DNA of 64,000 nucleotides. It comes from Sneathiella chinensis (GTDB taxonomy: Bacteria; Pseudomonadota; Alphaproteobacteria; Sneathiellales; Sneathiellaceae). The notes beneath the pieces were generated by a model. That model was not told where the DNA came from. It made no database searches and saw only the letters and a program-made list of their open reading frames with translations. The translations under genes were made by a program, and so were the position numbers. The DNA lies in contig NZ_VNWN01000006.1 in NCBI RefSeq assembly GCF_012720115.1, positions 248,001-312,000 of the forward strand. Reading direction: 5' to 3'. How positions within the stretch are numbered: the stretch's first letter is position 1; every line of letters begins with the position of its first letter. Shown piece by piece: positions 1 through 64,000 of the stretch.

Positions 1-1112
1 CGCCGTTTTTTGCCATGGAGGTCCTGAAGGCCGCCAACAAACGTGAGGCCGAGGGCAAGGTTGTCTATCATATGGAAATCGGGCAACCGGCCACCTCCGC
101 CCCCTCCAAGGTTACGGAAGCCGCGGAAAAGGCGCTTCGGGACACCTCCATCGGGTATACAGAGGCGCTCGGCATTCCGCCGCTTCGCAAGGCCATCGCA
201 GATCATTATGGCCGGATGTATAATATCGACCTTGATCCGGCGCGGGTGGTGGTTACCACGGGATCATCAACCGGCTTCATGCTGTCCTTCCTCAGCCTGT
301 TCAACGCAGGGGACCGGGTGGTTCTGGCCGATCCGGGATACCCGGCCTATCGCAACATCCTGTCGTCACTGGATATCGAGGCGGTGGGCATTCCCACGGG
401 GCCGGAAACCAATTTCCAGCCAAGCCCGGCCCTGATTGATGCCGTGCCGGGGCCGCTTCACGGATTGCTGGTCGCCAGTCCTTCCAACCCCACCGGCACC
501 ATGCTGTCCCCGACGGAATTGTCTGCGCTTGTCGATTATTGCCGGGACCGGGATATGCATTTTATCTCTGACGAAATTTATCACGGCTTGACCTATTCCG
601 GGGAAGCCAAAAGCGCCTTGTCCTATACGGATGACGTGGTGGTGATCAATTCCTTCTCGAAATACTTTTCCATGACCGGCTGGCGCCTTGGCTGGATGAT
701 TGTGCCGGAAGCACTGGTGGGAACCATTGAGCGACTGTCACAAAGCCTGTTCATTTCTGCCCCCAGCCTCAGCCAGTATGCGGCCATTGCGGCGTTTGAC
801 TGCACGGACGAACTGGAAGGGTACCGCGAGAATTATACCCGCAACCGGGCGATCCTGCTGGAAGAGTTGCCGAAGATGGGGCTGGACAAGCTGGCATCGG
901 CGGATGGGGCTTTCTATATCTACGCGGATGTGAGCCATCTTACGGATGACAGCATGGAGTTTTGCAAAAGAATGCTGGCGGAGACCGGGGTGGCGGCAAC
1001 GCCGGGCCTTGATTTCGATCCCAACCGGGGACAGGCCTATGTGCGCTTTTCCTTCGCCGGATCAACCGAGAGTGTCAAGGGCGCCATTGAGGCCTTGCGC
1101 GGCTGGCTATAA
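1..1112 (+). CDS. Class I/II pyridoxal-phosphate aminotransferase (5' end cut by window)
   Basis: Fold-type I aminotransferase that transfers an amino group using PLP; the substrate cannot be read from the sequence. The frame is open to the left edge and encodes Pro-Phe-Phe-Ala just before the Met codon at 15. This matches the usual family N-terminus, so the true start lies outside the window. Visible motifs are the substrate and cofactor region SPSNPTGT, the cofactor Asp in SDEIYHGL, and the Schiff-base Lys in NSFSKYFSMTGWRLGW. The remaining 365 residues are close to full family length. A bidirectional hairpin terminator follows and separates it from the convergent rne gene. Family confident, specificity unknown. 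Confidence 0.9.
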   Translation, partial: PFFAMEVLKAANKREAEGKVVYHMEIGQPATSAPSKVTEAAEKALRDTSIGYTEALGIPPLRKAIADHYGRMYNIDLDPARVVVTTGSSTGFMLSFLSLFNAGDRVVLADPGYPAYRNILSSLDIEAVGIPTGPETNFQPSPALIDAVPGPLHGLLVASPSNPTGTMLSPTELSALVDYCRDRDMHFISDEIYHGLTYSGEAKSALSYTDDVVVINSFSKYFSMTGWRLGWMIVPEALVGTIERLSQSLFISAPSLSQYAAIAAFDCTDELEGYRENYTRNRAILLEELPKMGLDKLASADGAFYIYADVSHLTDDSMEFCKRMLAETGVAATPGLDFDPNRGQAYVRFSFAGSTESVKGAIEALRGWL

Positions 1113-1171
1113 CCCGGCCCTGACGGCATTGGGGGCGGGAAAACACTTCCTCCGATGCGGAATATAGACAC

Positions 1172-1201
1172 AAAAAAGGGAGCCGATTGGCTCCCTTTTT
1201 T
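1172..1201. terminator. Bidirectional Rho-independent terminator
   Basis: A 7-bp perfect stem (GGGAGCC / GGCTCCC) with a 4-base loop is flanked by six A on the left and six T on the right. It can therefore stop both the aminotransferase transcript and the convergent rne transcript. Confidence 0.9.
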
Positions 1202-1215
1202 AATGGCTATCCGCC

Positions 1216-4182
1216 TTATCCGCGGTTGCGACGCCACCAGCCGGTCCGGCGGGGGCGCTTGGGCTTGTCTGCCGGTGCTTCCGCTTCGGCCGGGACAGGC
1301 TCTTCTGCGCCGACAGAGGCCACATCCAGAACCGCCGGTTCCTCGGCTTTCTGCTCGGCATCAGCGGCTGTTGCTGCAGGGGCTTCTTCGCCGGCAGCAG
1401 GCGTATCCGCCTGATCAGCCTTGGCAGCTTCCTGTGCCGGTTCTGCTTCGGCTTGAACGTCCGCTTTGCCTTCTGCATCCGCCGGCGTTTCCGCGACAGC
1501 TTCGGCCTCGACCTCAGCGGCAGGTTTGGCTGCCTTTGCCCGGCTCCGGGACGGACGCTTGGGTTTTTCCGGCTTGGCCGGTGCTTCTGCTTCTGCCTCT
1601 GCAGCCGGGGCGTCTGCCGCGTTTGCGTCAGCGGTCGGTTCGGCTGTTACGGCTTCCCCAGTATCCTGCTCAGCAGGCTTCTCAGCTTTCTTGCGGGGGG
1701 CGCGTCTGCGTTGGGGACGCACCTTTTCGGCGGTGTCCTCGGTGCTTGCGTCCTGTTCCGCTGCGGCTGGTGCCTCCTCGGTGCTTTCCGGGGCGGCTTC
1801 CTCAGGGGTAGCCGCGGCCGGAGCCTCTTCGGACGTTCCAGTCTCAGCCGTTGTTTCCGCCGGGGTTTCCGCGCCGTCTTCAGACGTGGATGCCTCTGCT
1901 GCGGGTTTGCGGGAACGACGACGACGCGGGCGCTTGGGTTTTTCCTCGCTCACATCGGTAGAGCCGTCTTCGCTCTGACCGGCTGCGGCCTCGGTTTCCG
2001 ATCCCTGTTCCGCATCGCTTGCAACGGAAATGGGGATGACAACCGCTTCACCATCCTCGGAAGAGGAGGCTGCATCCTGCTGATCGCCACCCTCGGTCTG
2101 CTCCTGAGAGCCGGAGCGGGACCGGCGACGACCGCCGCGTTTGCCTCTCCGGCGCTTGCGGGGCTCTTCCTCACCGGTGGTTTCCTCGGTGCTGTCCGCG
2201 TCCTGCGCTTCCTGCTCGTCAGATTCCGTACCGGCTTCGGCCTCGGCTCCCTGATCGTCGCGGGATTTGCGACGACGACGACGGCGGCGACGTTTGGCGG
2301 AAGCGCTTTCTTTCTCTTCCTTCTCTTCTTCGTCACCGTCAGTGTCGCTGTCTTCGAATTCTGCGATCCGCGGGGTTTCCCGTGCTTTTTCCGGGGGACG
2401 GCCCTGACTTTTCTCGCGTTCAATGGTGTGGTCATTCTGATTGATCGTGGGATCAGCCAGAATGATGATGGTCAGGCCGTAGACTGATTCAAGTTCCTGA
2501 ATGACAGCCCGCTTCTGGTTCAGAAGATAGATCGCCACATCCGTGTGAACGGTCACGGTGATCCGGGCACTTCTTTCACGAACGCCTTCTTCTTCAAGGG
2601 CGCGAATGATCAGCAGGGCCGTGCTTTCCACGGAGCGGACAAAGCCGGAGCCGCCGCAGGTGGGACAGACATTGGTGCTTGCCTCCAGGAAGGAGGGGCG
2701 CAGACGCTGCCGGGACATTTCCATCAGACCAAAGGGGCTGATCCGTCCGACCTGGATACGGGCACGGTCGGATTTCAGGCAATCCTTCATGCGCCGCTCA
2801 ACCGCCTTGTTGTTGCGGTTGTCATCCATGTCGATGAAGTCGATGACAATCAGACCGGCCAGATCCCGCAGGCGAAGCTGCCGGGCAATTTCCTCTGCCG
2901 CCTCAAGATTGGTCTTGATGGCGGTTTCCTCGATGCTCCGCTCCTTGGTGGCCTTGCCGGAGTTCACGTCGATGGAGACAAGCGCCTCGGTCGGATTGAT
3001 AACGATATAGCCGCCGGATTTCAGGTGCACTTCCGGGTTGTACATGGAGGCAAACTGCTGCTCTACCTGGAAACGGTGGAACAACGGAATGCGATCCCGG
3101 TAAGGCTGGACCTTCTTGGCGTGGCTGGGCATCAGCTTGCGCATGAAATCCTTGGCGATCCGGTAGCCGTTGTCGCCTTCAATCAGGATTTCACTGATAT
3201 CCTTGTTATAGAGGTCGCGAATGGACCGCTTGATCAGGTTCGCTTCCTCATAGACACAGGACGGTGCCATGGATTTCAGGGTCAGTTCGCGAATGTCATC
3301 CCACAAACGCAGCAGGAATTCATAGTCGCGCTTGATCTCGACCTTGGTCCGGTTCAGGCCCGCAGTCCGGATGATCACGCCAACGCCTTCGGGCACCTCC
3401 AGCTCTGAGGCGATTTTCTTCAGGCGTTTGCGGTCTGCCGGGCTGCTGATCTTGCGGCTGATACCACCGCCCCGGCCCGTGTTCGGCATCAGGACGCTGT
3501 ATCGGCCGGGTAGGGAGATATAAGTCGTCAGGGCTGCGCCCTTGTTACCGCGTTCTTCCTTGACCACCTGTACCAGCAGAATCTGGCGCCGCTTGATCAC
3601 TTCCTGAATTTTGTAGTTCCGCTTGGCCCGAGGTTTAAGCTCGGGTTCCACATCGTCGTCACCGCCCAGGTTCTCAACGTCATCCTCGCCGCCATCCTCG
3701 ATGGTTTCAAGGCCGCCAAGGGTATCGTCCTCGTCATCGACAAGGCCGTCTTCGTCATCATCGGAAGACCCGTTTCCGGTTTCGTCTGAGGAAGTGGTTT
3801 CGGAGGAGGGGGTGTCGGCTTCTGTTGCCGTTTCATCGGCAGAGCCGTTGGAAGCATCATCCGCATCGTCATCGTCGGCGAAGGCCTCGCGGGCTGCGGC
3901 GCTTTCCTGTTCAAGTAGCTGTTCCCGATCGGAAACAGGAACCTGATAGTAATCTGGGTGGATTTCAGAGAAGGGGAGGAAACCGTGTCGGTTGCCCCCA
4001 TATTCGACAAAGGCCGCCTGAAGCGAGGGTTCAACCCGTGTTACCTTTGCGAGATATATATTACCTTTTAGCTGTTTCTTGGCAGCCGTTTCATAATCAA
4101 ATTCTTCTAACCGTGTACCCTTGACGATAACAACGCGAGTCTCCTCGTCGTGAGTCGCGTCAATCAACATACGCGTAGCCAT
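1216..4182 (-). CDS. rne: Ribonuclease E/G family endoribonuclease (RNase E)
   Basis: Endoribonuclease central to mRNA decay and to rRNA/tRNA processing. The start is ATG at 4182 (MATRMLIDA), with GGAG seven bases upstream; the frame stays open further but only through a TTG codon. The S1 RNA-binding domain (about residues 35-240) is split by an Asp/Glu/Ser-rich insert at about 97-177, typical of alphaproteobacterial RNase E. Catalytic Asp residues sit in the DFIDMDDN stretch near 447 and the zinc-link CPTCGG near 505. From about residue 600 the protein is a low-complexity scaffold of Arg-rich blocks and Ala/Glu/Pro tracts, ending in a GWWRRNRG tail. Monocistronic, with a leader of several hundred bases. 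Confidence 0.97.
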   Translation of the reverse strand: MATRMLIDATHDEETRVVIVKGTRLEEFDYETAAKKQLKGNIYLAKVTRVEPSLQAAFVEYGGNRHGFLPFSEIHPDYYQVPVSDREQLLEQESAAAREAFADDDDADDASNGSADETATEADTPSSETTSSDETGNGSSDDDEDGLVDDEDDTLGGLETIEDGGEDDVENLGGDDDVEPELKPRAKRNYKIQEVIKRRQILLVQVVKEERGNKGAALTTYISLPGRYSVLMPNTGRGGGISRKISSPADRKRLKKIASELEVPEGVGVIIRTAGLNRTKVEIKRDYEFLLRLWDDIRELTLKSMAPSCVYEEANLIKRSIRDLYNKDISEILIEGDNGYRIAKDFMRKLMPSHAKKVQPYRDRIPLFHRFQVEQQFASMYNPEVHLKSGGYIVINPTEALVSIDVNSGKATKERSIEETAIKTNLEAAEEIARQLRLRDLAGLIVIDFIDMDDNRNNKAVERRMKDCLKSDRARIQVGRISPFGLMEMSRQRLRPSFLEASTNVCPTCGGSGFVRSVESTALLIIRALEEEGVRERSARITVTVHTDVAIYLLNQKRAVIQELESVYGLTIIILADPTINQNDHTIEREKSQGRPPEKARETPRIAEFEDSDTDGDEEEKEEKESASAKRRRRRRRRKSRDDQGAEAEAGTESDEQEAQDADSTEETTGEEEPRKRRRGKRGGRRRSRSGSQEQTEGGDQQDAASSSEDGEAVVIPISVASDAEQGSETEAAAGQSEDGSTDVSEEKPKRPRRRRSRKPAAEASTSEDGAETPAETTAETGTSEEAPAAATPEEAAPESTEEAPAAAEQDASTEDTAEKVRPQRRRAPRKKAEKPAEQDTGEAVTAEPTADANAADAPAAEAEAEAPAKPEKPKRPSRSRAKAAKPAAEVEAEAVAETPADAEGKADVQAEAEPAQEAAKADQADTPAAGEEAPAATAADAEQKAEEPAVLDVASVGAEEPVPAEAEAPADKPKRPRRTGWWRRNRG

Positions 4183-4735
4183 ATACAAGCTCCGTGACGG
4201 TGGTGTCCCATGTGAGAAAGAACAGAACCGTCAATTTTTTAGGGAAGTCGTTGGCGCCAGTACCATACGTCACACTTTGTGCAGCGAGCCTTTGATTTGA
4301 ATTGGCTCCATGCCGGCTGCCGATCCTGCCCTGACAGAAATAAATAATCAGAACAGAACGACTTCAGTTTCACTCCAATTTCTTTGCTTTGTCTTTAGCG
4401 CTGTTTCCAGACGCTCCGGGGACCGGTATACCGATGCCTGCAAGAGCTGTCGAAAACGGCGCCGCCCAAAAACACATATTTGTGACAGTGGGACTGACCA
4501 AAGAAACTCACGGCTTGATGATAGTTACTTGGCCACAACATAACAAACGAATAATGACGGGGGACAAAAAAAAGTTGTCGAATTTTTATCCACCGTTGAT
4601 CGACTGTTCCGGTCCTTGTAATTTGTTAAGGGAATTCGCGGTATAGTCCGGTAGTTGTTAATTACAGGACGGATCGGTTATGCTGGATGCAGGCATTGTC
4701 GTATCGGTTTACGAATAAAGGTGGCGCCTCCTGTT
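4183..4735. other. Divergent intergenic region, rne / amidase
   Basis: About 550 bases without a convincing gene. On the minus strand it must hold the rne promoter and 5' leader; rne leaders are autoregulatory in enterobacteria, but no such element is recognised here. On the plus strand it holds the amidase promoter. Short frames are present but lack codon bias or recognisable domains. Confidence 0.6.
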
Positions 4736-5944
4736 ATGATTGGATTGGCTGGTTTGTTTCGAAGTGTACAGCTTTTGGCTGGTGTTCTGCTGGTGATCGG
4801 GACCCTGACGTCCGCCGCCGTTGCGGCGCGGACGACGGTGACGGATGTCCGTCTTGGTATCCATGCGGACAAGACCCGCTTTGTCATGGAGGTCAGCGAA
4901 AAGCCTGATTTCCGGCTGTTCTACCTGAATAATCCCTATCGTATCGTCATCGACATGCAGGAACTGGATTGGGAAGTGCCGGATAGCAAGGGCCGGACCA
5001 GTGCCGGGCTGGTGCAGCAATACCGGTACGGATTGTTTCGCCGGGGCACATCCCGGGTGGTGCTGGATTTCAAGCAGCCGGTGAAGGTTCTGAAACAGGT
5101 GATCCTGCCGCCGGGCGAGGGGAAACCCTATCGCTTTTTCATTGATATCCAGAAAACGTCTGACGGCGAATTCCAGCAGGCGGTAGAGGCCAGCCGGAAT
5201 GTCCAGTTGGCGTCCTTGCCGAAGGAAACAAAAACGGTTGCTGAAATCATCAAGAACCAGAAACACACCATCGTGGTGGATGCGGGCCACGGCGGGATTG
5301 ATCCCGGCGCCATCGGCAAAAGCGGGGTTCATGAAAAGAAGCTGACCCTGGCGGTCGCCCAGCGGCTGGCCCGTATCCTGAAAAGCCGGGGGGATTATAA
5401 TGTCGTCATGACCCGTGATGACGACACCTTCCTCAGCCTGAAAGAGCGGGTCAATGTGGCCCGGAACGTCAAGGCGGACCTGTTTATCTCGGTTCATGCG
5501 GATTCTATTGGCCGGGCCGATGTGCGGGGCTCCACCGTTTATACACTGTCGGAAACCGCCTCCGACAAGGAGGCCGAGGCACTGGCCAGCAGCCATAACA
5601 AGTCGGATATCATTGCCGGGGTTGATCTGGATGAACAGGACGACACCGTGCAGGGCATCCTGATCGATCTGGCGCAGCGGGAAACCATGAATTTCTCGGT
5701 CAAGTTCGCGAAATACCTGATTCCCGAAATCGCCCAGTCCGGCATGAAGCTGGGCAGCAGGTCCCACCGCTTTGCCGGTTTCCGGGTCTTGAAAGCGCCC
5801 GATGTCCCTTCGGTCCTTGTGGAACTGGGATATCTGTCAAACCGTCAGGATGAGAAAATCCTAAAATCCGATAACGGTCAGGAGAAGCTGGCCCGCTCCA
5901 TCGCGGCGGCGGTGGACAAGTATTTCGGGACCATCAAGCCATGA
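4736..5944 (+). CDS. N-acetylmuramoyl-L-alanine amidase with AMIN domain (AmiC-like)
   Basis: Periplasmic zinc amidase that cleaves the bond between MurNAc and the stem peptide, normally for septal peptidoglycan splitting. The ATG at 4736 is preferred over an upstream in-frame codon at 4655. It has an AAAGGTGG-like ribosome site and gives a clean signal peptide ending near TSAAVAA. An AMIN targeting domain (about 35-135) is followed by an Amidase_3 domain (about 180-395). Zinc and catalytic motifs are visible: VVDAGHGG, the Glu of GVHEKKLT, FISVHADS and VLVELGYLSN. The neighbouring PBP1A gene fits a cell-wall cluster. Confidence 0.94.
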   Translation: MIGLAGLFRSVQLLAGVLLVIGTLTSAAVAARTTVTDVRLGIHADKTRFVMEVSEKPDFRLFYLNNPYRIVIDMQELDWEVPDSKGRTSAGLVQQYRYGLFRRGTSRVVLDFKQPVKVLKQVILPPGEGKPYRFFIDIQKTSDGEFQQAVEASRNVQLASLPKETKTVAEIIKNQKHTIVVDAGHGGIDPGAIGKSGVHEKKLTLAVAQRLARILKSRGDYNVVMTRDDDTFLSLKERVNVARNVKADLFISVHADSIGRADVRGSTVYTLSETASDKEAEALASSHNKSDIIAGVDLDEQDDTVQGILIDLAQRETMNFSVKFAKYLIPEIAQSGMKLGSRSHRFAGFRVLKAPDVPSVLVELGYLSNRQDEKILKSDNGQEKLARSIAAAVDKYFGTIKP

Positions 5945-6069
5945 ATATGCCACACACAAACAATAAAACGGCGCCAAGATAAAGATTTTGCTGGGGATCA
6001 CACTAATATCCCTTTAGGGAAGGCCCCATGTGGGGATGGCCCCGGCGGCCCGAAAGGTAAAGTTTTGGT

Positions 6070-8499
6070 ATGAAGAAACTGTTGAAAATTATGGTGGTGC
6101 TTTTCTGTTTGCTGATCCTTGGCGGATTGGCGGCAGGCGGGGCTGTTTTCTATGGTTTCTGGCATTTCGGCAAGGGGCTGCCTGATTACGCGCAGCTTGC
6201 CAGTTACGAGCCGCCGGTCATGACCCGGGTTCATGCGGCAGATGGCAGCCTGATTGCGGAATATGCCCGCGAAAAGCGCCTGTTCGTTCCTATCGAGGCA
6301 ATCCCGAAACGGGTAACACAGGCTTTTCTGGCGGCAGAAGACCAGAATTTCTATGAGCATTTCGGAATTGACCTGAAGGGCATTGCGCGGGCGATGCTTG
6401 TAAACGTACAGAATATCGGTCAGGGGCGCCGTCTGGTCGGGGCCTCGACGATTACCCAGCAGGTGGCAAAGAACATGCTGCTGACCAACGAGGTTTCCTA
6501 CGAGCGCAAGGCGAAAGAGGCCATTCTGGCCATCCGTATTGAACGCTCCCTGCCGAAAGACCGTATCCTTGAACTGTACCTGAACGAAATCTTTCTGGGG
6601 CATCGGGCCTATGGGGTGGCCGCGGCGGCCCTGTTCTATTTTGACAAGGCCATGAACGAATTGACAGTGGCCGAGGCCGCCTATCTTGGCGCCTTGCCCA
6701 AGGCCCCCAACAACTATAACCCGTTCCGCTTTCCCGATCGGGCGCTTAGCCGCCGGAACTGGGTCATTTCCCGGATGCTGGAAGAAAAGTTCATCACGCC
6801 GGAACAGGCCGAAGAAGCCATTGCAACGCCGCTGAATGTGCAGCGGGGCCGCCATGCAGAAGTATTCAAGGCCGAATGGTTTGTCGAGCAGGTCCGCCGT
6901 GAACTGTTTGACCTGTATGGCAGCGAAGGCCTGTATGACGGTGGCCTGTCCGTTCGGACCACCATGCAGACCGCCTACCAGAAACTGGGGGAACAGGTCC
7001 TGCGGGATGGCCTTCGGACCTATGATCGTCGTCATGGCTGGCGCGGTCCGATCGCGTCCGTGGACATTGCCGAAAACTGGCTGGAGGCCCTGCAGGCGGT
7101 TCAGGAACCGGCCGGGCTTACCCCGTGGGAGTTGGCGGTTGTTCTTGAGGTTGGCGCCAAGGAGGTGCTGATTGGCCTGAAAAGCGAGGACAAGGGCCGT
7201 ATTCCGTTTGATGAAATGAAATGGGCGCGCCCGTGGCTGAAAGGCCAGAAGGTGGGCCGCAGTCCGGGTAAGCCGTCGGATGTCTTGTCCGTTGGGGATG
7301 TGGTCGCCGTGACCCGTCTGGAAGGGGAGGGTGTACCTACCGGAACCTTTGGTCTGGAACAGATCCCCGCTGTATCCGGTGCGTTGGTGGCGATGGACCC
7401 CCATACGGGGCGTGTTCACGCCCTTGTTGGAGGATGGAGCCCGGAGCTGTCCAAGTTTAACCGGGCGGTTCAGGCCCTGCGCCAGCCGGGGTCGGCCTTC
7501 AAGCCGTTTGTGTATGCCGCGGCCCTTGATAACGGCTTCAGCCCCGTGGACAAGGTGATGGATGGCCCGTTCGTCCTGAACCAGCCCAATGGCGAGCGGT
7601 GGAAGCCGTCCAACTATACCAACCGGTTCTATGGGCCGAGCACCCTCCGGCTCGGGATTGAGAAATCCCGCAACCTGATGACGGTCCGTCTGGCCCGTTC
7701 TGTGGGGATGGATGTGGTGTCCGATTATGCCGGGCGGTTCGGTATTGATGACAATCTGCAGCCGACCCTTGCCATGTCCCTCGGGGCCATGGAAACAACC
7801 CTGCTGAAAATGACAACGGCCTATGCCGAACTGGTCAATGGCGGCAAGGAAATCGTGCCGACCCTGATCGACCGGGTTCAGGATCGCCGGGGCCATGCCA
7901 TCTACAAGCATGATACCCGCCCCTGTGACGGCTGTTTCGCTGCCAGTTGGCATGAACAGGAAGAACCGGTCATTCCTGACAACCGGACACAGGTGATTTC
8001 ACCGGCAACGGCCTATCAGGTGGTATCCATGCTGGAAGGTGTTGTGCTGCGGGGAACCGGGCGGAAGGTTGCCGCAGTGGGCAAGCCGCTTGCCGGCAAG
8101 ACCGGCACCACCAATGATGCCCGTGACGCATGGTTCGTCGGTTTCTCACCGGACCTTGCGGTGGGGATCTATGTGGGGTTTGACAATCCGCGCACCCTTG
8201 GCCCCAAGGAAGGCGGCAGTGGCGTGGCCTCGCCGATTTTCCGGGACTTCATGGCCGGGGCGCTGAAAGACAAGCCGTCCATTCCGTTCCGGGTGCCGGA
8301 AGGTATTCGCCTTGTCCGGGTCAATTCCGTGACCGGCGAGCCAGCCCGTCCCGGTGACCGGGGTGTGATCCTTGAGGCCTTCAAGATTGATCAGGGCGGA
8401 AGACAGGCGGTTCTGGATGGTTCCGACGATGGCGGGCCCCGCCTTCCCGTGGGAGCCGGGGCACCTTCGACGACTTTTGGTCCGGGCGGTCTTTACTGA
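6070..8499 (+). CDS. mrcA: Penicillin-binding protein 1A (bifunctional transglycosylase/transpeptidase)
   Basis: Inner-membrane class A PBP that polymerises glycan strands and cross-links them. An N-terminal membrane anchor (about 8-32) is followed by a GT51 domain with catalytic Glu near residue 90 (AAEDQNFYEHFG) and the GASTITQQVAKNM motif. The transpeptidase domain has SAFK with the acyl-ester Ser near 475, SRN near 532 and KTGTTN near 677. Its 809 residues are normal for PBP1A. It lies downstream of the amidase, with prfB 60 bases further on. Confidence 0.96.
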   Translation: MKKLLKIMVVLFCLLILGGLAAGGAVFYGFWHFGKGLPDYAQLASYEPPVMTRVHAADGSLIAEYAREKRLFVPIEAIPKRVTQAFLAAEDQNFYEHFGIDLKGIARAMLVNVQNIGQGRRLVGASTITQQVAKNMLLTNEVSYERKAKEAILAIRIERSLPKDRILELYLNEIFLGHRAYGVAAAALFYFDKAMNELTVAEAAYLGALPKAPNNYNPFRFPDRALSRRNWVISRMLEEKFITPEQAEEAIATPLNVQRGRHAEVFKAEWFVEQVRRELFDLYGSEGLYDGGLSVRTTMQTAYQKLGEQVLRDGLRTYDRRHGWRGPIASVDIAENWLEALQAVQEPAGLTPWELAVVLEVGAKEVLIGLKSEDKGRIPFDEMKWARPWLKGQKVGRSPGKPSDVLSVGDVVAVTRLEGEGVPTGTFGLEQIPAVSGALVAMDPHTGRVHALVGGWSPELSKFNRAVQALRQPGSAFKPFVYAAALDNGFSPVDKVMDGPFVLNQPNGERWKPSNYTNRFYGPSTLRLGIEKSRNLMTVRLARSVGMDVVSDYAGRFGIDDNLQPTLAMSLGAMETTLLKMTTAYAELVNGGKEIVPTLIDRVQDRRGHAIYKHDTRPCDGCFAASWHEQEEPVIPDNRTQVISPATAYQVVSMLEGVVLRGTGRKVAAVGKPLAGKTGTTNDARDAWFVGFSPDLAVGIYVGFDNPRTLGPKEGGSGVASPIFRDFMAGALKDKPSIPFRVPEGIRLVRVNSVTGEPARPGDRGVILEAFKIDQGGRQAVLDGSDDGGPRLPVGAGAPSTTFGPGGLY

Positions 8500-8559
8500 T
8501 CGGTCTGTAACGACTAGTTTCTGGCCCCAAACGAATAATTCTTTGAAAATGGAGTGACT

Positions 8560-9679
8560 ATGCGCGCCGAACATCAGGCTCTTGTCGATGAAATCAAGCA
8601 GGCTATGGCCCTGCTGAGGAGGTATCTTTGACTGGGATAAGGCTCTTCGTCGTCTCGACGAACTGAATTCCCTGGTTGAGGATCCGGACCTTTGGAACAA
8701 TGCGTCCAAGGCCCAGGCCCTTATGCGGGAGCGAACCTCCCTTGAAAACGCGATCAACAGCTACAAGCGCGTTGCGCAGGACCTTGAAGACACGGTCGAG
8801 CTGATCGAGCTTGCCGAGATGGAAGACGACGAGGATACCCTGCAGGAAGCAGAGGCCGCCCTCAAGGACCTTCATACGGAAGTCGAGCGCCGCCGTGTGG
8901 AAAGCATGCTGTCCGGTGAAGTGGACGCCAACGACTGCTATGTTGAAATTCATGCCGGGGCCGGGGGAACGGAATCCCAGGACTGGGCACAGATTCTGCT
9001 GCGCATGTATACCCGCTGGGCAGAGCAGCATGGCTGCAAGGTCAAGATTTTGGAAGAAAGCCCGGGCGAAGAAGCGGGGCTTAAATCCGTCACGATCGAG
9101 GTCAACGGCGAGAACGCCTATGGCTGGCTGAAAACGGAAAGCGGTGTGCACCGTCTTGTGCGGATTTCCCCGTTCGATTCCAACGCCCGCCGCCATACCA
9201 GTTTTACGTCGGTCGGCGTGTTTCCGGTTATTGACGATGATATCGAAATTGATATCGACGAAAAGGACCTGCGCATCGATACCTATCGGGCATCCGGTGC
9301 CGGCGGTCAGCACGTTAACCGGACGGAATCGGCGATCCGTATCACGCATATCCCAACCAACGTGGTTGTGCAGTGTCAGAACGACCGGTCCCAGCACAAG
9401 AACCGCGCTGCGGCCATGAAGATGCTGAAATCCCGTTTGTATGAACTGGAAATGCAGAAGCGGGACGAGGCCGCCGCCGAAACCCGTGGGCAGCAGACCG
9501 ACATCGGCTGGGGTCACCAGATTCGATCCTATGTCCTGCATCCTTACCAGATGGTCAAGGACCTGCGGACCGGGGTTGAAAAAGGCAACGCCCAAGGCGT
9601 TCTTGATGGTGATCTTGATGATTACCTTGCCGCCGCCCTGTCGCAGCGGATCGGTGAAGGAAACGAAAGCGAGGCCTGA
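8560..9679 (+). CDS. prfB: Peptide chain release factor 2, with programmed +1 frameshift
   Basis: RF2 reads UGA and UAA stop codons and triggers peptide release. The start is ATG at 8560, five bases after GGAG. Twenty-three codons run to an in-frame TGA at 8629; reading then resumes one base later (GAC at 8630) and continues to 9679, giving 372 residues in all. The specificity tripeptide SPF is present (VRISPFDSN). The catalytic GGQ is in ASGAGGQHVNR near residue 248, almost where E. coli has it. A search for simple open frames finds only the second part, beginning at an internal Met at 8723. A terminator follows. Confidence 0.97.
8617..8632 (+). promoter_or_regulatory. prfB: prfB programmed +1 frameshift site
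   Basis: The bases read AGG-AGG-TAT-CTT-TGA-C. This is an internal Shine-Dalgarno-like AGGAGG, a three-base spacer, a slippery CTT codon and a TGA followed by C, the weak termination context. The layout and spacing are those known from E. coli prfB, where low RF2 makes the ribosome slip forward and so autoregulates RF2 synthesis. Confidence 0.96.
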
Positions 9680-9702
9680 TCGGCCCTGTTTTTTACATCA
9701 GA

Positions 9703-9732
9703 AAAGTCCTGCCATCCGGCAGGGCTTTTTTT
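9703..9732 (+). terminator. Rho-independent terminator of prfB
   Basis: Stem AAGTCCTGCC / GGCAGGGCTT (one G-T pair), a four-base loop and a run of T. It sits 24 bases after the prfB stop. Confidence 0.9.
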
Positions 9733-9756
9733 GTGGGGCAGGGACCATGAGCGCAA

Positions 9757-9784
9757 AGAAAAAGGCCGGCGAGAACGCCGGCCT
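9757..9784 (-). terminator. Rho-independent terminator of icd
   Basis: Seven-base perfect stem (GGCCGGC at 9764-9770 and GCCGGCC at 9777-9783) with a six-base loop. On the minus strand it is followed by a T-rich run, 30 bases after the icd stop. Confidence 0.85.
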
Positions 9785-9813
9785 TCTGTCTTTTTCCTGT
9801 CGGAAGCTGGGGG

Positions 9814-11028
9814 TTAGCCCATTGCCTTCTGCAGGTTCGCATCGATTGCGTCCAGGAACTGGTTGGTTGTCAGCCAGCCCTGATCTTCACCGACCAGCAG
9901 GGCCAGGTCTTTTGTCATCTGGCCGCCTTCAACGGTAGATACGCAAACAGCTTCCAGTGTTTCCGCGAACTTCTTCAGTTCTTCGTTGCCGTCCAGTTTG
10001 GCACGGTGCAGCAGGCCGCGTGTCCAAGCGAAGATGGAGGCAATCGGGTTGGTGGAGGTTTCGTTGCCCTTCTGGTGCTCACGATAGTGACGGGTCACTG
10101 TACCGTGGGCGGCTTCTGCTTCAACGGTCTGCCCGTCCGGGGTCATCAGAACAGACGTCATCAGGCCGAGAGAGCCAAAGCCCTGTGCAACGGTGTCGGA
10201 CTGTACGTCGCCGTCGTAGTTCTTACAGGCCCAGACGAACTTGCCGGACCACTTCATGGCGCAAGCGACCATGTCGTCGATCAGACGGTGTTCGTAGGTG
10301 ATGCCGGCTGCGTCGAACTTGTCCTTGAATTCAGTCTGGAAGACTTCTTCGAACAGGTCCTTGAAGCGACCGTCATACTTTTTCATGATAGTGTTCTTGG
10401 TGGACAGGTATACCGGCCAGCCGCGGGCAAGACCGTAGTTCATGCAGGCGCGGGCGAAACCACGGATGGATTCGTCAAGGTTGTACATGCCCATGGCAAC
10501 ACCGGCATCCGGGAAATCAAAGATTTCGAATTCCTGTGCCGGACCACCGTCAGCCGGGGTGTATTTCATGGTCAGCTTGCCCGGACCCGGGATGAGCATG
10601 TCTGTTGCACGGTACTGGTCACCAAAGGCGTGACGGCCGATGACGATCGGGTCGGTCCAGCCGGGAACCAGACGCGGAACGTTGCTGCAGATGATCGGCT
10701 CACGGAAAACGGTACCGCCGAGGATGTTACGGATGGTGCCGTTCGGGGAACGGTACATTTCCTTCAGGTTGAACTCTTCAACCCGCTGCTCGTCAGGAGT
10801 GATGGTCGCGCATTTCACGCCAACGCCGTATTTCTTGATGGCATTTGCTGCATCAACGGTGATCTGGTCGTTGGTGGCATCGCGGGATTCCATGCCAAGA
10901 TCGTAGTATTTAAGGTCAATATCCAGATAGGGAAGGATGAGTTTTTTCTTGATAAAGTCCCAGATAATCCGGGTCATTTCGTCTCCGTCCAGCTCTACGA
11001 CTGGATTCTTGACTTGAATCTTTGACAT
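9814..11028 (-). CDS. icd: NADP-dependent isocitrate dehydrogenase, eukaryotic-like type
   Basis: TCA-cycle enzyme oxidising isocitrate to 2-oxoglutarate with NADP+. The 404-residue length and the N-terminus ([18 protein letters not shown]) match the homodimeric class shared by alphaproteobacteria and eukaryotes, not the E. coli type. Substrate-loop residues are visible in [20 protein letters not shown], and the metal/cofactor region in [15 protein letters not shown] and [11 protein letters not shown]. Monocistronic, with its own promoter space (11029-11146) and terminator. Confidence 0.97.
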
Positions 11029-11146
11029 GTCTAGATCCTTCTTTCCTCACAAATTGAATTCTGTGCGCGCAAAATACCATTGCGTGCGAACGGTGCAAGC
11101 AGCATTCCAAAAAAACACAATTTTCTTGGGTTTTTGCTGCAAAAAG

Positions 11147-11731
11147 TTACATTTTTGAGATGTCAGCCTTGATTTTGGCGGCGGGGCTGTCCTCAAGGGC
11201 GTCCAGAATGTCCTCAAGGCTTTCCACAACGGTGAACAGGTCCCGCGCACTCGGTTCGGCAAAACCCGCTTCGATCATGCTGTCGATCAGGGACAGGAAC
11301 GGCTGCCAGTAATTCTTGTAATTGACCAGAATGATCGGCTTGTCATGCAGGCTGAGCTGGCGCCAGGTGATCATTTCAAAGGTTTCATCCAGTGTCCCGA
11401 GCCCGCCCGGCAGGACCACAAACGCGTCGGAGCGTTCAAACATGAGTTGCTTGCGCTCGTGCATGCTTTCGACCACGTGCAGTTCGGTCAAATTCTCGTG
11501 ACTGACCTCAATATCATGTAGATGGCCGGGAATAATCCCGATAACCTCTCCCCCAGCTTCCAGTGTGGCGTCGGCGGTAATGCCCATCAGGCCCACATGC
11601 CCCCCGCCATAGACAAGCTGGATACCATTTTGGCCGAGTTGGGTGCCCAGTGTTCGGGCGGCTTCCTTGAAGTCGGCATCCGCAGGCATTCTGGAACCAC
11701 AATAAACGCAGAGAGAAGTAATTTTCGACAT
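11147..11731 (-). CDS. LOG-family protein (cytokinin riboside 5'-monophosphate phosphoribohydrolase-like)
   Basis: Rossmann-fold protein of the lysine-decarboxylase-like/LOG family, which hydrolyses nucleoside 5'-monophosphates to base and ribose phosphate. The nucleotide-binding GGGHVGLMG and the signature PGGLGTLDE are present. The frame is open to 11899, but homologues begin at MSKITSLCVYCGS. That ATG (11731) has GGGAG upstream and gives 194 residues, the usual length. Its start codon overlaps the start codon of the divergent gene at 11730. Confidence 0.93.
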   Translation of the reverse strand: MSKITSLCVYCGSRMPADADFKEAARTLGTQLGQNGIQLVYGGGHVGLMGITADATLEAGGEVIGIIPGHLHDIEVSHENLTELHVVESMHERKQLMFERSDAFVVLPGGLGTLDETFEMITWRQLSLHDKPIILVNYKNYWQPFLSLIDSMIEAGFAEPSARDLFTVVESLEDILDALEDSPAAKIKADISKM

Positions 11732-12128
11732 GAGGTCTCCCGGTAAAATAAGTCTTGGAGTTGCTGTGTTCAGCGCCTTTCTTATGTGCGGTGCATTGCT
11801 GGCGCCGTCAAGAACTGTTTTGGCCGGTTTCGCAGATGTGATGGATGTGAAGATCGTGAAAACCGGTGCCGATCTGTACCGCATCACGGTGACGGTCACC
11901 CATGAGGATGAGGGCTGGGACCATTATGCGGATCGGTGGGACGTTCTGGACGAAGATGGCAACCTTCTTGGGTCACGGGTGTTGATGCACCCGCATGTTG
12001 AGGAACAACCCTTTACCCGTTCGCTTCTGTTGGCGTTGCCCATGGGGGTGAAACGGGTTGTGATCCGCGCTCATGACAAGATACATGGTCTGGGCGGTCT
12101 GGAAAAAAGTGTCGATGTGCCACATTGA
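11730..12128 (+). CDS. Secreted protein of unknown function
   Basis: 132 residues. A Sec signal peptide (RSPGK, then a hydrophobic stretch to about residue 32, VLAGFA) is followed by a single small beta-rich domain with HEDEGWDHYADRWDVLDEDGN and a closing VIRAHDKIHGLGG segment. I recognise the general look of a small periplasmic conserved protein but cannot name a family or function. The start codon overlaps that of the divergent LOG gene by two bases. A downstream Met (11784) would remove most of the signal peptide, so 11730 is favoured. It precedes two cytochrome c genes but is separated by 105 bases. Confidence 0.75.
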   Translation: MRSPGKISLGVAVFSAFLMCGALLAPSRTVLAGFADVMDVKIVKTGADLYRITVTVTHEDEGWDHYADRWDVLDEDGNLLGSRVLMHPHVEEQPFTRSLLLALPMGVKRVVIRAHDKIHGLGGLEKSVDVPH

Positions 12129-12233
12129 CATGTTTCTGCCTTGAATTTGCCTGTACAGTGGAGGGGCAATTCAAGGCACTTTGTTGCACTGAGTATATGT
12201 ACAGTCTGAACTTGAAAGTAGGGGACTAAAAGA

Positions 12234-12716
12234 ATGAAAAAATCTGTTAAACGCGTTGTACCGATGCTGGCACTGGGTGCCGTTGTGCTGTTCGGGGCCA
12301 ACATGGCTGTTACGCAGGCACAGGACATGTCTACAGGCATTCCGGAAGCCGATCACCGGATCAAGCAGATGAAAACCCTTGGCATGAATATGAAAGCCAT
12401 TGCCGGTGTCGCCAAGGGAGAGGCGGAATATTCCCCGGAACTGAACGCCAATGCGGAAGGTATTCGCGCCGTGGCCATGGAAATGGACACCCTGTTCCCG
12501 GAAGGCTCCGGCGGGGAGAAAACCCGTTCCAAGCCTGAAATCTGGCAGAATACTGCAGAATTCTCCAAGGCTATCAAGGATTTCCAGACTGAGGCCGACA
12601 AGCTGGTTGCCGCAGTTGCCACCGGTGATCGGGGCCAGATTGGTGCCGCGCTTGGCGCCACAGGGAAAACCTGCGGTGGCTGTCACAAGCCGTTCCGTAA
12701 ACCGAACGAATCCTGA
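12234..12716 (+). CDS. Cytochrome c of the c'/c556 class
   Basis: Periplasmic monoheme cytochrome, 160 residues. A signal peptide (cleavage near VTQAQD) is followed by a helix-rich body. The single heme motif is near the C-terminus (CGGCHKPFR), as in four-helix-bundle c'/c556 cytochromes. The start ATG is preceded by AGGGGA at a long spacing. A diheme cytochrome starts 10 bases after its stop, so the pair is probably co-transcribed and works in one electron-transfer route; the redox partner is not evident here. Confidence 0.92.
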   Translation: MKKSVKRVVPMLALGAVVLFGANMAVTQAQDMSTGIPEADHRIKQMKTLGMNMKAIAGVAKGEAEYSPELNANAEGIRAVAMEMDTLFPEGSGGEKTRSKPEIWQNTAEFSKAIKDFQTEADKLVAAVATGDRGQIGAALGATGKTCGGCHKPFRKPNES

Positions 12717-12726
12717 TGGCCTGACA

Positions 12727-13629
12727 ATGAGGCTTGAAGGAATGCAAGGGAGACTGCCAGCATGGCTGGCAGTCTTTACCATTTTTCCGGCAGTTCTGGT
12801 TGCCGGACAGGTTCGGGCGGACATTACCGAAGAGGGGCGTTACCTGACGGCCGCTGCGGGGTGTCAGTCCTGTCATACGGACCCGGCCACAAAGGATGCG
12901 CCCTTTGCCGGGGGACGGGCCATGAAAACCCCGTTTGGTGTTTTTTATACCCCCAACATTACCCCGGACAGCGAACAGGGCATTGGCGGTTGGAGCCGGG
13001 ATGATTTCATCCGGGCCGTCAAGACCGGTGTGTCCCCGGAAGGACAGCATTATTTTCCGGCGTTCCCCTATACCAGTTATACCCGCATGACCGACGAGGA
13101 TGCGGGCAAGATTTTTGCCTATCTGCAAAGCCTTCCGGCCAATGACCGGCCAAACCGGGATCACGAGATCGCGGCGCCGTTCAGTTGGCGGTTTCTGCAG
13201 GCTGGATGGAAGCTGTTATTCTTTGATGAAGGCGGCGATGATCAGGCCCTGCCCACCGATCCGGTTCTGGCGCGGGGCGCGTATCTGACCAATGCCCTCG
13301 GCCATTGCGGCGAATGCCACACACCGCGCAACGGTCTTGGCGGCATCGATGACAGCCTGTTCATGGCGGGCGCGATTGGCGGCGGTGAAGGCGAACTGGT
13401 TCCCAATATCACCCCGGACCCGGCCACAGGGATTGGTGACTGGACAAAGGGCGATCTGGCCAGTTTTCTTGAAACCGGCATGAAGCCGAATTTTGATGAT
13501 GTTCAGGGAACCATGGGGGATGTGATCACCTATAGTACGTCCCATCTGTCGCTTGAGGACAGGGAGGCCATGGCCGCCTATCTTCTGTCGTTGCCAGCAA
13601 TCATCAACAAAATAGAGAAGCCGAAGTGA
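12727..13629 (+). CDS. Diheme c-type cytochrome
   Basis: Secreted electron carrier of about 300 residues with two heme c sites, CQSCH near residue 40 and CGECH near 198, each in a cytochrome-c domain (two-domain layout as in alcohol-dehydrogenase cytochrome subunits and related diheme proteins). The open frame extends upstream to 12451, but that part overlaps the preceding cytochrome gene and has no family character. The start at 12727 gives a signal peptide; an ATG at 12742 (AAGGA directly upstream) is the alternative. It sits immediately downstream of the c'/c556 gene. Confidence 0.92.
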   Translation: MRLEGMQGRLPAWLAVFTIFPAVLVAGQVRADITEEGRYLTAAAGCQSCHTDPATKDAPFAGGRAMKTPFGVFYTPNITPDSEQGIGGWSRDDFIRAVKTGVSPEGQHYFPAFPYTSYTRMTDEDAGKIFAYLQSLPANDRPNRDHEIAAPFSWRFLQAGWKLLFFDEGGDDQALPTDPVLARGAYLTNALGHCGECHTPRNGLGGIDDSLFMAGAIGGGEGELVPNITPDPATGIGDWTKGDLASFLETGMKPNFDDVQGTMGDVITYSTSHLSLEDREAMAAYLLSLPAIINKIEKPK

Positions 13630-13706
13630 TTGATATTGCGACCGGTTGCATCCGGGACCTCTAAGGTTCATACTAATCAGCGAAGATTGATATAGGTGAG
13701 GGTGCT

Positions 13707-14846
13707 GTGCGGATTATAGGTATTGTCGTATTTGTCCTGCTGATCGGCGTGGCCGCTTTTTTCCTGTGGCGCGAGATGACCCCCCCGCCGGTGCCAAGCC
13801 TTGCCGAAAACGGGGAGGGCAGCCAGACCGGGCAGGGCGCGGGCGACACGGCACGGGATACGCAATCCCCTGACGCTTCGAACCGGGAGACAGGCCTTGC
13901 GGATGACGGGGCGACCAAGCCCCGGATCATTGAAAAAGAAACACTGGAAGGCCGTGCCGCCGAAGGGACGGATACCCCGGAGGCAGAGGCCCGCCCCCGG
14001 TTTGATATTGTCCGCGTTGACAAGAATTGCGGACTTCTGGTGGCTGGCCGGTCCGAGCCTGCAGCCCGTGTTACCATTTTTGCCGGGGATCAGAAACTGG
14101 GCGAGGCGACAGCCTCCAACCGGGGGGAATGGGTGTTCATTTCCCCGCAGCCCCTGTCAAAGGGACCGCAGCAGATTAACCTTGTTGCCCTGAATGCGGA
14201 TGGCCGGGAGTTGGAAAGCGCCCGTCTGGTGGTAATGCAGGTGCCGGATTGCGCCCGCGATGAAAAAGACCGGGAACCGGCCATTGCCCTGCTGACCCCG
14301 AAAGGAAAAGAGGCCGCTGCCGATTTTGACAAGCGGGTTAGCAAACTGCTGCAAATGCCGGAGCCGGTTGGCGATACCGGAGCCGCGGCGGACCTGTCCG
14401 TTGGGGCTATCGATTATGATGACGCGGGCAATGTGGACCTGTCCGGCAAGGCGAAACCGGGCAACAGCGTCAATGTCTATGTGGATAACAAGCTGGTCGG
14501 CACGGCAAATGCCGATGACGATGGCAACTGGACCCTGACGCCGGACGATGACATCGCACCGGGAACCTATACCTTGCGGGCGGATCAACTGAACGATCAG
14601 GGCAAGGTGATTTCCCGCATTGAAATTCCGTTCCAACGGACCGCCGCAGACGAGGTGGTACTGGCAAGGGGCGGGTTGGAAATACGGGCTATTGTCCAAC
14701 CGGGAAACAGCCTGTGGCGGATTGCCCGGCGCATGTATGGGGAGGGGATGGAATATACCCTGATCTATCAGGCAAATCAGGACCAGATTCGCGATCCGGA
14801 CCTGATCTATCCGGGGCAGATATTCACCTTGCCAACCGGAAACTGA
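13707..14846 (+). CDS. LysM-domain protein with Ig-like repeats
   Basis: 379 residues, GTG start with GGTGAGGG upstream. An N-terminal membrane helix (IIGIVVFVLLIGVAAFFLW) is followed by a Pro/Asp/Glu-rich linker. Two small beta-sandwich modules come next: one near VAGRSEPAARVTIFAGDQKLGEA, the other near SGKAKPGNSVNVYVDNKLVGTA. A C-terminal LysM motif (VQPGNSLWRIARRMYGEG ... YPGQIFTLP) completes it. The architecture is that of a membrane-tethered peptidoglycan-binding protein common in alphaproteobacteria. No catalytic domain is seen. Confidence 0.9.
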   Translation: MRIIGIVVFVLLIGVAAFFLWREMTPPPVPSLAENGEGSQTGQGAGDTARDTQSPDASNRETGLADDGATKPRIIEKETLEGRAAEGTDTPEAEARPRFDIVRVDKNCGLLVAGRSEPAARVTIFAGDQKLGEATASNRGEWVFISPQPLSKGPQQINLVALNADGRELESARLVVMQVPDCARDEKDREPAIALLTPKGKEAAADFDKRVSKLLQMPEPVGDTGAAADLSVGAIDYDDAGNVDLSGKAKPGNSVNVYVDNKLVGTANADDDGNWTLTPDDDIAPGTYTLRADQLNDQGKVISRIEIPFQRTAADEVVLARGGLEIRAIVQPGNSLWRIARRMYGEGMEYTLIYQANQDQIRDPDLIYPGQIFTLPTGN

Positions 14847-14862
14847 GGGGCGGAACTACCGG

Positions 14863-15357
14863 TTAGCCGATCTGGTCGTCGGGAAGGACTGCCTCTTTAT
14901 GGGGAATGGGCGAGGATGGCCGTTGCCAGCCCACTTCCCGCGCCAGTTCCATATAGGGCCGCGCATTCAGCAGCGTTTTGACCGACGAGGCAATAAGCCG
15001 GGTTCCGGTCAGTTCCCCTTCCAGAATATCGTCAATCATCAGGAATATCTGTTGGCGTTTCGGCTCCAGCACAAAGCGGATATGATCCTTTTCGTCTTTC
15101 CATGCCAACAGGCCCCGCAGGCGCTCCCGCAGTTGCGGATGCTCTGCCGAGAAGGGGAGCGAGCCCAGATAGCCAAGATGAATCAGACGGTGTCCATTTC
15201 CGGTTTTTGACAGCTTGGCAGAGAACGGGATTTCCTCCCACACGAAGTGATAGGACATGGGTGCCGTTGGCGTGACCCAGGTCAGTTTTTCGCTGCTTTC
15301 CTCAAGAAGTGTGTTGAAGCTCCCGGATAGTGCTGCTTCTGTATGGACTTCGGACAT
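14863..15357 (-). CDS. Hypothetical cytoplasmic protein
   Basis: 164 residues with no signal peptide or membrane segment. The sequence looks globular, with segments such as FVWEEIPFSAKLSKTGNG and FVLEPKRQQIFLMIDDILEGELTGTRLIASS, and codon usage is like its neighbours. It converges with the LysM gene (16-base gap) and is divergent from the Atm1-like transporter. I do not recognise the family. Confidence 0.7.
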   Translation of the reverse strand: MSEVHTEAALSGSFNTLLEESSEKLTWVTPTAPMSYHFVWEEIPFSAKLSKTGNGHRLIHLGYLGSLPFSAEHPQLRERLRGLLAWKDEKDHIRFVLEPKRQQIFLMIDDILEGELTGTRLIASSVKTLLNARPYMELAREVGWQRPSSPIPHKEAVLPDDQIG

Positions 15358-15581
15358 GTACCCAACTCGTGAGATATTCGTGTGTAGAGTCGCCTTGCGA
15401 CAGAAATACTATCCTGCCAAGTGGTTAACAATCTGGTAACCTGAGATTATAAAATAGCGGCTATTCTCCTGCTTCCGGTTTCATTTTTCCGCCAAGGCCC
15501 TGTTTCGGGCGGGGCGGAATAGGATCAGGTGCAGGCGGCCTATAACGGGCCGGGCCGGAAAAACCCGTAATCGGAAGACGC

Positions 15582-17420
15582 ATGACAGAGAACAAATTTG
15601 ACAGTCACTCCCAGACCGGGAAACGCAGCCATCTGGCAACGGTCGTCACCCTGCTGGACTATATCTGGGTTTCGGGGCGCAAGGATTTGCAGTTTCGGGT
15701 GGTGATTGCCGTCCTGTTCCTGCTGGCGGCCGAGGTCTCGGTGATCATGTCCCCCTATATCATGAAGTTTATCGTTGATGACCTGACCGGGGAGAAGGGG
15801 GTCGATACCCTGATTGTGGTGCCCATCGCCCTGATCGGGGCCTATGGACTGGCGCGGGTGTTCCAGCAGGCGTTTGGCGAACTTCGGGATGCCATTTTTG
15901 CCAAGGTGGGGCAGAATGCCATCCGGCAGGTCGCCTTGCGCACCTTTCGTCACCTGCACCGGCTGTCCTTGCGTTTTCATATGGACCGCCAGACCGGGGG
16001 CCTCAGCCGTGTGATCGAGCGCGGGACCAAGGGCATCGATTTCCTGCTTCGGTTCATGCTGTTCAACATCATTCCGACCATCCTGAAAATCCTGATCATT
16101 TGTATCATCATGTGGACGGAATACGGGATTGCCATGGCCCTTATCACGGCGGCCACCCTGATCGGGTATATCTGGTTTACGCTGGCGGTCACGGAATGGC
16201 GGCTCAAGTTCCGCCGGACCATGAACGAAAAGGACAGCGAGGCCAACACCAAGGCCATCGACAGCCTGCTGAATTTCGAGACGGTCAAGTATTTCGGAAA
16301 TGAAGAACATGAAAGCCGTCGTTTCGACCGGGCCATTGCGGGGTACGAGAAAGCGGCGGTGAAAAGCCAGACGACCCTGTCCTACCTGAATATCGGGCAG
16401 GGCGTGATTATCAGCCTTGGCATGGTGCTGGTTTTGTATTTGGCGGCTGAGGGCGTTGCCAATGGCAGCATGACGGTGGGCGATTTTGTGGCGGCCCACG
16501 GGTTCCTGATGCTGCTGGTCCAACCGCTGAACTTTCTGGGGTTCGTGTACCGGGAAATAAAACAGAGCCTGGTGGACATGGAAAAGATGTTTGAACTGCT
16601 GTTCGTGGGCCGGGAAATCGACGACAGCCCGTCGGCCCGGACGCTGGAGGTTCGGGATGCGGCCATCGAGTTCAAGGACGTGGATTTCGGGTATGAGGGC
16701 AATCGCCAGATCCTGCACAAGGTTTCGTTCCGGGTTGAACCGGGGACCAAGGTTGCCATTGTCGGGCCGTCCGGAGCCGGAAAGTCCACCATTTCCCGAA
16801 TTCTGTTCCGGTTTTATGATGTGAATGCGGGCCGTGTGACCATTGACGGGCAGGATATCCGCGATGTGACGCAGGCGTCCTTGCGGGCGGCAATCGGGAT
16901 TGTGCCGCAGGATACGGTCCTGTTCAATGATACCATCCGGTACAATATCGCCTATGGCCGGCCGGGGGCCAGTGATGCGGAAATCGAGGAGGCGGCGCGG
17001 CTCGCCAGCATCGATACCTTTATCGAACGGTTGCCCGACGGGTTTGATACCATCGTTGGGGAACGGGGCCTGAAACTGTCTGGCGGCGAAAAACAACGGG
17101 TGGCCATCGCCCGCACCATTTTGAAGGGGCCGCAAATCCTGTTGTTTGACGAGGCCACGTCGGCCCTTGATTCCAAGACCGAGAAAGAGATACAGGCCAG
17201 CCTGTCCGAGGTGTCACAAAACCGGACCACGCTGGTCATCGCCCATCGGTTGTCCACCGTGGTGGATGCGGATGAAATTCTGGTTCTGGACGGGGGCCGT
17301 ATTGTAGAACGGGGAACCCATACGCATCTATTGGAGATGCAGGGACAATATGCAGAAATGTGGGCGCGCCAACAGGAGGCGGCGACCTATCAGGAAAAAC
17401 TGGAACAGGCCCTGACCTGA
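15582..17420 (+). CDS. Atm1/HMT1-family ABC transporter (fused permease-ATPase)
   Basis: Half-transporter exporter of the mitochondrial Atm1 type, which exports glutathione-linked sulfur or metal conjugates from the cytoplasm. Six membrane helices fill about residues 40-330. The family marker segments YFGNEEHESRRFDRA and NIGQGVIISLGMVLVLYLAA are present. The ATPase domain has Walker A GPSGAGKST (near 396), signature LSGGEKQR (near 499), Walker B ILLFDEATSALD and the His of IAHRLSTV. Length 612 fits. No metal-resistance genes adjoin it, so a housekeeping role is more likely than specialised resistance. Confidence 0.93.
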   Translation: MTENKFDSHSQTGKRSHLATVVTLLDYIWVSGRKDLQFRVVIAVLFLLAAEVSVIMSPYIMKFIVDDLTGEKGVDTLIVVPIALIGAYGLARVFQQAFGELRDAIFAKVGQNAIRQVALRTFRHLHRLSLRFHMDRQTGGLSRVIERGTKGIDFLLRFMLFNIIPTILKILIICIIMWTEYGIAMALITAATLIGYIWFTLAVTEWRLKFRRTMNEKDSEANTKAIDSLLNFETVKYFGNEEHESRRFDRAIAGYEKAAVKSQTTLSYLNIGQGVIISLGMVLVLYLAAEGVANGSMTVGDFVAAHGFLMLLVQPLNFLGFVYREIKQSLVDMEKMFELLFVGREIDDSPSARTLEVRDAAIEFKDVDFGYEGNRQILHKVSFRVEPGTKVAIVGPSGAGKSTISRILFRFYDVNAGRVTIDGQDIRDVTQASLRAAIGIVPQDTVLFNDTIRYNIAYGRPGASDAEIEEAARLASIDTFIERLPDGFDTIVGERGLKLSGGEKQRVAIARTILKGPQILLFDEATSALDSKTEKEIQASLSEVSQNRTTLVIAHRLSTVVDADEILVLDGGRIVERGTHTHLLEMQGQYAEMWARQQEAATYQEKLEQALT

Positions 17421-17529
17421 CCGATCGTAACCCGGTCACACGGCAAAAAATATATTCTTTTATTCTTTTTGCCTGTGTGTTGCGGTATACGGCTAGACTT
17501 GTAACGCTGATAGTTGAGAGACAAGGATC

Positions 17530-18228
17530 ATGGATACATTAAAATCAGTACTGGTTCCGATTAACAAGGAAGGCCATCGCTTTATCGCGATTTTCGCCGT
17601 GGTTACCTTGCTTCTGTTCCTGCTTACGTGGCCAGTTCTGGGGTGGATCGGTGTTGTTCTGACACTGTGGTGCGTCTATTTTTTCCGCGATCCGGACCGG
17701 CAGGTCCCGACACGCGAGGGGTTGATTGTCAGCCCGGCAGACGGTGTTGTGCAGCTTATTGAACGGGCGGTGCCGCCGGAAGAACTGGGCCTTGGCAATG
17801 ACCCGCGCCTGCGGATCAGTGTGTTCCTGAATGTCTTCAACGTGCATGTGAACCGGGTACCGCTGGGCGGAACCGTCGTCAAACAGGTTTACCGTCCGGG
17901 TAAATTCCTGAATGCCGCCCTTGACAAGGCATCCGAGGAAAATGAACGCCACGCCGTGCATGTCCGCACCGAGGATGGCAAGGATATCGTGTTTGTTCAG
18001 ATCGCAGGGCTGGTCGCCCGGCGTATTATATGCGATCTTAACGATGGCCAGATTGTCCGCTCCGGTGAGCGGTTTGGTTTGATCCGGTTCGGTAGCCGGA
18101 CCGACATTTACCTGCCCGATGGGGTCGAGCCGCTTGTCGGCGTTGGACAGACCATGGTGGGCGGTGAAACCGTCATCGCGGACATGCTGGCCAAGAATGA
18201 AACACCAATTACGGTAGAGGTACGGTAA
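17530..18228 (+). CDS. psd: Phosphatidylserine decarboxylase (short form)
   Basis: Converts phosphatidylserine to phosphatidylethanolamine using a self-generated pyruvoyl group. At 232 residues it belongs to the short archaeal-type class common in alphaproteobacteria. N-terminal hydrophobic helices are followed by [16 protein letters not shown], the NVHVNRVP segment, and the self-cleavage site at Gly-Ser in [11 protein letters not shown]. Its TAA stop shares one base with the ATG of pssA, so the two steps of PE synthesis are translationally coupled. Confidence 0.96.
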
Positions 18229-19034
18229 TGCTTTTAGGCCGCCGACGGAAGCTCAGTGAACTTCCCATCAACTCCCTGATCCCCAACATGCTGACAACGC
18301 TGGCATTGTGTGCCGGGCTGACATCTGTCCGCTTCGCCCTTGAGGATAAATGGCAGTTGGCTGTGGCGGCCATTCTGGTAGCCGGGGTTCTGGACGGACT
18401 GGACGGGCGTATGGCCCGCCTTCTGAAGGGATCATCGAAGTTTGGCGCGGAACTGGACAGCCTGTCCGATTTCGTCAGCTTTGGTGTGGCCCCGGCGCTT
18501 GTGCTGTATCTGTGGACGCTGGATCAGGGGCTGGGCAATTTCGGCTGGATCATTGCCCTTGTCTTTACCGTATCCTGCGGTCTTCGGCTGGCCCGTTTCA
18601 ATGCCATGCTGGATGAGGATCAACCCGCTTGGGAGGCGCGCTATTTCACTGGCATCGCCGCCCCGGCCGGGGCCTCGATTTCCCTGCTGTTCATTGTGGT
18701 CAGCTTCTATTCCGACGCCGAGATTTTCCAGTCTGCCATTCTGAATGCCGGGTGGTTGCTGTTGATGGCCTTCCTGATGGCCAGCCGCATTCCCACCTTC
18801 TCCATCAAGCGGATCCGGGTTGCCCGGCGCTTTATCATGCCCATGCTGATTGTTGTGGGCGGATTGGCGGCGGTCATGGCCAGCTATCCGTGGGAATTGC
18901 TGACAGGGGTTGCCCTTGTCTATCTGGCGACCATTCCTTTTGCCATTGCCACCCATCGCCGCCTTGTGCGCGAGGAGGTCCGCAAGAAAGGTTCCGTTGA
19001 TCTTGAGACGGAAAAGGAAAAGCTCAGCAAGTAA
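18228..19034 (+). CDS. pssA: CDP-diacylglycerol-serine O-phosphatidyltransferase
   Basis: Integral membrane enzyme making phosphatidylserine from CDP-diacylglycerol and serine; the product feeds the decarboxylase encoded just upstream. The CDP-alcohol phosphotransferase motif is complete (DGLDGRMAR ... GAELDSLSD) within about eight predicted membrane segments. Length 268 is normal for the type II class. It overlaps psd by one base and is followed by a strong terminator. Confidence 0.95.
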   Translation: MLLGRRRKLSELPINSLIPNMLTTLALCAGLTSVRFALEDKWQLAVAAILVAGVLDGLDGRMARLLKGSSKFGAELDSLSDFVSFGVAPALVLYLWTLDQGLGNFGWIIALVFTVSCGLRLARFNAMLDEDQPAWEARYFTGIAAPAGASISLLFIVVSFYSDAEIFQSAILNAGWLLLMAFLMASRIPTFSIKRIRVARRFIMPMLIVVGGLAAVMASYPWELLTGVALVYLATIPFAIATHRRLVREEVRKKGSVDLETEKEKLSK

Positions 19035-19085
19035 CGAGCACCCGGGAAAAGAGCCCGGCTCGACAAGGGGCAGGGGGCAAGGAAT

Positions 19086-19115
19086 AAAAAAGGGAGGCTT
19101 TAGCCTCCCTTTTCT
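19086..19115. terminator. Bidirectional terminator between pssA and the RND pump gene
   Basis: Eight-base stem GGGAGGCT / AGCCTCCC with a two-base gap, A-rich on the left and T-rich on the right. It is placed between two convergent genes. Confidence 0.9.
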
Positions 19116-19122
19116 TTTGCCG

Positions 19123-22100
19123 TTATTCGGCGGGCTGGATCGCCTGTTGTTCCCGTTTCGCCGCAAGACGTGCCCGTTTATGGGCGCGGCGCCGATCGAA
19201 ATAATCGGACACATTGGCGCCGATCATCAACAGGCTGGGCGTCATGATCAGGGTCAGGACCGTGGCAAAGGTCAGGCCGAAGGCCACCGCTGTTGACAAC
19301 TGCACCCACCACTGGGAGGAAGGCGCGCCCACAACCACCTCGCGGGAGAGGAAGTCGATATTGGTCTGCAGCGTCATGGGCAGCAGGCCAAAGATGGTGG
19401 TGATGGTTGTCAGCATAACCGGGCGAAGACGCTGCGCCCCCGTCCGAAGAATGGCCTCGCGGGCGTCCATGCCCTGTTTGCGAAGATAGGCAAAGGTGTC
19501 GATCAGAACGATATTGTTGTTCACTACGATCCCGGCCAGCGAGATAATCCCGACCCCCGTCATGACAATGCCGAACGGCTGTCCTGTGACAAGCAGGCCG
19601 ACAAACACGCCAATGGTGGACATGATCACCGCCGTCAGGATCAGGAAGGCATGATAGAAGCTGTTAAACTGGGTCACCAGAATGATGGCCATGATAAACA
19701 GGGCAACGCCAAAGGCCTTGCCAAGAAACGCCTGGGCTTTCTTCTGTTCCTCATCCTCGCCCTTGAACGCGAAGGACACATCCGGGTCCAGACCGGCCCC
19801 GTCCGGGGCTTTCAGCCATGCCTCGATCTCGCGCACCTTGTCATCCACCAGAACGCCGTCAACCACATTGGCCTTGATGGTCATCACCCGGACCGAATCC
19901 ACGCGGGTAATGGTTCCGACCTTGGGCTGGGGGGTGCGCTCCGCAAAGTTGGAGATGGGCACCATGCCGTGGTCTGTACTGATCCGAAGGTTGTCCAGTT
20001 GTTCAAGGCTGCGATATTCCTCCGGATAGCGGATGCGGATTTCCACTTCGTCATCCACTTCATGGGGACGATATTCATGGGCCTTGATACCATTGGTGAC
20101 CAACTGGATCGTCTTGCCGATGGTGGTTACATCGGCGCCAAAACGGCCCGCCTGTGCCCGGTCAACGGTGATCTGCCATTCGATACCGGGAATGGCGCGG
20201 CTGTCCTCAAGATCCTGAAGGTCGGCCACTTTCTGTTCCAGATGACTGCGGATTTTAACCACAGCCGGTTCCAGTTTCTCCGGGAAGCGGGAGGCCAGTT
20301 CGATCTGGATGTCCTTGCCGGTGGGCGGCCCGGCATCCGGTTCGCGGGTTTCCACCGTAATCCCGGCAATATACCGGGTCCTGTCCCGAATATCCTTGAA
20401 CACCTCGGCGGCGGGACGGCGTTCCAGCCAGTCCTTGAATTCCATCTGGATCACGCCGATCACATCCTCGGAAATGTCCTGTCCATCGGCGCCGCCGCCC
20501 GTCCGGGAATAGATGGACGAGAAATCATCCAGTTTCAGGACTTCCCGTTCCACCTGCTGAACCAGCATGTCCTTTTCAATGGTGGACATGTTGCCGCGCG
20601 CGTGGATATAGACAAGCGCCATTTCCGGCTCCACATCGGGGAAGAATTCCTCGCCGTTTCCGTGGGTCTGGTAATAGGCCTGTACCCCGATCAGGGTTAC
20701 GACCCCGGCCAGCACCACAAGGGACGGGCGCTTCAGGGCCTTTGACAGGGTGCGGATATAAAGGCCGGTTGCCCCGCCAATATTGCGAATATCCCCGCTT
20801 TCCGCTGCGGCCAGTGCCGACAGGGTTTTCGAGTTCATGGACCCGGCCTTGCCGAACACGGACCCCAGCGTTGGCACAAAGATCAGCGCCATCAGCAGAG
20901 AGCCGGTGAGGGTGGTAATCAGGGTGATGGGCAGGAACTTCATGAACTCGCCCACAACACCGGGCCAGAACAGAAGCGGCATGAACACGGCCAGTGTGGT
21001 GGCCGTGGAGGCGATAATGGGCCACGCCATGCGCTTTGCCGCCAGACCATAGGCTTCCACCCGGTCGAACCCCTCGGCCATCTTTCTGTCCGCGAACTCG
21101 GTCACCACAATGGCCCCGTCCACCAGCATGCCAACGGCCAGAATAAGGCCGAACAGCACCACGATATTGATGGTGAAGCCAAACAGGTACAGATACAGGA
21201 TACCGATCAGGAACGAGCCGGGAATGGACAGACCGACCAGACCGGCGGTGCGAACGCCAAGGGCACTGATCACCACGATCATGACAAGGATAATGGCGCT
21301 GATGATGTTGTTCTGCAGGTCCTTCAGCATGGTGCGGATATCGTCCGACTTGTCCTGACTGAAGGTAACCTCGACCCCTTCGGGCCAGTGCTTCTGTTCT
21401 TCCAGAACAAGGGTCTGCACCTGCTCGATGGTTTCGATGATGTTTTCACCCAGCCGCTTCTTGATTTCAAGCACCACGGCAGGCTTGCCGTTCAGGCGGG
21501 CATAGGTTTCCGCATCCTTGAAGGTCCGACGAATGGTGGTCACATCGCCAAGGGTGACAACGCCATCCCCGGACACCTTGAGCGGGATGGAAAAGACATC
21601 CTCGGCGGTTTCAAACAACCCCGGTACCTTGATGGAGAACCGGCCCTTGCCCGTATCCATCGCCCCGGCGGCCACCAGTCTGTTGTTAAGCTGCACCGCG
21701 TTGATCAGGTCCGTGTTGGAAATCTGGTAGCTTTCCAGCTTGACCGGATCGATGATGACTTCCAGTACCTCTTCGCGGTCGCCGCTGATATCGGCTGCCA
21801 GAACCCCTTGCAGGCCTTCAATGTCATCCTGTAGGTCCTTGGCAATGCGGATCAGGGTGCGGGTCGGGATTTCACCGGACAGGGTCACCACAAGGACCGG
21901 GAACAGGCCCACATTCACCTCGTGAACCGTGGGGTCATCGGTTTCCTCGGGCAGTTCCTTCTTGGCGATATCCACCTTTTCGCGCACATCATCAAGGGCG
22001 GAATCCGCATCGAAGCCCGCCTCAAACTCCATCAGGACGGATGCGTGACCCTCGCCGGCGGTGGATTTCATTTCCTTGATGCCCTCGATGCCGCGAAGCT

Positions 22101-22311
22101 CGATCTCCATGGGGCGGACCAGCAGGCGTTCCGCATCCTCGGGTGAGATGCCCTCATGGGTCATGGACACATAGATGATTGGAATGTTGACGTCCGGGTC
22201 GGATTCCTTGGCGATATCGTTATAGGCCACCGCACCGGCCACCAGAATCAGCAACAGGGTACTGATGATGGTGCGGGAGCGGTGAATGGCCGCATCAATC
22301 AGCGCATTCAT
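19123..22311 (-). CDS. RND-family efflux transporter, inner-membrane pump (AcrB/MexF-like)
   Basis: Proton-driven efflux pump of 1062 residues with the RND plan: one helix, a large periplasmic loop, six helices, a second loop and five helices. Family features include GISPEDAERLLVRPMEIELRGIEG in the first porter domain and the helix stretch GLILAVGMLVDGAIVVTEFADR with its conserved acidic residues. The C-terminal GIVVNNNIVLIDTF helix is also present. It overlaps the adaptor gene by four bases. No outer-membrane channel gene is in the cluster, so a shared TolC-like channel is expected. Substrates unknown. Confidence 0.95.
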   Translation of the reverse strand: MNALIDAAIHRSRTIISTLLLILVAGAVAYNDIAKESDPDVNIPIIYVSMTHEGISPEDAERLLVRPMEIELRGIEGIKEMKSTAGEGHASVLMEFEAGFDADSALDDVREKVDIAKKELPEETDDPTVHEVNVGLFPVLVVTLSGEIPTRTLIRIAKDLQDDIEGLQGVLAADISGDREEVLEVIIDPVKLESYQISNTDLINAVQLNNRLVAAGAMDTGKGRFSIKVPGLFETAEDVFSIPLKVSGDGVVTLGDVTTIRRTFKDAETYARLNGKPAVVLEIKKRLGENIIETIEQVQTLVLEEQKHWPEGVEVTFSQDKSDDIRTMLKDLQNNIISAIILVMIVVISALGVRTAGLVGLSIPGSFLIGILYLYLFGFTINIVVLFGLILAVGMLVDGAIVVTEFADRKMAEGFDRVEAYGLAAKRMAWPIIASTATTLAVFMPLLFWPGVVGEFMKFLPITLITTLTGSLLMALIFVPTLGSVFGKAGSMNSKTLSALAAAESGDIRNIGGATGLYIRTLSKALKRPSLVVLAGVVTLIGVQAYYQTHGNGEEFFPDVEPEMALVYIHARGNMSTIEKDMLVQQVEREVLKLDDFSSIYSRTGGGADGQDISEDVIGVIQMEFKDWLERRPAAEVFKDIRDRTRYIAGITVETREPDAGPPTGKDIQIELASRFPEKLEPAVVKIRSHLEQKVADLQDLEDSRAIPGIEWQITVDRAQAGRFGADVTTIGKTIQLVTNGIKAHEYRPHEVDDEVEIRIRYPEEYRSLEQLDNLRISTDHGMVPISNFAERTPQPKVGTITRVDSVRVMTIKANVVDGVLVDDKVREIEAWLKAPDGAGLDPDVSFAFKGEDEEQKKAQAFLGKAFGVALFIMAIILVTQFNSFYHAFLILTAVIMSTIGVFVGLLVTGQPFGIVMTGVGIISLAGIVVNNNIVLIDTFAYLRKQGMDAREAILRTGAQRLRPVMLTTITTIFGLLPMTLQTNIDFLSREVVVGAPSSQWWVQLSTAVAFGLTFATVLTLIMTPSLLMIGANVSDYFDRRRAHKRARLAAKREQQAIQPAE

Positions 22312-23414
22312 GAGCGGGCCCCCGCTGTTTCTGTCACCGGAACCACTTTTTCGCCGTCCTTGACGAATTCATTGCCGACCACAATCACCCGCGCTGTCTC
22401 GGGCAGGCCGCGAACCCACGCACCATCGTTTGAATCGGACAGGATGCTCACCGGAACGAAACGGACAATATCCCCATCATCAACAATGCGAATACCCAGC
22501 GTCCCTTCGTCATTCAGGGTCAGGTAAGCGGGTGACATGAAGTGGGCCTGCACCGGGGTGGTCAGGAACACGGTTTCCGCCGTGACGCCGGACCGGATGG
22601 TGCCTTCGGTATTATTGATCAGCAATTCAACACGGAACGTCCGGGTGGCCGGATCGGCGGTCTTGCCGATAAAGCGAATGGTGCCGGAAACCGTCTCGCC
22701 GGTCACAAGGCGGGCAGTGCCGCGGTCGCCAACCTTGATCCGGTTGACGAACATTTCCGAAATCTGGCCGGTGACAAGGAACGGGTCTTCATCGACCACC
22801 GTGGCAACCGGGTTGCCATCTTTCAGATAATCGCCGATCTCCACATGGCGCTCTTCCACAATGCCGTCAAACGGGGCCCGGATGATCAGGTCCTCCAGCA
22901 TGATGCGGACCGATTTGGCCTGGGCGAGGGCGCTGTCCAGCAAGGCCTTGCTGCTGGCCAGTGTGGTATTGGCGCTGAAGCCCTTCTTGTTCAGGGACTT
23001 GGCAGCGGCATACTCAATTTCCCGCTGGCGGACCAGAGCCTCGGCTTCGGCAAGTTGGGCAAGGCGGGCCTTGACGGCAAACTTGACCAGAATGTCGCCC
23101 TCCTTGACCCGCTGGCCCCGCTCGGCGAGGACTTCAACAACCCGGCCCGGCGTTTCCGCCTTCAATTCAACGGTTCTGAAAGCCTCCGTCTTGCCGCGCA
23201 CCACAACTTCCTGCGTGCGTTCGGACGCGACAAAGGTGCGGACCTGTACCTCAAGAGGGGAGACCGTATTGGGCTCAAGGGCCGCCGACAGATCCGCTGT
23301 TTCCGCGTCTGTGCCCGCGACTGGCTCCGGCTCGTCACTGGCAAATTGCCCGGAAAGGATCCAGCCGGTCACGCCAACGGCGATCGTGATGGCAATAATA
23401 ACTGAACGGTTCAC
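22308..23414 (-). CDS. RND efflux periplasmic adaptor (membrane fusion protein)
   Basis: 368-residue HlyD/AcrA-type adaptor linking the pump to an outer-membrane channel. An N-terminal signal-anchor helix is followed by a biotinyl-lipoyl-like half (AETPGRVVEVLAERGQRVKEGDILVKF), a short hairpin helix, and the matching half (LIIRAPFDGIVEERHVEIGDYL). A beta-barrel domain completes it. The stop/start overlap with the pump gene shows translational coupling. The PadR regulator gene lies 43 bases upstream on the same strand. Confidence 0.94.
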   Translation of the reverse strand: MNRSVIIAITIAVGVTGWILSGQFASDEPEPVAGTDAETADLSAALEPNTVSPLEVQVRTFVASERTQEVVVRGKTEAFRTVELKAETPGRVVEVLAERGQRVKEGDILVKFAVKARLAQLAEAEALVRQREIEYAAAKSLNKKGFSANTTLASSKALLDSALAQAKSVRIMLEDLIIRAPFDGIVEERHVEIGDYLKDGNPVATVVDEDPFLVTGQISEMFVNRIKVGDRGTARLVTGETVSGTIRFIGKTADPATRTFRVELLINNTEGTIRSGVTAETVFLTTPVQAHFMSPAYLTLNDEGTLGIRIVDDGDIVRFVPVSILSDSNDGAWVRGLPETARVIVVGNEFVKDGEKVVPVTETAGARS

Positions 23415-23457
23415 AGATTTACCTCTTTTAGGGTCCTGAATGGAAAGGCCGATGGTT

Positions 23458-24003
23458 TCATTTGACAGACTGTTTGGCAGGTGCCCGGACAGGGGCCGGT
23501 GCCTCGATCAAGTGTCTGTTCTGTTCCAGGTATTCAATTGCAGCCTGATACATCGTAACGCCAAATCCACATAGAAATTGCTCGGATTGCGATTGTTTCA
23601 TGCCACAGCCTTGTGACAATTCGTCCTTTTTTTGACGATAATCCATAATTTGATTGTCAATCAGCCGGGATACGTTGCCCGGTTGCAACAAGTGAGAAAA
23701 CATCAGTGTGGCCAGAAAGTCGGAGCGGAATTTGTCCGCTGCCGGGGCGTTGTGGATTTCCTTGAGGAATTCCTCCCGGCCCGCCGGGGTGATTGAATAC
23801 ACCTTGCGGTCCGGCCGCCGGCTCTGGCTTTCGGCGCGGCAGGAAACCAACCCTTCTTTCGTTAACCGGTTAAGGGAAGGGTAAATGGAACTGAAGCTGG
23901 CGTCATAGACCATGCTCATGCGGTCCTGAAACGCCTTCTTGATCTCGTATCCTGTGGCTTCCCCGAAGGTCAGCAACCCCAGACAGAGTGTCCTGATGTC
24001 CAT
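23458..24003 (-). CDS. PadR-family transcriptional regulator
   Basis: 181 residues. The winged-helix PadR domain fills about 1-85 (LGLLTFGEATGYEIKK, FSSIYPSLNRLTKEGLV, RKVYSITPAGREEFL), followed by a helical dimerisation domain. It is the first gene of the minus-strand cluster with the RND adaptor and pump. The likely role is ligand-responsive repression of its own transcript and the pump. A palindromic operator candidate lies about 60 bases upstream. Confidence 0.93.
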   Translation of the reverse strand: MDIRTLCLGLLTFGEATGYEIKKAFQDRMSMVYDASFSSIYPSLNRLTKEGLVSCRAESQSRRPDRKVYSITPAGREEFLKEIHNAPAADKFRSDFLATLMFSHLLQPGNVSRLIDNQIMDYRQKKDELSQGCGMKQSQSEQFLCGFGVTMYQAAIEYLEQNRHLIEAPAPVRAPAKQSVK

Positions 24004-24061
24004 TTATCCTGCTCTCCCTGCCTGCATGTCCTTCTGGAATGCAGGGCCGTTATTCTATCAC

Positions 24062-24085
24062 TATATCGGACCGATATATATCGAT
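24062..24085. promoter_or_regulatory. Predicted PadR operator (overlapping palindromes)
   Basis: TATATCGG-A-CCGATATA is a perfect 8-1-8 palindrome at 24062-24078. CGATATATATCG, a second perfect 12-base palindrome, overlaps it at 24072-24083. The ATATCG half-site occurs three times. The location, upstream of the padR start, fits autorepression. Binding is inferred, not shown. Confidence 0.55.
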
Positions 24086-24320
24086 CTGTCATATCAGCGG
24101 CGAAAACAATGAGGACGGCAGGGGGCGTTGTCTGTGACCTTTGTCACGGGGAAAAGACAATTGGGAACGCAGGTGTCTCTTTTTCGTCTTATTGAAACGA
24201 AAAGGTGACAGAAAAATGTGACGTAGATAACAAAATGCAGCCGGTCCGAACCGGTGCAAGAGGCCCGGTATCCGAATTCCCTAAAGTGATTCTATCAGAA
24301 GAATGTCCTTGAGGGTCCGC

Positions 24321-24494
24321 TTATCCTTGCAGGTTTTTATACCTGTCCTGCTCATGGGCGCAAAGGGGCGCAGGGGTGTCTGTCCCAAGGGTTGCGGTCG
24401 AGAAGGAGGTTGCGGACGGGACGGCCCAGGCCATCACCACAAACAGCAGTACCAGAAACAGGGTGGTCAGCGTGGAAAGTGTTCTCAGATACAT
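24321..24494 (-). CDS. Possible small membrane protein (57 residues)
   Basis: A short minus-strand frame, ATG at 24494, begins MYLRTLSTLT and runs into a strongly hydrophobic stretch (LFLVLLFVVMAWAV, residues 12-25). A polar tail with PAPLCAHEQDRYKN follows. AGGGGG stands six bases before the ATG. It could be a small inner-membrane protein or a short secreted peptide. No family is recognised; the call rests only on the ribosome site and the hydrophobic segment. Confidence 0.4.
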   Translation of the reverse strand: MYLRTLSTLTTLFLVLLFVVMAWAVPSATSFSTATLGTDTPAPLCAHEQDRYKNLQG

Positions 24495-24498
24495 GATG

Positions 24499-24541
24499 TC
24501 CCCCTGACAGAATGATGCATTTGCAAACCTTATCAGGGGGA
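24499..24541. repeat. Inverted repeat covering the ribosome site of the 57-residue frame
   Basis: Arms TCCCCCTGA (24499-24507) and TCAGGGGGA (24533-24541) are perfect complements with a 25-base loop. On the minus strand the second arm in transcription order contains the AGGGGG ribosome site of the frame starting at 24494. Folding would hide that site. Confidence 0.5.
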
Positions 24542-24599
24542 TGTGTCTATTCTTGGCCGAAAAGACGGCAGGAATAAGGTGACGGCGCCTTTTTGGCGG

Positions 24600-24815
24600 T
24601 CAGGCGTTTTCTTTAGCGGCCCGGCGGCGACCACGCAGTTCCTTGATGACGGCGAGTTTTTCCTCGCTGGACATCAGGGACCAGCCACCGATTTCGAGGC
24701 GGTTGCGAAAACAGCCCTTACAATACAGGTTGGCGTCATCCATGCTGCAAATGCCGGTGCAGGGGGACGGGATGTCGGTGTTCAGGTTCTTCTGTTTGAT
24801 AACGGTTCTGTGCAT
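24600..24815 (-). CDS. DUF1289-family small cysteine protein
   Basis: 71 residues with the DUF1289 pattern SPCTGICSMDDANLYCKGC and RNRLEIGGW. The four cysteines (19, 23, 32, 35) suggest a metal or Fe-S site; the family function is not established. It is the last gene of a five-gene minus-strand set with a Fe-S scaffold and molybdenum-enzyme maturation genes, 17 bases after the scaffold gene. Confidence 0.9.
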   Translation of the reverse strand: MHRTVIKQKNLNTDIPSPCTGICSMDDANLYCKGCFRNRLEIGGWSLMSSEEKLAVIKELRGRRRAAKENA

Positions 24816-24832
24816 AGTCGAAAATCAGCTTC

Positions 24833-25276
24833 TTATTCTTGTTGTTCTGTTTGTGTTTCCAGAATTTCGATCAGCGCATTGAAAGGAAGCAATACGCAAA
24901 TATGGCGGCTTTTGTGATCCTTCACCGGGGCAAAGAATTCCAACCCCTCCCAGGGCAGGTCGATGTCACCATCTTGTTCTTCCCCCTTTTCCAGAAGGGC
25001 AAGAAGGGCGGCGCGAACCCGGTCGATATCCTCCAGTGTCAGACCGACCGCATGTTCCCCAAGAAGAGAGGCAGACGCCTGACACAGCATACAGGCCTTG
25101 TTGTCATGGGCAAGCTCCATGATGCGTCCGTCTTCAAGGCGGACCTGAAGCGTGACCCGATCCCCGCAGGTCGGGTTATCCAGGGTCAGGGTGGCGTTTG
25201 GGGCGCTAAGGGTGCCGGCGCCTGTTGCGTTGGCTGCAAGCCGCATCAGGCTTTTCTGGTACAGTTCCTGGATCAC
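24833..25276 (-). CDS. IscU/NifU-N-like iron-sulfur cluster scaffold
   Basis: 147 residues with the three scaffold regions: DNPTCGDR (Cys37, Asp39), KACMLCQASASLL (Cys62 and Cys65) and KSRHICVLLPF (Cys127). These are the usual cluster ligands plus the Asp that makes clusters labile. A short C-terminal acidic tail follows. The neighbours are a molybdenum-cofactor cytidylyltransferase-like protein and two XdhC-type factors. A role in assembling Fe-S clusters for a molybdenum hydroxylase is therefore a reasonable inference, though general Fe-S assembly is not excluded. Confidence 0.88.
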   Translation of the reverse strand: MIQELYQKSLMRLAANATGAGTLSAPNATLTLDNPTCGDRVTLQVRLEDGRIMELAHDNKACMLCQASASLLGEHAVGLTLEDIDRVRAALLALLEKGEEQDGDIDLPWEGLEFFAPVKDHKSRHICVLLPFNALIEILETQTEQQE

Positions 25277-25283
25277 TTGAAAC

Positions 25284-26918
25284 TCACTTCTTCTTTTTGG
25301 ATACGAGGGACAGCATGTCTGGTGTGTCTATATCAATGAAAATGCCGTCACTGTCAATTTCCACAGAATGAACAACATCTTCGTTATTTAAAATCAATTG
25401 CTTGGCGCCAATATCTCCAGTGATTTCTGAGATTTGATTCTGGAGCTGGCTGGAAATCAGGACCGGGTTTCCCCGCTTTCCCTTGATGGTGGGGACGATG
25501 ATGGCGCGGCCTTCGTCGGGGTTGAAAGCGTCAATCAGGCGGTTCAGAATGTCCGCCGAGACAAGCGGCATGTCCCCAAGGCAAACCAGAATGCCGTCAT
25601 GGTCCCCGGCCAGTTTCTGAAAACCGGTTTTGAGGGAGGTGGATAACCCGTCAGCGTAATCGGGGTTGTCGGCACAATCGACCCCCAGATCCCAAACTGA
25701 TTTCCGAATGGCCTCTGCCTCATGCCCGCAGACCAGCAGGGTTTTGTCCACCCGCGCCGCAAGAACCTGTTCGGTCACATGGCGGATCATGGGTTTGCCA
25801 TCAATGAGGGCGAGGAGCTTGTTTTCAGGCCCCATGCGCCGGGATTGCCCCGCCGCAAGGATCAGGCCCGCGATTTTCAGGGGCTGTCCCCCGGTGTGGC
25901 GGCGCCGGGTTCCATCCCGCGGTTGCGGGCGGCTTGGAATTTCCTTGAGAAGGCCGCCTTCGCCCATTTCCATGATATCCTGTGCACCCACGGGAATATC
26001 GGCCAGTAACCGTTGCAGGACCCAGTCGAATCCGTTCAGTTTCGGCGATCGGGTACAGCCGGGCAGACCGACAACGGTGGCCTTGTCCAGTTCCCCCAGC
26101 AGCAGAAGATTGCCGGGGTCGACGGGCATACCGAAATGAAGGACCGTGCCGCCACTCTCCTCAAGGGCGCGGGGAATGACATCGCGAATATCTGTAATGG
26201 CCGATGCCCCGAAAACAAGGATCAGGTCGCAGCCTTCCTGTTCAAGGGTTTTCAATGCCGGGGCCAGTTCGGTTTCATGATGGGGAATGACCATGTGGCG
26301 ATACAGGCTGTTGCCGCACTGGTCCAACCGGTCGGACAGGACGCGAACCGATTTCTCGATAGTCTTGTCCGTGGTGCCGGGAAGACGGGTTGAGACAAGC
26401 CCGATCTTTTTGGGCGTGAAGGGACTGACCGTGACCAGCTTGTCACGGGCGGACCCACAAAATTTAGTGGCCCGATCCAGATGGGCGCGATGGGCGGCGA
26501 AGGGAATGATCTTGACGGTGGCCAGCATCTGGCCCGCCTCTACCTTCTCCATATGGCGGACGGTTGCGACTGTAACGCTTTGGTCTATTGTATTGATTTT
26601 ATTAATAAGTTCACGGTTGATGCGGGCGACGCCTGCCTGCTTTGCATGAAGGTTGGCCCGGCCTGTGAAGGGCGGGGCAACGGACACATGATCGCCGTTG
26701 AACTGTTCCGACAGAAGGCGGGCGGCGTCATCTTCGGCGATGTCGTCTGCTTCCAGCCGGGCGGCGAGCACGGTCTCATGCCCGGCCTTGGCCAGACAGG
26801 CCAGCATCTCGGTATCCAGCACTTGCCCTTTCTTCAGCCGGCCAAGGGGACCGGCATCCACGGCATGGGCAAGGATGGCCCCTTCGGCCATGGACAGGGG
26901 CAGGCGGTCAAAGATCAT
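25284..26918 (-). CDS. Molybdopterin-binding protein fused to MobA/MocA-like nucleotidyltransferase
   Basis: 544-residue two-domain protein. The first ~340 residues resemble a MoeA/MogA-type molybdopterin-binding domain (DLILVFGASAITDIRDVIPRALEESGG, then VVGLPGCTRSPKLNGFDW). The last ~195 are an NTP-transferase domain (LILAAGQSRRMGPENKLLALIDGKPM, GDMPLVSADIL). This fusion is known in alphaproteobacteria and fits synthesis of the cytosine-dinucleotide molybdenum cofactor used by xanthine-dehydrogenase-family enzymes. It overlaps the upstream XdhC-like gene by 11 bases and lies 7 bases before the scaffold gene. Confidence 0.9.
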   Translation of the reverse strand: MIFDRLPLSMAEGAILAHAVDAGPLGRLKKGQVLDTEMLACLAKAGHETVLAARLEADDIAEDDAARLLSEQFNGDHVSVAPPFTGRANLHAKQAGVARINRELINKINTIDQSVTVATVRHMEKVEAGQMLATVKIIPFAAHRAHLDRATKFCGSARDKLVTVSPFTPKKIGLVSTRLPGTTDKTIEKSVRVLSDRLDQCGNSLYRHMVIPHHETELAPALKTLEQEGCDLILVFGASAITDIRDVIPRALEESGGTVLHFGMPVDPGNLLLLGELDKATVVGLPGCTRSPKLNGFDWVLQRLLADIPVGAQDIMEMGEGGLLKEIPSRPQPRDGTRRRHTGGQPLKIAGLILAAGQSRRMGPENKLLALIDGKPMIRHVTEQVLAARVDKTLLVCGHEAEAIRKSVWDLGVDCADNPDYADGLSTSLKTGFQKLAGDHDGILVCLGDMPLVSADILNRLIDAFNPDEGRAIIVPTIKGKRGNPVLISSQLQNQISEITGDIGAKQLILNNEDVVHSVEIDSDGIFIDIDTPDMLSLVSKKKK

Positions 26919-27603
26919 GGCGGGCCCCTTTTCGCAAGATCAGGGTCAGTTCGGCCATGATGGAAATGGCAATCTCGGCCGGGTTTCGGGCCCCGATATC
27001 CAGACCGACCGGCCCATGAATGCGGTCCATGTCGGTTTTGCTGAAACCGGCCTCTGTCAGCCGGTCCTCGCGTTTTGCACGGGTTCTGGTACTGCCAAGG
27101 GCACCGATATAGAACATGTCCGTTCTGAGTGCCGCTTGCAGGGCCGGGTCATCCAGTTTGGCGTCATGGGTCAGGGTGACAAGGGCGCTGCGTCTGTCCG
27201 GTGCCAAATCGCTCAAGGCTTCGTCCGGCCAGCGGGTATCAAGGGCCACATCGGGAAAGCGAAGGTCGGAGGCAAAGCTGCGTCTGGGATCGATGACCGT
27301 TACGTCATATCCCGCAGCGGCCGCCATGGGCACCAACTTCTGGGCGATATGGACGGCGCCAACAACAAAAAGCCGAAGCGGCGGGTTGAAGATATTGAGG
27401 AAAACAGGCCCTTCATCCGTTTCCACTTCCTGCGGCCTGTCCATTTGAAGGGCCGATCTTGCCGCATTGATGATGTTGTTTTCCTCTTTTATTTCAAATG
27501 GATACATTAATTTGCTGTGGCCATTTGTCAGGTTTGTCGCCAGCACAACCTGTCGCTTTTCGGCCTTGGCCCGTTGAAGTTCTTCCAGAAGCGCGAGATC
27601 CAT
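26908..27603 (-). CDS. XdhC/CoxI-family maturation factor, Rossmann-domain protein
   Basis: 231 residues. It carries the C-terminal XdhC Rossmann domain (PLRLFVVGAVHIAQKLVPMAAAAGYDVTVIDPR, then ALVTLTHDAKLDDPALQAAL and IGALGSTRTRAKR). XdhC-type proteins bind molybdenum cofactor, favour its sulfuration and insert it into xanthine-dehydrogenase-family apoenzymes. The N-terminal half lacks the usual GSAPRPVG motif, which is instead found in the separate gene just upstream, so the two probably form one split XdhC unit. Confidence 0.9.
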   Translation of the reverse strand: MDLALLEELQRAKAEKRQVVLATNLTNGHSKLMYPFEIKEENNIINAARSALQMDRPQEVETDEGPVFLNIFNPPLRLFVVGAVHIAQKLVPMAAAAGYDVTVIDPRRSFASDLRFPDVALDTRWPDEALSDLAPDRRSALVTLTHDAKLDDPALQAALRTDMFYIGALGSTRTRAKREDRLTEAGFSKTDMDRIHGPVGLDIGARNPAEIAISIMAELTLILRKGARHDL

Positions 27604-27614
27604 GGCAGGCTCTT

Positions 27615-27953
27615 TCAGTTGACGGTTTCAATGAAGATGCGGATCTTGCCGCCACAGGCAAGACCCACTTCCCAGGCCTGATCATCGCTGACGCCGAACT
27701 CCAGACTTTTTGTACCGCCGGATTGCATCAGGGACAGGGCTTCCTGAATGACGGCCCCTTCCACGCAGCCACCACTGACCGATCCGACCATATTGCCTGC
27801 CTCGTCAATGGCAAGCTGGCTGCCAACCGGGCGGGGGGCCGATCCCCATGTCTGGATGACCGTGGCAATGGCAACGGACTTGCCCGCCTGTTTCCAGTCA
27901 AGGGCTGTTGCAAGGGCATCATCCCGAAGGGCCTGATCAAGCGAGGACGTCAT
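27615..27953 (-). CDS. XdhC/CoxI-family N-terminal domain protein
   Basis: About 112 residues from ATG at 27953 (MTSSLDQALRDD). The frame is open to 28043, but the extra residues have no family character. The diagnostic XdhC segment TWGSAPRPVGSQLAID and SVSGGCVEGAVIQEA are present, followed by VGLACGGKIRIFIE at the C-terminus. It is the first gene of the five-gene maturation cluster and complements the Rossmann-domain XdhC gene 11 bases downstream. No ribosome site is strong, so the exact start is uncertain. Confidence 0.88.
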   Translation of the reverse strand: MTSSLDQALRDDALATALDWKQAGKSVAIATVIQTWGSAPRPVGSQLAIDEAGNMVGSVSGGCVEGAVIQEALSLMQSGGTKSLEFGVSDDQAWEVGLACGGKIRIFIETVN

Positions 27954-28121
27954 GGCGCTGTCATGGATGGGACCTTCCTGAGACTGGCCTTCCTGCAGCC
28001 AGCCGGTTCCCCTTGCCCGGCCCCGGATGGGGGAGGTGGGCATGGAAGGGATTTGGCAGGCGGACGCAGACGCAGGTCATGTTACGGCAAGGGGCATGAT
28101 GGGTTTGCTCATAGTTCGGGT

Positions 28122-28283
28122 CTATCCAGACAAACAGGTTAAACCGCCTCCGGCTCCGGGGCAACAGGCGTTCCGGGAGGGCGCGGCGGGGATCACAAAA
28201 CCAAGGGGAAGACGCAATGCTTCCCCTTGGGTTCGGTTCAGGCCATCAGGCAGGACATCAGTCTCTCCCTTCTCTACTGACAT
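28122..28283 (-). CDS. Possible leader or small peptide gene upstream of the xdhC-like cluster
   Basis: A 53-residue minus-strand frame starts at 28283 (MSVEKGETDV) six bases after GGGAGGG. It ends with a Cys/Gly-rich tail (NACCPGAGGGLTCLSG). A second, six-codon frame with its own AGGGAG site (MSCLMA, 28258-28238) lies inside it in another frame and stops 7 bases before a terminator-like hairpin. Either could be a leader peptide; only one is likely to be real. No family is recognised. Confidence 0.25.
   Translation of the reverse strand: MSVEKGETDVLPDGLNRTQGEALRLPLGFVIPAAPSRNACCPGAGGGLTCLSG
28196..28230 (-). terminator. Terminator-like hairpin in the xdhC leader
   Basis: CCAAGGGGAAG (28201-28211) and CTTCCCCTTGG (28220-28230) form a perfect 11-base stem with an 8-base loop. 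On the minus strand TTTTG follows. It stands about 240 bases upstream of the first xdhC-like start, so it would act as an attenuator or end a separate short RNA. Confidence 0.55.
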
Positions 28284-28658
28284 TGATCACCCTCCCATAT
28301 ATGGTGTTCTCCTCCCTAGGATTGAATGGCCGCAGCCGGTGCCGCCATTTCCGAGTGCCCTTATTGAAACTTTATATTCCTCACTCGGTATTGAGTTTCG
28401 CCCCCAACAGCGATCACGTCAAGATATGATCATTTGAAAAATATCATATTAAGTATGGTTGAACGAACTGTTTGTTGGTTGTAGGGGCCGGTCCGGCCCT
28501 GTTTCCCTTATGTGTAAGAGAGATTAGCGGAAACTAAACCCGTCCCGCAAGTGCCGAGAGGCAGGCCCCGTTATTCCGGGCGGTCAGGGGAATGTTAAGT
28601 CATGGTTAACCACTGGTGATTATGGTAAAATCCAGACTTTAAAATTGCGGAGTGAAGT
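28284..28658. other. Intergenic region between xdhC leader and the plus-strand gene at 28659
   Basis: AT-richer than its surroundings. It contains ATATGAT / ATCATAT inverted arms at 28424-28449 and a 7-1-7 palindrome GGGCCGG-T-CCGGCCC at 28484-28498. Probably the two divergent promoters; no gene is supported. Confidence 0.45.
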
Positions 28659-29264
28659 ATGCGCCCAGCGATCAGATCAACATTCGATGTGGTTTCCTGG
28701 CTGGAAATCCAGGGAGAGAGAACCGGAAATGTGATCCGTCCGCAATCCCTGATGCGGCTTTTGTATCTGGCGCAGGCGCTGTATGCCGCCCGTCACAAGG
28801 GCGCGAAAATGATGCCCGCCACCTTCCTTGCCACCCGCGTCGGCCCGATCGAGCCGGACCTGTTCATTGCGTTGGAGCAGGGGGTGAGGGCGTCCGATCC
28901 CATCCAGCCGTCCGCCGCGGTCGAGGCTGTCCTGAACGAGATGTGGCAGGCCTGCGGGGCCCGAACGGTGGAGGAACTGGACCTGATTCTGGATCGGGAC
29001 AGGGCCATTGAGGCGGCGCTTGGCCGGGGCAGAAATTCGGAAGTCCAGATCAAGGAAATGGTTTTCGCCTATGCCGACGGTATCCCGTCCCTGATGGGGG
29101 ACCCGGCCGTCACCAAGTTTCCCGATGGTTCCACCTTCAACGCGGGACATTCCAATCTGGATGCAGCGCCCAATGATGCCCAAGAGGTGCGATTTACCGC
29201 CGATGGGCGGTCTGTCACCCGCTGGGCCCCCAAGCGGCGGGTCACCACCAAGCGAACCCGCTAG
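28659..29264 (+). CDS. Conserved hypothetical protein, possibly Panacea/SocA-like (DUF4065)
   Basis: 201 residues. The first ~110 show the pattern of the Panacea domain: VVSWLEIQG, then RPQSLMRLLYLAQALYAA, then a segment around ATRVGPIEPDLFIALEQG. The family's usual 'YGPV..LY' is replaced by VGPIEPDLF. The tail is basic (PKRRVTTKRTR). Panacea proteins serve as antitoxins or proteolysis adaptors, but no toxin-like partner gene lies beside it, so that role is not supported here. It converges with chaN, 11 bases apart. Confidence 0.55.
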   Translation: MRPAIRSTFDVVSWLEIQGERTGNVIRPQSLMRLLYLAQALYAARHKGAKMMPATFLATRVGPIEPDLFIALEQGVRASDPIQPSAAVEAVLNEMWQACGARTVEELDLILDRDRAIEAALGRGRNSEVQIKEMVFAYADGIPSLMGDPAVTKFPDGSTFNAGHSNLDAAPNDAQEVRFTADGRSVTRWAPKRRVTTKRTR

Positions 29265-29275
29265 GGCAGGGCGGT

Positions 29276-30160
29276 TTAGTTGGCAGACGGCTTTTTGCCG
29301 AACTTCTTGCGCAGGCTTTCGCAGTAATCAACCGCAGGCGACGGGGCCGTAAACCACAGCGCGTCATAGCGGGAGACGAGGGCCTTGGCGTCTGTCTTCT
29401 CGGTTTCCTCGGCAAAGCCAAGGACAAAGACGCGGGCCGCCGGGTCCATTGCTGTCAGGTGAAGGGGAACGCCGCGGTCTTTGCGCACATGACCATTCCC
29501 GGCAATCAGGAAAGAGCGGCCGCTTCCACGGGCGTTTTTCATCTGCTGCTTCATCAGGTCATCCTTGGCAATCTGCATGACCATCATGGGATCGATCATG
29601 CCTGCGGGCAAAAGGTCGCAATGGCTGCTAATGATTTCCTGACGAAGATCGGCCAGCGCCGCATCGGGCAGGACCGTATTCAGGGCGGTGGCACCGCTCA
29701 TTTTCTCGCGAAGTTCCGCCCGCGGGTAACTGCCAAAAAGAACCTTGGCCCCGGCATCCACGGCAATGCGCATCAACGGGCCGTAATACTGCCAGTTCGG
29801 CCAGCCGCTTTCTTTCCAGTTCAGCGCCTGTTCCAGTTCCGCATAGGGCAGGGAGCCGGACTGAAAGGCATCAATGGTTGGTTGCTGGTCCCGGTTCAGC
29901 ATCTCAAACACCACTGTATCGCCGGGCTTCACGCTGGCCTTCAGGACCATCAACTGACGTTCGTGATGGTGGGGGTTGTCATGCTTCTCGCCGATCAGGA
30001 TATAGTCGGACCCTTGCAGGTCCCGCATCACCTGTTTCAGATCGGCGGGGTCGCCGCTTGCATTCTGGATATCGTTGGTATCAATGCCGGACGAGGTCGC
30101 ACTGCATCCCATGGCGACAACCAGCGTAAACAGAAGCAAAACGGCGTGAAGTTTTTTCAT
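29276..30160 (-). CDS. ChaN-family haem-binding lipoprotein
   Basis: 294 residues starting with a lipoprotein signal (LLFTLVVAMGC, lipobox Cys19). The family motif GEKHDNPHHHERQ carries the histidines typical of the ChaN/Tiki-like fold; later segments include ESGWPNWQYYGPLMRIA and GNGHVRKDRGVPLHL. Family members bind haem and are linked to iron acquisition in some species. It starts 11 bases after the last antiporter gene and is likely read from the same transcript. Confidence 0.88.
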   Translation of the reverse strand: MKKLHAVLLLFTLVVAMGCSATSSGIDTNDIQNASGDPADLKQVMRDLQGSDYILIGEKHDNPHHHERQLMVLKASVKPGDTVVFEMLNRDQQPTIDAFQSGSLPYAELEQALNWKESGWPNWQYYGPLMRIAVDAGAKVLFGSYPRAELREKMSGATALNTVLPDAALADLRQEIISSHCDLLPAGMIDPMMVMQIAKDDLMKQQMKNARGSGRSFLIAGNGHVRKDRGVPLHLTAMDPAARVFVLGFAEETEKTDAKALVSRYDALWFTAPSPAVDYCESLRKKFGKKPSAN

Positions 30161-30171
30161 GAACCACCCGA

Positions 30172-31875
30172 TCAGAATTGATAAGCCACCAGCAGGATGA
30201 CACCGAACAAGGCCACAATGGCCACCACCGCCGCACTGGAGGAGACGGTTCGGGACATGGTCTTGCCATCCCCGTGGGTGTCAACCGCAAGGGAGATAAC
30301 CCCTGCCACACCCCGCTGGCACAGGTTAATAAACGCGGTCCAGACGGTCAGGATCAGTGTCCCTGTGGTGATGGCCAAAGACTTCCCGGCCTTGCGATAG
30401 AACCAGTCGAAGTCCAGATTGATCGCAGACTTCAGACCCGGATATACCCCAAGACGGAGTGCAAGGGCAAAGGCCAGCGTAGCAAACAGGATCAGTTGAA
30501 GCTGCGTGACCACATGGCTGGCGGTATAGACCTCGTAGCTGACATCATAAGGCAGCAGCGAGAAGAAGGCCCCCGGCATGACACCGGCCAGAATGGCCAG
30601 CCCGGTCAGCAGCGCCATGGCCAGCAACATATGGGCCGGGGCGTCCTGTACAGGGGCCGGGTCTTTTTCCGCATTGCGGCGGAAGAAGCCGAAGACCGGA
30701 ATTTTCAGGCCGATATTGTCAATCACGGCGACCGCACCAAACAGCATGAACAGCCAGACGAAGTAATATCCTTCCTTCAGGGAGGCGGATAGGATCAGCG
30801 ATTTGGACGCAAAGGCCGCCGTCAGCGGGAAGGCGACAATCACAAGCGATCCGATCACCGCAAAGAAGGCGGTCAGGGGCATGGATTTGTAGAGGGAGCC
30901 AAGCTCTGTGGCCTTGGCCGTGCCTGTGCGGTACAGGATCGCACCGGTGCACATGAACAGAAGGCAAGTATATAGAATACTGACGCTGGCATGGGCGGCA
31001 ACGCCGTTCAGGGCCATTTCCGTCCCGATGCCGATGCCGATGACCATGAAGCCCTGTTGGCTGTTCATGGAATAGGCGAGGGTCCGGCGCAGGTCATTTT
31101 CAAGTGTGGCGAAAACAACCGGGAAAATCACCATCACAACCCCGATATAAATCAGCAGGTCCGTTCCCGGAAAGGCGCGGGCAAGGGCATAGATGGCCAG
31201 CTTGGTGGTAAAGGCGGACAGGACCACGGTGCCGGTCACGGTGGCTTCGGGATAGGAATCCTGAACCCAGTTATGGAGCAGCGGGAAAGCGGCCTTGATG
31301 CCGAAGGCAATCAGGAACGCCCAAGTGGCAAAACTGCCAAGTTCCATGGGACCAAAGGCAAGGCTTCCGGTATCCGCAACATAGAGCGCAATACCGCCCA
31401 GCAGGATCACGCCAGAGGTCACCTGAATAATCAGATAACGCACACCTGAGCGGAATGCCCGTTCGGTGCGGCTGGCCCAGATCAGGAACACGGAGGATAC
31501 CGCCGTGATTTCCCAGAACACGAACAGGGTCAACAGGTCACCGGCAAAAATCGCACCGATGGCAGAACCCGCATAGATCAGCGTGGCGATATGCTGGACC
31601 GTGTCCTTCACATGCAGCGAATAGAGCAGGGCGGCGAAGGCCGCGATATGGAAGATGATCCCGAAGACGCGGGACAGCGGATCAATATGGGTGAGAACCA
31701 CCTGCAGACCCAGCATGTCGATCACGCCCCAGCTTCCAAGGCCGAGAGAGATCATCTGGGCAAAACCGAGAACCGGCAGGGCCAGAACCAGCAGCGAGCG
31801 GATAAATCCAGAGGTCAGCGGCACCAGAAGGGCGCCGAGGATCAGGATAAAACCGGGATTGAGACCATCAATCAT
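30172..31875 (-). CDS. Mrp antiporter-type subunit, NuoN/MrpD-like (third copy)
   Basis: 567-residue polytopic membrane protein of the proton-antiporter family (Proton_antipo_M), with the lysine-bearing helices WEITAVSSVFLIWASRTER and FGIKAAFPLLHNWVQDSYPEA. It is longer than the other two copies, with an extra C-terminal membrane part (DFDWFYRKAGKSLA ... INLCQRG) resembling the end of NuoL/MrpA-type subunits. It may therefore stand in for the missing MrpA core. It overlaps the small upstream gene by eight bases. Confidence 0.9.
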   Translation of the reverse strand: MIDGLNPGFILILGALLVPLTSGFIRSLLVLALPVLGFAQMISLGLGSWGVIDMLGLQVVLTHIDPLSRVFGIIFHIAAFAALLYSLHVKDTVQHIATLIYAGSAIGAIFAGDLLTLFVFWEITAVSSVFLIWASRTERAFRSGVRYLIIQVTSGVILLGGIALYVADTGSLAFGPMELGSFATWAFLIAFGIKAAFPLLHNWVQDSYPEATVTGTVVLSAFTTKLAIYALARAFPGTDLLIYIGVVMVIFPVVFATLENDLRRTLAYSMNSQQGFMVIGIGIGTEMALNGVAAHASVSILYTCLLFMCTGAILYRTGTAKATELGSLYKSMPLTAFFAVIGSLVIVAFPLTAAFASKSLILSASLKEGYYFVWLFMLFGAVAVIDNIGLKIPVFGFFRRNAEKDPAPVQDAPAHMLLAMALLTGLAILAGVMPGAFFSLLPYDVSYEVYTASHVVTQLQLILFATLAFALALRLGVYPGLKSAINLDFDWFYRKAGKSLAITTGTLILTVWTAFINLCQRGVAGVISLAVDTHGDGKTMSRTVSSSAAVVAIVALFGVILLVAYQF

Positions 31876-32137
31876 AGTAGTCCTCCTTCCGGGTCAGAAA
31901 GGGCCGGACGGTTTTGGCAACGACCAGCAGGGCCAGAAAGGAAATCATGGCATAGAGACCGTAGAAAACGGGGATATCCTCCATGTCCGTGCTTGTGTGC
32001 TTGTGATAGACAAAGTCGAACAGGGCCAGAATATCGGGAATGGCAGCGAGAATGGCGAGAAGGACCACCACCCGGAATACCTTGTCGGTCGCGCCGGGCT
32101 GATCCAGCCAGTATTTCTTGTCAGTATTTCTAGACAT
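31868..32137 (-). CDS. Small two-helix membrane protein of the antiporter operon
   Basis: 89 residues with two hydrophobic helices (VVVLLAILAAIPDILALFDFVY and YGLYAMISFLALLVVA), a polar N-terminus and an acidic tail (RKEDYYD). It overlaps the following antiporter gene by eight bases and starts 13 bases after the previous one, so it is made with them. I cannot match it to a standard Mrp subunit. An accessory or assembly role is inferred from position alone. Confidence 0.75.
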   Translation of the reverse strand: MSRNTDKKYWLDQPGATDKVFRVVVLLAILAAIPDILALFDFVYHKHTSTDMEDIPVFYGLYAMISFLALLVVAKTVRPFLTRKEDYYD

Positions 32138-32150
32138 CGGAATTCTTCCC

Positions 32151-33656
32151 TTATGGCAACACGATCGGCAGGATCATCTGGTAGATGGGATCGATGAACA
32201 GGAACAGCACGATACACATCATGGCGGTAAAGGCCGGCGGCAGCACACACAGGATCGGTGCCTCGCGGATCTTGTCACGGCTCAGGAACGAGATTTCCTG
32301 ACCGACAGCCACTTTCGGGTCTGAACTGCCAAGCGGGGGATAGAAGAAGCCACGGATCACGATGGGCATCAGGTACCCGATGTTCAGTAGGGAACTGATT
32401 AGCAGCACCCCAAGGACGAACAGTTGATCCGCCTCGACCGCACCCAGCATGATGTAGAACTTGCTCCAGCTTCCGCCAAGGGGTGGAATACCGATGATGC
32501 TGAGGGCGCCGATGAAGAAGGCGATGAAGGTCACGGGCATCTGGCGACCAAGGCCGCGCATGTCGCTGATTTCGGTTTTCTTGACGGCGGTGTAAATGGC
32601 ACCGGCGCAGAAAAACAGGGTGATCTTGCCAAAGGCGTGCATGACGATTTGCAACGCACCGCCGGTCATGGCCATCGGGGTGGCCAGCGAGGCGGCAAGG
32701 ACGATATAGGCAAGCTGACTGACCGTGGAATAGGCCAGCCGGGCTTTCAGGTTGTCCTTGGTCATGGCAATAACCGAAGCGGCAATCAGGGTGAAAGACG
32801 CGATCCATGTCAGGATTTCAAGGGTGTTGACAGATGCCAGAAAATCCACCCCGAAAATATAGATGGAGACTTTCAGGACCGAGAACACGCCCGCCTTCAC
32901 AACAGCAACCGCATGCAGCAGGGCACTGACCGGTGTCGGGGCAACCATGGCGGACGGCAACCAGCGATGGATCGGCATCAGGGCCGCCTTGCCAATACCA
33001 TACATGAACAGGAACAGCAGGATACCGGACGCAACCGGCCCAAAGTGACCGGCCAGAATGCCGCCCTTGGTGAAGTCCAGTGTCCCGGTTTCAACCCAGA
33101 CCCAGATAATGGCTGGCAGCAGCAAGCCGATTGAGGTCGAGATCAGGATCCCGAGATAGATACGGCCGCCTTTCAGGGCTGCCTCGTTCCCCTTGTGTGT
33201 CACCAGCGGATAGGTGGACAGGGTGAGAACTTCATAGAAAACGAACAGGGTCAAAAGGTTACCGGCAAACGCGATCCCCATGGTGGCGGAAAGCGCGATG
33301 GCGAAGCAGATATAGAACCGGGTCTGCTTGTTCTCCTTGTTGCCGCGCATATAGCCGATGGAATAGACGGAATTGACAATCCACAGGCTGGACGCGACGA
33401 CCGCGAAGGTCATGCCAAGGGGTTCCACATTCAGGGTCAGGGACAAGCCCGGCAGAATGGCTGCCAGTTCATAGACCAGAACCTCGCCCGCCAGAACATG
33501 GGGCACGATGGTCAGAACATTGGCAAACAGCAGGCCCGCGGTGACAAGGGTAACCGTTTCCCGAATGTTGGGGGCCTTGCCGGCAAGCGCAATGCCGATG
33601 GCCCCGAGCAGCGGAATGAGAATGGCAAGCGCCACATGGGTTTCAATGGCAAACAT
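32151..33656 (-). CDS. mrpD: Mrp antiporter subunit D-like (second copy)
   Basis: 501-residue proton-antiporter family membrane protein with FYEVLTLSTYPLVTHKGNEAALKGG and YGIGKAALMPIHRWLPSAMVAPTPVSALLHAV, holding the Glu, Lys and His of the proton channel. In Mrp complexes, D subunits resemble complex I NuoM/N and carry one proton path. It lies 3 bases after the first D gene. Confidence 0.92.
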   Translation of the reverse strand: MFAIETHVALAILIPLLGAIGIALAGKAPNIRETVTLVTAGLLFANVLTIVPHVLAGEVLVYELAAILPGLSLTLNVEPLGMTFAVVASSLWIVNSVYSIGYMRGNKENKQTRFYICFAIALSATMGIAFAGNLLTLFVFYEVLTLSTYPLVTHKGNEAALKGGRIYLGILISTSIGLLLPAIIWVWVETGTLDFTKGGILAGHFGPVASGILLFLFMYGIGKAALMPIHRWLPSAMVAPTPVSALLHAVAVVKAGVFSVLKVSIYIFGVDFLASVNTLEILTWIASFTLIAASVIAMTKDNLKARLAYSTVSQLAYIVLAASLATPMAMTGGALQIVMHAFGKITLFFCAGAIYTAVKKTEISDMRGLGRQMPVTFIAFFIGALSIIGIPPLGGSWSKFYIMLGAVEADQLFVLGVLLISSLLNIGYLMPIVIRGFFYPPLGSSDPKVAVGQEISFLSRDKIREAPILCVLPPAFTAMMCIVLFLFIDPIYQMILPIVLP

Positions 33657-33659
33657 AAC

Positions 33660-35156
33660 TTACAGGCCCCCCATCAGAAAGCTGGCGGCCTTTTCGGCAA
33701 AGCCCACGTTGACAGTTGTCTGGATACCAAAATAGAAACTCCCGATAATGAAAATCCAGGTGGGGATCAGCAGGGACAAAGGCGCTTCCCGTGCTTCGGC
33801 ATCCGCCGGGGCAGGCCGGAAATAGGCCACCTCGACCACCCGCCAGATATAAATAACGGCCAGCAGGGAAGACAGCAGCATCCCGGCGGTCAGGGCATAT
33901 CCAAGGAAATCACCCCGTTCCAGCGTTGCCATGACCAGATACCATTTGCTGACAAAACCGGGGGTCAGGGGCACACCGATCAGGGCGAGGCCGCCGAGAA
34001 CAAACCCGAAGGTGGTCAGCGGCATGCGCGATCCGATGCCTTCAAGGTCTTTCAGATAGGCGCTGCCCGCCACAAACACCATGCAGCCAACGGACAGGAA
34101 CAGGCCTGTCTTGACAATGGCGTGGTTGAAAATATGCAGGATGGAGGCCGTCAGGCCTGCTTCCGAGGCAAGCGCGATCCCGACTGTCATATAGCCAAGC
34201 TGGGCCACACTTGAGAAGGCCAGCAGCCGTTTGACGTTGGTCTGGAAGATGGCCACCGTGGACATGCTGAGGAAGGCAATGACGCCCAGCGGCATCAGCA
34301 GTTCGGACAGGCTGACCACGCCAAAGCTGAATTCGGCGCCAAAGATCGTGAAGATAAAGCGCAGCAGCAGATAGACGGAAACCTTGGTCGCGGTTCCGGC
34401 GAAGAAGGCCGTGACAATGCTGGGCGCATAGCTGTAGGCGTTGGGCAGCCAGACATGGAACGGGAACATGGCCAGCTTGATGGCAATCCCGATGATCAGG
34501 AAGGCCACGGCGGCGCGAACCGGCCGGGTATCGGCAATGGCATCAAAGCGCGACGCGATATCGGCAATGTTCAGGGTTCCAGTCATCATGTAGAGCAGAC
34601 CCACACCGATCAGGATGAAGGTTGCGCCGATGGTGCCGATAATCAGGTACTGAAACGCCGACGTCAGGGCGCGCCGGTCCGCCTTTTCACCCATGGCAAT
34701 CAGCACATAGGAGGAAAGCGAGGTGATTTCCAGGAACACAAAAATGTTAAAGGCGTCGCCTGTTACCGTAATCCCCATCATCCCGGCAAGGGCCAGCAGA
34801 TAGGCGGAGAAGAACAGGCCAAGCTGGTGCGGCGGCACCTCCTTGGCGATGCTTTCACGGGCATAGAGCAGCACACCGGTGCTGATCCCGCTGATGATCA
34901 GCATCACGAAGGCGCTGAGCGGATCGGCCACATACTCGATCCCCCACGGGGCGGCCCAGCCACCCAGCATATAGGAAATGGGGCCGGTATCGCTGACGGT
35001 GAGCAGGATCTGGACACTGACAGCAAAGGACAGGGCGCTGATAACCGTGGTCAGGAACCAGGGAAAGGTGGTCCCCCGCAGCATGGCGCAGACGGGCGCA
35101 GCCAGAAGCGGAATGATAATCGCCAGAACAGGCGCATGGGAAGCTACTAGTGACAT
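33660..35156 (-). CDS. mrpD: Mrp antiporter subunit D (first copy)
   Basis: 498 residues from ATG at 35156 (MSLVASHAPVLA). The frame is open to 35270 but overlaps mrpC without family character. Proton-antiporter motifs are FLEITSLSSYVLIAMG and IAIKLAMFPFHVWLPNAYSYAPSIVTAFFAGTATKV. It sits directly behind mrpC (1-base gap), the standard place for MrpD. Confidence 0.93.
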   Translation of the reverse strand: MSLVASHAPVLAIIIPLLAAPVCAMLRGTTFPWFLTTVISALSFAVSVQILLTVSDTGPISYMLGGWAAPWGIEYVADPLSAFVMLIISGISTGVLLYARESIAKEVPPHQLGLFFSAYLLALAGMMGITVTGDAFNIFVFLEITSLSSYVLIAMGEKADRRALTSAFQYLIIGTIGATFILIGVGLLYMMTGTLNIADIASRFDAIADTRPVRAAVAFLIIGIAIKLAMFPFHVWLPNAYSYAPSIVTAFFAGTATKVSVYLLLRFIFTIFGAEFSFGVVSLSELLMPLGVIAFLSMSTVAIFQTNVKRLLAFSSVAQLGYMTVGIALASEAGLTASILHIFNHAIVKTGLFLSVGCMVFVAGSAYLKDLEGIGSRMPLTTFGFVLGGLALIGVPLTPGFVSKWYLVMATLERGDFLGYALTAGMLLSSLLAVIYIWRVVEVAYFRPAPADAEAREAPLSLLIPTWIFIIGSFYFGIQTTVNVGFAEKAASFLMGGL

Positions 35157-35157
35157 A

Positions 35158-35520
35158 TCAGGCCTTGTCCTCGCGGGCGAGGATGTCTTCCTCGTCAATG
35201 GTACCGAAGGATTCCTTGATCCGGACCACAAGGGACAGGCCCAGTGCCGTGGTCGCAACACCGACCACAATGGCGGTCAGGATCAGAACATGGGGAAGGG
35301 GGTTTGAATAGACGACATCCTGTGCGCCTTCCACCACAATCGGGGCGGTTCCCTCGTCAATCTTGCCCATGCTGATATAAAACAGGAAGACGGAAATCTG
35401 GAACAGGGACAGGCCGATCATCTTCTTGATCAGGTTTGTCCGGCTCATGACCGTGAACAGGCCGATCATCAACAGGATGACAAAGATCCAGTAATTGAAA
35501 TGGTCGAAAAATATCATCAC
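35158..35520 (-). CDS. mrpC: Mrp antiporter subunit C (NuoK-like)
   Basis: 120 residues with three membrane helices, as in NuoK/MrpC: FVILLMIGLFTVM, the NLIKKMIGLSLFQISVFLFYIS helix, and PHVLILTAIVVGVATTALGLSLVVRI with the conserved late helix. Acidic C-terminal tail. It is placed between the B-type and D genes as in other Mrp operons. Confidence 0.94.
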   Translation of the reverse strand: MMIFFDHFNYWIFVILLMIGLFTVMSRTNLIKKMIGLSLFQISVFLFYISMGKIDEGTAPIVVEGAQDVVYSNPLPHVLILTAIVVGVATTALGLSLVVRIKESFGTIDEEDILAREDKA

Positions 35521-35526
35521 ACCGCC

Positions 35527-36585
35527 TTAGTTGATATCATTGCCACGGCCTTCTGCCCGACCGGCAAAGGCGTAGAAAATTGCGATCATGGCCGCTGTGA
35601 CCGTTATGCCAACACCCAGTTCAACCAGCAGAATTCCAAGATGCTGCCCGGCCACCGGATCGGCAGACAGGACATTGTAATCAAGGAAGTTTCCGCCAAG
35701 GAACAGGCTGACAACCCCGACACCGCCATACAGCACCACCCCCAGCGCCAGCAGGAATTTCACCAACCGGGTGGAGACGATCTGCCGTGTGAAATGGAGG
35801 CCGAAAATCAGGGAATAAAGGATGAAACCGGCCGCGAAGATCACGCCTGCCTGAAAGCCGCCACCGGGACCGAAATCACCGTGGAACTGGACATACAGGG
35901 CAAATAGCAGGATGAAGGGAATAAGCAGCTTGGCGACCACATGGGGAACAAGATCATGCTCACTGCCGACCCGTTCCGCCGGAGAGGCGGAGGCCGCTGC
36001 GTCATTGTCCATATTCGTGTCTGTGTCGGGGCCGTCGGTGAGGTCTGCCTCGTCTTCCCGGCGGCGGCGCAACTGGCTGAGGATCAGCAGAACGCCAATA
36101 CCGGCGGTAAAGATCACGGTCACTTCGCCAAAGGTATCAAAGCCACGATAACTGGCCAGAACGGAGGTCACCATGTTGGGAACGCCGATTTCCTTGGGGC
36201 TTTCCTCGATATAGCGAGGGGCCACATGGGTCTGGACCGGGTTATCGGCGCGGCCAAAGGCCGGCATGTCGAACGTGGCATAGACAAGGGCGGTCCCGAC
36301 CAGCAGGGACACGAGGAGCGGGACCAGCGCCCGGCGCCGGGCCGGTTTCTCATCGGACCCGACCAGTGCAAGGGTCCCCAGATAGAGAACCGTGCTGATC
36401 CCCGCACCAACGGCGGCCTCGGTAAAGGCCACGTCAACCGCATCAAGCGAGACAAAGATCAGGGCCATGATGAAGCTGACGGCCCCCAGCAGCATGGTGG
36501 CAACAAACAGGTTCCGGACGTAGAGAACGGATAATGCGCCTGCCACCAGCAGCAGCATCAGGAAAATATCGGTAAATTGCTCCAT
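35527..36585 (-). CDS. Mrp antiporter fused subunit: MrpA C-terminal (MbhD/MbhE-like) plus MrpB
   Basis: 352 residues in two parts. The N-terminal ~165 match the DUF4040/MbhD and MbhE-like region normally at the end of MrpA (FVSLDAVDVAFTEAAVGAGISTVLYLGTLAL, then YRGFDTFGEVTVIFTAGIGVLLIL). The C-terminal ~140 are MrpB (LLIPFILLFALYVQFHGDFGPGGGFQAGVI). A charged, low-complexity linker (EDEADLTDGPDTDTN) joins them. The large NuoL-like core of MrpA is absent from this gene. Confidence 0.9.
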   Translation of the reverse strand: MEQFTDIFLMLLLVAGALSVLYVRNLFVATMLLGAVSFIMALIFVSLDAVDVAFTEAAVGAGISTVLYLGTLALVGSDEKPARRRALVPLLVSLLVGTALVYATFDMPAFGRADNPVQTHVAPRYIEESPKEIGVPNMVTSVLASYRGFDTFGEVTVIFTAGIGVLLILSQLRRRREDEADLTDGPDTDTNMDNDAAASASPAERVGSEHDLVPHVVAKLLIPFILLFALYVQFHGDFGPGGGFQAGVIFAAGFILYSLIFGLHFTRQIVSTRLVKFLLALGVVLYGGVGVVSLFLGGNFLDYNVLSADPVAGQHLGILLVELGVGITVTAAMIAIFYAFAGRAEGRGNDIN

Positions 36586-36593
36586 GTTCCCCT

Positions 36594-36953
36594 CTAGTCC
36601 CGGCCTTTCCCAAGATCGTCTGACGTCTTGTTGTCTTCGCTGTCTCCAAACCCGTCAAGGCGCGGTTTCAGGCCCGCAACGAACGAGGCCTGTGCCAGCG
36701 CATAGGACGCGGTCGGGCTGGTGAAAAAGATAAAGATAACCACGAATGCCAGCTTGACGGTCACCAGTGAAAAGCCGCTTTGCAGGGCCAACCCGACGAA
36801 AATCAGCAGCGTGGCAAGGGTGTCCGCCATGCCGCCGGCGTGGATGCGGGTATAAAGGTCCGGCAGGCGCAGCAGGCCAAGGCCGGTGATGATCAGAAAA
36901 AAGCTGCCGGTCAGCAGCAGGAACCAGGTTCCGATATCAAGAGCAAGATCCAT
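36594..36953 (-). CDS. mrpG: Mrp antiporter subunit G
   Basis: 119 residues with three helices and the MrpG pattern GLGLLRLPDLYTRIHAGGMADTLA; the C-terminal tail is charged. The ATG overlaps the last base of mrpF. Confidence 0.94.
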   Translation of the reverse strand: MDLALDIGTWFLLLTGSFFLIITGLGLLRLPDLYTRIHAGGMADTLATLLIFVGLALQSGFSLVTVKLAFVVIFIFFTSPTASYALAQASFVAGLKPRLDGFGDSEDNKTSDDLGKGRD

Positions 36954-37246
36954 CAGTTCCCCCGCTTTCGTGTGCCGGAAAGACCGCCGCGCAGGGTTCC
37001 GAACTTGAAATATTTGAGAACGGCAAGCGTGCCGACAAAGTTGACCAGTGAATAGACCAGCGCAAGGTCCAGAAAATCCGGACGCCCGTTCATGAAACCA
37101 AGGACCGCAATCAACAGAACGGTTTTGGTCCCGATGGCGTTGACCGCCAGAATTCGGTCATAAGAGGTGGGGCCAAGGATGGCCCGGCCCAGCGCCATGG
37201 CGGCGCTGACAAGAATGGCAATGGCCGTTACGGCAAAGATACTCAT
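36953..37246 (-). CDS. mrpF: Mrp antiporter subunit F
   Basis: 97 residues, three membrane helices. The MrpF core is present as LGRAILGPTSYDRILAVNAIGTKTVLL with the conserved Asp of the second helix, followed by FLDLALVYSLVNFVGTLAVLKYF. Overlaps mrpE by four bases. Confidence 0.94.
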   Translation of the reverse strand: MSIFAVTAIAILVSAAMALGRAILGPTSYDRILAVNAIGTKTVLLIAVLGFMNGRPDFLDLALVYSLVNFVGTLAVLKYFKFGTLRGGLSGTRKRGN

Positions 37247-37716
37247 GCTTCCCTCATCAGTTCGGTAACCCGCCGGTCCATTTCGCCGGATTTGACGCCG
37301 TCCGCCGAACCGGTGGTCAGGGCGTGAACCAGAACAACATCATCATCAAGGTCAACCGTGACCGTGCCCGGTGTCAGGGTGATGGAATTGGCATAGATCA
37401 CCTTGCCAAGATCGGATTTCTGGGTGGCCTTTGTTGTGAACATGCTGGGGCGCAGGTAGGTCTTGGGCATCAGGACGCATTTTGCCACATCCACATTGGC
37501 CTTGATGATCTCGACAACAAGCCAGAACCAGTAAGTGATGATGCGCGGACCCAGATGAATGGGGTGACCTTCCCGGTCGGCAACATCCATGCGGCGGGCG
37601 ATAAACGCGACCAGCGCGCAGGACACCACACCGAAACCGATGAGGAGGGGGGTGTATATCCCGGACAGTAGTAACCACACCGCCAGTAGAACAAGGAACA
37701 AGCTAGCTGTACGCAA
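37243..37716 (-). CDS. mrpE: Mrp antiporter subunit E, TTG start
   Basis: 157 residues. Two N-terminal helices are followed by a cytoplasmic domain with VVEIIKANVDVAKCVLMP and the MrpE signature YANSITLTPGTVTVDL. The first codon is TTG at 37716, with AGAGG eight bases upstream; no ATG or GTG gives the full N-terminus. It is the promoter-proximal gene of a ten-gene minus-strand run through chaN. Confidence 0.92.
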   Translation of the reverse strand: MRTASLFLVLLAVWLLLSGIYTPLLIGFGVVSCALVAFIARRMDVADREGHPIHLGPRIITYWFWLVVEIIKANVDVAKCVLMPKTYLRPSMFTTKATQKSDLGKVIYANSITLTPGTVTVDLDDDVVLVHALTTGSADGVKSGEMDRRVTELMREA

Positions 37717-38213
37717 CAGTTTTTCCTCTTATCGTTTGAGCCTGCACCTAAACGGGTGCAAACCGTGTGTTTTGGGGAGTGTGTATGCCATGAGTCTGCT
37801 GAACCCGCAAGGAAGTTCCGACATTTTCCCCAAGGGTGTGATTGCTCATATTATTAGAAAAATGCGGTGAAAAAAGTAATTTTTATTGCGAATAATTGTC
37901 GGTTTCAAGTATTCGGAAATGATCGGGAATCGCTCAATTATCCGTTTTTGAAAATCCTGGCGGATTCGGTGTAAAGCAGGGCCCGATAACTTGAATGACA
38001 ATTTGATTTGGCGGGTTTTACACGGTCAGGTAGCGTTTGTTTTCTCTTTTAGGGAGGATTGACTGTGTAAATTCTCCTGCTTGCTGTTTTTTTCAATTTT
38101 ACCCCTATTTCTGAATAAGTAGGGTTAATAGAATATTGAAATTTAGAAAAACATCATGTTAGTGTGTTCGTTCCGGGGGGAGAGTTGTAGTCGCTAAATA
38201 GGTGGAATTTCCA
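37717..38213. other. AT-rich divergent region, mrpE / cold-shock gene
   Basis: About 500 bases, distinctly richer in A and T than the flanks. It holds a TGCACC-taaac-GGGTGCA hairpin at 37743-37760, close to mrpE. The stretch before the cold-shock gene is long enough to form the kind of structured leader known for csp mRNAs. A 26-codon frame near 37790 has no support. Confidence 0.5.
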
Positions 38214-38786
38214 ATGACAGCCAAGGTCGAGCAATTGCGAAGCAATCCGGAATTAACAACTCCCTTTGATGACAAGGAGGAATCCTTCGAACTCAAGGGT
38301 CGCGTAAAATGGTTCAATACGGTCAAGGGGTTCGGTTTTTTGACCCCGGATTCTGAGCCGGGGGATATTTTCCTTCATTTATCCTGCTTGCGGGAAGCGG
38401 GACACGAATATGTCGCAGAAGGCGTTACCGTCAGTTGCGAGGTGGTGCGGCGGTCCAAGGGCCTGCAGGCCATCAAGATCCTTGATATCGATACCTCGAC
38501 AGCGGTGCCGTTCCAGCCAAGACCGGTGGAAACCTCCAATGTAACGCGACATCCAGCCATTCAGCCGCAAGGCGATTTCGTCACCACCGAGGTGAAATGG
38601 TTCGATCCTGTCAAGGGATACGGGTTCCTGACACGGGGCGAAGGCACACAGGACATTTTCATCCATATGGAAACCCTGCGGCGGGAAGGGGTCATGCCCA
38701 TTCAGGCGGGACAGTTCCTGCGCGTGCGCATCGGGGACAGTGACAAGGGCCCGCAAGTGGCCGAGATCGAGAAACCGGACATGTAG
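38214..38786 (+). CDS. Protein with two cold-shock domains
   Basis: 190 residues with two complete CSD nucleic-acid-binding folds. The first (about 28-93) has GRVKWFNTVKGFGFLTPD and DIFLHLSCL; the second (about 123-186) has EVKWFDPVKGYGFLTRGEG and DIFIHMETL. Both keep the RNP1 and RNP2 aromatic residues. A linker rich in Pro, Thr and Val separates them. The ATG at 38214 follows a GGTGGA site; an upstream in-frame GTG falls inside that site. Double-CSD proteins are typical of alphaproteobacteria and bind RNA or single-stranded DNA. A terminator follows. Confidence 0.94.
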   Translation: MTAKVEQLRSNPELTTPFDDKEESFELKGRVKWFNTVKGFGFLTPDSEPGDIFLHLSCLREAGHEYVAEGVTVSCEVVRRSKGLQAIKILDIDTSTAVPFQPRPVETSNVTRHPAIQPQGDFVTTEVKWFDPVKGYGFLTRGEGTQDIFIHMETLRREGVMPIQAGQFLRVRIGDSDKGPQVAEIEKPDM

Positions 38787-38829
38787 GCGGGAAAGGCCTT
38801 CGCGGCCATCTGCCCACGGGAATCGAAAG

Positions 38830-38862
38830 AAAAAAGCCTCTGTCCTGGGACAGAGGCTTTTT
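38830..38862. terminator. Bidirectional terminator, cold-shock gene / thiY
   Basis: Stem GCCTCTGTC / GACAGAGGC with a CTGG loop, A run on the left and T run on the right, between convergent genes. Confidence 0.92.
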
Positions 38863-38901
38863 CCATTTTCGGGGATGCAGTCCACATCCCACGAGAGGAT
38901 G

Positions 38902-39837
38902 TTACCGGAGTTCGATGGCGTAGTCCGATACGGGCAGGGCCTCTTTCACGACGCCAGCCTCTTTCAGGAAGTTGGCAAACCGCTCATACCGGTTGCTGTC
39001 CAGCGCGGCGGGGCGCAGCGCAAAGCGCGGCAGAGTGTCGGCCCAGGCGCGGCGGTTCAGTTCATCGTCCAGTTCCTTGTGGTTACGGATGAACAGTTTC
39101 CAGCTTTCGTCCGGGTGGTTGATCAGGTACTGAACGCCTTCCTCAATCGCGGCAAGGAACGGTTTGAAACGGGGATCGTCAAGGTTGTCGCTATGGGCCA
39201 CGATCACCAGTTCGTCATAGGACGGCACGCCTTCTTCCTCGGGGAAGAACGCCCGGCCCGGATGGCCTTCGATATCCATCTGGTTCAGTTCAAAGTTCCG
39301 GTAGGCACCAATCACCGCATCCACCTTTTTCGCCAGCAGGGACGGGGACAGGGACCAGTTCACGTTGATCATTTCCACATCATCCGCAGACAGGCCGTTG
39401 GCGGCGAGCATGGAAGACAGGATCACATTCTCGAACCCGCCAACAGAATAGCCAACCCGCTTTCCTTTCAGGTCAGTGATTTTCTGGATCGGGCCGTCCT
39501 TCAGGACCACCAGACTGTTAAGCGGTGTGGCAACCAGTGTTGCGATCCGCTTCAGCGGCAAGCCTTCACCCACCTGAACATGCAGTTGCGGCTGATAGGA
39601 AACGGCCAGCGGTGCCTTTCCGGCAGCGACAAGTTTGGGCGGATCGTTCGGGTCGGCCGGGGCAATCAGTTCCACGTCCAGACCGTGCTTTGCAAAGATG
39701 CCGTGTTCCTTCGCCACGATCAGCGGTGCATGGTCCGGGTTGACGAACCAGTCCAGAAGGACGGTCAGCTTTTCCTCGGCATAGGCCGCGTTGATGGGCA
39801 GCATGAGCGTAAATGCCAATGCGAGTAACTTTTTCAT
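38902..39837 (-). CDS. thiY: Thiamine-precursor ABC transporter, substrate-binding protein (ThiY-like)
   Basis: 311 residues of the NMT1/THI5-like periplasmic binding family. The start is ATG at 39837 with GGAG six bases before; an upstream TTG only extends the frame. Signal peptide to about residue 20 (NAAYAEE). Family segments are LDWFVNPDHAPLIVAKEHGIF, GKRVGYSVGGFENVIL and VDAVIGAYRNFELNQM. The relatives bind the pyrimidine HMP or formylaminopyrimidine moiety of thiamine. The operon is headed by a TPP riboswitch, which supports that substrate class. Confidence 0.92.
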   Translation of the reverse strand: MKKLLALAFTLMLPINAAYAEEKLTVLLDWFVNPDHAPLIVAKEHGIFAKHGLDVELIAPADPNDPPKLVAAGKAPLAVSYQPQLHVQVGEGLPLKRIATLVATPLNSLVVLKDGPIQKITDLKGKRVGYSVGGFENVILSSMLAANGLSADDVEMINVNWSLSPSLLAKKVDAVIGAYRNFELNQMDIEGHPGRAFFPEEEGVPSYDELVIVAHSDNLDDPRFKPFLAAIEEGVQYLINHPDESWKLFIRNHKELDDELNRRAWADTLPRFALRPAALDSNRYERFANFLKEAGVVKEALPVSDYAIELR

Positions 39838-39858
39838 GAGAGTCTCCAAGAGTGACGA

Positions 39859-40638
39859 TTAATCGTAAACGCTGTGTTGGTCCGGCTGCCAGCGCAAGGC
39901 CAACCGCAGAACATAATCAACAAGATAAAAGAGGCTGATTGCCATGAAGGCGAGAACCAGCAGGGCGGCGAACATCAGGTCCGTCTGCATACGCCCATTG
40001 GCGTGCAGCATCAGATACCCAAGCCCGGACGAGGACCCGACCCATTCCCCGACTACGGCCCCGATCGGGGCGACGGCCGTTGCCACCCGAAGCCCCGACG
40101 CAAGGGACGGCAGGGCAAAGGGGATTTTGATATACCGATACAATCGGTAGGCTTTCAGCAACCGCGACGGGGACCCGCCCTGTTGCATCAGGGTGGCCAT
40201 GTCCAGCCACGCCGGATCGGTGCGGTTCAGGCCATCAAGAAAGCTGACGGTGACCGGGAAATAGATGATCAGGGTGGCCATGACCACCTTGGATGTGATG
40301 CCATAGTCGAACCACAACACCAGAAGCGGTGCAATGGCAAAGACCGGAATGGCCTGACTGGCGATCAGGACCGGCATGATCCATCGCTTGATCCCCCGAT
40401 TTGCCGAAATGATCAGGGCAGACAGGCATCCGAGCGACACGCCGAGAACCAGACCCAGAAAAATTTCCAGCGCGGTGGTCAGGGCGTGGCCAAGGATGAT
40501 GTCATATTTGGTGAGCGTCGTTTTCAGAACCGCAAGCGGGGACGGAAGGATAAAGCGCGGCAGGTCCAGCCCCCACGCAATCAACCCCCATGCCAGCACA
40601 AGCACAACGGCGGTGACAATCAGTCGAATGACCTTCAT
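39859..40638 (-). CDS. thiX: Thiamine-precursor ABC transporter, permease (ThiX-like)
   Basis: 259 residues, about six membrane helices, with the BPD_transp_1 fold of the SsuC/TauC group. The EAA-like coupling loop is seen in QQGGSPSRLLKAYRLYRYIKIPFALPS and APIGAVVGEWVGSSSGLGYL. It overlaps the ATPase gene by four bases and is followed 21 bases later by thiY. Confidence 0.93.
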   Translation of the reverse strand: MKVIRLIVTAVVLVLAWGLIAWGLDLPRFILPSPLAVLKTTLTKYDIILGHALTTALEIFLGLVLGVSLGCLSALIISANRGIKRWIMPVLIASQAIPVFAIAPLLVLWFDYGITSKVVMATLIIYFPVTVSFLDGLNRTDPAWLDMATLMQQGGSPSRLLKAYRLYRYIKIPFALPSLASGLRVATAVAPIGAVVGEWVGSSSGLGYLMLHANGRMQTDLMFAALLVLAFMAISLFYLVDYVLRLALRWQPDQHSVYD

Positions 40639-41465
40639 GACAGCTCCTCCGTCCGGGCCGTGTTCAGCAAGGCAAGGATATCATTGTAACAGGCGGTGAT
40701 GTCCGGCCCTGTCGGGTCTCGCGGCACCGGGGTGGTCAGGTTCAGGTCATCGGACAGGCGGACGGGATCGCCGGACAGCACATGGATATGGTGCCCCATG
40801 CGCAGGGCCTCCAGTGGGTCATGGGTGATCATCAACACCGTTTTCGTGGATAGCAGGCTCACGGTCAGGTCCTGAAGCCGGTGCCGGGTGATGGCATCAA
40901 GGGCGGAAAAGGGCTCATCCACCAGAACCAGCGGATTGTCATCCATCAGGGTTCTGGCAAGGGCAACCCGTTGCTTCATGCCGCCGGACAGTTGGGACGG
41001 CAACAGGGCTTCCTTGCCGGCAAGGCCGACAGTCTCCAGAAGGTGACGGGCCCGGTCAAAGTCCGGCTTTTTGCCACTGAGACGGGCCGCTATCACCAGA
41101 TTGTCCAGCACACTGGCCCACGGAAGGGTCAGGTCGTTCTGGTCCATATAGGAAATCCGCCCGGCCAGTGGTTTGCCGTCACTGCATTCAATCCGGCTGC
41201 CTTTGGACAGGGGCAGGAAGCCCGCCAGTGATTTCAGGATGCTTGTCTTGCCCACACCGCTTGGGCCCAGCAGACAGGTGATCCGGCCGGGATGCAGGGT
41301 CAGGCGCAGGTCTTCAAGGATAATGGTATCCTGATAGCCAAGCGTGGCCAGATGGATGTCAACACCAAGAGGGGAAGGGGTGGAAACACGAGCAGCGCCG
41401 GTTTCGGATGAATTGTTTTTTACATCCCTCTGCAAGACAGGGGATGACTGTTCATATGCGACCAT
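40635..41465 (-). CDS. thiZ: Thiamine-precursor ABC transporter, ATPase (ThiZ-like)
   Basis: 276 residues. Walker A GPSGVGKTS, signature LSGGMKQRVALAR, Walker B NPLVLVDEPFSALD and the switch His in ITHDPLEALRMGH. An N-terminal ~35-residue polar extension precedes the ABC domain. It is the first gene of the operon; its ATG lies five bases after the predicted P1 stem of the TPP riboswitch, so translation initiation should respond to TPP. Confidence 0.93.
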   Translation of the reverse strand: MVAYEQSSPVLQRDVKNNSSETGAARVSTPSPLGVDIHLATLGYQDTIILEDLRLTLHPGRITCLLGPSGVGKTSILKSLAGFLPLSKGSRIECSDGKPLAGRISYMDQNDLTLPWASVLDNLVIAARLSGKKPDFDRARHLLETVGLAGKEALLPSQLSGGMKQRVALARTLMDDNPLVLVDEPFSALDAITRHRLQDLTVSLLSTKTVLMITHDPLEALRMGHHIHVLSGDPVRLSDDLNLTTPVPRDPTGPDITACYNDILALLNTARTEELS

Positions 41466-41470
41466 TTATT

Positions 41471-41556
41471 CTCGTTCCTACGCAGGTTCTAACCTGATCA
41501 GGTCCAGGGGTCGTTCCTTTTGGAACCTCTCAGCCACACACATGGCTCCCCCCGAG
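41471..41556 (-). promoter_or_regulatory. TPP riboswitch (THI element)
   Basis: On the minus strand, CTCGGGGGGAGCC opens the aptamer, followed by GGCTGAGAGG, CCTGGACCTGATCAGG and TTAGAACCTGCGTAGGAACGAG. These are the conserved THI-box blocks (the GGGG start, CTGAGA, CCTGATC and the GCGTAGG-type end). P1 can form between CTCG (41553-41556) and CGAG (41471-41474). CGAG is five bases before the thiZ start codon, so ligand-stabilised P1 would cover the ribosome site. Confidence 0.93.
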
Positions 41557-41587
41557 GGTGGCCCACACTATAGGCAAAAAAGTTTTT

Positions 41588-42136
41588 ATGGCAAAGGGTT
41601 TAAATAAAATGTTGTACGGCGGCTTGAAAGGGGCTCCCTCCACATGGGGGCGAAGGTTGGTGCTTCGCTGTCTGGCGCTGTCTTTCCCGGTTCTGTGCCT
41701 TTTGATCCTTGGCTCTGTTCCGGCCCGTTCGGCGGAAATGCTGCTAACGGGGCCGGGGCGATCGATTGCCCTGACGGTCGAGATCGCCGATACGCCGGAG
41801 ACGCGGCGCACCGGTTTGATGCACCGTGCCAGTCTGCCGCCGCTGTCCGGGATGCTGTTCGATTATGGGCGGGTTCAACCGGTGACCATGTGGATGAAAA
41901 ACACCCTGATCCCACTGGATATGCTGTTTGCCGACGAGACGGGGCGTATTGTGCATATTCATGAAAATGCGCGGCCGGGCGACCTGACGGTGATTTCCTC
42001 GCAGCAGCCGGTTTTGGCGGTGCTGGAGGTCAATGCGGGATTTGTGCAAAATCATCGGGTGCAAAAAGGCGACTATCTGGTTTACAGTATTTTTGACAAC
42101 GAACAAGCAGGGGCCGGGGCGGCCCCGGTCAAGTAA
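41588..42136 (+). CDS. DUF192-family secreted protein
   Basis: About 182 residues from ATG at 41588; an ATG at 41609 is also possible. A signal sequence (LALSFPVLCLLILGSVPARSAEM) is followed by the DUF192 domain: VEIADTPETRRTGLMHRASLPPLSGMLFDY, then VTMWMKNTLIPLDMLFADETG and VLEVNAGFVQNHRVQKGD. The molecular role of the family is unknown. It is divergent from the thi operon and 13 bases before a thioesterase gene. Confidence 0.88.
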   Translation: MAKGLNKMLYGGLKGAPSTWGRRLVLRCLALSFPVLCLLILGSVPARSAEMLLTGPGRSIALTVEIADTPETRRTGLMHRASLPPLSGMLFDYGRVQPVTMWMKNTLIPLDMLFADETGRIVHIHENARPGDLTVISSQQPVLAVLEVNAGFVQNHRVQKGDYLVYSIFDNEQAGAGAAPVK

Positions 42137-42149
42137 ACGAAGAAAAACA

Positions 42150-42590
42150 ATGAAAATGGATACAAAAGCACACTTGATTCCCGATGGGTTCGAGGAATTC
42201 GAGTCCCACGCTCCCTATGCCGCCGAGCATGGCCCCTATTATGAAAAGCAGATCGATGAAGGAACTGTGGTCCGGGCCTTCCGGGTGGAGGAAAAGCATC
42301 TCAATTCCCTCGGCTATGTGCATGGGGGCATGTATATGACCTTTGCGGATTCCTCTCTGGCGCGGGCGATTTTCGTCAAGCATAACCGGCGCGGGGTCAC
42401 GCTTAAAATGAACTCGGAATTCCTGGCGCCCGCCAAGAAAGGTGATTGGGTCGAGGCCCATACCGAGGTGATCCGCAGCACCCGGTCGGTCGCTTTCGTC
42501 CGCGGGGAGTTGAAGGTTGGAAACCGTGTTGTCTTTCGGATGGACGGGTTGTTCCACTATATCAAGGCGGATGTCACCAAGGGACTTTGA
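42150..42590 (+). CDS. PaaI-family (hotdog) thioesterase
   Basis: 146 residues from ATG at 42150; the longer frame overlaps the DUF192 gene. The hotdog fold is seen in SLGYVHGGMYMTFADSSLARAIF (the HGG active-site turn and helix) and LKMNSEFLAPAKKGDWVEAHTEVI. Hydrolyses acyl-CoA thioesters; the acyl group is unknown. It has no strong ribosome site and may be translated by coupling with the preceding gene. Confidence 0.88.
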   Translation: MKMDTKAHLIPDGFEEFESHAPYAAEHGPYYEKQIDEGTVVRAFRVEEKHLNSLGYVHGGMYMTFADSSLARAIFVKHNRRGVTLKMNSEFLAPAKKGDWVEAHTEVIRSTRSVAFVRGELKVGNRVVFRMDGLFHYIKADVTKGL

Positions 42591-42620
42591 GCCCGAAAAA
42601 TAAAAAAATGAATCAAACTC

Positions 42621-42649
42621 TTGCAGGGTCCGAAGCAATGGTGTAGATC
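42621..42649 (+). promoter_or_regulatory. Predicted promoter of tRNA-Pro
   Basis: TTGCAG and TAGATC separated by exactly 17 bases, placed 15 bases upstream of the tRNA. A fair sigma-70-type match. Confidence 0.55.
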
Positions 42650-42663
42650 ATCGCCACGACGAA

Positions 42664-42740
42664 CGGGGCATAGCACAGCCTGGTAGTGCGCTCGCTTTGG
42701 GAGCGAGAGGTCGCAAGTTCGAATCTTGCTGCCCCGACCA
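42664..42740 (+). tRNA. tRNA-Pro (anticodon TGG)
   Basis: 77 bases fold as a full cloverleaf: acceptor CGGGGCA / TGCCCCG, D-stem GCAC / GTGC, anticodon stem CTCGC / GCGAG around TTTGGGA, T-stem GCAAG / CTTGC with TTCGAAT, and an encoded ACCA end. The anticodon TGG reads proline codons. Confidence 0.97.
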
Positions 42741-42743
42741 TCA

Positions 42744-42781
42744 AAAAGCCTTTCGGAATTCTGTTCCGAAGGGCTTTTTTG
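42744..42781 (+). terminator. Terminator of tRNA-Pro
   Basis: Eleven-base stem (GCCTTTCGGAA / TTCCGAAGGGC, one G-T pair), five-base loop, six T. Confidence 0.9.
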
Positions 42782-42906
42782 TTTTCCGGGGAAGGCTGGC
42801 TGTTACCCGGTCATACAGGGCGTAATTTTAGTTTAACTTTCTGTATATTGTTCGAAGACCCGAATGCGGGTACCATTCTTCAAGCCTTGCAGACAGGGGA
42901 GGAATG

Positions 42907-43530
42907 ATGAGAACAGCAGTCACAGGTGCATCCGGGATCAGAAATCTTGCCGCAGGCGCGGTGATCGGGGCTGTCTCGCTCCTGTCCGTTGCCGCGCCAG
43001 CCACAGCAGAGACTTTTTCAGGACTGATGAAGGCGGAGCCGCAACCTTCCGCCGAAATGCTCAAGCCCGGTCTGGCGGTCCGCTATTACGGCGCCAAGTT
43101 CCAGTCCATCAAGAAATTGCTGGAATGGATGGAGTATGAGAAGGGCGTCGAGGGGGAACCCATTCCCATGCTTAACTATCAGGTGGGCGAAGGGCCGGTC
43201 CTGACCACCACGGCGACGGACCTTATGGGGGCGGACATTACCGGCTTCATCCATTTCAAGGAAGCAGGGTCCTATATGATTCTGGTTCATTCCAATGACG
43301 GGGTGCAGGTCACCATCGGCGGAAAAATGATTCATGAAGACCCGGAAGTGCACGGAGATCGCTTTTCCGACGAAATAACGCTTGAGATTTCAGAGCCAGG
43401 CTGGTATCCGGTGCGTGTTCTCTATTTTGAGAAAAAAGGAACATCCACGCTGGAGCTGTACTGGGACCCTCCGGGACCTGCGGAAGCGGATCTGGTGCCA
43501 GCGGAAGCGTTTGCACATATTGGGAATTGA
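42907..43530 (+). CDS. Secreted PA14-like domain protein
   Basis: About 207 residues. GGGGAGG lies four bases before ATG 42907; the ATG at 42904 is too close to it. A signal peptide (SVAAPATAET) is followed by one PA14-type beta domain: GLAVRYYGAKF, GFIHFKEAGSYMILVHSNDGVQVTIGGKMI and GWYPVRVLYFEKKGTSTLELYW. PA14 domains usually bind carbohydrate; the ligand and partner are unknown. The next gene, an NDUFS4-like subunit, begins six bases after its stop. Confidence 0.85.
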   Translation: MRTAVTGASGIRNLAAGAVIGAVSLLSVAAPATAETFSGLMKAEPQPSAEMLKPGLAVRYYGAKFQSIKKLLEWMEYEKGVEGEPIPMLNYQVGEGPVLTTTATDLMGADITGFIHFKEAGSYMILVHSNDGVQVTIGGKMIHEDPEVHGDRFSDEITLEISEPGWYPVRVLYFEKKGTSTLELYWDPPGPAEADLVPAEAFAHIGN

Positions 43531-43535
43531 GTGAC

Positions 43536-43838
43536 ATGAGCCTGAAAGCGAGAATTTTTCAGCCGGCGAAAAACGCCATGCAGTCCGGTCGTAAGGGATT
43601 GGGACAATGGCGGTTGGAGTATACGCCGTCCTCAAGCCGTTTTGCCGATCCTCTGATGGGGTGGACCGGGTCCGGCGATATGGGCTCCCAGGTGTCCCTG
43701 ACGTTCGACGACAAGGAAAGCGCGATCGCCTACTGCGAAGAAAACGGCATTGCCTATAACGTGCTTGAACCTCGCAAGCGGAAACTCAATATCAAGACCT
43801 ACGCTGACAACTTCTCCTTCTCCCGCGTTCGCGGGTAA
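43536..43838 (+). CDS. NADH dehydrogenase complex I accessory subunit, NDUFS4-like
   Basis: 100 residues from ATG 43536 (MSLKARIFQPAKNAMQSG). It has the ETC complex I 18-kDa family pattern: the KNAMQSG segment, WRLEYTPSSSRFADPLMGWTGSGD, SLTFDDKESAIAYCEENGIAYNV and a basic KRKLNIKTYADNFSF end. This supernumerary subunit is shared by mitochondria and alphaproteobacteria. It sits away from any nuo operon in this window, and tRNA-Arg begins 20 bases after its stop. Confidence 0.95.
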   Translation: MSLKARIFQPAKNAMQSGRKGLGQWRLEYTPSSSRFADPLMGWTGSGDMGSQVSLTFDDKESAIAYCEENGIAYNVLEPRKRKLNIKTYADNFSFSRVRG

Positions 43839-43858
43839 GGCGAAGCCAAACCAACACA

Positions 43859-43935
43859 GGCCCCGTAGCTCAGCTGGATAGAGCAACAGACTTCTAATCT
43901 GTAGGTCGTACGTTCGAGTCGTACCGGGGTCGCCA
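43859..43935 (+). tRNA. tRNA-Arg (anticodon TCT)
   Basis: 77-base cloverleaf: acceptor GGCCCCG / CGGGGTC, D-stem GCTC / GAGC, anticodon stem ACAGA / TCTGT around CTTCTAA, T-stem GTACG / CGTAC with TTCGAGT, and an encoded CCA end. Reads AGA/AGG arginine codons. Confidence 0.97.
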
Positions 43936-43937
43936 TT

Positions 43938-43976
43938 TAAGCCCTTGAAAGCAAGTCTGTTTTCAAGGGCTTTTTT
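43938..43976 (+). terminator. Terminator of tRNA-Arg
   Basis: Ten-base perfect stem GCCCTTGAAA / TTTCAAGGGC, ten-base loop, six T. Confidence 0.92.
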
Positions 43977-44169
43977 GTTGCCTTTCTCGCCGTCATGGCG
44001 CAGCCAACTTCCAAGTCGGTCCCCGCGCGGGAGGCACGAGACATTCCTGCATTCAGGGGCAGGGCAGGGCGTCTTTCCGGGTAAAAGAACTGTGCCTATA
44101 AAAGACTTGCTCCGATTGCGTTCCGGGCATTATTTTCAATTAAATAGTAATTTTTGTGGGTGATTGAGA

Positions 44170-44613
44170 ATGAAGAGATGTCTGCTGGTATTGCCGCTTG
44201 CCTTGTCTCTGGTGCCGGCGATGTCACATGCCGAACCGGGACAAGCGGAAGAAGAACTTTCGGATCGCGGCAGGACGCTGGTGCAGTGTATGACGCTTTA
44301 TTCGGCGATCAAGGATGTGGTTGCTGATGAGAATGTGGAATTGAAAAGGCCGCAGACCATCACTCCAGACTCGCCGCGCATGCACATTCTCTATGCCAGA
44401 GCGAAAGAGCGGGAAGATCATTTTAATGTCGTGCTGGGTGGGCGTCTGGAAGACCTCACCATGAAGGAGTTCGCGGCAATCTATCCTGTAATGAAAGCCG
44501 AGGCCGCTGCCGGCTATCCGGATTTCAAGAACCTGTATGGTCCCTTTGAGACCTGTGATCAACAGCAGAAGTGGCTGCAGGAGCAGGGGATCGAGTTCAA
44601 CGCACAGTTTTGA
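44170..44613 (+). CDS. Secreted hypothetical protein
   Basis: 147 residues from ATG 44170 (MKRCLLVLPLALSLVPAMSHAEP), a clear signal peptide. The mature part is helical and charged, with two cysteines (CMTLYSAIKDVV near 41 and ETCDQQQKW near 130) that could form a disulfide. No family recognised. It converges with the pentapeptide-repeat array. Confidence 0.75.
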   Translation: MKRCLLVLPLALSLVPAMSHAEPGQAEEELSDRGRTLVQCMTLYSAIKDVVADENVELKRPQTITPDSPRMHILYARAKEREDHFNVVLGGRLEDLTMKEFAAIYPVMKAEAAAGYPDFKNLYGPFETCDQQQKWLQEQGIEFNAQF

Positions 44614-44670
44614 TGATGACCTCTCAATCGTGCCAAAGGTTTGCGTTTAACGGCATGCTTTTAAGAGGCG

Positions 44671-44707
44671 AAAAGCAGCGAGACAACGGTAACCTTGCTG
44701 CTTTTTT
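44671..44707. terminator. Terminator after pentapeptide gene 1
   Basis: AAAAGCAGC / GCTGCTTTT arms around an imperfect centre. It is similar to two other hairpins in the array and lies 27 bases beyond the stop of the minus-strand gene. Confidence 0.65.
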
Positions 44708-44733
44708 AGGGGATGGCGTGGATTGATCTGCGG

Positions 44734-45663
44734 TCAGTCTTCCGTGCCTTCTGAGTCGTCCTCGCTTCCAGAAGTGATAAACTTGGGATTTGTAAGCTGG
44801 CAGTCCTCGAACTGCGGATCTCGAAGGGTTCTGGAATTGTATCTGCAGCGACGCATGTCGCATTTTTGAAACTCGGCATCATCCATACGCTTTACCTTCA
44901 GCATATCGGCCTCCTGCAGGTTGCAGGTGTTAAAATAGGGTCCTATCACGTCAAAATCCTTCATTTCAGAGCTGGATAGATCGCACTCTTTGAACTCAGG
45001 TTCTGCGCCCCATATTATGGAAAGTTTGGCGCCCTTAAAATTGACTCTTCGGAAAGAGGTCCCTTCGATTTCGATGTCGTGCAAGTGGATCCGTTCCATA
45101 TTTATCCCGGTTAACTCTGCATTGGTAAGGTCAACGTCGTTCAGGAAACCGCTTGGCAGAAAGCCCCCTAAAACCTGTATTCGTACGTCGTCGAGAATGA
45201 GTGATGTCAACGGCTCAGTTTCTATGCTGTTTGTGAATCTGCTGTCACTGAGTTTCGCTGAAATCATGGAAGTATCTTCAATTTTTATATTATCAAAAGT
45301 GACCCCTCTCATTGTGCTTTCATCGAAATTGGATCCGGTAATCAGGCTGTTCATCAAAGTGGCGTTTTCCAGATTGCTTCTGTAGAAGGTACAGTTCCTG
45401 ATTTCGCAATTTCGAAAATGAGTATTTTGCAGGGAAGCCTCACCAAGCTGGACGTTCTCAAGGTGGGTTCCATGCAGTATGGCGCCTGTCAAGTTGGCGC
45501 CCGTCAGGTTGGCGCCGACCATTCGCATGTCACTCAAGTCCGCATTTTCCAGATTGGCGTGACGCAGAAGGATCCCCTTTTCAAGGGCGTTCTGGAGGGT
45601 TCGTGAGATATCGGTGTTGTCGTCCTCGAAAAGGATAGTCCCGGACTGGTCGCGAATGATCAT
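44734..45663 (-). CDS. Pentapeptide-repeat protein 1, A/B chimera
   Basis: 309 residues, mostly A(D/N)LXX-type pentapeptides expected to fold as a right-handed quadrilateral beta-helix. The first ~25 residues (MIIRDQSGTILFEDDN) and the upstream leader match the A-type genes 3 and 5. From QNALEKGILLRHANLENADLSDMRM onward it matches the B-type genes 2 and 4, down to the acidic SEDDSEGTED end. It lacks about 100 central residues relative to B. It is the last gene of the array in transcription order and stands alone behind its own leader. Function unknown. Confidence 0.88.
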   Translation of the reverse strand: MIIRDQSGTILFEDDNTDISRTLQNALEKGILLRHANLENADLSDMRMVGANLTGANLTGAILHGTHLENVQLGEASLQNTHFRNCEIRNCTFYRSNLENATLMNSLITGSNFDESTMRGVTFDNIKIEDTSMISAKLSDSRFTNSIETEPLTSLILDDVRIQVLGGFLPSGFLNDVDLTNAELTGINMERIHLHDIEIEGTSFRRVNFKGAKLSIIWGAEPEFKECDLSSSEMKDFDVIGPYFNTCNLQEADMLKVKRMDDAEFQKCDMRRCRYNSRTLRDPQFEDCQLTNPKFITSGSEDDSEGTED

Positions 45664-45804
45664 GGAGGTAATCTTCCCAAGTAAAGCCTAAATAGAAATG
45701 ACTGTTTAAATTGGGTTTTGTGATTTTAAGGGCGTTAGATTTACGATTATTTTGAAAGTTTAAAGAGAGCGGATTCGCGTTTAATGGCGCGGTACTATGA
45801 AACG
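45664..45804 (-). repeat. Array leader repeat, copy 1
   Basis: Near-identical to 48241-48380 and partly to 50974-51060. Shared tracts include AAGTAAAGCCTAAATAGAAA, TGACTGTTTAA and TTTTGTGATTTTAAGGGCG on the plus strand. It is placed directly upstream of an A-type start each time, so it is likely a duplicated promoter and leader. Confidence 0.75.
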
Positions 45805-45842
45805 AAAAGCAGCGAGATGGGTGCAGTCTCGCTGCTTTTTTT
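45805..45842. terminator. Terminator after pentapeptide gene 2
   Basis: Arms AAAAGCAGCGAGA / TCTCGCTGCTTTT, thirteen-base perfect stem, with T runs on both strands. Lies 26 bases past the minus-strand stop. Confidence 0.85.
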
Positions 45843-45867
45843 ATGGATAGGGTCGTTTGGCCCGGCA

Positions 45868-47136
45868 CTAGTCTTCCGTGCCTTCCTCGCTCTCAGTATT
45901 CATGATCTCGGTATCTGTATACTCGCAGTTTCTGAATTCCGGAGAGTCGAAGTTTCCAACATCAAATCTGGCGCCGCGCATGTCACAGTTCTGGAACAGG
46001 GTGTCGTCCATACTCACCCGATCCAGCATGTTTGCCTCGCGAAGGTTGCCGTTGACGAACTCAGCCTCAATCAAGTGCACGTCCTTCATTTCACAATCAG
46101 AAAGATCACATTCGTTGAAGAAGGTGTCTTCGCCTCTTACGTTTGAAAGCACGGCTTCTTTTAAAATGACCCGCTGGAGGAGGGCTTTGTCGAGTGTGAG
46201 CCGGTCCACCTGGACCCGTTCCATATTTGTCCTGTTTACCCTTGCATGGGTAAGGTTGACGTTGTTCAGGATGGCACTTGGCATAAAGCCTGTCAAAATC
46301 CCGTTTCGTACGTCGTCAGACATGGCAGCGGCCAAAGGCTCGCTTTCCACACTATTTGTGAAATTGCAGTAAATGATGCCCGCAGATATCATGTGGGTGT
46401 TCTCAATCTTTACATTATGAAAAGTTACGCGCTTCATGTAGCTGTCGTTGAATGACGAGTGGTCAATCAGACTGTTCATAAAAGTCGCGTTTTCCAGATT
46501 GCTTTCGGTAAGCCAGGAGTTCAAGATTTCGCAATTGCGAAAGTCGGCACCTTTCATGTTGGCATTGTCGAAATTGGCAAAGATCAGCTGGCAATGGTGG
46601 AATTTTGCAGCCTCCAGATTTGCCTTTGAAAATTTACTGTCCCTGATGACAGCGCCATGGAACTTGGCATTTGTTAAGACGGCTTGGGAGAAGTCCGACC
46701 GTTCCATATGTATAGTTTGCAAGGAAGCGCCATCAAGGTGGGCGTGCCTGAAGATACTTTGACTTACTGTGGCGTTATCCAGATTGCTCCGCAATAGCTC
46801 GGCTTTTGTAAAATTTGCATGTGTAAGGGCGGCTTTTTTGAGGGTTGCGCCTTCAAGATGGGCGTTCTCAAGATTGGCTGCATGCAGATTGGCATTGTCC
46901 AAATTGGCGTTTGTCAGGTTGGCGCGTGCCAACCGGGTTCTGCTCAGGTCGGCGCCTGACAGGGTGGCGCCCGTCAGATTGGCACCGTACATTCGCATGT
47001 TACTCAAATCCGCATTTTCCAGATTGGCGTGAAGCAGCAGGATCCCTCTTTCAAGGGCGTTCTGGACACAATCCTTGAGGATCAAACTATTGTCCTCAAA
47101 GATCACGGAGTTATCGTTGACGTTCAATATGCGCAT
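45868..47136 (-). CDS. Pentapeptide-repeat protein 2, B-type
   Basis: 422 residues. An N-terminal B-type cap (MRILNVNDNSVIFEDNSLIL) is followed by a long run of pentapeptides such as ANLTGATLSGADLSRTRLARANLTNANL, then less regular coils, and an acidic end (NTESEEGTED). It has the same length as gene 4 and is clearly paralogous to it. It is probably the second gene of a two-gene unit with gene 3 (54-base gap). No enzyme domain, signal peptide or membrane segment. Related repeat proteins can mimic DNA or act as scaffolds, but no specific role is supported. Confidence 0.92.
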   Translation of the reverse strand: MRILNVNDNSVIFEDNSLILKDCVQNALERGILLLHANLENADLSNMRMYGANLTGATLSGADLSRTRLARANLTNANLDNANLHAANLENAHLEGATLKKAALTHANFTKAELLRSNLDNATVSQSIFRHAHLDGASLQTIHMERSDFSQAVLTNAKFHGAVIRDSKFSKANLEAAKFHHCQLIFANFDNANMKGADFRNCEILNSWLTESNLENATFMNSLIDHSSFNDSYMKRVTFHNVKIENTHMISAGIIYCNFTNSVESEPLAAAMSDDVRNGILTGFMPSAILNNVNLTHARVNRTNMERVQVDRLTLDKALLQRVILKEAVLSNVRGEDTFFNECDLSDCEMKDVHLIEAEFVNGNLREANMLDRVSMDDTLFQNCDMRGARFDVGNFDSPEFRNCEYTDTEIMNTESEEGTED

Positions 47137-47190
47137 GGTGGTCTCTTTTGGGGGCTGAAAACCGTGAGGCGTTGCTGGAGTGGAGAGGTT

Positions 47191-48240
47191 CTAGGGAATG
47201 AGGCTGTAGTTCTGGTTCAGAACCTGATTTCTGAAAGCGTTTATGGTTTTATCGGACGCGCCAGTTGTTTTTACCTCTGCCTGATCAGCGTTTGCCCCGT
47301 CGAAATCGACAGCCTGACACGTGCTGAGATCCAGTTTTGCGTGTGAAAGGTTGGCGCCGGACATGTCCACATTATTAAGTTTTTCAGCCTCGTTAAAATT
47401 CGATTCTGAAAGGTCGGCGTTCTTAAAGCTGGTCTGTGTGAGGTCTGAATGTTGGAAGATACTTTTCTTGAGGTTGGCGTCAGTGAATTGTGTTTGGAAA
47501 AGGGTCGAGGCGCGAAACAGAGCTCCATTCACATTGTAGTCGTTTACAATCCGGTTCAGCAGGCGTTCGCCGCCAGCGACTTTAAAGAAATCGTTGGGCA
47601 GCTCACTGTCAAGGTCTTGATCATAAAAGACCGCATCTTCAAATTGTCCGCTGTCAAGTTTGCATTGAATAAACCATGCGCGCGCAAAATTGGCGTTGTT
47701 GGCCATTGTTTGATAAAAGCTCACATTCTCGAAACAACAGCATTTCAGGCTCGCCTCCATTAAATTTGTCCATTCCAGGATGCAAGACGACAGGGTGGCC
47801 TGATCAAAGTTTATTCTTCTCATAAAGCCCTCCGTATAGTCAGTATCCGAGATGGTCGCTTCCTGAAAGGTAGCGCCTTCCAAGTTTGCCTGATTCAGTA
47901 AGCATTTATGGATAACAGACTGATGGAAAATTGATTGTCTCAGTTCTGTGCGCTTGAGGTTGGAGTTGTTGAGCTTGGCACCTGTGAAATTGATTCCGGT
48001 CAGAAATGCATGCTTCAGATTGACGGATTGAAGATTGGCATGAGACAGGTTGGCATATGCGAGGTCGATCCCTCGCAGATTAAGATGACTCTTTTGCGGA
48101 TCGTCATTGTGGATATGGACCCCTTCGAGATTTGCATAGGCCAGAGAAGCTCCTTGATCGCGGGCGTTCTGGATGGTTTGTGAGATATTGGCATTGTCGT
48201 CCTTGAATAGGATCGTGCCGGACTGGTCGCGAATGATCAT
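47191..48240 (-). CDS. Pentapeptide-repeat protein 3, A-type
   Basis: 349 residues. An A-type cap (MIIRDQSGTILFKDDNANI) is followed by pentapeptide coils (IDLAYANLSHANLQSVNLKHAFL), a non-repeat insertion with LPNDFFKVAGGERLLNRIVNDYNVNGALF, more repeats, and a distinct tail (ASDKTINAFRNQVLNQNYSLIP) shared with gene 5. It is preceded by leader copy 2 and followed by gene 2. Confidence 0.92.
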   Translation of the reverse strand: MIIRDQSGTILFKDDNANISQTIQNARDQGASLAYANLEGVHIHNDDPQKSHLNLRGIDLAYANLSHANLQSVNLKHAFLTGINFTGAKLNNSNLKRTELRQSIFHQSVIHKCLLNQANLEGATFQEATISDTDYTEGFMRRINFDQATLSSCILEWTNLMEASLKCCCFENVSFYQTMANNANFARAWFIQCKLDSGQFEDAVFYDQDLDSELPNDFFKVAGGERLLNRIVNDYNVNGALFRASTLFQTQFTDANLKKSIFQHSDLTQTSFKNADLSESNFNEAEKLNNVDMSGANLSHAKLDLSTCQAVDFDGANADQAEVKTTGASDKTINAFRNQVLNQNYSLIP

Positions 48241-48380
48241 GGAGGTAATCTTTCCAAGTAAAGCCTAAATAGAAATGACTGTTTAACTTGGGATTTGTGA
48301 TTTTAAGGGCGTGCGATTTATAGTTATTTTGAAATTTTAAAGGGAGCAGGTTCGCGTTTGCCGGGGCGCCATTGGGAAAC
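48241..48380 (-). repeat. Array leader repeat, copy 2
   Basis: Matches copy 1 over almost its whole length with few substitutions, including the TTTAAGGGCG tract and the GCGTTT before the terminator hairpin of the preceding unit. Confidence 0.75.
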
Positions 48381-48381
48381 G

Positions 48382-48418
48382 AGAAGCAGCGAGATTGGAG
48401 CGATCTCGCTGCTTTTTT
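48382..48418. terminator. Terminator-like hairpin after pentapeptide gene 4
   Basis: AAGCAGCGAGAT / ATCTCGCTGCTT, twelve-base perfect stem. The T run is strong on the plus strand and weak on the minus strand. Homologous in sequence and place to the hairpin at 45805. Confidence 0.75.
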
Positions 48419-48443
48419 AGGGATGGGACAGTTTTGCCCGCCA

Positions 48444-49712
48444 CTAGTCTGCTGTGCTTTCCTCGCTCTCTGTATCGATGATTTCGGCATCTGTAAGGTC
48501 GCAGTCTTTGAAATTCGCTGAGGCGAAGTTTTTCGCATTAAAGAGGGTGCCGTGCATGTCACAGTTCTGGAACAAGGTTTTGGTCAAATTCACCTCTTCC
48601 AGCATGTTTGCTTTTTGAATGGTGCACTTGACGAACTCTGCCTGTCTAAAGTCACTGTCCTTCATTTCAGAACCGGAAAAATCGCATTCGTTGAAATCAG
48701 CAACCCTGCCCTCTACGTCTGAAAATAGGGCGCCCTTTAAATTGACCCTTAGCAGATTGGCGGTGTTTAGATTGGTTTTGTTGAACCGGACCCGTTCCAT
48801 ATTCGTGTCGTACAATTTTGTTGAGGTAAATTTGACATTGTCCAGAACGCCGCTTGGCGGAGCGCTTTCTAAAATCCCGTTCGGTACGTCATTCGGAAGG
48901 GGATATGGTATTGGGCCGCTTCCCAAGCTGCTGGTGAATTCGCAGTTAGCTATGTCAGATAACATTACTTGAGTATCTTTGATCTGGATATTGTGAAAAG
49001 TTATCTTCTTCAATCTGCTGTCATTGAAAATCGAACCGGTAATAAGACTGTCAGAAAAAGTAACGTTCGCCATGTTACTTCTGCCATAACGACATTCTAT
49101 GATTTCGCAACAGTAAAAGTAGGTACCTTGTATGGTGGCTTTCTTGAAATTGGATTTTATGATTTGGCAATGGTGAAACTCGGTAGACACCAGAGTTACC
49201 TTTGGGAGTTCACAGCAATCAATGACGGCGTAATCAAGGTGGGCTTGTGACAAGTCGGCGCCCCTGAAATCCGCACTTATAATGCATGTGTTTTTCATGG
49301 AGGCTTCATCAAGGTGGGCTTGTGTGAAGGAACAATTGACCAAATTGGCGTTATCCAGGTTGCAATGCCTTAGGTTGGCCTTATTGAAAAACGCATTTTC
49401 AGCATCGGCACCCCCGAGGGTCGCGCGTTCAAGATGGGCATCGTCGAGATTGAGGTGATGCAGTATGGCATTGTCCAGATTGGCGCCTGTCAGGTTAGCC
49501 CCTGCCAAATTGGCTGCGCTCAGGTTGGCGCCTGACAGGTTGGCGCCTGTCAGGTCGACGTTCAGCATTTGCATGCGGCTCAGGTCTGCATTTTGTAAAT
49601 TGGCGTGGTGCAGAAGGACCCCTTCAATTATGGCCTTCTGGATACAGTGTTTGAGGTCGGGGCTGGCATCCTCAAAGATTACGGAGTTGTCGTTGACGTT
49701 CAATATTTGCAT
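48444..49712 (-). CDS. Pentapeptide-repeat protein 4, B-type
   Basis: 422 residues, the same length as gene 2. A B-type cap (MQILNVNDNSVIFEDASPDL) is followed by regular coils (ANLSGANLSAANLAGANLTGANLDNA), irregular later coils and an acidic tail (DTESEESTAD). Aligned by eye with gene 2 it diverges through the middle but keeps the caps and the CDM/NCDMHG segment near the end. Second gene of the unit with gene 5 (58-base gap similar to that between genes 3 and 2). Confidence 0.92.
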   Translation of the reverse strand: MQILNVNDNSVIFEDASPDLKHCIQKAIIEGVLLHHANLQNADLSRMQMLNVDLTGANLSGANLSAANLAGANLTGANLDNAILHHLNLDDAHLERATLGGADAENAFFNKANLRHCNLDNANLVNCSFTQAHLDEASMKNTCIISADFRGADLSQAHLDYAVIDCCELPKVTLVSTEFHHCQIIKSNFKKATIQGTYFYCCEIIECRYGRSNMANVTFSDSLITGSIFNDSRLKKITFHNIQIKDTQVMLSDIANCEFTSSLGSGPIPYPLPNDVPNGILESAPPSGVLDNVKFTSTKLYDTNMERVRFNKTNLNTANLLRVNLKGALFSDVEGRVADFNECDFSGSEMKDSDFRQAEFVKCTIQKANMLEEVNLTKTLFQNCDMHGTLFNAKNFASANFKDCDLTDAEIIDTESEESTAD

Positions 49713-49770
49713 GGTGCTCTCTTTTATGGGCTGAAAAAAAACTTGAGGCGTTGCGGGGGATGGAGAGGTT

Positions 49771-50973
49771 CTAGGGAATGAGAATGTAGTTCTGGTTCAG
49801 AACCTGATTTCTGAAAGCATTGATGGTTCTATCGGACGCGCCAGCTGTTTTTACCTCTGCCTGATCAGCGTTTGCCTCGTCGAAATTGACAGCCCGACAC
49901 GCGCTGAGATCCAGTTTTGCATGTGAGAGGTTGGCGCCGGACATGAAGGTCCGCTCGATAGATTTAACTCTTCTCAAATTTGTCCCTTGCAGTTGAGCCT
50001 GAAAAAAATCTACAAATTTCAGGTCGCAGTTCTTGATCGTGATGCCGTTCATTTGTGCATTCACGCAGCAAACGTAAAACCAATCCGGTTCGTCACGAGA
50101 GGTCAGGGTGGTTGTCTGTGCCTCATCTTCCATCGGGAAAGTTTTTTCAAATTGTGCGCCGGTCAGGTCTGCGTTCGTGAACTTGGTGTGATGAAGTTTG
50201 GCGTTGATAAAGGTGCTTTTTCCAAGCCGTGCGTTGTCCAACCGTGTTCGGGTGAAGTCGGTGTCAGAAAACAGCGAGCCGTTCACATTGAAGGCGTTTA
50301 CCGTCTGGTTCAGAAGGGGCTCGCCCCCGAGGGCGGCGAAGAAACCTTGGGGAAGGTCGTGGTCGGGATTGTCATCATTGAAGATTGACCCCTGCAATTT
50401 TGCGCTATCCAGATGGCAATGATTGAACCAACTGCGGGCAAAGTTAGCTGCCCTTGCTTCCAGATTGCAAAGGCTGACCATTTCTAGATGACATTGCTTC
50501 AGGCTTGCGCCGTTCATAGTGGTTTGGTCGAAGATGCAGGATTTCAGTGTTGCCCCATCCATGTTGATCCGCGGCATCCTGGCGTCGACAGCTTGGCATT
50601 CTGTCAAGGTTGCATCCTGACAGTGAGCATTTTCCATGAACGCCCCCTGTAACGCACAACCATGGATTGTTGCGCTTCTGAAGGTGGAGTGGTTCATGAA
50701 GGCGCGGCCAAGATTGCAATTCGTTAGCGTCGCGTCGTCGAAACGGACCTGCTCCATTTCTGCGTATCTGAGGCTGACAGTGTGCAGGGAAGCATGGGAA
50801 AGGTTGGCGTGGTTGAGGTCGAGCCCGTCCAGATCCGCGTTTTTCAACTGGACCCCTGCGAGATTAGCATGGGCCAGGGAAACCCCCTGATTGCGGGCGT
50901 TTTGGAGGGTTTGGGAAAGATTGGTATTGTCGTCTTCGAAAAGGGTATTTCCGGCCGTGTCGCGAATGATCAT
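49771..50973 (-). CDS. Pentapeptide-repeat protein 5, A-type
   Basis: 400 residues from ATG 50973 (MIIRDTAGNTLFEDDN); the frame runs to 51000 but the paralogues start here. It holds A-type coils, the insertion LPQGFFAALGGEPLLNQTVNAFNVNGSLF, and the shared tail ASDRTINAFRNQVLNQNYILIP. Relative to gene 3 it has about 50 extra residues, including DEPDWFYVCCVNAQMNG. It is the first gene of the array in transcription order, with a leader related to copies 1 and 2. Confidence 0.92.
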   Translation of the reverse strand: MIIRDTAGNTLFEDDNTNLSQTLQNARNQGVSLAHANLAGVQLKNADLDGLDLNHANLSHASLHTVSLRYAEMEQVRFDDATLTNCNLGRAFMNHSTFRSATIHGCALQGAFMENAHCQDATLTECQAVDARMPRINMDGATLKSCIFDQTTMNGASLKQCHLEMVSLCNLEARAANFARSWFNHCHLDSAKLQGSIFNDDNPDHDLPQGFFAALGGEPLLNQTVNAFNVNGSLFSDTDFTRTRLDNARLGKSTFINAKLHHTKFTNADLTGAQFEKTFPMEDEAQTTTLTSRDEPDWFYVCCVNAQMNGITIKNCDLKFVDFFQAQLQGTNLRRVKSIERTFMSGANLSHAKLDLSACRAVNFDEANADQAEVKTAGASDRTINAFRNQVLNQNYILIP

Positions 50974-51060
50974 GGAGGTGTTCTTCCAAGTAAAATGCAA
51001 ATAAAAATGACTGTTTTACTTGGGGTTTGTGATTTCGAGAGCGCGGGTTATATAAATATT
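50974..51060 (-). repeat. Array leader repeat, copy 3 (diverged)
   Basis: Keeps CATGGAGGT, CCAAGTAAA, AATGACTGTTTTACTTGGGG and TTTGTGATTT blocks of the other two leaders but is otherwise diverged. This suggests it is the older copy or under less recent exchange. Confidence 0.6.
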
Positions 51061-51113
51061 TTGTAAATTTCCAGCGGTCGGGTTAGTGTTTTCTAAAAAA
51101 GGGGAGGGAAATA

Positions 51114-52070
51114 ATGAACAAACAAGCCATCCGATCCAGAAACCTGTTAGCAGCCCCGACGCGGATTGAACCGGCATTTGATGATGCGGCGGGAATTCAC
51201 GCCCTTGTGGCCAAGGGCAGCCCCTATAAAACCCTGTCGGCGGTTCACCGAAACCCTGAAATGACATCCGGCGGGTGGTTTCGGAACTTTTGGGCGCTTG
51301 GCGGCAAAGTGGTGTTTGAAGGGGCCGAGCCGTATTTTTACAATTCCCGATTTATCGCTGCGGCGAAACAGTCCTTTCAGGCGGAAATTATTCGCCCTGT
51401 GGCCATGATGACCAATTTTAATCTTCCCGCACCAGAGGCCCCGGCCCATCTGGACCTGCCATTCTTTCGCGGTATCCAGAACCGGGAGGTCCCAAGCTGG
51501 ATGCTGGCGCCCATGGGCTATTCCAATCTGTTCCATGAATGGGCCATTCCGGTGGCGTCCGCCATTACGTGGTTTTATGAGGGAGAGGGAGGCGAGTTTG
51601 AATACTGGCCGAACGGTCTGGATGGTCCCTCGCTGACGGAGCGGCCCCCCTATACGAACCGGAGTGTGCTGGCCGACAATGAATATATGTACCACCGGGT
51701 TGGGGCAATCGGCGCCCGAGAGGAGCAGAAACGCTTTGAGGGGCTGGATTATCATGCAACCCTGAACCTGACCGCTTCCAATATGTGGGAAGTGCGGGAA
51801 GGGGAGCAGGTGGTGGAGCAATATGCCTATGGGCAGGTTCGGCTGTCTATCCTTTGGAAGGCCTATTGTTTCAGGAGCCAGCAGGAAGCTGACAGCTATG
51901 ACGATCATTCCCATGACCTGACGGCGGATATGGTAGTGGATATTTTCTGTCAGGATTTGACGCGGCGGGGGATTGCCCATCAGGCCCCAACAGACCTTGT
52001 CGGGGACAAGGCGTGGCACGAGGTGATTACAAGCACCTACAGCGCCCCGCAAGGGGCCGCAGCCTACTGA
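51114..52070 (+). CDS. Conserved hypothetical protein, 318 residues
   Basis: Cytoplasmic-looking protein with no signal peptide. A GGGGAGGG ribosome site precedes the ATG. Segments with dense aromatic and His residues stand out: WFRNFWALGG, NLFHEWAIPVASAITWFYEGEGGEFEYWP, DNEYMYHRVGAIG and SYDDHSHDL. They hint at an enzyme with a metal or substrate pocket, and a 2-oxoglutarate-oxygenase-like fold is one possibility, but the expected HxD...H pattern is not clear. It is divergent from the pentapeptide array and shares no evident operon. Family not recognised. Confidence 0.75.
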   Translation: MNKQAIRSRNLLAAPTRIEPAFDDAAGIHALVAKGSPYKTLSAVHRNPEMTSGGWFRNFWALGGKVVFEGAEPYFYNSRFIAAAKQSFQAEIIRPVAMMTNFNLPAPEAPAHLDLPFFRGIQNREVPSWMLAPMGYSNLFHEWAIPVASAITWFYEGEGGEFEYWPNGLDGPSLTERPPYTNRSVLADNEYMYHRVGAIGAREEQKRFEGLDYHATLNLTASNMWEVREGEQVVEQYAYGQVRLSILWKAYCFRSQQEADSYDDHSHDLTADMVVDIFCQDLTRRGIAHQAPTDLVGDKAWHEVITSTYSAPQGAAAY

Positions 52071-52129
52071 GGCGGAGTTGGAGGCGGTGACGGGCCGGGG
52101 GCAGCCGTACCCGGGACGAAGCGATCAGG

Positions 52130-54958
52130 TTAGCGGTCGGTGTCGAGGGCGGTGCGGATATGCGTTGCCAGTTCAACCCGGCTGTAGGGTTTGTTCAGCA
52201 TATTGGCGGTGACTTCTGACAGGAAGCCATCGCCCCCTGCCAGTTTCTTTTCCCGGTTGCGGGTAAAGCCGCTGGTGAGCAGGATGCGCAAGTCTGGATG
52301 CTTTTCGCGGGCCTGCCGTGCCAGTTGGTAACCGTCCGTATCGCCGGGCATGATGATATCGCTGAACAGCAGGTCTATTGAATTGTCATCCGACAGGATT
52401 GTCAGTGCCTCGTCAGCGGAATTGGCCGCGTGAACCTCGTATCCCAGTGAGCCAAGGAAGGTGACGGCAAAATCCAGCAGGCCCTTTTCATCATCCACAA
52501 CAAGAATTTTTTCGGATCCGACGGGCATCCGTTGGGGGAACGGAGCAGCTTGGTGATGGATCGTTTCCTCGGCGGTGACGCGGGGCAGGTGGATATGGAA
52601 TGTGGTGCCTTTCGCGGGTTCGGAATAGATCTGGATATGGCCGCCGGACCGCTGCACAAAGCCATAGACCATGCTGAGACCAAGCCCGGTTCCCTGACCG
52701 GTTTCCTTGGTGCTGAAAAACGGTTCGAAAACCCGCTCCCGCACATCTTCGGTCATGCCGGTGCCGGTGTCACTGACCGAAATGGTGACATATTCTCCTT
52801 CGGTGAAGCCGGGATGTTGGCGGGTGAATTCTTCATCGAACACCTGATTTTTCGTCTCGATGACAAGAGAGCCGCCCGAAGGCATGGCATCGCGAGCATT
52901 CAGGGACAGGTTCAAAAGCGCATCCTGAAGATCACCGGTATCGATGGAGACGGCCCACAGATCACTGCTGAGATGGGTGGCCACCTCGATGGCAGCGGTG
53001 AGGGGCTTTGAGATCAGGTCCAGCAGATTGAGGATCAATTCATTGACTGACGCAATGCGGATTTCCTGCGCGTCCTGACGGGAGAAACCAAGAAGTTTTC
53101 GGGTGATATCGGTTCCGCGTTCTGTTCCCCTCAGCGCGTTCCGAATGCGGTGCAAGGCAACCGGGTCGCCCTGCAAGGTTTCTTCCAGAAGTTCAAGATT
53201 GCCTTGAATAATACCGAGGATATTATTGAAATCATGGGCAATTCCGCCGGTAAGTTGTCCGATGGCTTCCATCTTTCGGGAGCGGCGCAGGGCTTCCTCT
53301 GCCCGCCGCAGGCCGGTCACATCCCGCCCCACACCCCGGTATCCCTTGAACCGCCCGTCCGCATGGAAGATGGGCTTTCCGTTCAGGGAGACATAGCGGA
53401 CTTCCTTGTCCGGGCGGACCCAGCGGAACAGGAAATCCGTAAAAGGATGATGATTTTCCAGCAGGTCCTTGTGGGCTTGCCATTGGGCTGGCTCCACCGG
53501 CTCCATGTCCTCGTAGATTTCTTCGCGGGTGCGCCCCATAAGCTGGTCAGGCGTCAGGCCTGCGACTTCTTCGACACTGCCCATGATGAAGTTGAAGCGG
53601 AGTTCATCATCCGTTTCCCAGAACCAGTCGGCGCCGTTTTCCGCGAAATCGCGGAAGCGTTCCTCGCTTTCCTGATGGGCCAGTTCCGCCCGTTTCAGGC
53701 CGGTGATATCCGTCGACAGCGAGATTGTCGAGCCATCGCCAAGGCGTTGTTCATGCACCAAAAGCCATTCGTGTTCGCCATGCTTGCGAATTTCAAGGGG
53801 ACCGTCCGGGGCCTTGCGGTGTTCCAACCGGCGCCGAACAAATTCTTCTTCCCGTCCCTTGGCATCGGGAAAGATATTTCGGCTGACAGCGCGGCGGATC
53901 AGTTCCTCATAGGTAATACCGGGTACAAGAAGGTCTGCAAGCCGCCAGTTCTTTTTCTGAAACCGTTTGTTGCAAAAAACAAAGCGGTCGTCCTTATCAA
54001 ACAGGGCGACGCTTTCCTGAATGGTGTCGATTGCCTCCGTCAGGCGGGTGGCGACTTTCTGACGCTCCGTCAGTTCGGCAACCTGTTCCTCAATGGTCTG
54101 GGTGAGGGCGTGGCTTGCCTTTTCCAGTTCCTTCTGTGTGTTTTTTAGCCGGGTAATGTCGGTGAAAGTGCTGACAAAGCCGGTATTGGTCGGCACCCGG
54201 ACAATTTTGAGCACATCGCCATTGGGGCGGGTATGCTCGAAATTGGTATAGGTCTGGCTTTTTGCCTGTTCCAGCCTCTCTTGCGCCTGTGCCTCGGGAT
54301 CGCCCGGGCCATATTCCCCGCGCGCGGCATGAAAGCGGAAAATGTCGATCATCTTCGTGCCCGGCTGTGCCAACCGTTCAGGCAGATCCAGAAGGATGCA
54401 GGCGCGGGCATTGGCGGCCTCAATCACCAGATCCCGGTTGATCATGAAAATTCCGCTTTCCACATTGTCGATAATGGTTTCCAGAATTTCGTTATGGCGT
54501 TGCAGTTCTGTCCGCGCTTCTTCAATCTGCTGTGCCTGTTTGCGGTTCTTGCTATCCAGCGCCTCGTTCAGTTTTTGAAGATGCAGGCCGGTTTCCTGTT
54601 CGCGGGTGATATCGCTGTAAGTGCTGATCAGCCATCCGTCATCGGTGAAGTTGCCGTGGATACGGATGGATTTGCCGTCTGCGTTGCGGCGGATATAGGT
54701 ATGAACGGATTTTGAGGTCAGGTCCTGAAGGTGGCGTAAAACAAGCTCTTCCGGATCGCCAGGGCCATAGTCGCCGCGCTCGGCGTGAAGACGCAGCAAG
54801 GATTTGATGTGAACGCCGGGCTGGCACAGGCTGTCGGGTATCTTGAGGAGTGTCCGCGCTTTATCGTTGCAAGCCACATATTCCAGTTTCTCGTCGAAAA
54901 TGGTAACGCCGTGCTGAACATTTTCAATTAACTCAAGGACTCTGAGCTGCTTTGTCAT
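52130..54958 (-). CDS. Multi-PAS hybrid histidine kinase with receiver domain
   Basis: About 942 residues from ATG 54958 (MTKQLRVLELIENVQ); the frame extends to 55075 with no family character. Two PAS_7-type repeats (each with FxxHAxRGxYGPGDPE), a third PAS and a fourth PAS with PAC come first. They are followed by HisKA (His in GGIAHDFNN near 573), HATPase (NARDAMPSGG, DTGTGMTEDV, GTGLGLSMVYGF) and a receiver with phospho-acceptor Asp in LLFSDIIMPGD near 866. No membrane segments, so it senses a cytoplasmic signal. No response regulator lies beside it. Confidence 0.93.
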   Translation of the reverse strand: MTKQLRVLELIENVQHGVTIFDEKLEYVACNDKARTLLKIPDSLCQPGVHIKSLLRLHAERGDYGPGDPEELVLRHLQDLTSKSVHTYIRRNADGKSIRIHGNFTDDGWLISTYSDITREQETGLHLQKLNEALDSKNRKQAQQIEEARTELQRHNEILETIIDNVESGIFMINRDLVIEAANARACILLDLPERLAQPGTKMIDIFRFHAARGEYGPGDPEAQAQERLEQAKSQTYTNFEHTRPNGDVLKIVRVPTNTGFVSTFTDITRLKNTQKELEKASHALTQTIEEQVAELTERQKVATRLTEAIDTIQESVALFDKDDRFVFCNKRFQKKNWRLADLLVPGITYEELIRRAVSRNIFPDAKGREEEFVRRRLEHRKAPDGPLEIRKHGEHEWLLVHEQRLGDGSTISLSTDITGLKRAELAHQESEERFRDFAENGADWFWETDDELRFNFIMGSVEEVAGLTPDQLMGRTREEIYEDMEPVEPAQWQAHKDLLENHHPFTDFLFRWVRPDKEVRYVSLNGKPIFHADGRFKGYRGVGRDVTGLRRAEEALRRSRKMEAIGQLTGGIAHDFNNILGIIQGNLELLEETLQGDPVALHRIRNALRGTERGTDITRKLLGFSRQDAQEIRIASVNELILNLLDLISKPLTAAIEVATHLSSDLWAVSIDTGDLQDALLNLSLNARDAMPSGGSLVIETKNQVFDEEFTRQHPGFTEGEYVTISVSDTGTGMTEDVRERVFEPFFSTKETGQGTGLGLSMVYGFVQRSGGHIQIYSEPAKGTTFHIHLPRVTAEETIHHQAAPFPQRMPVGSEKILVVDDEKGLLDFAVTFLGSLGYEVHAANSADEALTILSDDNSIDLLFSDIIMPGDTDGYQLARQAREKHPDLRILLTSGFTRNREKKLAGGDGFLSEVTANMLNKPYSRVELATHIRTALDTDR

Positions 54959-55140
54959 AATTTCAGGAACTTCCAGATCGCTCTTTTCTTTTATCGGGAG
55001 GCGCTCACCGGAAACGCACCATACTGGGGAAATTACACATATTATTCTTTCAATGAATAGAACAACGATCGTCAAGTCAAACGAAACTATGGCTTTTTAC
55101 GGAACAAGCCCGTTCGGGTGAGGAAGACGCGGGACGGTTT

Positions 55141-56043
55141 CTATTCATCCCAATAGGGGGTGTCGCCAAGGAAGGCACTGAGATAATCAATAAAAACCCG
55201 CACACGCTGGGTCAGGAACCGGGTATGAGGATAGACCGCATAGGCCCCAAGTTCCGTGCAGCCATAATCCGGCAACAGCCGTACCAGACGGCCATCCTGC
55301 AACGCGCGCCAGGCGATGAAGCTGGGCATCAGGTAGATGCCGTGCCCGGCGATACAGGCTTCTTTCAGGAAATCCCCGTTATTGGCCCGCATGCCGGTCC
55401 TGCCGGCAATTTCATGGGGCCTGCCTTCGGCATCGGTCAGGTGGTGGACCCGCCCGGTGGGACTTTTATAGCGCAGCAATGTATGAGAGGCGAGATCGGC
55501 CGGGGTTTCGGGAACGCCGTTCGCCGCCAGATAGGCGGGGCTGGCGCACAGCACATGGCGGATTGTGGTAAGGCGCCGGGCGATCAGGGTTGAATCCGAC
55601 AGTTCCGCGATACGAATGGCAAGATCGACGCCTTCCTCAATCAGGTCAATTTGCCGGTCCGCGAAACTGAGGTCAATGACAAGGTCCGGGTGGCAGGCCG
55701 CAAACTCGTTCACGGCGGGGGCAAGATGTAACAGCCCGAAAGACAGCGGAACCGCGACCTTCAATGTTCCCTTCAATTCGCCAACATCAAAGCAGAGCGC
55801 ATCATTCAGGTCATCCACCTGCGACAGGATGGATTGGGTGCGCCCGTAGTAAAGGCGTCCCGCTTCGGTCAGGGTGGAGGAGCGGGTGGTCCGGTTGAGC
55901 AACTGCACCCCAAGCCGGGTTTCCAATTCGTTCAGGCGGCGGCTGACCGCAGATTTGGCAATGCCAAGCTGTCCGGCGGCGGCGCTGATCCCGCCGGTTT
56001 CAACGATCTTGGCAAACACGGCCATGTCTTCAAGCTGTCCCAT
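55141..56043 (-). CDS. LysR-family transcriptional regulator
   Basis: 300 residues from ATG 56043 (MGQLEDMAVFAKIVETGG), with the upstream in-frame region rejected. The N-terminal winged helix (ISAAAGQLGIAKSAVSRRLNELETRLGVQLLNRTTR) is followed by a substrate-binding domain. It is divergent from the pirin gene with a 128-base space, the classic place for the LysR-controlled target, so control of the pirin and glutathionyl-hydroquinone reductase genes is likely. Confidence 0.93.
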   Translation of the reverse strand: MGQLEDMAVFAKIVETGGISAAAGQLGIAKSAVSRRLNELETRLGVQLLNRTTRSSTLTEAGRLYYGRTQSILSQVDDLNDALCFDVGELKGTLKVAVPLSFGLLHLAPAVNEFAACHPDLVIDLSFADRQIDLIEEGVDLAIRIAELSDSTLIARRLTTIRHVLCASPAYLAANGVPETPADLASHTLLRYKSPTGRVHHLTDAEGRPHEIAGRTGMRANNGDFLKEACIAGHGIYLMPSFIAWRALQDGRLVRLLPDYGCTELGAYAVYPHTRFLTQRVRVFIDYLSAFLGDTPYWDE

Positions 56044-56171
56044 ATTTATTGTTCTAATACCAAGAACAGAGTTTTGCAAATATGAATATTTATTCACTTA
56101 ATTAGATCGAATATAGTGCTTTCAGTAATCCTCTGGAAGATCAGGCGAGGCCTGGGAAAGGATGTGGACCG

Positions 56172-57026
56172 ATGGTTGAAACAGCGCAAAAGGTACGGGA
56201 ACTTGTCTGGCAGACGCAGGGTATGCCGGCATCGGACGGCGCGGATGTGAAGCTGACCCGGATTATCGGGTCGCCGGAGCTGAATTATCTGGATCCGTTC
56301 CTGCTTCTGGACGTTTTTGAAACAGACGAGCCGAACGATTATATCGGCGGGTTTCCGCCGCACCCCCATCGCGGGTTCGAGACGGTAACCTATCTGTTGG
56401 CCGGTCGGATGCGGCACCGGGACAATGCGGGCAACGAAGGCGTGATCGTACCGGGCGGGGTGCAGTGGATGACTGCTGGTCGCGGCATTGTTCATTCCGA
56501 AATGCCGGAACAGGAAAACGGCCTGATGAAAGGGTTCCAGCTTTGGGTCAACTTGCCGGCATCCGAGAAAATGACCGATCCCGGATATCAGGAGTTCCCG
56601 CCGGAGGTCATCACGGTGGAGACACTGGAGGATGGCGGCAACAACCGGATCATCGCCGGGGTCTCGCAGTCTGGTGCAACGGGTCCGGTGACCAATCGTC
56701 ATACGACCCCGATTTTCATGGATGTCACCCTGACGGCAGGCCAGACATTTACGCAGGACATTCCCCTGACCCACAGCAGCTTCCTGTATGGCATTGAGGG
56801 AACGGGACTGGTTGGCACGCGCAAGACCCCGTTGGAAGAAGGGGTGCTTGGGGTGCTGAATGATGGCGGATCAGTTGAGGTCACTGCCGGCGAGCAGGGC
56901 GCCCGTTTCCTGTTGGCGGCGGCGCGGCAACTGAACGAGCCGGTGGCGCGCGGCGGACCGTTCGTCATGAACACGCGTGAAGAGGTGCTTCAGGCGTTCG
57001 ATGATTATCAGAATAACCGCTTCTGA
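56172..57026 (+). CDS. Pirin-family protein
   Basis: 284-residue bicupin. The N-terminal cupin holds the metal ligands in PHPHRGFETVTYLLAG and the His/Glu of GRGIVHSEMP; then GFQLWVNLP and a C-terminal cupin. Pirins of this type are metal-dependent and some act as quercetinases. A GST-type quinone reductase follows 16 bases later, which would suit handling of phenolic compounds. Confidence 0.93.
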   Translation: MVETAQKVRELVWQTQGMPASDGADVKLTRIIGSPELNYLDPFLLLDVFETDEPNDYIGGFPPHPHRGFETVTYLLAGRMRHRDNAGNEGVIVPGGVQWMTAGRGIVHSEMPEQENGLMKGFQLWVNLPASEKMTDPGYQEFPPEVITVETLEDGGNNRIIAGVSQSGATGPVTNRHTTPIFMDVTLTAGQTFTQDIPLTHSSFLYGIEGTGLVGTRKTPLEEGVLGVLNDGGSVEVTAGEQGARFLLAAARQLNEPVARGGPFVMNTREEVLQAFDDYQNNRF

Positions 57027-57042
57027 GATTAAGGAGTAGCGT

Positions 57043-58026
57043 ATGGGTATCCTTCAGGATGGTGTCTGGCGGGACACATGGTATGACACCAAGGCAACCG
57101 GCGGGCGGTTCATGCGAAAAGAATCCGCCTTTCGGAGCTGGGTGACGCGGGACGGGGCCCCCGGTCCAACCGGGCAGGGCGGCTTCAAGGCAGAGGCGGG
57201 CCGCTATCATCTTTATATTTCCCATGCCTGTCCGTGGGCCCACCGGGTGATGATCTTCCGGGCCCTGAAGGGGCTTGAGGAGATGATCTCGGTTTCCGCC
57301 GTGCATTGGTATATGGCGGAAAACGGCTGGACCTTCGAAGAAGGGCCGGGCGTGGTGCAGGATGACCTGAACGGTGCCGAATTCATGTATCAGGTTTATC
57401 TGGCTGCCGATCCCGGATATTCGGGGCGGGTGACTGTGCCTGTCCTCTGGGACCGGGAAACCGGAACCATTGTTTCCAACGAGTCCTCCGAAATCATCCG
57501 CATGTTGAATTCCGCCTTTGATGATGTGGGGGCGGCCGCCGGGGATTATTATCCTGAAGAGTTGCGGGATGAAATCGACCCGATTAACGCACGGATTTAC
57601 GACAGCGTGAATAACGGGGTTTACCGGGCCGGGTTCGCCACCACGCAGGCGGCCTATGAGGAGGCTGTCTACCCCCTGTTCGAGACGCTGGACTGGCTGG
57701 AGGGGCGGTTGTCGCGGCAACGGTATCTGTGCGGGGACCGCCAGACCGAAGCGGATTGGCGGCTATTCACCACACTGGTGCGGTTTGACCCGGTTTATGT
57801 GGGGCATTTCAAGTGCAACCTTCGCAGGATCGCCGATTATCCCGCCTTGTCCGGGTTTGTCCGCGATTTGTATCAACAACCGGGCATCGCGAACACGGTG
57901 CATATGGACCATATAAAGCGCCATTATTATGAAAGTCATGGGACCATCAATCCGACAGGCGTGGTGCCGGTTGGCCCGGATATGGATTTGTCCGCCCCCC
58001 ATGATCGGGACCGTTTCGCCGGGTAA
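57043..58026 (+). CDS. Glutathionyl-hydroquinone reductase (Xi-class GST, YqjG/ECM4-like)
   Basis: 327 residues with the class hallmark SHACPWAHRVMIFRALKGLE, with catalytic Cys near residue 62. VPVLWDRETGTIVSNESSEIIRMLN follows in the thioredoxin-fold half, then a C-terminal helical domain with QRYLCGDRQTEADWRLFTTLVRFD. The enzyme reduces glutathionyl-hydroquinones. An AAGGAG site precedes the ATG. Probably co-transcribed with pirin under the divergent LysR gene. Confidence 0.94.
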   Translation: MGILQDGVWRDTWYDTKATGGRFMRKESAFRSWVTRDGAPGPTGQGGFKAEAGRYHLYISHACPWAHRVMIFRALKGLEEMISVSAVHWYMAENGWTFEEGPGVVQDDLNGAEFMYQVYLAADPGYSGRVTVPVLWDRETGTIVSNESSEIIRMLNSAFDDVGAAAGDYYPEELRDEIDPINARIYDSVNNGVYRAGFATTQAAYEEAVYPLFETLDWLEGRLSRQRYLCGDRQTEADWRLFTTLVRFDPVYVGHFKCNLRRIADYPALSGFVRDLYQQPGIANTVHMDHIKRHYYESHGTINPTGVVPVGPDMDLSAPHDRDRFAG

Positions 58027-58177
58027 AAGGTGAGCTTTGCCGGGCAGGGCTTTGTCATGTTGGCCTGATGAGATATGCTGGAGACCTTGAGGCAGGGGAT
58101 TGTTGCGGCGAAAACCCGGCAAGCCCCCGGGCCCTGAGGGAGAGGCCAAGCAACAATTCCGGGCAGGAGGGGAAAGC

Positions 58178-58441
58178 ATGACAGAGCCGAAAGCAGAGCC
58201 GAAAATCGCGGACGTGAAGCCGATGAAGGTGCGCGTGGAAGCGGGCAAACGGTATTTATGGTGTTCCTGTGGGCGCTCTTCCACACAGCCTTTCTGCGAT
58301 GGCTCCCACAAGGGGACAGGCCTTCGCCCGGTTCGCTTCACCCCGGAGCAGGACGACGAGGTGTATCTTTGCATGTGCAAGCAGACGGGAAACCGGCCCT
58401 ATTGTGACGGCACCCATCAGCAGGTCGCGAAGCAAGATTGA
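58178..58441 (+). CDS. CDGSH-type iron-sulfur protein (two motifs)
   Basis: 87 residues from ATG 58178, behind GGAGGGGAAAGC. Two CDGSH motifs are visible: Cys29, Cys31, Cys40, His44 (FCDGSH) and Cys65, Cys67, Cys76, His80 (YCDGTH). Each should bind a labile [2Fe-2S] cluster. No membrane anchor. Converges with the LysR gene at 58446, leaving four bases. Confidence 0.94.
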   Translation: MTEPKAEPKIADVKPMKVRVEAGKRYLWCSCGRSSTQPFCDGSHKGTGLRPVRFTPEQDDEVYLCMCKQTGNRPYCDGTHQQVAKQD

Positions 58442-58445
58442 CCGG

Positions 58446-59354
58446 TCAGGGAAAGTCGTTCCCCTGCCAGGGATAGTCCTTCAGAAACCGGAGGATATCC
58501 GCCACTGTGGTGTTCAGTCGTTCCGGCATGTAGGTCACCGTATAGATCAGCGGAGACGGCTCCCACCCCAGATCCAGCGGAACCAGACTGCCCTTGACGG
58601 TATGGTCATTGACATAGCCCGCCGGAAACAACCCGATCCCGCGCCCTTCAAGACAGAGCCGCCTTCTGATGTTGAGCAAAGAGCAGGAGGAGAGGGAGCG
58701 TTCGCCAATGCCTTCCCGCGTCAGATATTGCAGGATCTGCTGATAGGACGCAGAGGATCGGGCCGGACCCAGCAGGTTGATGTCACTGATTTTCGGCAGG
58801 GTATCCCCTTTCTTGATCCGCTCGGCAACTTCCGGGGCGGCAAACCATTTGAGCGGGAAGGCTTTGTATTGATGGCAGACAAGACCGGGACCTCTGGTCA
58901 CGTCCCCTTGAAAGAACAGGTCTAGATTGCCCGCCAGCAAGTCCTCTTTCAGGATGTCAGAGCTTTCGACGGTGATCAGGAGTTCGATGTCGGGGAAGGT
59001 GGACGTTATCCTTGCCCGCAACCGGTCAAACAGGGGGGATGCGGCAAATTCACTCATCCCGATGTGAAGGGTTTGGCGCTTGATGTCTTTCTCATCAACG
59101 ATGGTACGGAGGCTGTCGGTTGTCTGCAGGATGTTCTCGACAACGGGGATCAGGGCCTCGCCGTGGGATGTGATTCGAATGCCTGAGGTGCTGCGCTCGA
59201 AAAGGGGGCAGCCCAGAATTTTTTCCATCTTTGCAATGCGGGTCGAGATGGCCGGCTGGGTGGTTTTCAAAATGATCGCCGTGCGCCGGAAACTTTGGAG
59301 CTTTGCCACCCACAAAAAGGTTCTTAGCTGAATGATGGTCAAGGCATCAAGCAT
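58446..59354 (-). CDS. LysR-family transcriptional regulator
   Basis: 302 residues. The winged helix LQSFRRTAIILKTTQPAISTRIAKMEKILGCPLFER is followed by a LysR substrate-binding domain. It is divergent from the aldehyde dehydrogenase-alcohol dehydrogenase pair across 260 bases, so that pair is the likely target. Confidence 0.93.
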   Translation of the reverse strand: MLDALTIIQLRTFLWVAKLQSFRRTAIILKTTQPAISTRIAKMEKILGCPLFERSTSGIRITSHGEALIPVVENILQTTDSLRTIVDEKDIKRQTLHIGMSEFAASPLFDRLRARITSTFPDIELLITVESSDILKEDLLAGNLDLFFQGDVTRGPGLVCHQYKAFPLKWFAAPEVAERIKKGDTLPKISDINLLGPARSSASYQQILQYLTREGIGERSLSSCSLLNIRRRLCLEGRGIGLFPAGYVNDHTVKGSLVPLDLGWEPSPLIYTVTYMPERLNTTVADILRFLKDYPWQGNDFP

Positions 59355-59614
59355 TGAGAAAGGGTCCTCTGTCCGGGGGCGAATTTGGTTAAGTTAATAT
59401 AGATGAATTGGCGCTTAATACACGATAAATTAGATATACTTCATTTGGCATAAATCATGGGTAGAGGTGGGGCGGGAAAAATGAAATTTTCCTGAAAAGG
59501 GAAGCCCGTACGAAAAATCAACCGGGTCTCGGAAGAAGCCCTTTTCTAACGGCATGTCTATGGTATGGTGAACGCATACAAATAAATAAAATAACTAATG
59601 AGAGGACGTCATCA

Positions 59615-61120
59615 ATGTCAGCATCTCCTGCCCCCACACGGGAAGATTGGGAAAAACTGGAAAGTCAGATCACCATTCGCGGAAAAGCCTTTATCAATGG
59701 CGAATATGTGGATGCGGCATCGGGTAAGACCTTTGAATGTGTCAGCCCTGTGGATGGCCGGGTTCTGGCCTCTATTGCCGAATGTGACGAAGAAGATGTG
59801 AACCGGGCGGTTGTCGCGGCGCGGGCCGCGTTCGAGAAGGGCGCATGGGCCCGGGCAGCACCGGCAAAACGCAAGGCAGTCCTGCAGAAATTTGCCGGAC
59901 TGATGATGAAGAACAAGGACGAACTGGCCCTTCTGGAATGTCTGGATATGGGCAAGCCGGTGAAATGGGCCGGTATGGTGGACGTTCCGGGTGCCGCCAA
60001 CTGCGTCACATGGTACGCCGAGGCCATCGACAAGCTGTATGATGAAATTGCGCCGACAGATCGCCGCAAATCCATTGCCATGATCACCCGCGAGCCCATT
60101 GGCGTTGTTGCCTGTGTGGTGCCGTGGAACTTCCCGCTGCTGATGGCATCGTGGAAATTCGCCCCGGCACTGGCGGCGGGGAACAGTGTGATCCTGAAAC
60201 CGGCGGAACAATCACCGCTGACCGCCATTCGGATCGCGGAACTGGCGGCCGAAGCCGGCATTCCGGAAGGCGTGTTCAATGTGGTCACCGGGTTCGGTGA
60301 AACCGCAGGGCAGGCTCTTGGGCGGCATATGGATGTGGATGCGCTGGCCTTTACCGGCTCGACCGAGGTTGGCAAGCTGTTCATGAAATATTCCGGCGAA
60401 AGCAACCTGAAAGCGGTTGGTCTGGAATGCGGCGGTAAAAGCCCGAGCGTGGTTCTGGCCGATGCCGATCTTGATCTGGCGGCCCAGAAAATCGCCATGG
60501 GTGTGTTCTTCAACCAGGGTGAGGTTTGTACGGCAGCCTCCCGTCTGGTGGTGCAGGACACCGTAAAGGACGAACTGGTCGAGAAAATCACCAATATGGC
60601 CAAGAAGCTTCAGCCGGGTGATCCGCTGGATGCGAAAACGATTGTTGGCGCCATGGTGGATGAAAAACAGACCCAGCGTGTCATGGGTTATATCAAGGCC
60701 GGTCAGGATGCCGGGGCCACCCTGCATCATGGCGGCAATCAGGTCCGTCAGGAAACCGGCGGGTACTATATCGAGCCGACGGTCTTTGACAATGTCAGCA
60801 ACAACATGGTGATCGCGCAGGAAGAAATCTTCGGTCCGGTCATTTCGGCCATTACCTTCAAGGATATGGAAGAAGGCGTCCGCATCGCCAATGACAGTAT
60901 CTACGGGCTGGCCTCCTCCGTCTGGACACGGGACATTTCCAAGGCGCACCAGTTGGCGCAGTCCCTGCGGGCGGGGACCGTCTGGGTCAACACCTATGAC
61001 GATGTGGACATGTCCACACCGTTCGGTGGGTACAAGCAGTCCGGGCACGGTCGGGACCGTTCCCTGCATGCGCTTGAAAAATACACCCAGTTGAAAACAA
61101 CCTGGATCAATATCGGCTGA
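59615..61120 (+). CDS. NAD(P)-dependent aldehyde dehydrogenase (PuuC-like)
   Basis: 501 residues of the ALDH superfamily. It has VVPWNFPLLMASWKFAPALAAGN, the GSTEVGK loop, the general base Glu in GLECGGKSP and the catalytic Cys in FNQGEVCTAASR. The overall pattern, ending GGYKQSGHGRDRSLHALEKYTQLKTTWINI, is closest to gamma-glutamyl-gamma-aminobutyraldehyde or 4-guanidinobutyraldehyde dehydrogenases. Paired with an alcohol dehydrogenase, so it could equally oxidise the aldehyde made by that enzyme. Confidence 0.94.
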   Translation: MSASPAPTREDWEKLESQITIRGKAFINGEYVDAASGKTFECVSPVDGRVLASIAECDEEDVNRAVVAARAAFEKGAWARAAPAKRKAVLQKFAGLMMKNKDELALLECLDMGKPVKWAGMVDVPGAANCVTWYAEAIDKLYDEIAPTDRRKSIAMITREPIGVVACVVPWNFPLLMASWKFAPALAAGNSVILKPAEQSPLTAIRIAELAAEAGIPEGVFNVVTGFGETAGQALGRHMDVDALAFTGSTEVGKLFMKYSGESNLKAVGLECGGKSPSVVLADADLDLAAQKIAMGVFFNQGEVCTAASRLVVQDTVKDELVEKITNMAKKLQPGDPLDAKTIVGAMVDEKQTQRVMGYIKAGQDAGATLHHGGNQVRQETGGYYIEPTVFDNVSNNMVIAQEEIFGPVISAITFKDMEEGVRIANDSIYGLASSVWTRDISKAHQLAQSLRAGTVWVNTYDDVDMSTPFGGYKQSGHGRDRSLHALEKYTQLKTTWINIG

Positions 61121-61152
61121 TCTGACCGGGTTTGATGAACAAGAATAATAAA

Positions 61153-61174
61153 GGGCAGGGGACAAACCCTGCCC
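61153..61174 (+). repeat. Hairpin between aldehyde and alcohol dehydrogenase genes
   Basis: GGGCAGGG and CCCTGCCC make a perfect 8-base stem with a six-base loop. No T run follows. It is better explained as an mRNA processing or stability element than as a terminator. Confidence 0.55.
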
Positions 61175-61197
61175 GTCTTGAAACAGGGAAAAAAATA

Positions 61198-62247
61198 ATG
61201 AAAAGCTATCAGTTCGAAGAATACGGGGAAGCCCTCGTCGAGAATACAAAGGAAAACCCGACCGTCTCCGGCAATCAGGTTCTGGTTCGGATTTCCGCCT
61301 GCGGTGTGTGCCACAGTGATATCCATATCTGGGAAGGGTATTTCGGCCTTGGCGGTGACAAGAAGCTGGATATCCGCGGCAAGCGGGAACTGCCTTTCAC
61401 GCTGGGTCATGAAATCGTAGGCGAGGTCGTGGCCGTCGGTGACGCCGTCAAGGATGTGGCCATCGGTGACCGCCGGGTTGTCTATCCGTGGATTGGCTGC
61501 GACAACTGTAACATCTGTGCTTCCGGCAACATGCATCTTTGCAACCAGCCGCAGGCCCTTGGGGTGGATGTGGATGGCGGTTATAGTGACCATCTGCTGG
61601 TTCCCCATTCAAAATATCTGCTGGACTACGGAGATCTGCCGGAAGAACTGGCCTGCACCTATACCTGTTCCGGCCTGACCGCCTACAGCGCGCTTCGCCG
61701 GGTCAAGTCCCTGACCGATGACGGGACGCTGTTGGTTATTGGCTGCGGCGGGGTTGGTCTGGCGGCCATGGCCATCGCGAAATCCGTGACCAATGCCCGT
61801 ATTTTCGTTGCGGATATTGATCCCGAAAAACGTCAGGCAGGCATTGATGCCGGGGCCGAGGCGGCGTTTGATCCCAACGATCCGGCCCAGTTGAAGGAAC
61901 TTCGCCGTGTTGCCGGGGGCGGTGTCAACGGGGCGATCGATTTTGTCGGTGCCGAAAGCAGTGCCCAGTTCGGCGCAAATGCGCTTGGCCGGGGCGGAAA
62001 ACTGGTGATTGTGGGCCTGTTCGGCGGCGGGTTCTCCATGCCGCTGGCCATGTTCCCGATCAAGGCCATCGGGATCGAGGGCTCCTACGTGGGCAGCCTT
62101 GAAGAAATGCATGACCTGATGGAACTGGCCAAGCAGGGTAAACTTGGCAAGCTGACATTGGACAAACGCCCGATGGATCAGGCCTATGCGGCCCTGACGG
62201 ACCTTCAAAAAGGGAATGTGGTCGGACGTGTGGTCTTGAAAAACTGA
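61198..62247 (+). CDS. Zinc-dependent alcohol dehydrogenase
   Basis: 349 residues from ATG 61198 (MKSYQFEEYGEALVENTKE). Catalytic zinc ligands are in CGVCHSDIH and GHEIVGEV. The structural-zinc cysteines are in CDNCNICASGNMHLC and the NAD fold in IGCGGVGLAAMAIAK. Lies 77 bases after the aldehyde dehydrogenase with a hairpin between them, and ends at a strong terminator. The pair should convert an alcohol to its acid. Confidence 0.94.
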   Translation: MKSYQFEEYGEALVENTKENPTVSGNQVLVRISACGVCHSDIHIWEGYFGLGGDKKLDIRGKRELPFTLGHEIVGEVVAVGDAVKDVAIGDRRVVYPWIGCDNCNICASGNMHLCNQPQALGVDVDGGYSDHLLVPHSKYLLDYGDLPEELACTYTCSGLTAYSALRRVKSLTDDGTLLVIGCGGVGLAAMAIAKSVTNARIFVADIDPEKRQAGIDAGAEAAFDPNDPAQLKELRRVAGGGVNGAIDFVGAESSAQFGANALGRGGKLVIVGLFGGGFSMPLAMFPIKAIGIEGSYVGSLEEMHDLMELAKQGKLGKLTLDKRPMDQAYAALTDLQKGNVVGRVVLKN

Positions 62248-62270
62248 CCCTTGGCATCCTTCTCAAAAAG

Positions 62271-62303
62271 AAAAAAGCCTCTGGAAGACCGGAGGCTTTT
62301 TTT
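62271..62303 (+). terminator. Terminator of the dehydrogenase pair
   Basis: Stem GCCTCTGG / CCGGAGGC (one T-G pair), AAGA loop, seven T, with six A before the stem. Confidence 0.9.
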
Positions 62304-62367
62304 ATGGCTGAAGGGCTGCTCTACCCCTGTTCTGGGCGAGGCTTTTGGCGTCCGGCTCACCGGGGCC

Positions 62368-62589
62368 TTAATGGATGGGGCCCTTGTCCTCCATCTCGAC
62401 CAGTTCCTCAACCACGCGAAGCAGGTGCAGGCAGGCATTCAGTTCTTCCCGGGCGCCCCGGTTGCGAAGATTTTCCGCTTCCTCGTTCAACAACTGGATG
62501 GCATTTTCCCCCTGATGCAGGATCATCAGATGGGCGGTGCTGTAAAGATCGACGGCTGAATCAGGTTCAAACTGGATGACATCTACCAT
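62368..62589 (-). CDS. Small helical hypothetical protein
   Basis: 73 residues (MVDVIQFEPDSAVDLYSTAHLM). Mostly amphipathic helix, with ENAIQLLNEEAENLRNRGAREELNACLHLLRVVEELVEME, likely a helical hairpin or coiled coil. A ribosome-site-like AAGGAG lies upstream on the minus strand. Not recognised; downstream of the DUF2461 gene on the same strand with a 97-base gap. Confidence 0.7.
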   Translation of the reverse strand: MVDVIQFEPDSAVDLYSTAHLMILHQGENAIQLLNEEAENLRNRGAREELNACLHLLRVVEELVEMEDKGPIH

Positions 62590-62686
62590 GGCACAACTCC
62601 TTGCTCTGACCTTCTGGTCCGAATGCCTTATTCTTACGCGAAACTTCTTAAGAACAGGTTATTGCGGCGGTAAATTTAAAGGATGA

Positions 62687-63382
62687 TCAGTAGGGAAGCT
62701 CAACCGCGTTGGTCAGAAACCGCATGAAGGGGGAGGTCGCCTCAAAGGCCGCTTCAACATCGTCCATAAAGCCAGGGTCGAGGATGCGTTCAACCGGGGC
62801 CGGCTGCATCAGGAAAAAGGTTTTCCGTTTCAGATCTTCAATCAGGGGGTGGTCGGGATCATACCCCTTCGGGGCCCGTTTGAGGCCGTCCCCATGAATG
62901 CCGCCAAAATGCGCCAGAAGGTCCGGGTCGGTGGTAAGGGCTGTCCATTCTTCCTGTTTCTGGTCGATAGCCTCGCGGATCAGGGCCAGTTTCGGTGATG
63001 GTGGCAGCCAGACACCCCCGCCATACCGGATACCGTCAAGGGCAATATGGACGTAAAAGCCGGGGGCATGGGCGTCTTTTCCGGCCTGATGGCGAAACTG
63101 GCAGGCGGCATGTTCCTTATAGGGTTTCTTGTCTTTCGAGAAACGCACATCCCGGTGGATACGGAACATGGACCCGCCGTTGGGTCGGGGGTCCGCCGCA
63201 TAACAGGGGGCAATGGCCTCAAGGCGCGGGGCCATGGCGGCGATAAAATCAGACATGGGATATTGCACAACGTCGCGGTACCGGTCCCGGTTGGCGTGGA
63301 ACCAGTCCCGGTTGTTGTTTTCTTTCAGGTCCTGATAGAAGGTGATCAGGTCCTTGGAAAAACCGGGGAAGCCGTCTGTCAT
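62687..63382 (-). CDS. DUF2461 / TIGR02453-family protein
   Basis: 231 residues. The family pattern is seen: LITFYQDLKENNNRDWFHANRDRY at the N-terminus, RIHRDVRFSKDKKPYKEHAACQFRH in the middle, and GFYVHIALDGIRYGGGVW. Function of the family is unknown. It stands between the thiolase terminator and the small helical gene. Confidence 0.93.
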   Translation of the reverse strand: MTDGFPGFSKDLITFYQDLKENNNRDWFHANRDRYRDVVQYPMSDFIAAMAPRLEAIAPCYAADPRPNGGSMFRIHRDVRFSKDKKPYKEHAACQFRHQAGKDAHAPGFYVHIALDGIRYGGGVWLPPSPKLALIREAIDQKQEEWTALTTDPDLLAHFGGIHGDGLKRAPKGYDPDHPLIEDLKRKTFFLMQPAPVERILDPGFMDDVEAAFEATSPFMRFLTNAVELPY

Positions 63383-63414
63383 GGGTGTCTCCCGTTATGC
63401 CTTCATTCTGAATG

Positions 63415-63449
63415 GAAAGAAAAAAGGGCTGGAATGTGACTTCCAGCCC
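63415..63449 (-). terminator. Terminator of the thiolase gene
   Basis: GGGCTGGAA (63426-63434) and TTCCAGCCC (63441-63449) form a nine-base stem. On the minus strand a T-rich run follows at 63425-63415. Confidence 0.88.
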
Positions 63450-63464
63450 CCTTGAAACAGGTTA

Positions 63465-64000
63465 TCAGACCCGTTCGATGATCATGGCGATACCCTGACC
63501 AACACCGATGCACATGGTGCAAAGGGCGTAGCGACCGCCGGTCCGCTGCAACTGGTAGGTTGCGGTGGTGGCGAGACGGGCACCGGACATGCCAAGCGGG
63601 TGGCCCAGCGCAATGGCGCCGCCCTGCGGGTTGACGCGCGGGTCATCGTCGGCAATGCCAAGCTGGCGGGTAACAGCCAGACCCTGTGCGGCAAAGGCTT
63701 CGTTCAGTTCAATGATGTCCATATCGTCGATTTTCAGGCCGGCAATGGACAGAACCTTTTGTGTGGCCGGAGCCGGGCCAATGCCCATGATGCGCGGTGC
63801 AACACCGGCAACGGCGGTTGCGATGACGCGGGCTTTCGGGGTCAGGTTGTATTCCTTGGCGGCTTCCTCGGAGGCCAGCAGGATGGCGCAGGCGCCGTCG
63901 TTGACACCGGAAGCGTTACCAGCAGTAACCGTTCCGTCCGGGCGCACGATCGGGCGCAGGGCAGACAGTTTCTCGATGCTGGTGCCACGCGGATGCTCAT
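63465..64000 (-). CDS. Thiolase, acetyl-CoA acyltransferase (5' end cut by window), 3-oxoadipyl-CoA thiolase-like
   Basis: C-terminal ~178 residues of a thiolase; the frame stays open to the window edge ([21 protein letters not shown]). Active-site His is in [17 protein letters not shown] and active-site Cys in TMCIGVGQG. The [22 protein letters not shown] segment and MGIGPAPA loop are typical of biosynthetic/degradative thiolases and look closest to PcaF of the beta-ketoadipate pathway, but the specificity cannot be fixed from this part. Confidence 0.92.

What the first reader, a model, noticed from the sequence alone, without database searches (positions are those of the whole stretch)
44734..50973. 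Five tandem pentapeptide-repeat genes alternating between two protein types
Read in transcription order the genes are A (50973-49771), B (49712-48444), A (48240-47191), B (47136-45868) and an A-started chimera (45663-44734). A-types share the cap MIIRD..G..LF.DDN, a ..FF...GGE.LLN insertion and a ..INAFRNQVLNQNY.LIP tail. B-types share a ..ILNVNDNSVIFED cap, 422-residue length and an acidic tail. The intergenic gaps (58 and 54 bases) match too, so an A-B unit was duplicated as a whole. Strict pairing suggests A and B work together, for instance as a heteromeric beta-helix assembly. Function unknown; gyrase or DNA mimicry is only one option.
Basis: partly seen in the sequence, partly recalled or inferred. 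Interest (0 to 1): 0.75.

Follow-up and report, generated by a model that had tools for sequence, protein, structure and literature searches.

The report
Recombining array of paired pentapeptide-repeat genes
A Sneathiella-like bacterium carries a small, probably laterally acquired cluster of paired rod-shaped repeat-protein genes whose ends stay alike while their middles have diverged fast, as in a set of binding proteins that is being varied; what they bind is unknown.

Summary
Five intact pentapeptide-repeat genes lie at the stated coordinates in the order A1-B1, A2-B2, C3. A and B form separate groups, and C3 is an in-frame A/B fusion whose joint lies in a 12-base word shared by A2 and B2.

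'One unit duplicated, therefore a heteromer' is incomplete. Between units the A tail and the A-B gap are near-identical in DNA (46 of 50 same-residue codons identical), while the A middles are far more diverged (57 of 109). So the ends were exchanged or homogenised after duplication. B1 and B2 differ at half their residues without a gap; omega is about 1.0 at outward and 0.39 at inward positions. An ordinary pentapeptide-repeat protein of the genus gives 0.06 outward at similar silent divergence. Other pairs in the array are intermediate (0.33-0.60).

No counterpart was found in 23 congeners, some of them incomplete drafts. The array lies beside a tRNA-Arg that has integrase genes next to it in two of seven congeners inspected. 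The A tail has no clear relative in 385 sampled class genomes, so pairing cannot be tested by co-occurrence.

Best reading: cytosolic HetL-like solenoid binders, varied by recombination and fast surface change. The function is not shown.

The parts
49771..50973 (-). A1, capped pentapeptide-repeat protein, 400 aa, first gene of unit 1
48444..49712 (-). B1, capped pentapeptide-repeat protein, 422 aa, second gene of unit 1
47191..48240 (-). A2, 349 aa, first gene of unit 2
   Evidence: fold model
45868..47136 (-). B2, 422 aa, second gene of unit 2
   Evidence: fold model
44734..45663 (-). C3, 309 aa, A leader and first 22 codons fused to a shortened B body
45585..45596 (-). TCCAGAACGCCC, the 12-base joint of C3; the same word lies at 48162-48173 (A2) and 47055-47066 (B2)
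50974..51091 (-). leader of A1, with a 10-bp hairpin just before the start region
   Evidence: repeat D7; fold (z -2.25)
48241..48359 (-). leader of A2 (repeat D7)
   Evidence: weaker hairpin, z -1.53
45664..45782 (-). leader of C3 (repeat D7, 89% to the A2 copy)
   Evidence: hairpin no better than shuffles, z -0.47
48384..48414 (-). terminator-like hairpin after B1
   Evidence: fold z -6.5; not flagged on this strand by the consensus scan
45805..45839 (-). terminator-like hairpin after B2
   Evidence: fold z -6.0; flagged on the + strand only
44671..44705 (-). terminator-like hairpin after C3
   Evidence: fold z -2.0; not flagged
47181..47365 (-). homogenised block: A2 tail and start of the A-B gap, 94% identical to 49761-49945 in unit 1
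   Evidence: repeat D8
43859..43935 (+). tRNA-Arg (TCT), conserved left flank of the insertion site

Best explanation
The locus is a lineage-specific, probably laterally acquired array beside a tRNA-Arg. It makes co-transcribed pairs of cytosolic, capped pentapeptide-repeat solenoids. Shown by sequence: two unit copies plus a fused third; near-identical unit ends with diverged middles; a solenoid core that changes less than the surface; preserved length and reading frames in B1 and B2. Inferred: each unit is transcribed from its own leader, and the proteins are rigid binders whose outward faces grip and block other macromolecules, in the way known pentapeptide-repeat proteins act as decoys or antagonists. 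Recombination between the alike ends copies, deletes and fuses units, and fast change of the outward faces alters what is bound. The partners are probably changing ones, as in conflict or immunity. A and B probably act together, but not obligatorily, since unit 3 has no A body.
Against: Omega near 1 is also what loss of constraint on the surface gives; values clearly over 1 were not shown. Only B1/B2 reaches 1: B2/C3 0.60, B1/C3 0.58, A1/A2 0.33, with omega = 1 rejected for these three. Face-by-face conservation was not significant (P 0.07 and 0.09). No defence family matched, no toxin or integrase lies in the array, and no direct repeat of the tRNA was found. No promoter-like site was flagged at the leaders. 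No binding partner is known.
Confidence: 0.4

Rival explanations
1. A and B are the two halves of a fixed heteromeric beta-helix assembly, and the array only raises the dose or gives isoforms.
For: A and B sit in one unit with short like gaps twice. Caps and tails, the likely contact ends, are the best kept parts.
Against: Two pairs are one ancestral pairing, not two. C3 stands without an A body. The homogenised A tail includes the noncoding gap, so DNA exchange explains its likeness without a protein contact. A1/A2 differ by whole coils while B1/B2 do not differ in length.
Confidence: 0.2
2. Relaxed repeat proteins: an acquired array that duplicates easily and drifts, with little or no function for the outward faces.
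For: Omega about 1 outward in B1/B2; array absent from congeners.
Against: All five frames are open; B1/B2 keep exact length over about two neutral changes per codon, and inward positions stay constrained; three other pairs are under purifying selection on average.
Confidence: 0.2
3. Topoisomerase protection by DNA mimicry, as in Qnr, MfpA and AlbG.
For: Same fold class (AlbG, QnrB1 and MfpA among the matches); proteins acidic, pI 4.6-5.6.
Against: Best Qnr score 94.9 against a cut-off of 240, best MfpA 72.1 against 360. No face is strongly acidic in both B1 and B2 (face charges +2 to -5), and about 8-9 of B's 20-21 net negative charges lie in the last 20 residues.
Confidence: 0.1
4. Exported effectors, with cap or tail as an export signal.
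Against: The window's genome has no match for the VirB4 family PF03135 or the type VI sheath family PF05943; the A and B tails are unlike the G026 tail; no signal peptide is apparent by eye.
Confidence: 0.07

Closest known systems
HetL (3du1), capped pentapeptide-repeat protein of Nostoc
   Different: Best score against the HetL model 136.5, cut-off 260; HetL is a single shorter protein, not a recombining pair array.
Tandem capped pentapeptide-repeat genes of unnamed alphaproteobacterium G026
   Same: Cap profile matches (17 at E <= 1e-6, only 17 of 181 candidates scored); tandem genes with alike caps and tails and more diverged middles.
   Different: No A/B alternation seen in the five stretches fetched; other tails; gaps of mostly 14-15 bases; G+C 0.36 in L056.
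Qnr / MfpA / AlbG topoisomerase protectors
   Same: Right-handed quadrilateral helix.
   Different: Far under the family cut-offs; larger; two solenoid segments split by a poorly predicted linker.
YjbI-type secreted pentapeptide-repeat protein
   Same: Fold class; a likely homologue with a signal-like N terminus sits elsewhere in this genome and in the genus.
   Different: The array proteins start directly with the cap; they evolve far faster.

Membership tests
Pentapeptide-repeat superfamily (PF00805) | Profile match over the curated cut-off | tested here: met
   5 of 5 proteins over the cut-off
Pentapeptide-repeat superfamily (PF00805) | Right-handed quadrilateral beta-helix | tested here: met
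Qnr / MfpA gyrase protectors | Score over the NCBIfam family cut-off | tested here: not met
   Best Qnr 94.9 of 240; best MfpA 72.1 of 360
Qnr / MfpA gyrase protectors | Acidic DNA-like surface | tested here: inconclusive
   Face charges from sequence only, B1 and B2 only
Qnr / MfpA gyrase protectors | Acts on DNA gyrase | not testable with these tools
   needs an assay
HetL equivalog | Score over the NCBIfam cut-off | tested here: not met
   Best 136.5 of 260
HetL equivalog | Capped pentapeptide-repeat fold | tested here: met
Alr5209 family | Score over the NCBIfam cut-off | tested here: not met
   Best 112.2 of 125, the nearest miss
Known anti-phage systems | Match in PADLOC-DB, or to Hailong HalA in NCBIfam | tested here: not met
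   0 of 5 proteins match in PADLOC at E <= 1e-3; HalA best 62.4 of 250
YjbI-type secreted proteins | N-terminal secretion signal | tested here: not met
   By eye only: proteins begin with the cap strand; no signal predictor was at hand
Knotted Solenoid (PMC13123833) | Skip-and-backtrack coil order with a trefoil knot | not tested

The most novel reading that the evidence does not exclude
A bacterial cassette system that varies paired solenoid binding proteins: constant ends serve as recombination handles, whole A-B units are gained, lost and fused (C3 is one product), and the outward faces change under selection by a changing partner such as a phage protein or a rival's toxin. The capped arrays of G026 would be a second, independent case.
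Probability: 0.17. Interest if true: 0.75.

Novelty: new variant of a known kind. Interest (0 to 1): 0.45.

Why it matters
The functions of most pentapeptide-repeat proteins are unknown (review PMC8145042, abstract and passages). An array in which unit ends are exchanged while one pair of solenoids reaches outward omega about 1, ten or more times that of an ordinary family member in the same genus, points to the outward faces as the part that matters or is free. It gives a small, concrete set (A1/A2, B1/B2, C3) for finding partners and for testing whether such solenoids serve as variable binders.

Tried and rejected
Led nowhere: relatives of A1 in genome contigs and of A1, A2, B1 and B2 in viral contigs: none confirmed; these scans reach close relatives only. 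Cap in phage records: one weak match, without most of the cap; cap in plasmids: none; a G026 cap in phages: none. PHROGs gave families of unknown function plus one weak tail-fibre hit. Secretion: no VirB4-type or type VI sheath match in the window's genome.

Rejected: DNA mimicry as first choice. Knotted Solenoid: seemed possible from a search listing; parts 1-3 of 8 of PMC13123833 describe much smaller proteins; not tested by topology. Pfam matches to SV2 luminal domain (over the cut-off in 4 of 5) and to the Choristoneura antifreeze family (over the cut-off in B2 only) were taken as cross-matches between repeat folds, since no single stretch passed. tRNA-derived attachment repeat: no 12-mer of the tRNA elsewhere in the window. 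Conserved face: not significant.

Discarded result: the first omega fit had not converged (negative likelihood ratios) and was replaced.

Control limits: silent sites are saturated (t 6.6-46.5), and 19 comparisons cover 17 genomes because two genomes were entered twice. In one search only the 22 most alike of 136 pairs were fitted, and most are saturated too; the two nearest in silent divergence to B1/B2 (t 2.0) have t 2.7 and 3.3. In one search the 55 gene pairs are not independent. These controls are orthologues, whereas B1/B2 are paralogues.

Literature: nine searches. Pentapeptide repeat with tandem and diversifying selection: 0 papers. With gene conversion and paralogous: 2 papers, of which the one listed is on a green alga. 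Sneathiella with pentapeptide: 2, neither on this by title. That such an array is unpublished rests on these searches of an open-licence library only.
Full report
Observation. Five pentapeptide-repeat ORFs lie on the minus strand at 50973-49771, 49712-48444, 48240-47191, 47136-45868 and 45663-44734 (400, 422, 349, 422 and 309 aa). All are over the PF00805 cut-off. A1 and A2 share 54% of aligned residues, B1 and B2 50%, A against B under 30%. With the C3 cap removed, A1+A2 separate from B1+B2+C3 at 100/100.

Host and setting. The window is part of a 3.55-Mb assembly. The neighbouring 318-aa protein finds Sneathiella species and unnamed alphaproteobacterial assemblies as its best matches, 78% in its best segment for S. 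glossodoripedis, and 23 further genomes of the same genus are held. The species was not determined. The array lies between tRNA-Arg (TCT) at 43859-43935 and that 318-aa gene. In 3 of the 12 congener stretches fetched (L118, L119, L121) the same flanking genes lie 0.8 to 3.1 kb apart without the array; other small genes occupy that space, so it is not a clean empty site. In the other 9 stretches the 318-aa gene was not matched. Searches with A1 and B2 in 23 congeners, several of them incomplete, gave only repeat-region matches, best E 1.5e-15 for A1 and 8.4e-23 for B2, against 2.9e-69 and 1.9e-117 for the in-array paralogues; the listings were cut. At the same tRNA two of seven congeners inspected have a phage-integrase gene or fragment, 55 and 239 bases away. 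G+C is 0.47-0.52 in the array and 0.53-0.60 in 15 other window genes. Lateral gain at an integration hotspot is therefore likely, though no attachment repeat was found and the array has no mobility gene.

Units. Leaders of about 108 bases are repeated before A1, A2 and C3, 76% and 89% to the A2 copy (D7). Hairpins that fold well below shuffles follow B1 and B2 (z -6.5, -6.0) and, less clearly, C3 (z -2.0). The consensus scan flagged none of them on the coding strand and no promoter at the leaders, so the three transcription units are an inference.

Chimera. C3 matches A2 at 58 of 67 bases before the word TCCAGAACGCCC and B2 at 88 of 101 bases after it. The word occurs in the whole window only in A2, B2 and C3, always on the minus strand and in the same codon phase. 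A deletion between A and B of one unit through this word gives C3's start without further change. C3 also lacks coils that B1 and B2 have.

Ends against middles. Comparing unit 1 with unit 2, DNA identity is about 0.9 across the A tail, the A-B gap and the B start, 0.77-0.83 across leader and A start, 0.72-0.81 at the B end, and mostly 0.45-0.70 in the middles. Counting only codons for the same residue (not M or W), 46 of 50 are identical in the A tail, 57 of 109 in the A middle, 114 of 159 in the B middle, against 0.37-0.38 expected by chance; tail against middle P 3e-7, B middle against A middle P 0.002. Parts of one unit thus have different silent ages. The likeness reaches into noncoding DNA, which points to DNA exchange and not only to protein constraint. 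The longest exact repeats, 35 and 34 bases, lie 2577 and 2580 bases apart, one unit length.

Fast surface change. With a codon model sharing silent divergence, B1/B2 gives omega 0.39 at inward and 1.02 at outward repeat positions (two against one omega: 37.1; profile drop 4.6 at 0.7 and 3.0 at 1.4). B2/C3 gives 0.27 and 0.60, B1/C3 0.26 and 0.58, A1/A2 0.14 and 0.33; for these three omega = 1 outward is rejected (6.4, 6.4, 25.1). The repeat register came from a simple scoring scheme of mine, with consensus recalled. Controls: the 267-aa pentapeptide-repeat protein elsewhere in this genome against its counterparts in 17 congeners gives outward omega 0.04-0.23, with silent sites saturated. Between congeners, the pair nearest in silent divergence (t 2.7, against 2.0 for B1/B2) gives 0.05 and 0.06 with 90% identical residues. 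So B1/B2 changed protein sequence far faster than an ordinary member. Whether this is selection for change or loss of constraint on the surface cannot be told from two copies. Preserved length over 422 residues and five open frames argue against decay.

Relatives. The A tail matched only this genome clearly among 385 class genomes, with two matches near E 8e-4. The cap profile matched 5 of 385 class genomes at E <= 1e-6: this one, G026 with 17, and three of one other family with one each; in a phylum sample 1 of 398, this one. G026 has tandem capped genes, 11 complete in one 11-kb stretch, with silent identity 0.75 in cap and tail and 0.62 in the middle, a weaker version of the same pattern. 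It also has a second cap type, and one protein carries both tail types.

Function. Commitment: variable binding rods, 0.40, with the steps marked as shown or inferred above. Fixed heteromer 0.20, drift 0.20, topoisomerase protection 0.10, export 0.07. Known family members with a defined action work by binding through the solenoid, for instance gyrase inhibitors (PMC8145042, passages); that is the ground for 'binder'.

Novelty. The proteins belong to a known superfamily. The alternating pair array with exchanged ends, an in-frame A/B fusion and fast outward change is, as far as the nine searches of an open-licence library show, not described; I call it a new variant of a known kind.

Noticed in passing
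It looks like a portable C-terminal module.
   Followed up: partly
L117 6104-7309 and L116 6166-6450: Integrase gene and integrase fragment right after the same tRNA-Arg in two congeners: an integration hotspot of the genus.
   Followed up: partly
window 52130-55075: A PAS hybrid histidine kinase between the 318-aa gene and 55141-56097; in L118, L119 and L121 these two flanking genes are adjacent without it, so it is a second lineage-specific insertion or a loss elsewhere.
   Followed up: no
window 44164-44613: A 149-aa protein with a signal-like start between tRNA-Arg and the array; no Pfam or NCBIfam match and no match in the 41 loci compared.
   Followed up: no
L062 814-1617: A 267-aa pentapeptide-repeat protein with a signal-like N terminus, counterparts found in 17 congeners; resembles the YjbI-type secreted protein studied in Caulobacter (PMC12864828, abstract and passages).
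   Followed up: partly
window 50974-51030, 48241-48300, 45664-45723: A hairpin in each A leader whose 3' arm touches the likely ribosome-binding GGA; strong in A1, weaker in A2, not above shuffles in C3.
   Followed up: partly
L092 10001-10935: The counterpart of the 318-aa neighbour gene in S. glossodoripedis matches in two pieces of different identity (78% and 59%) and has no single long ORF, so it looks broken or mis-assembled.
   Followed up: no
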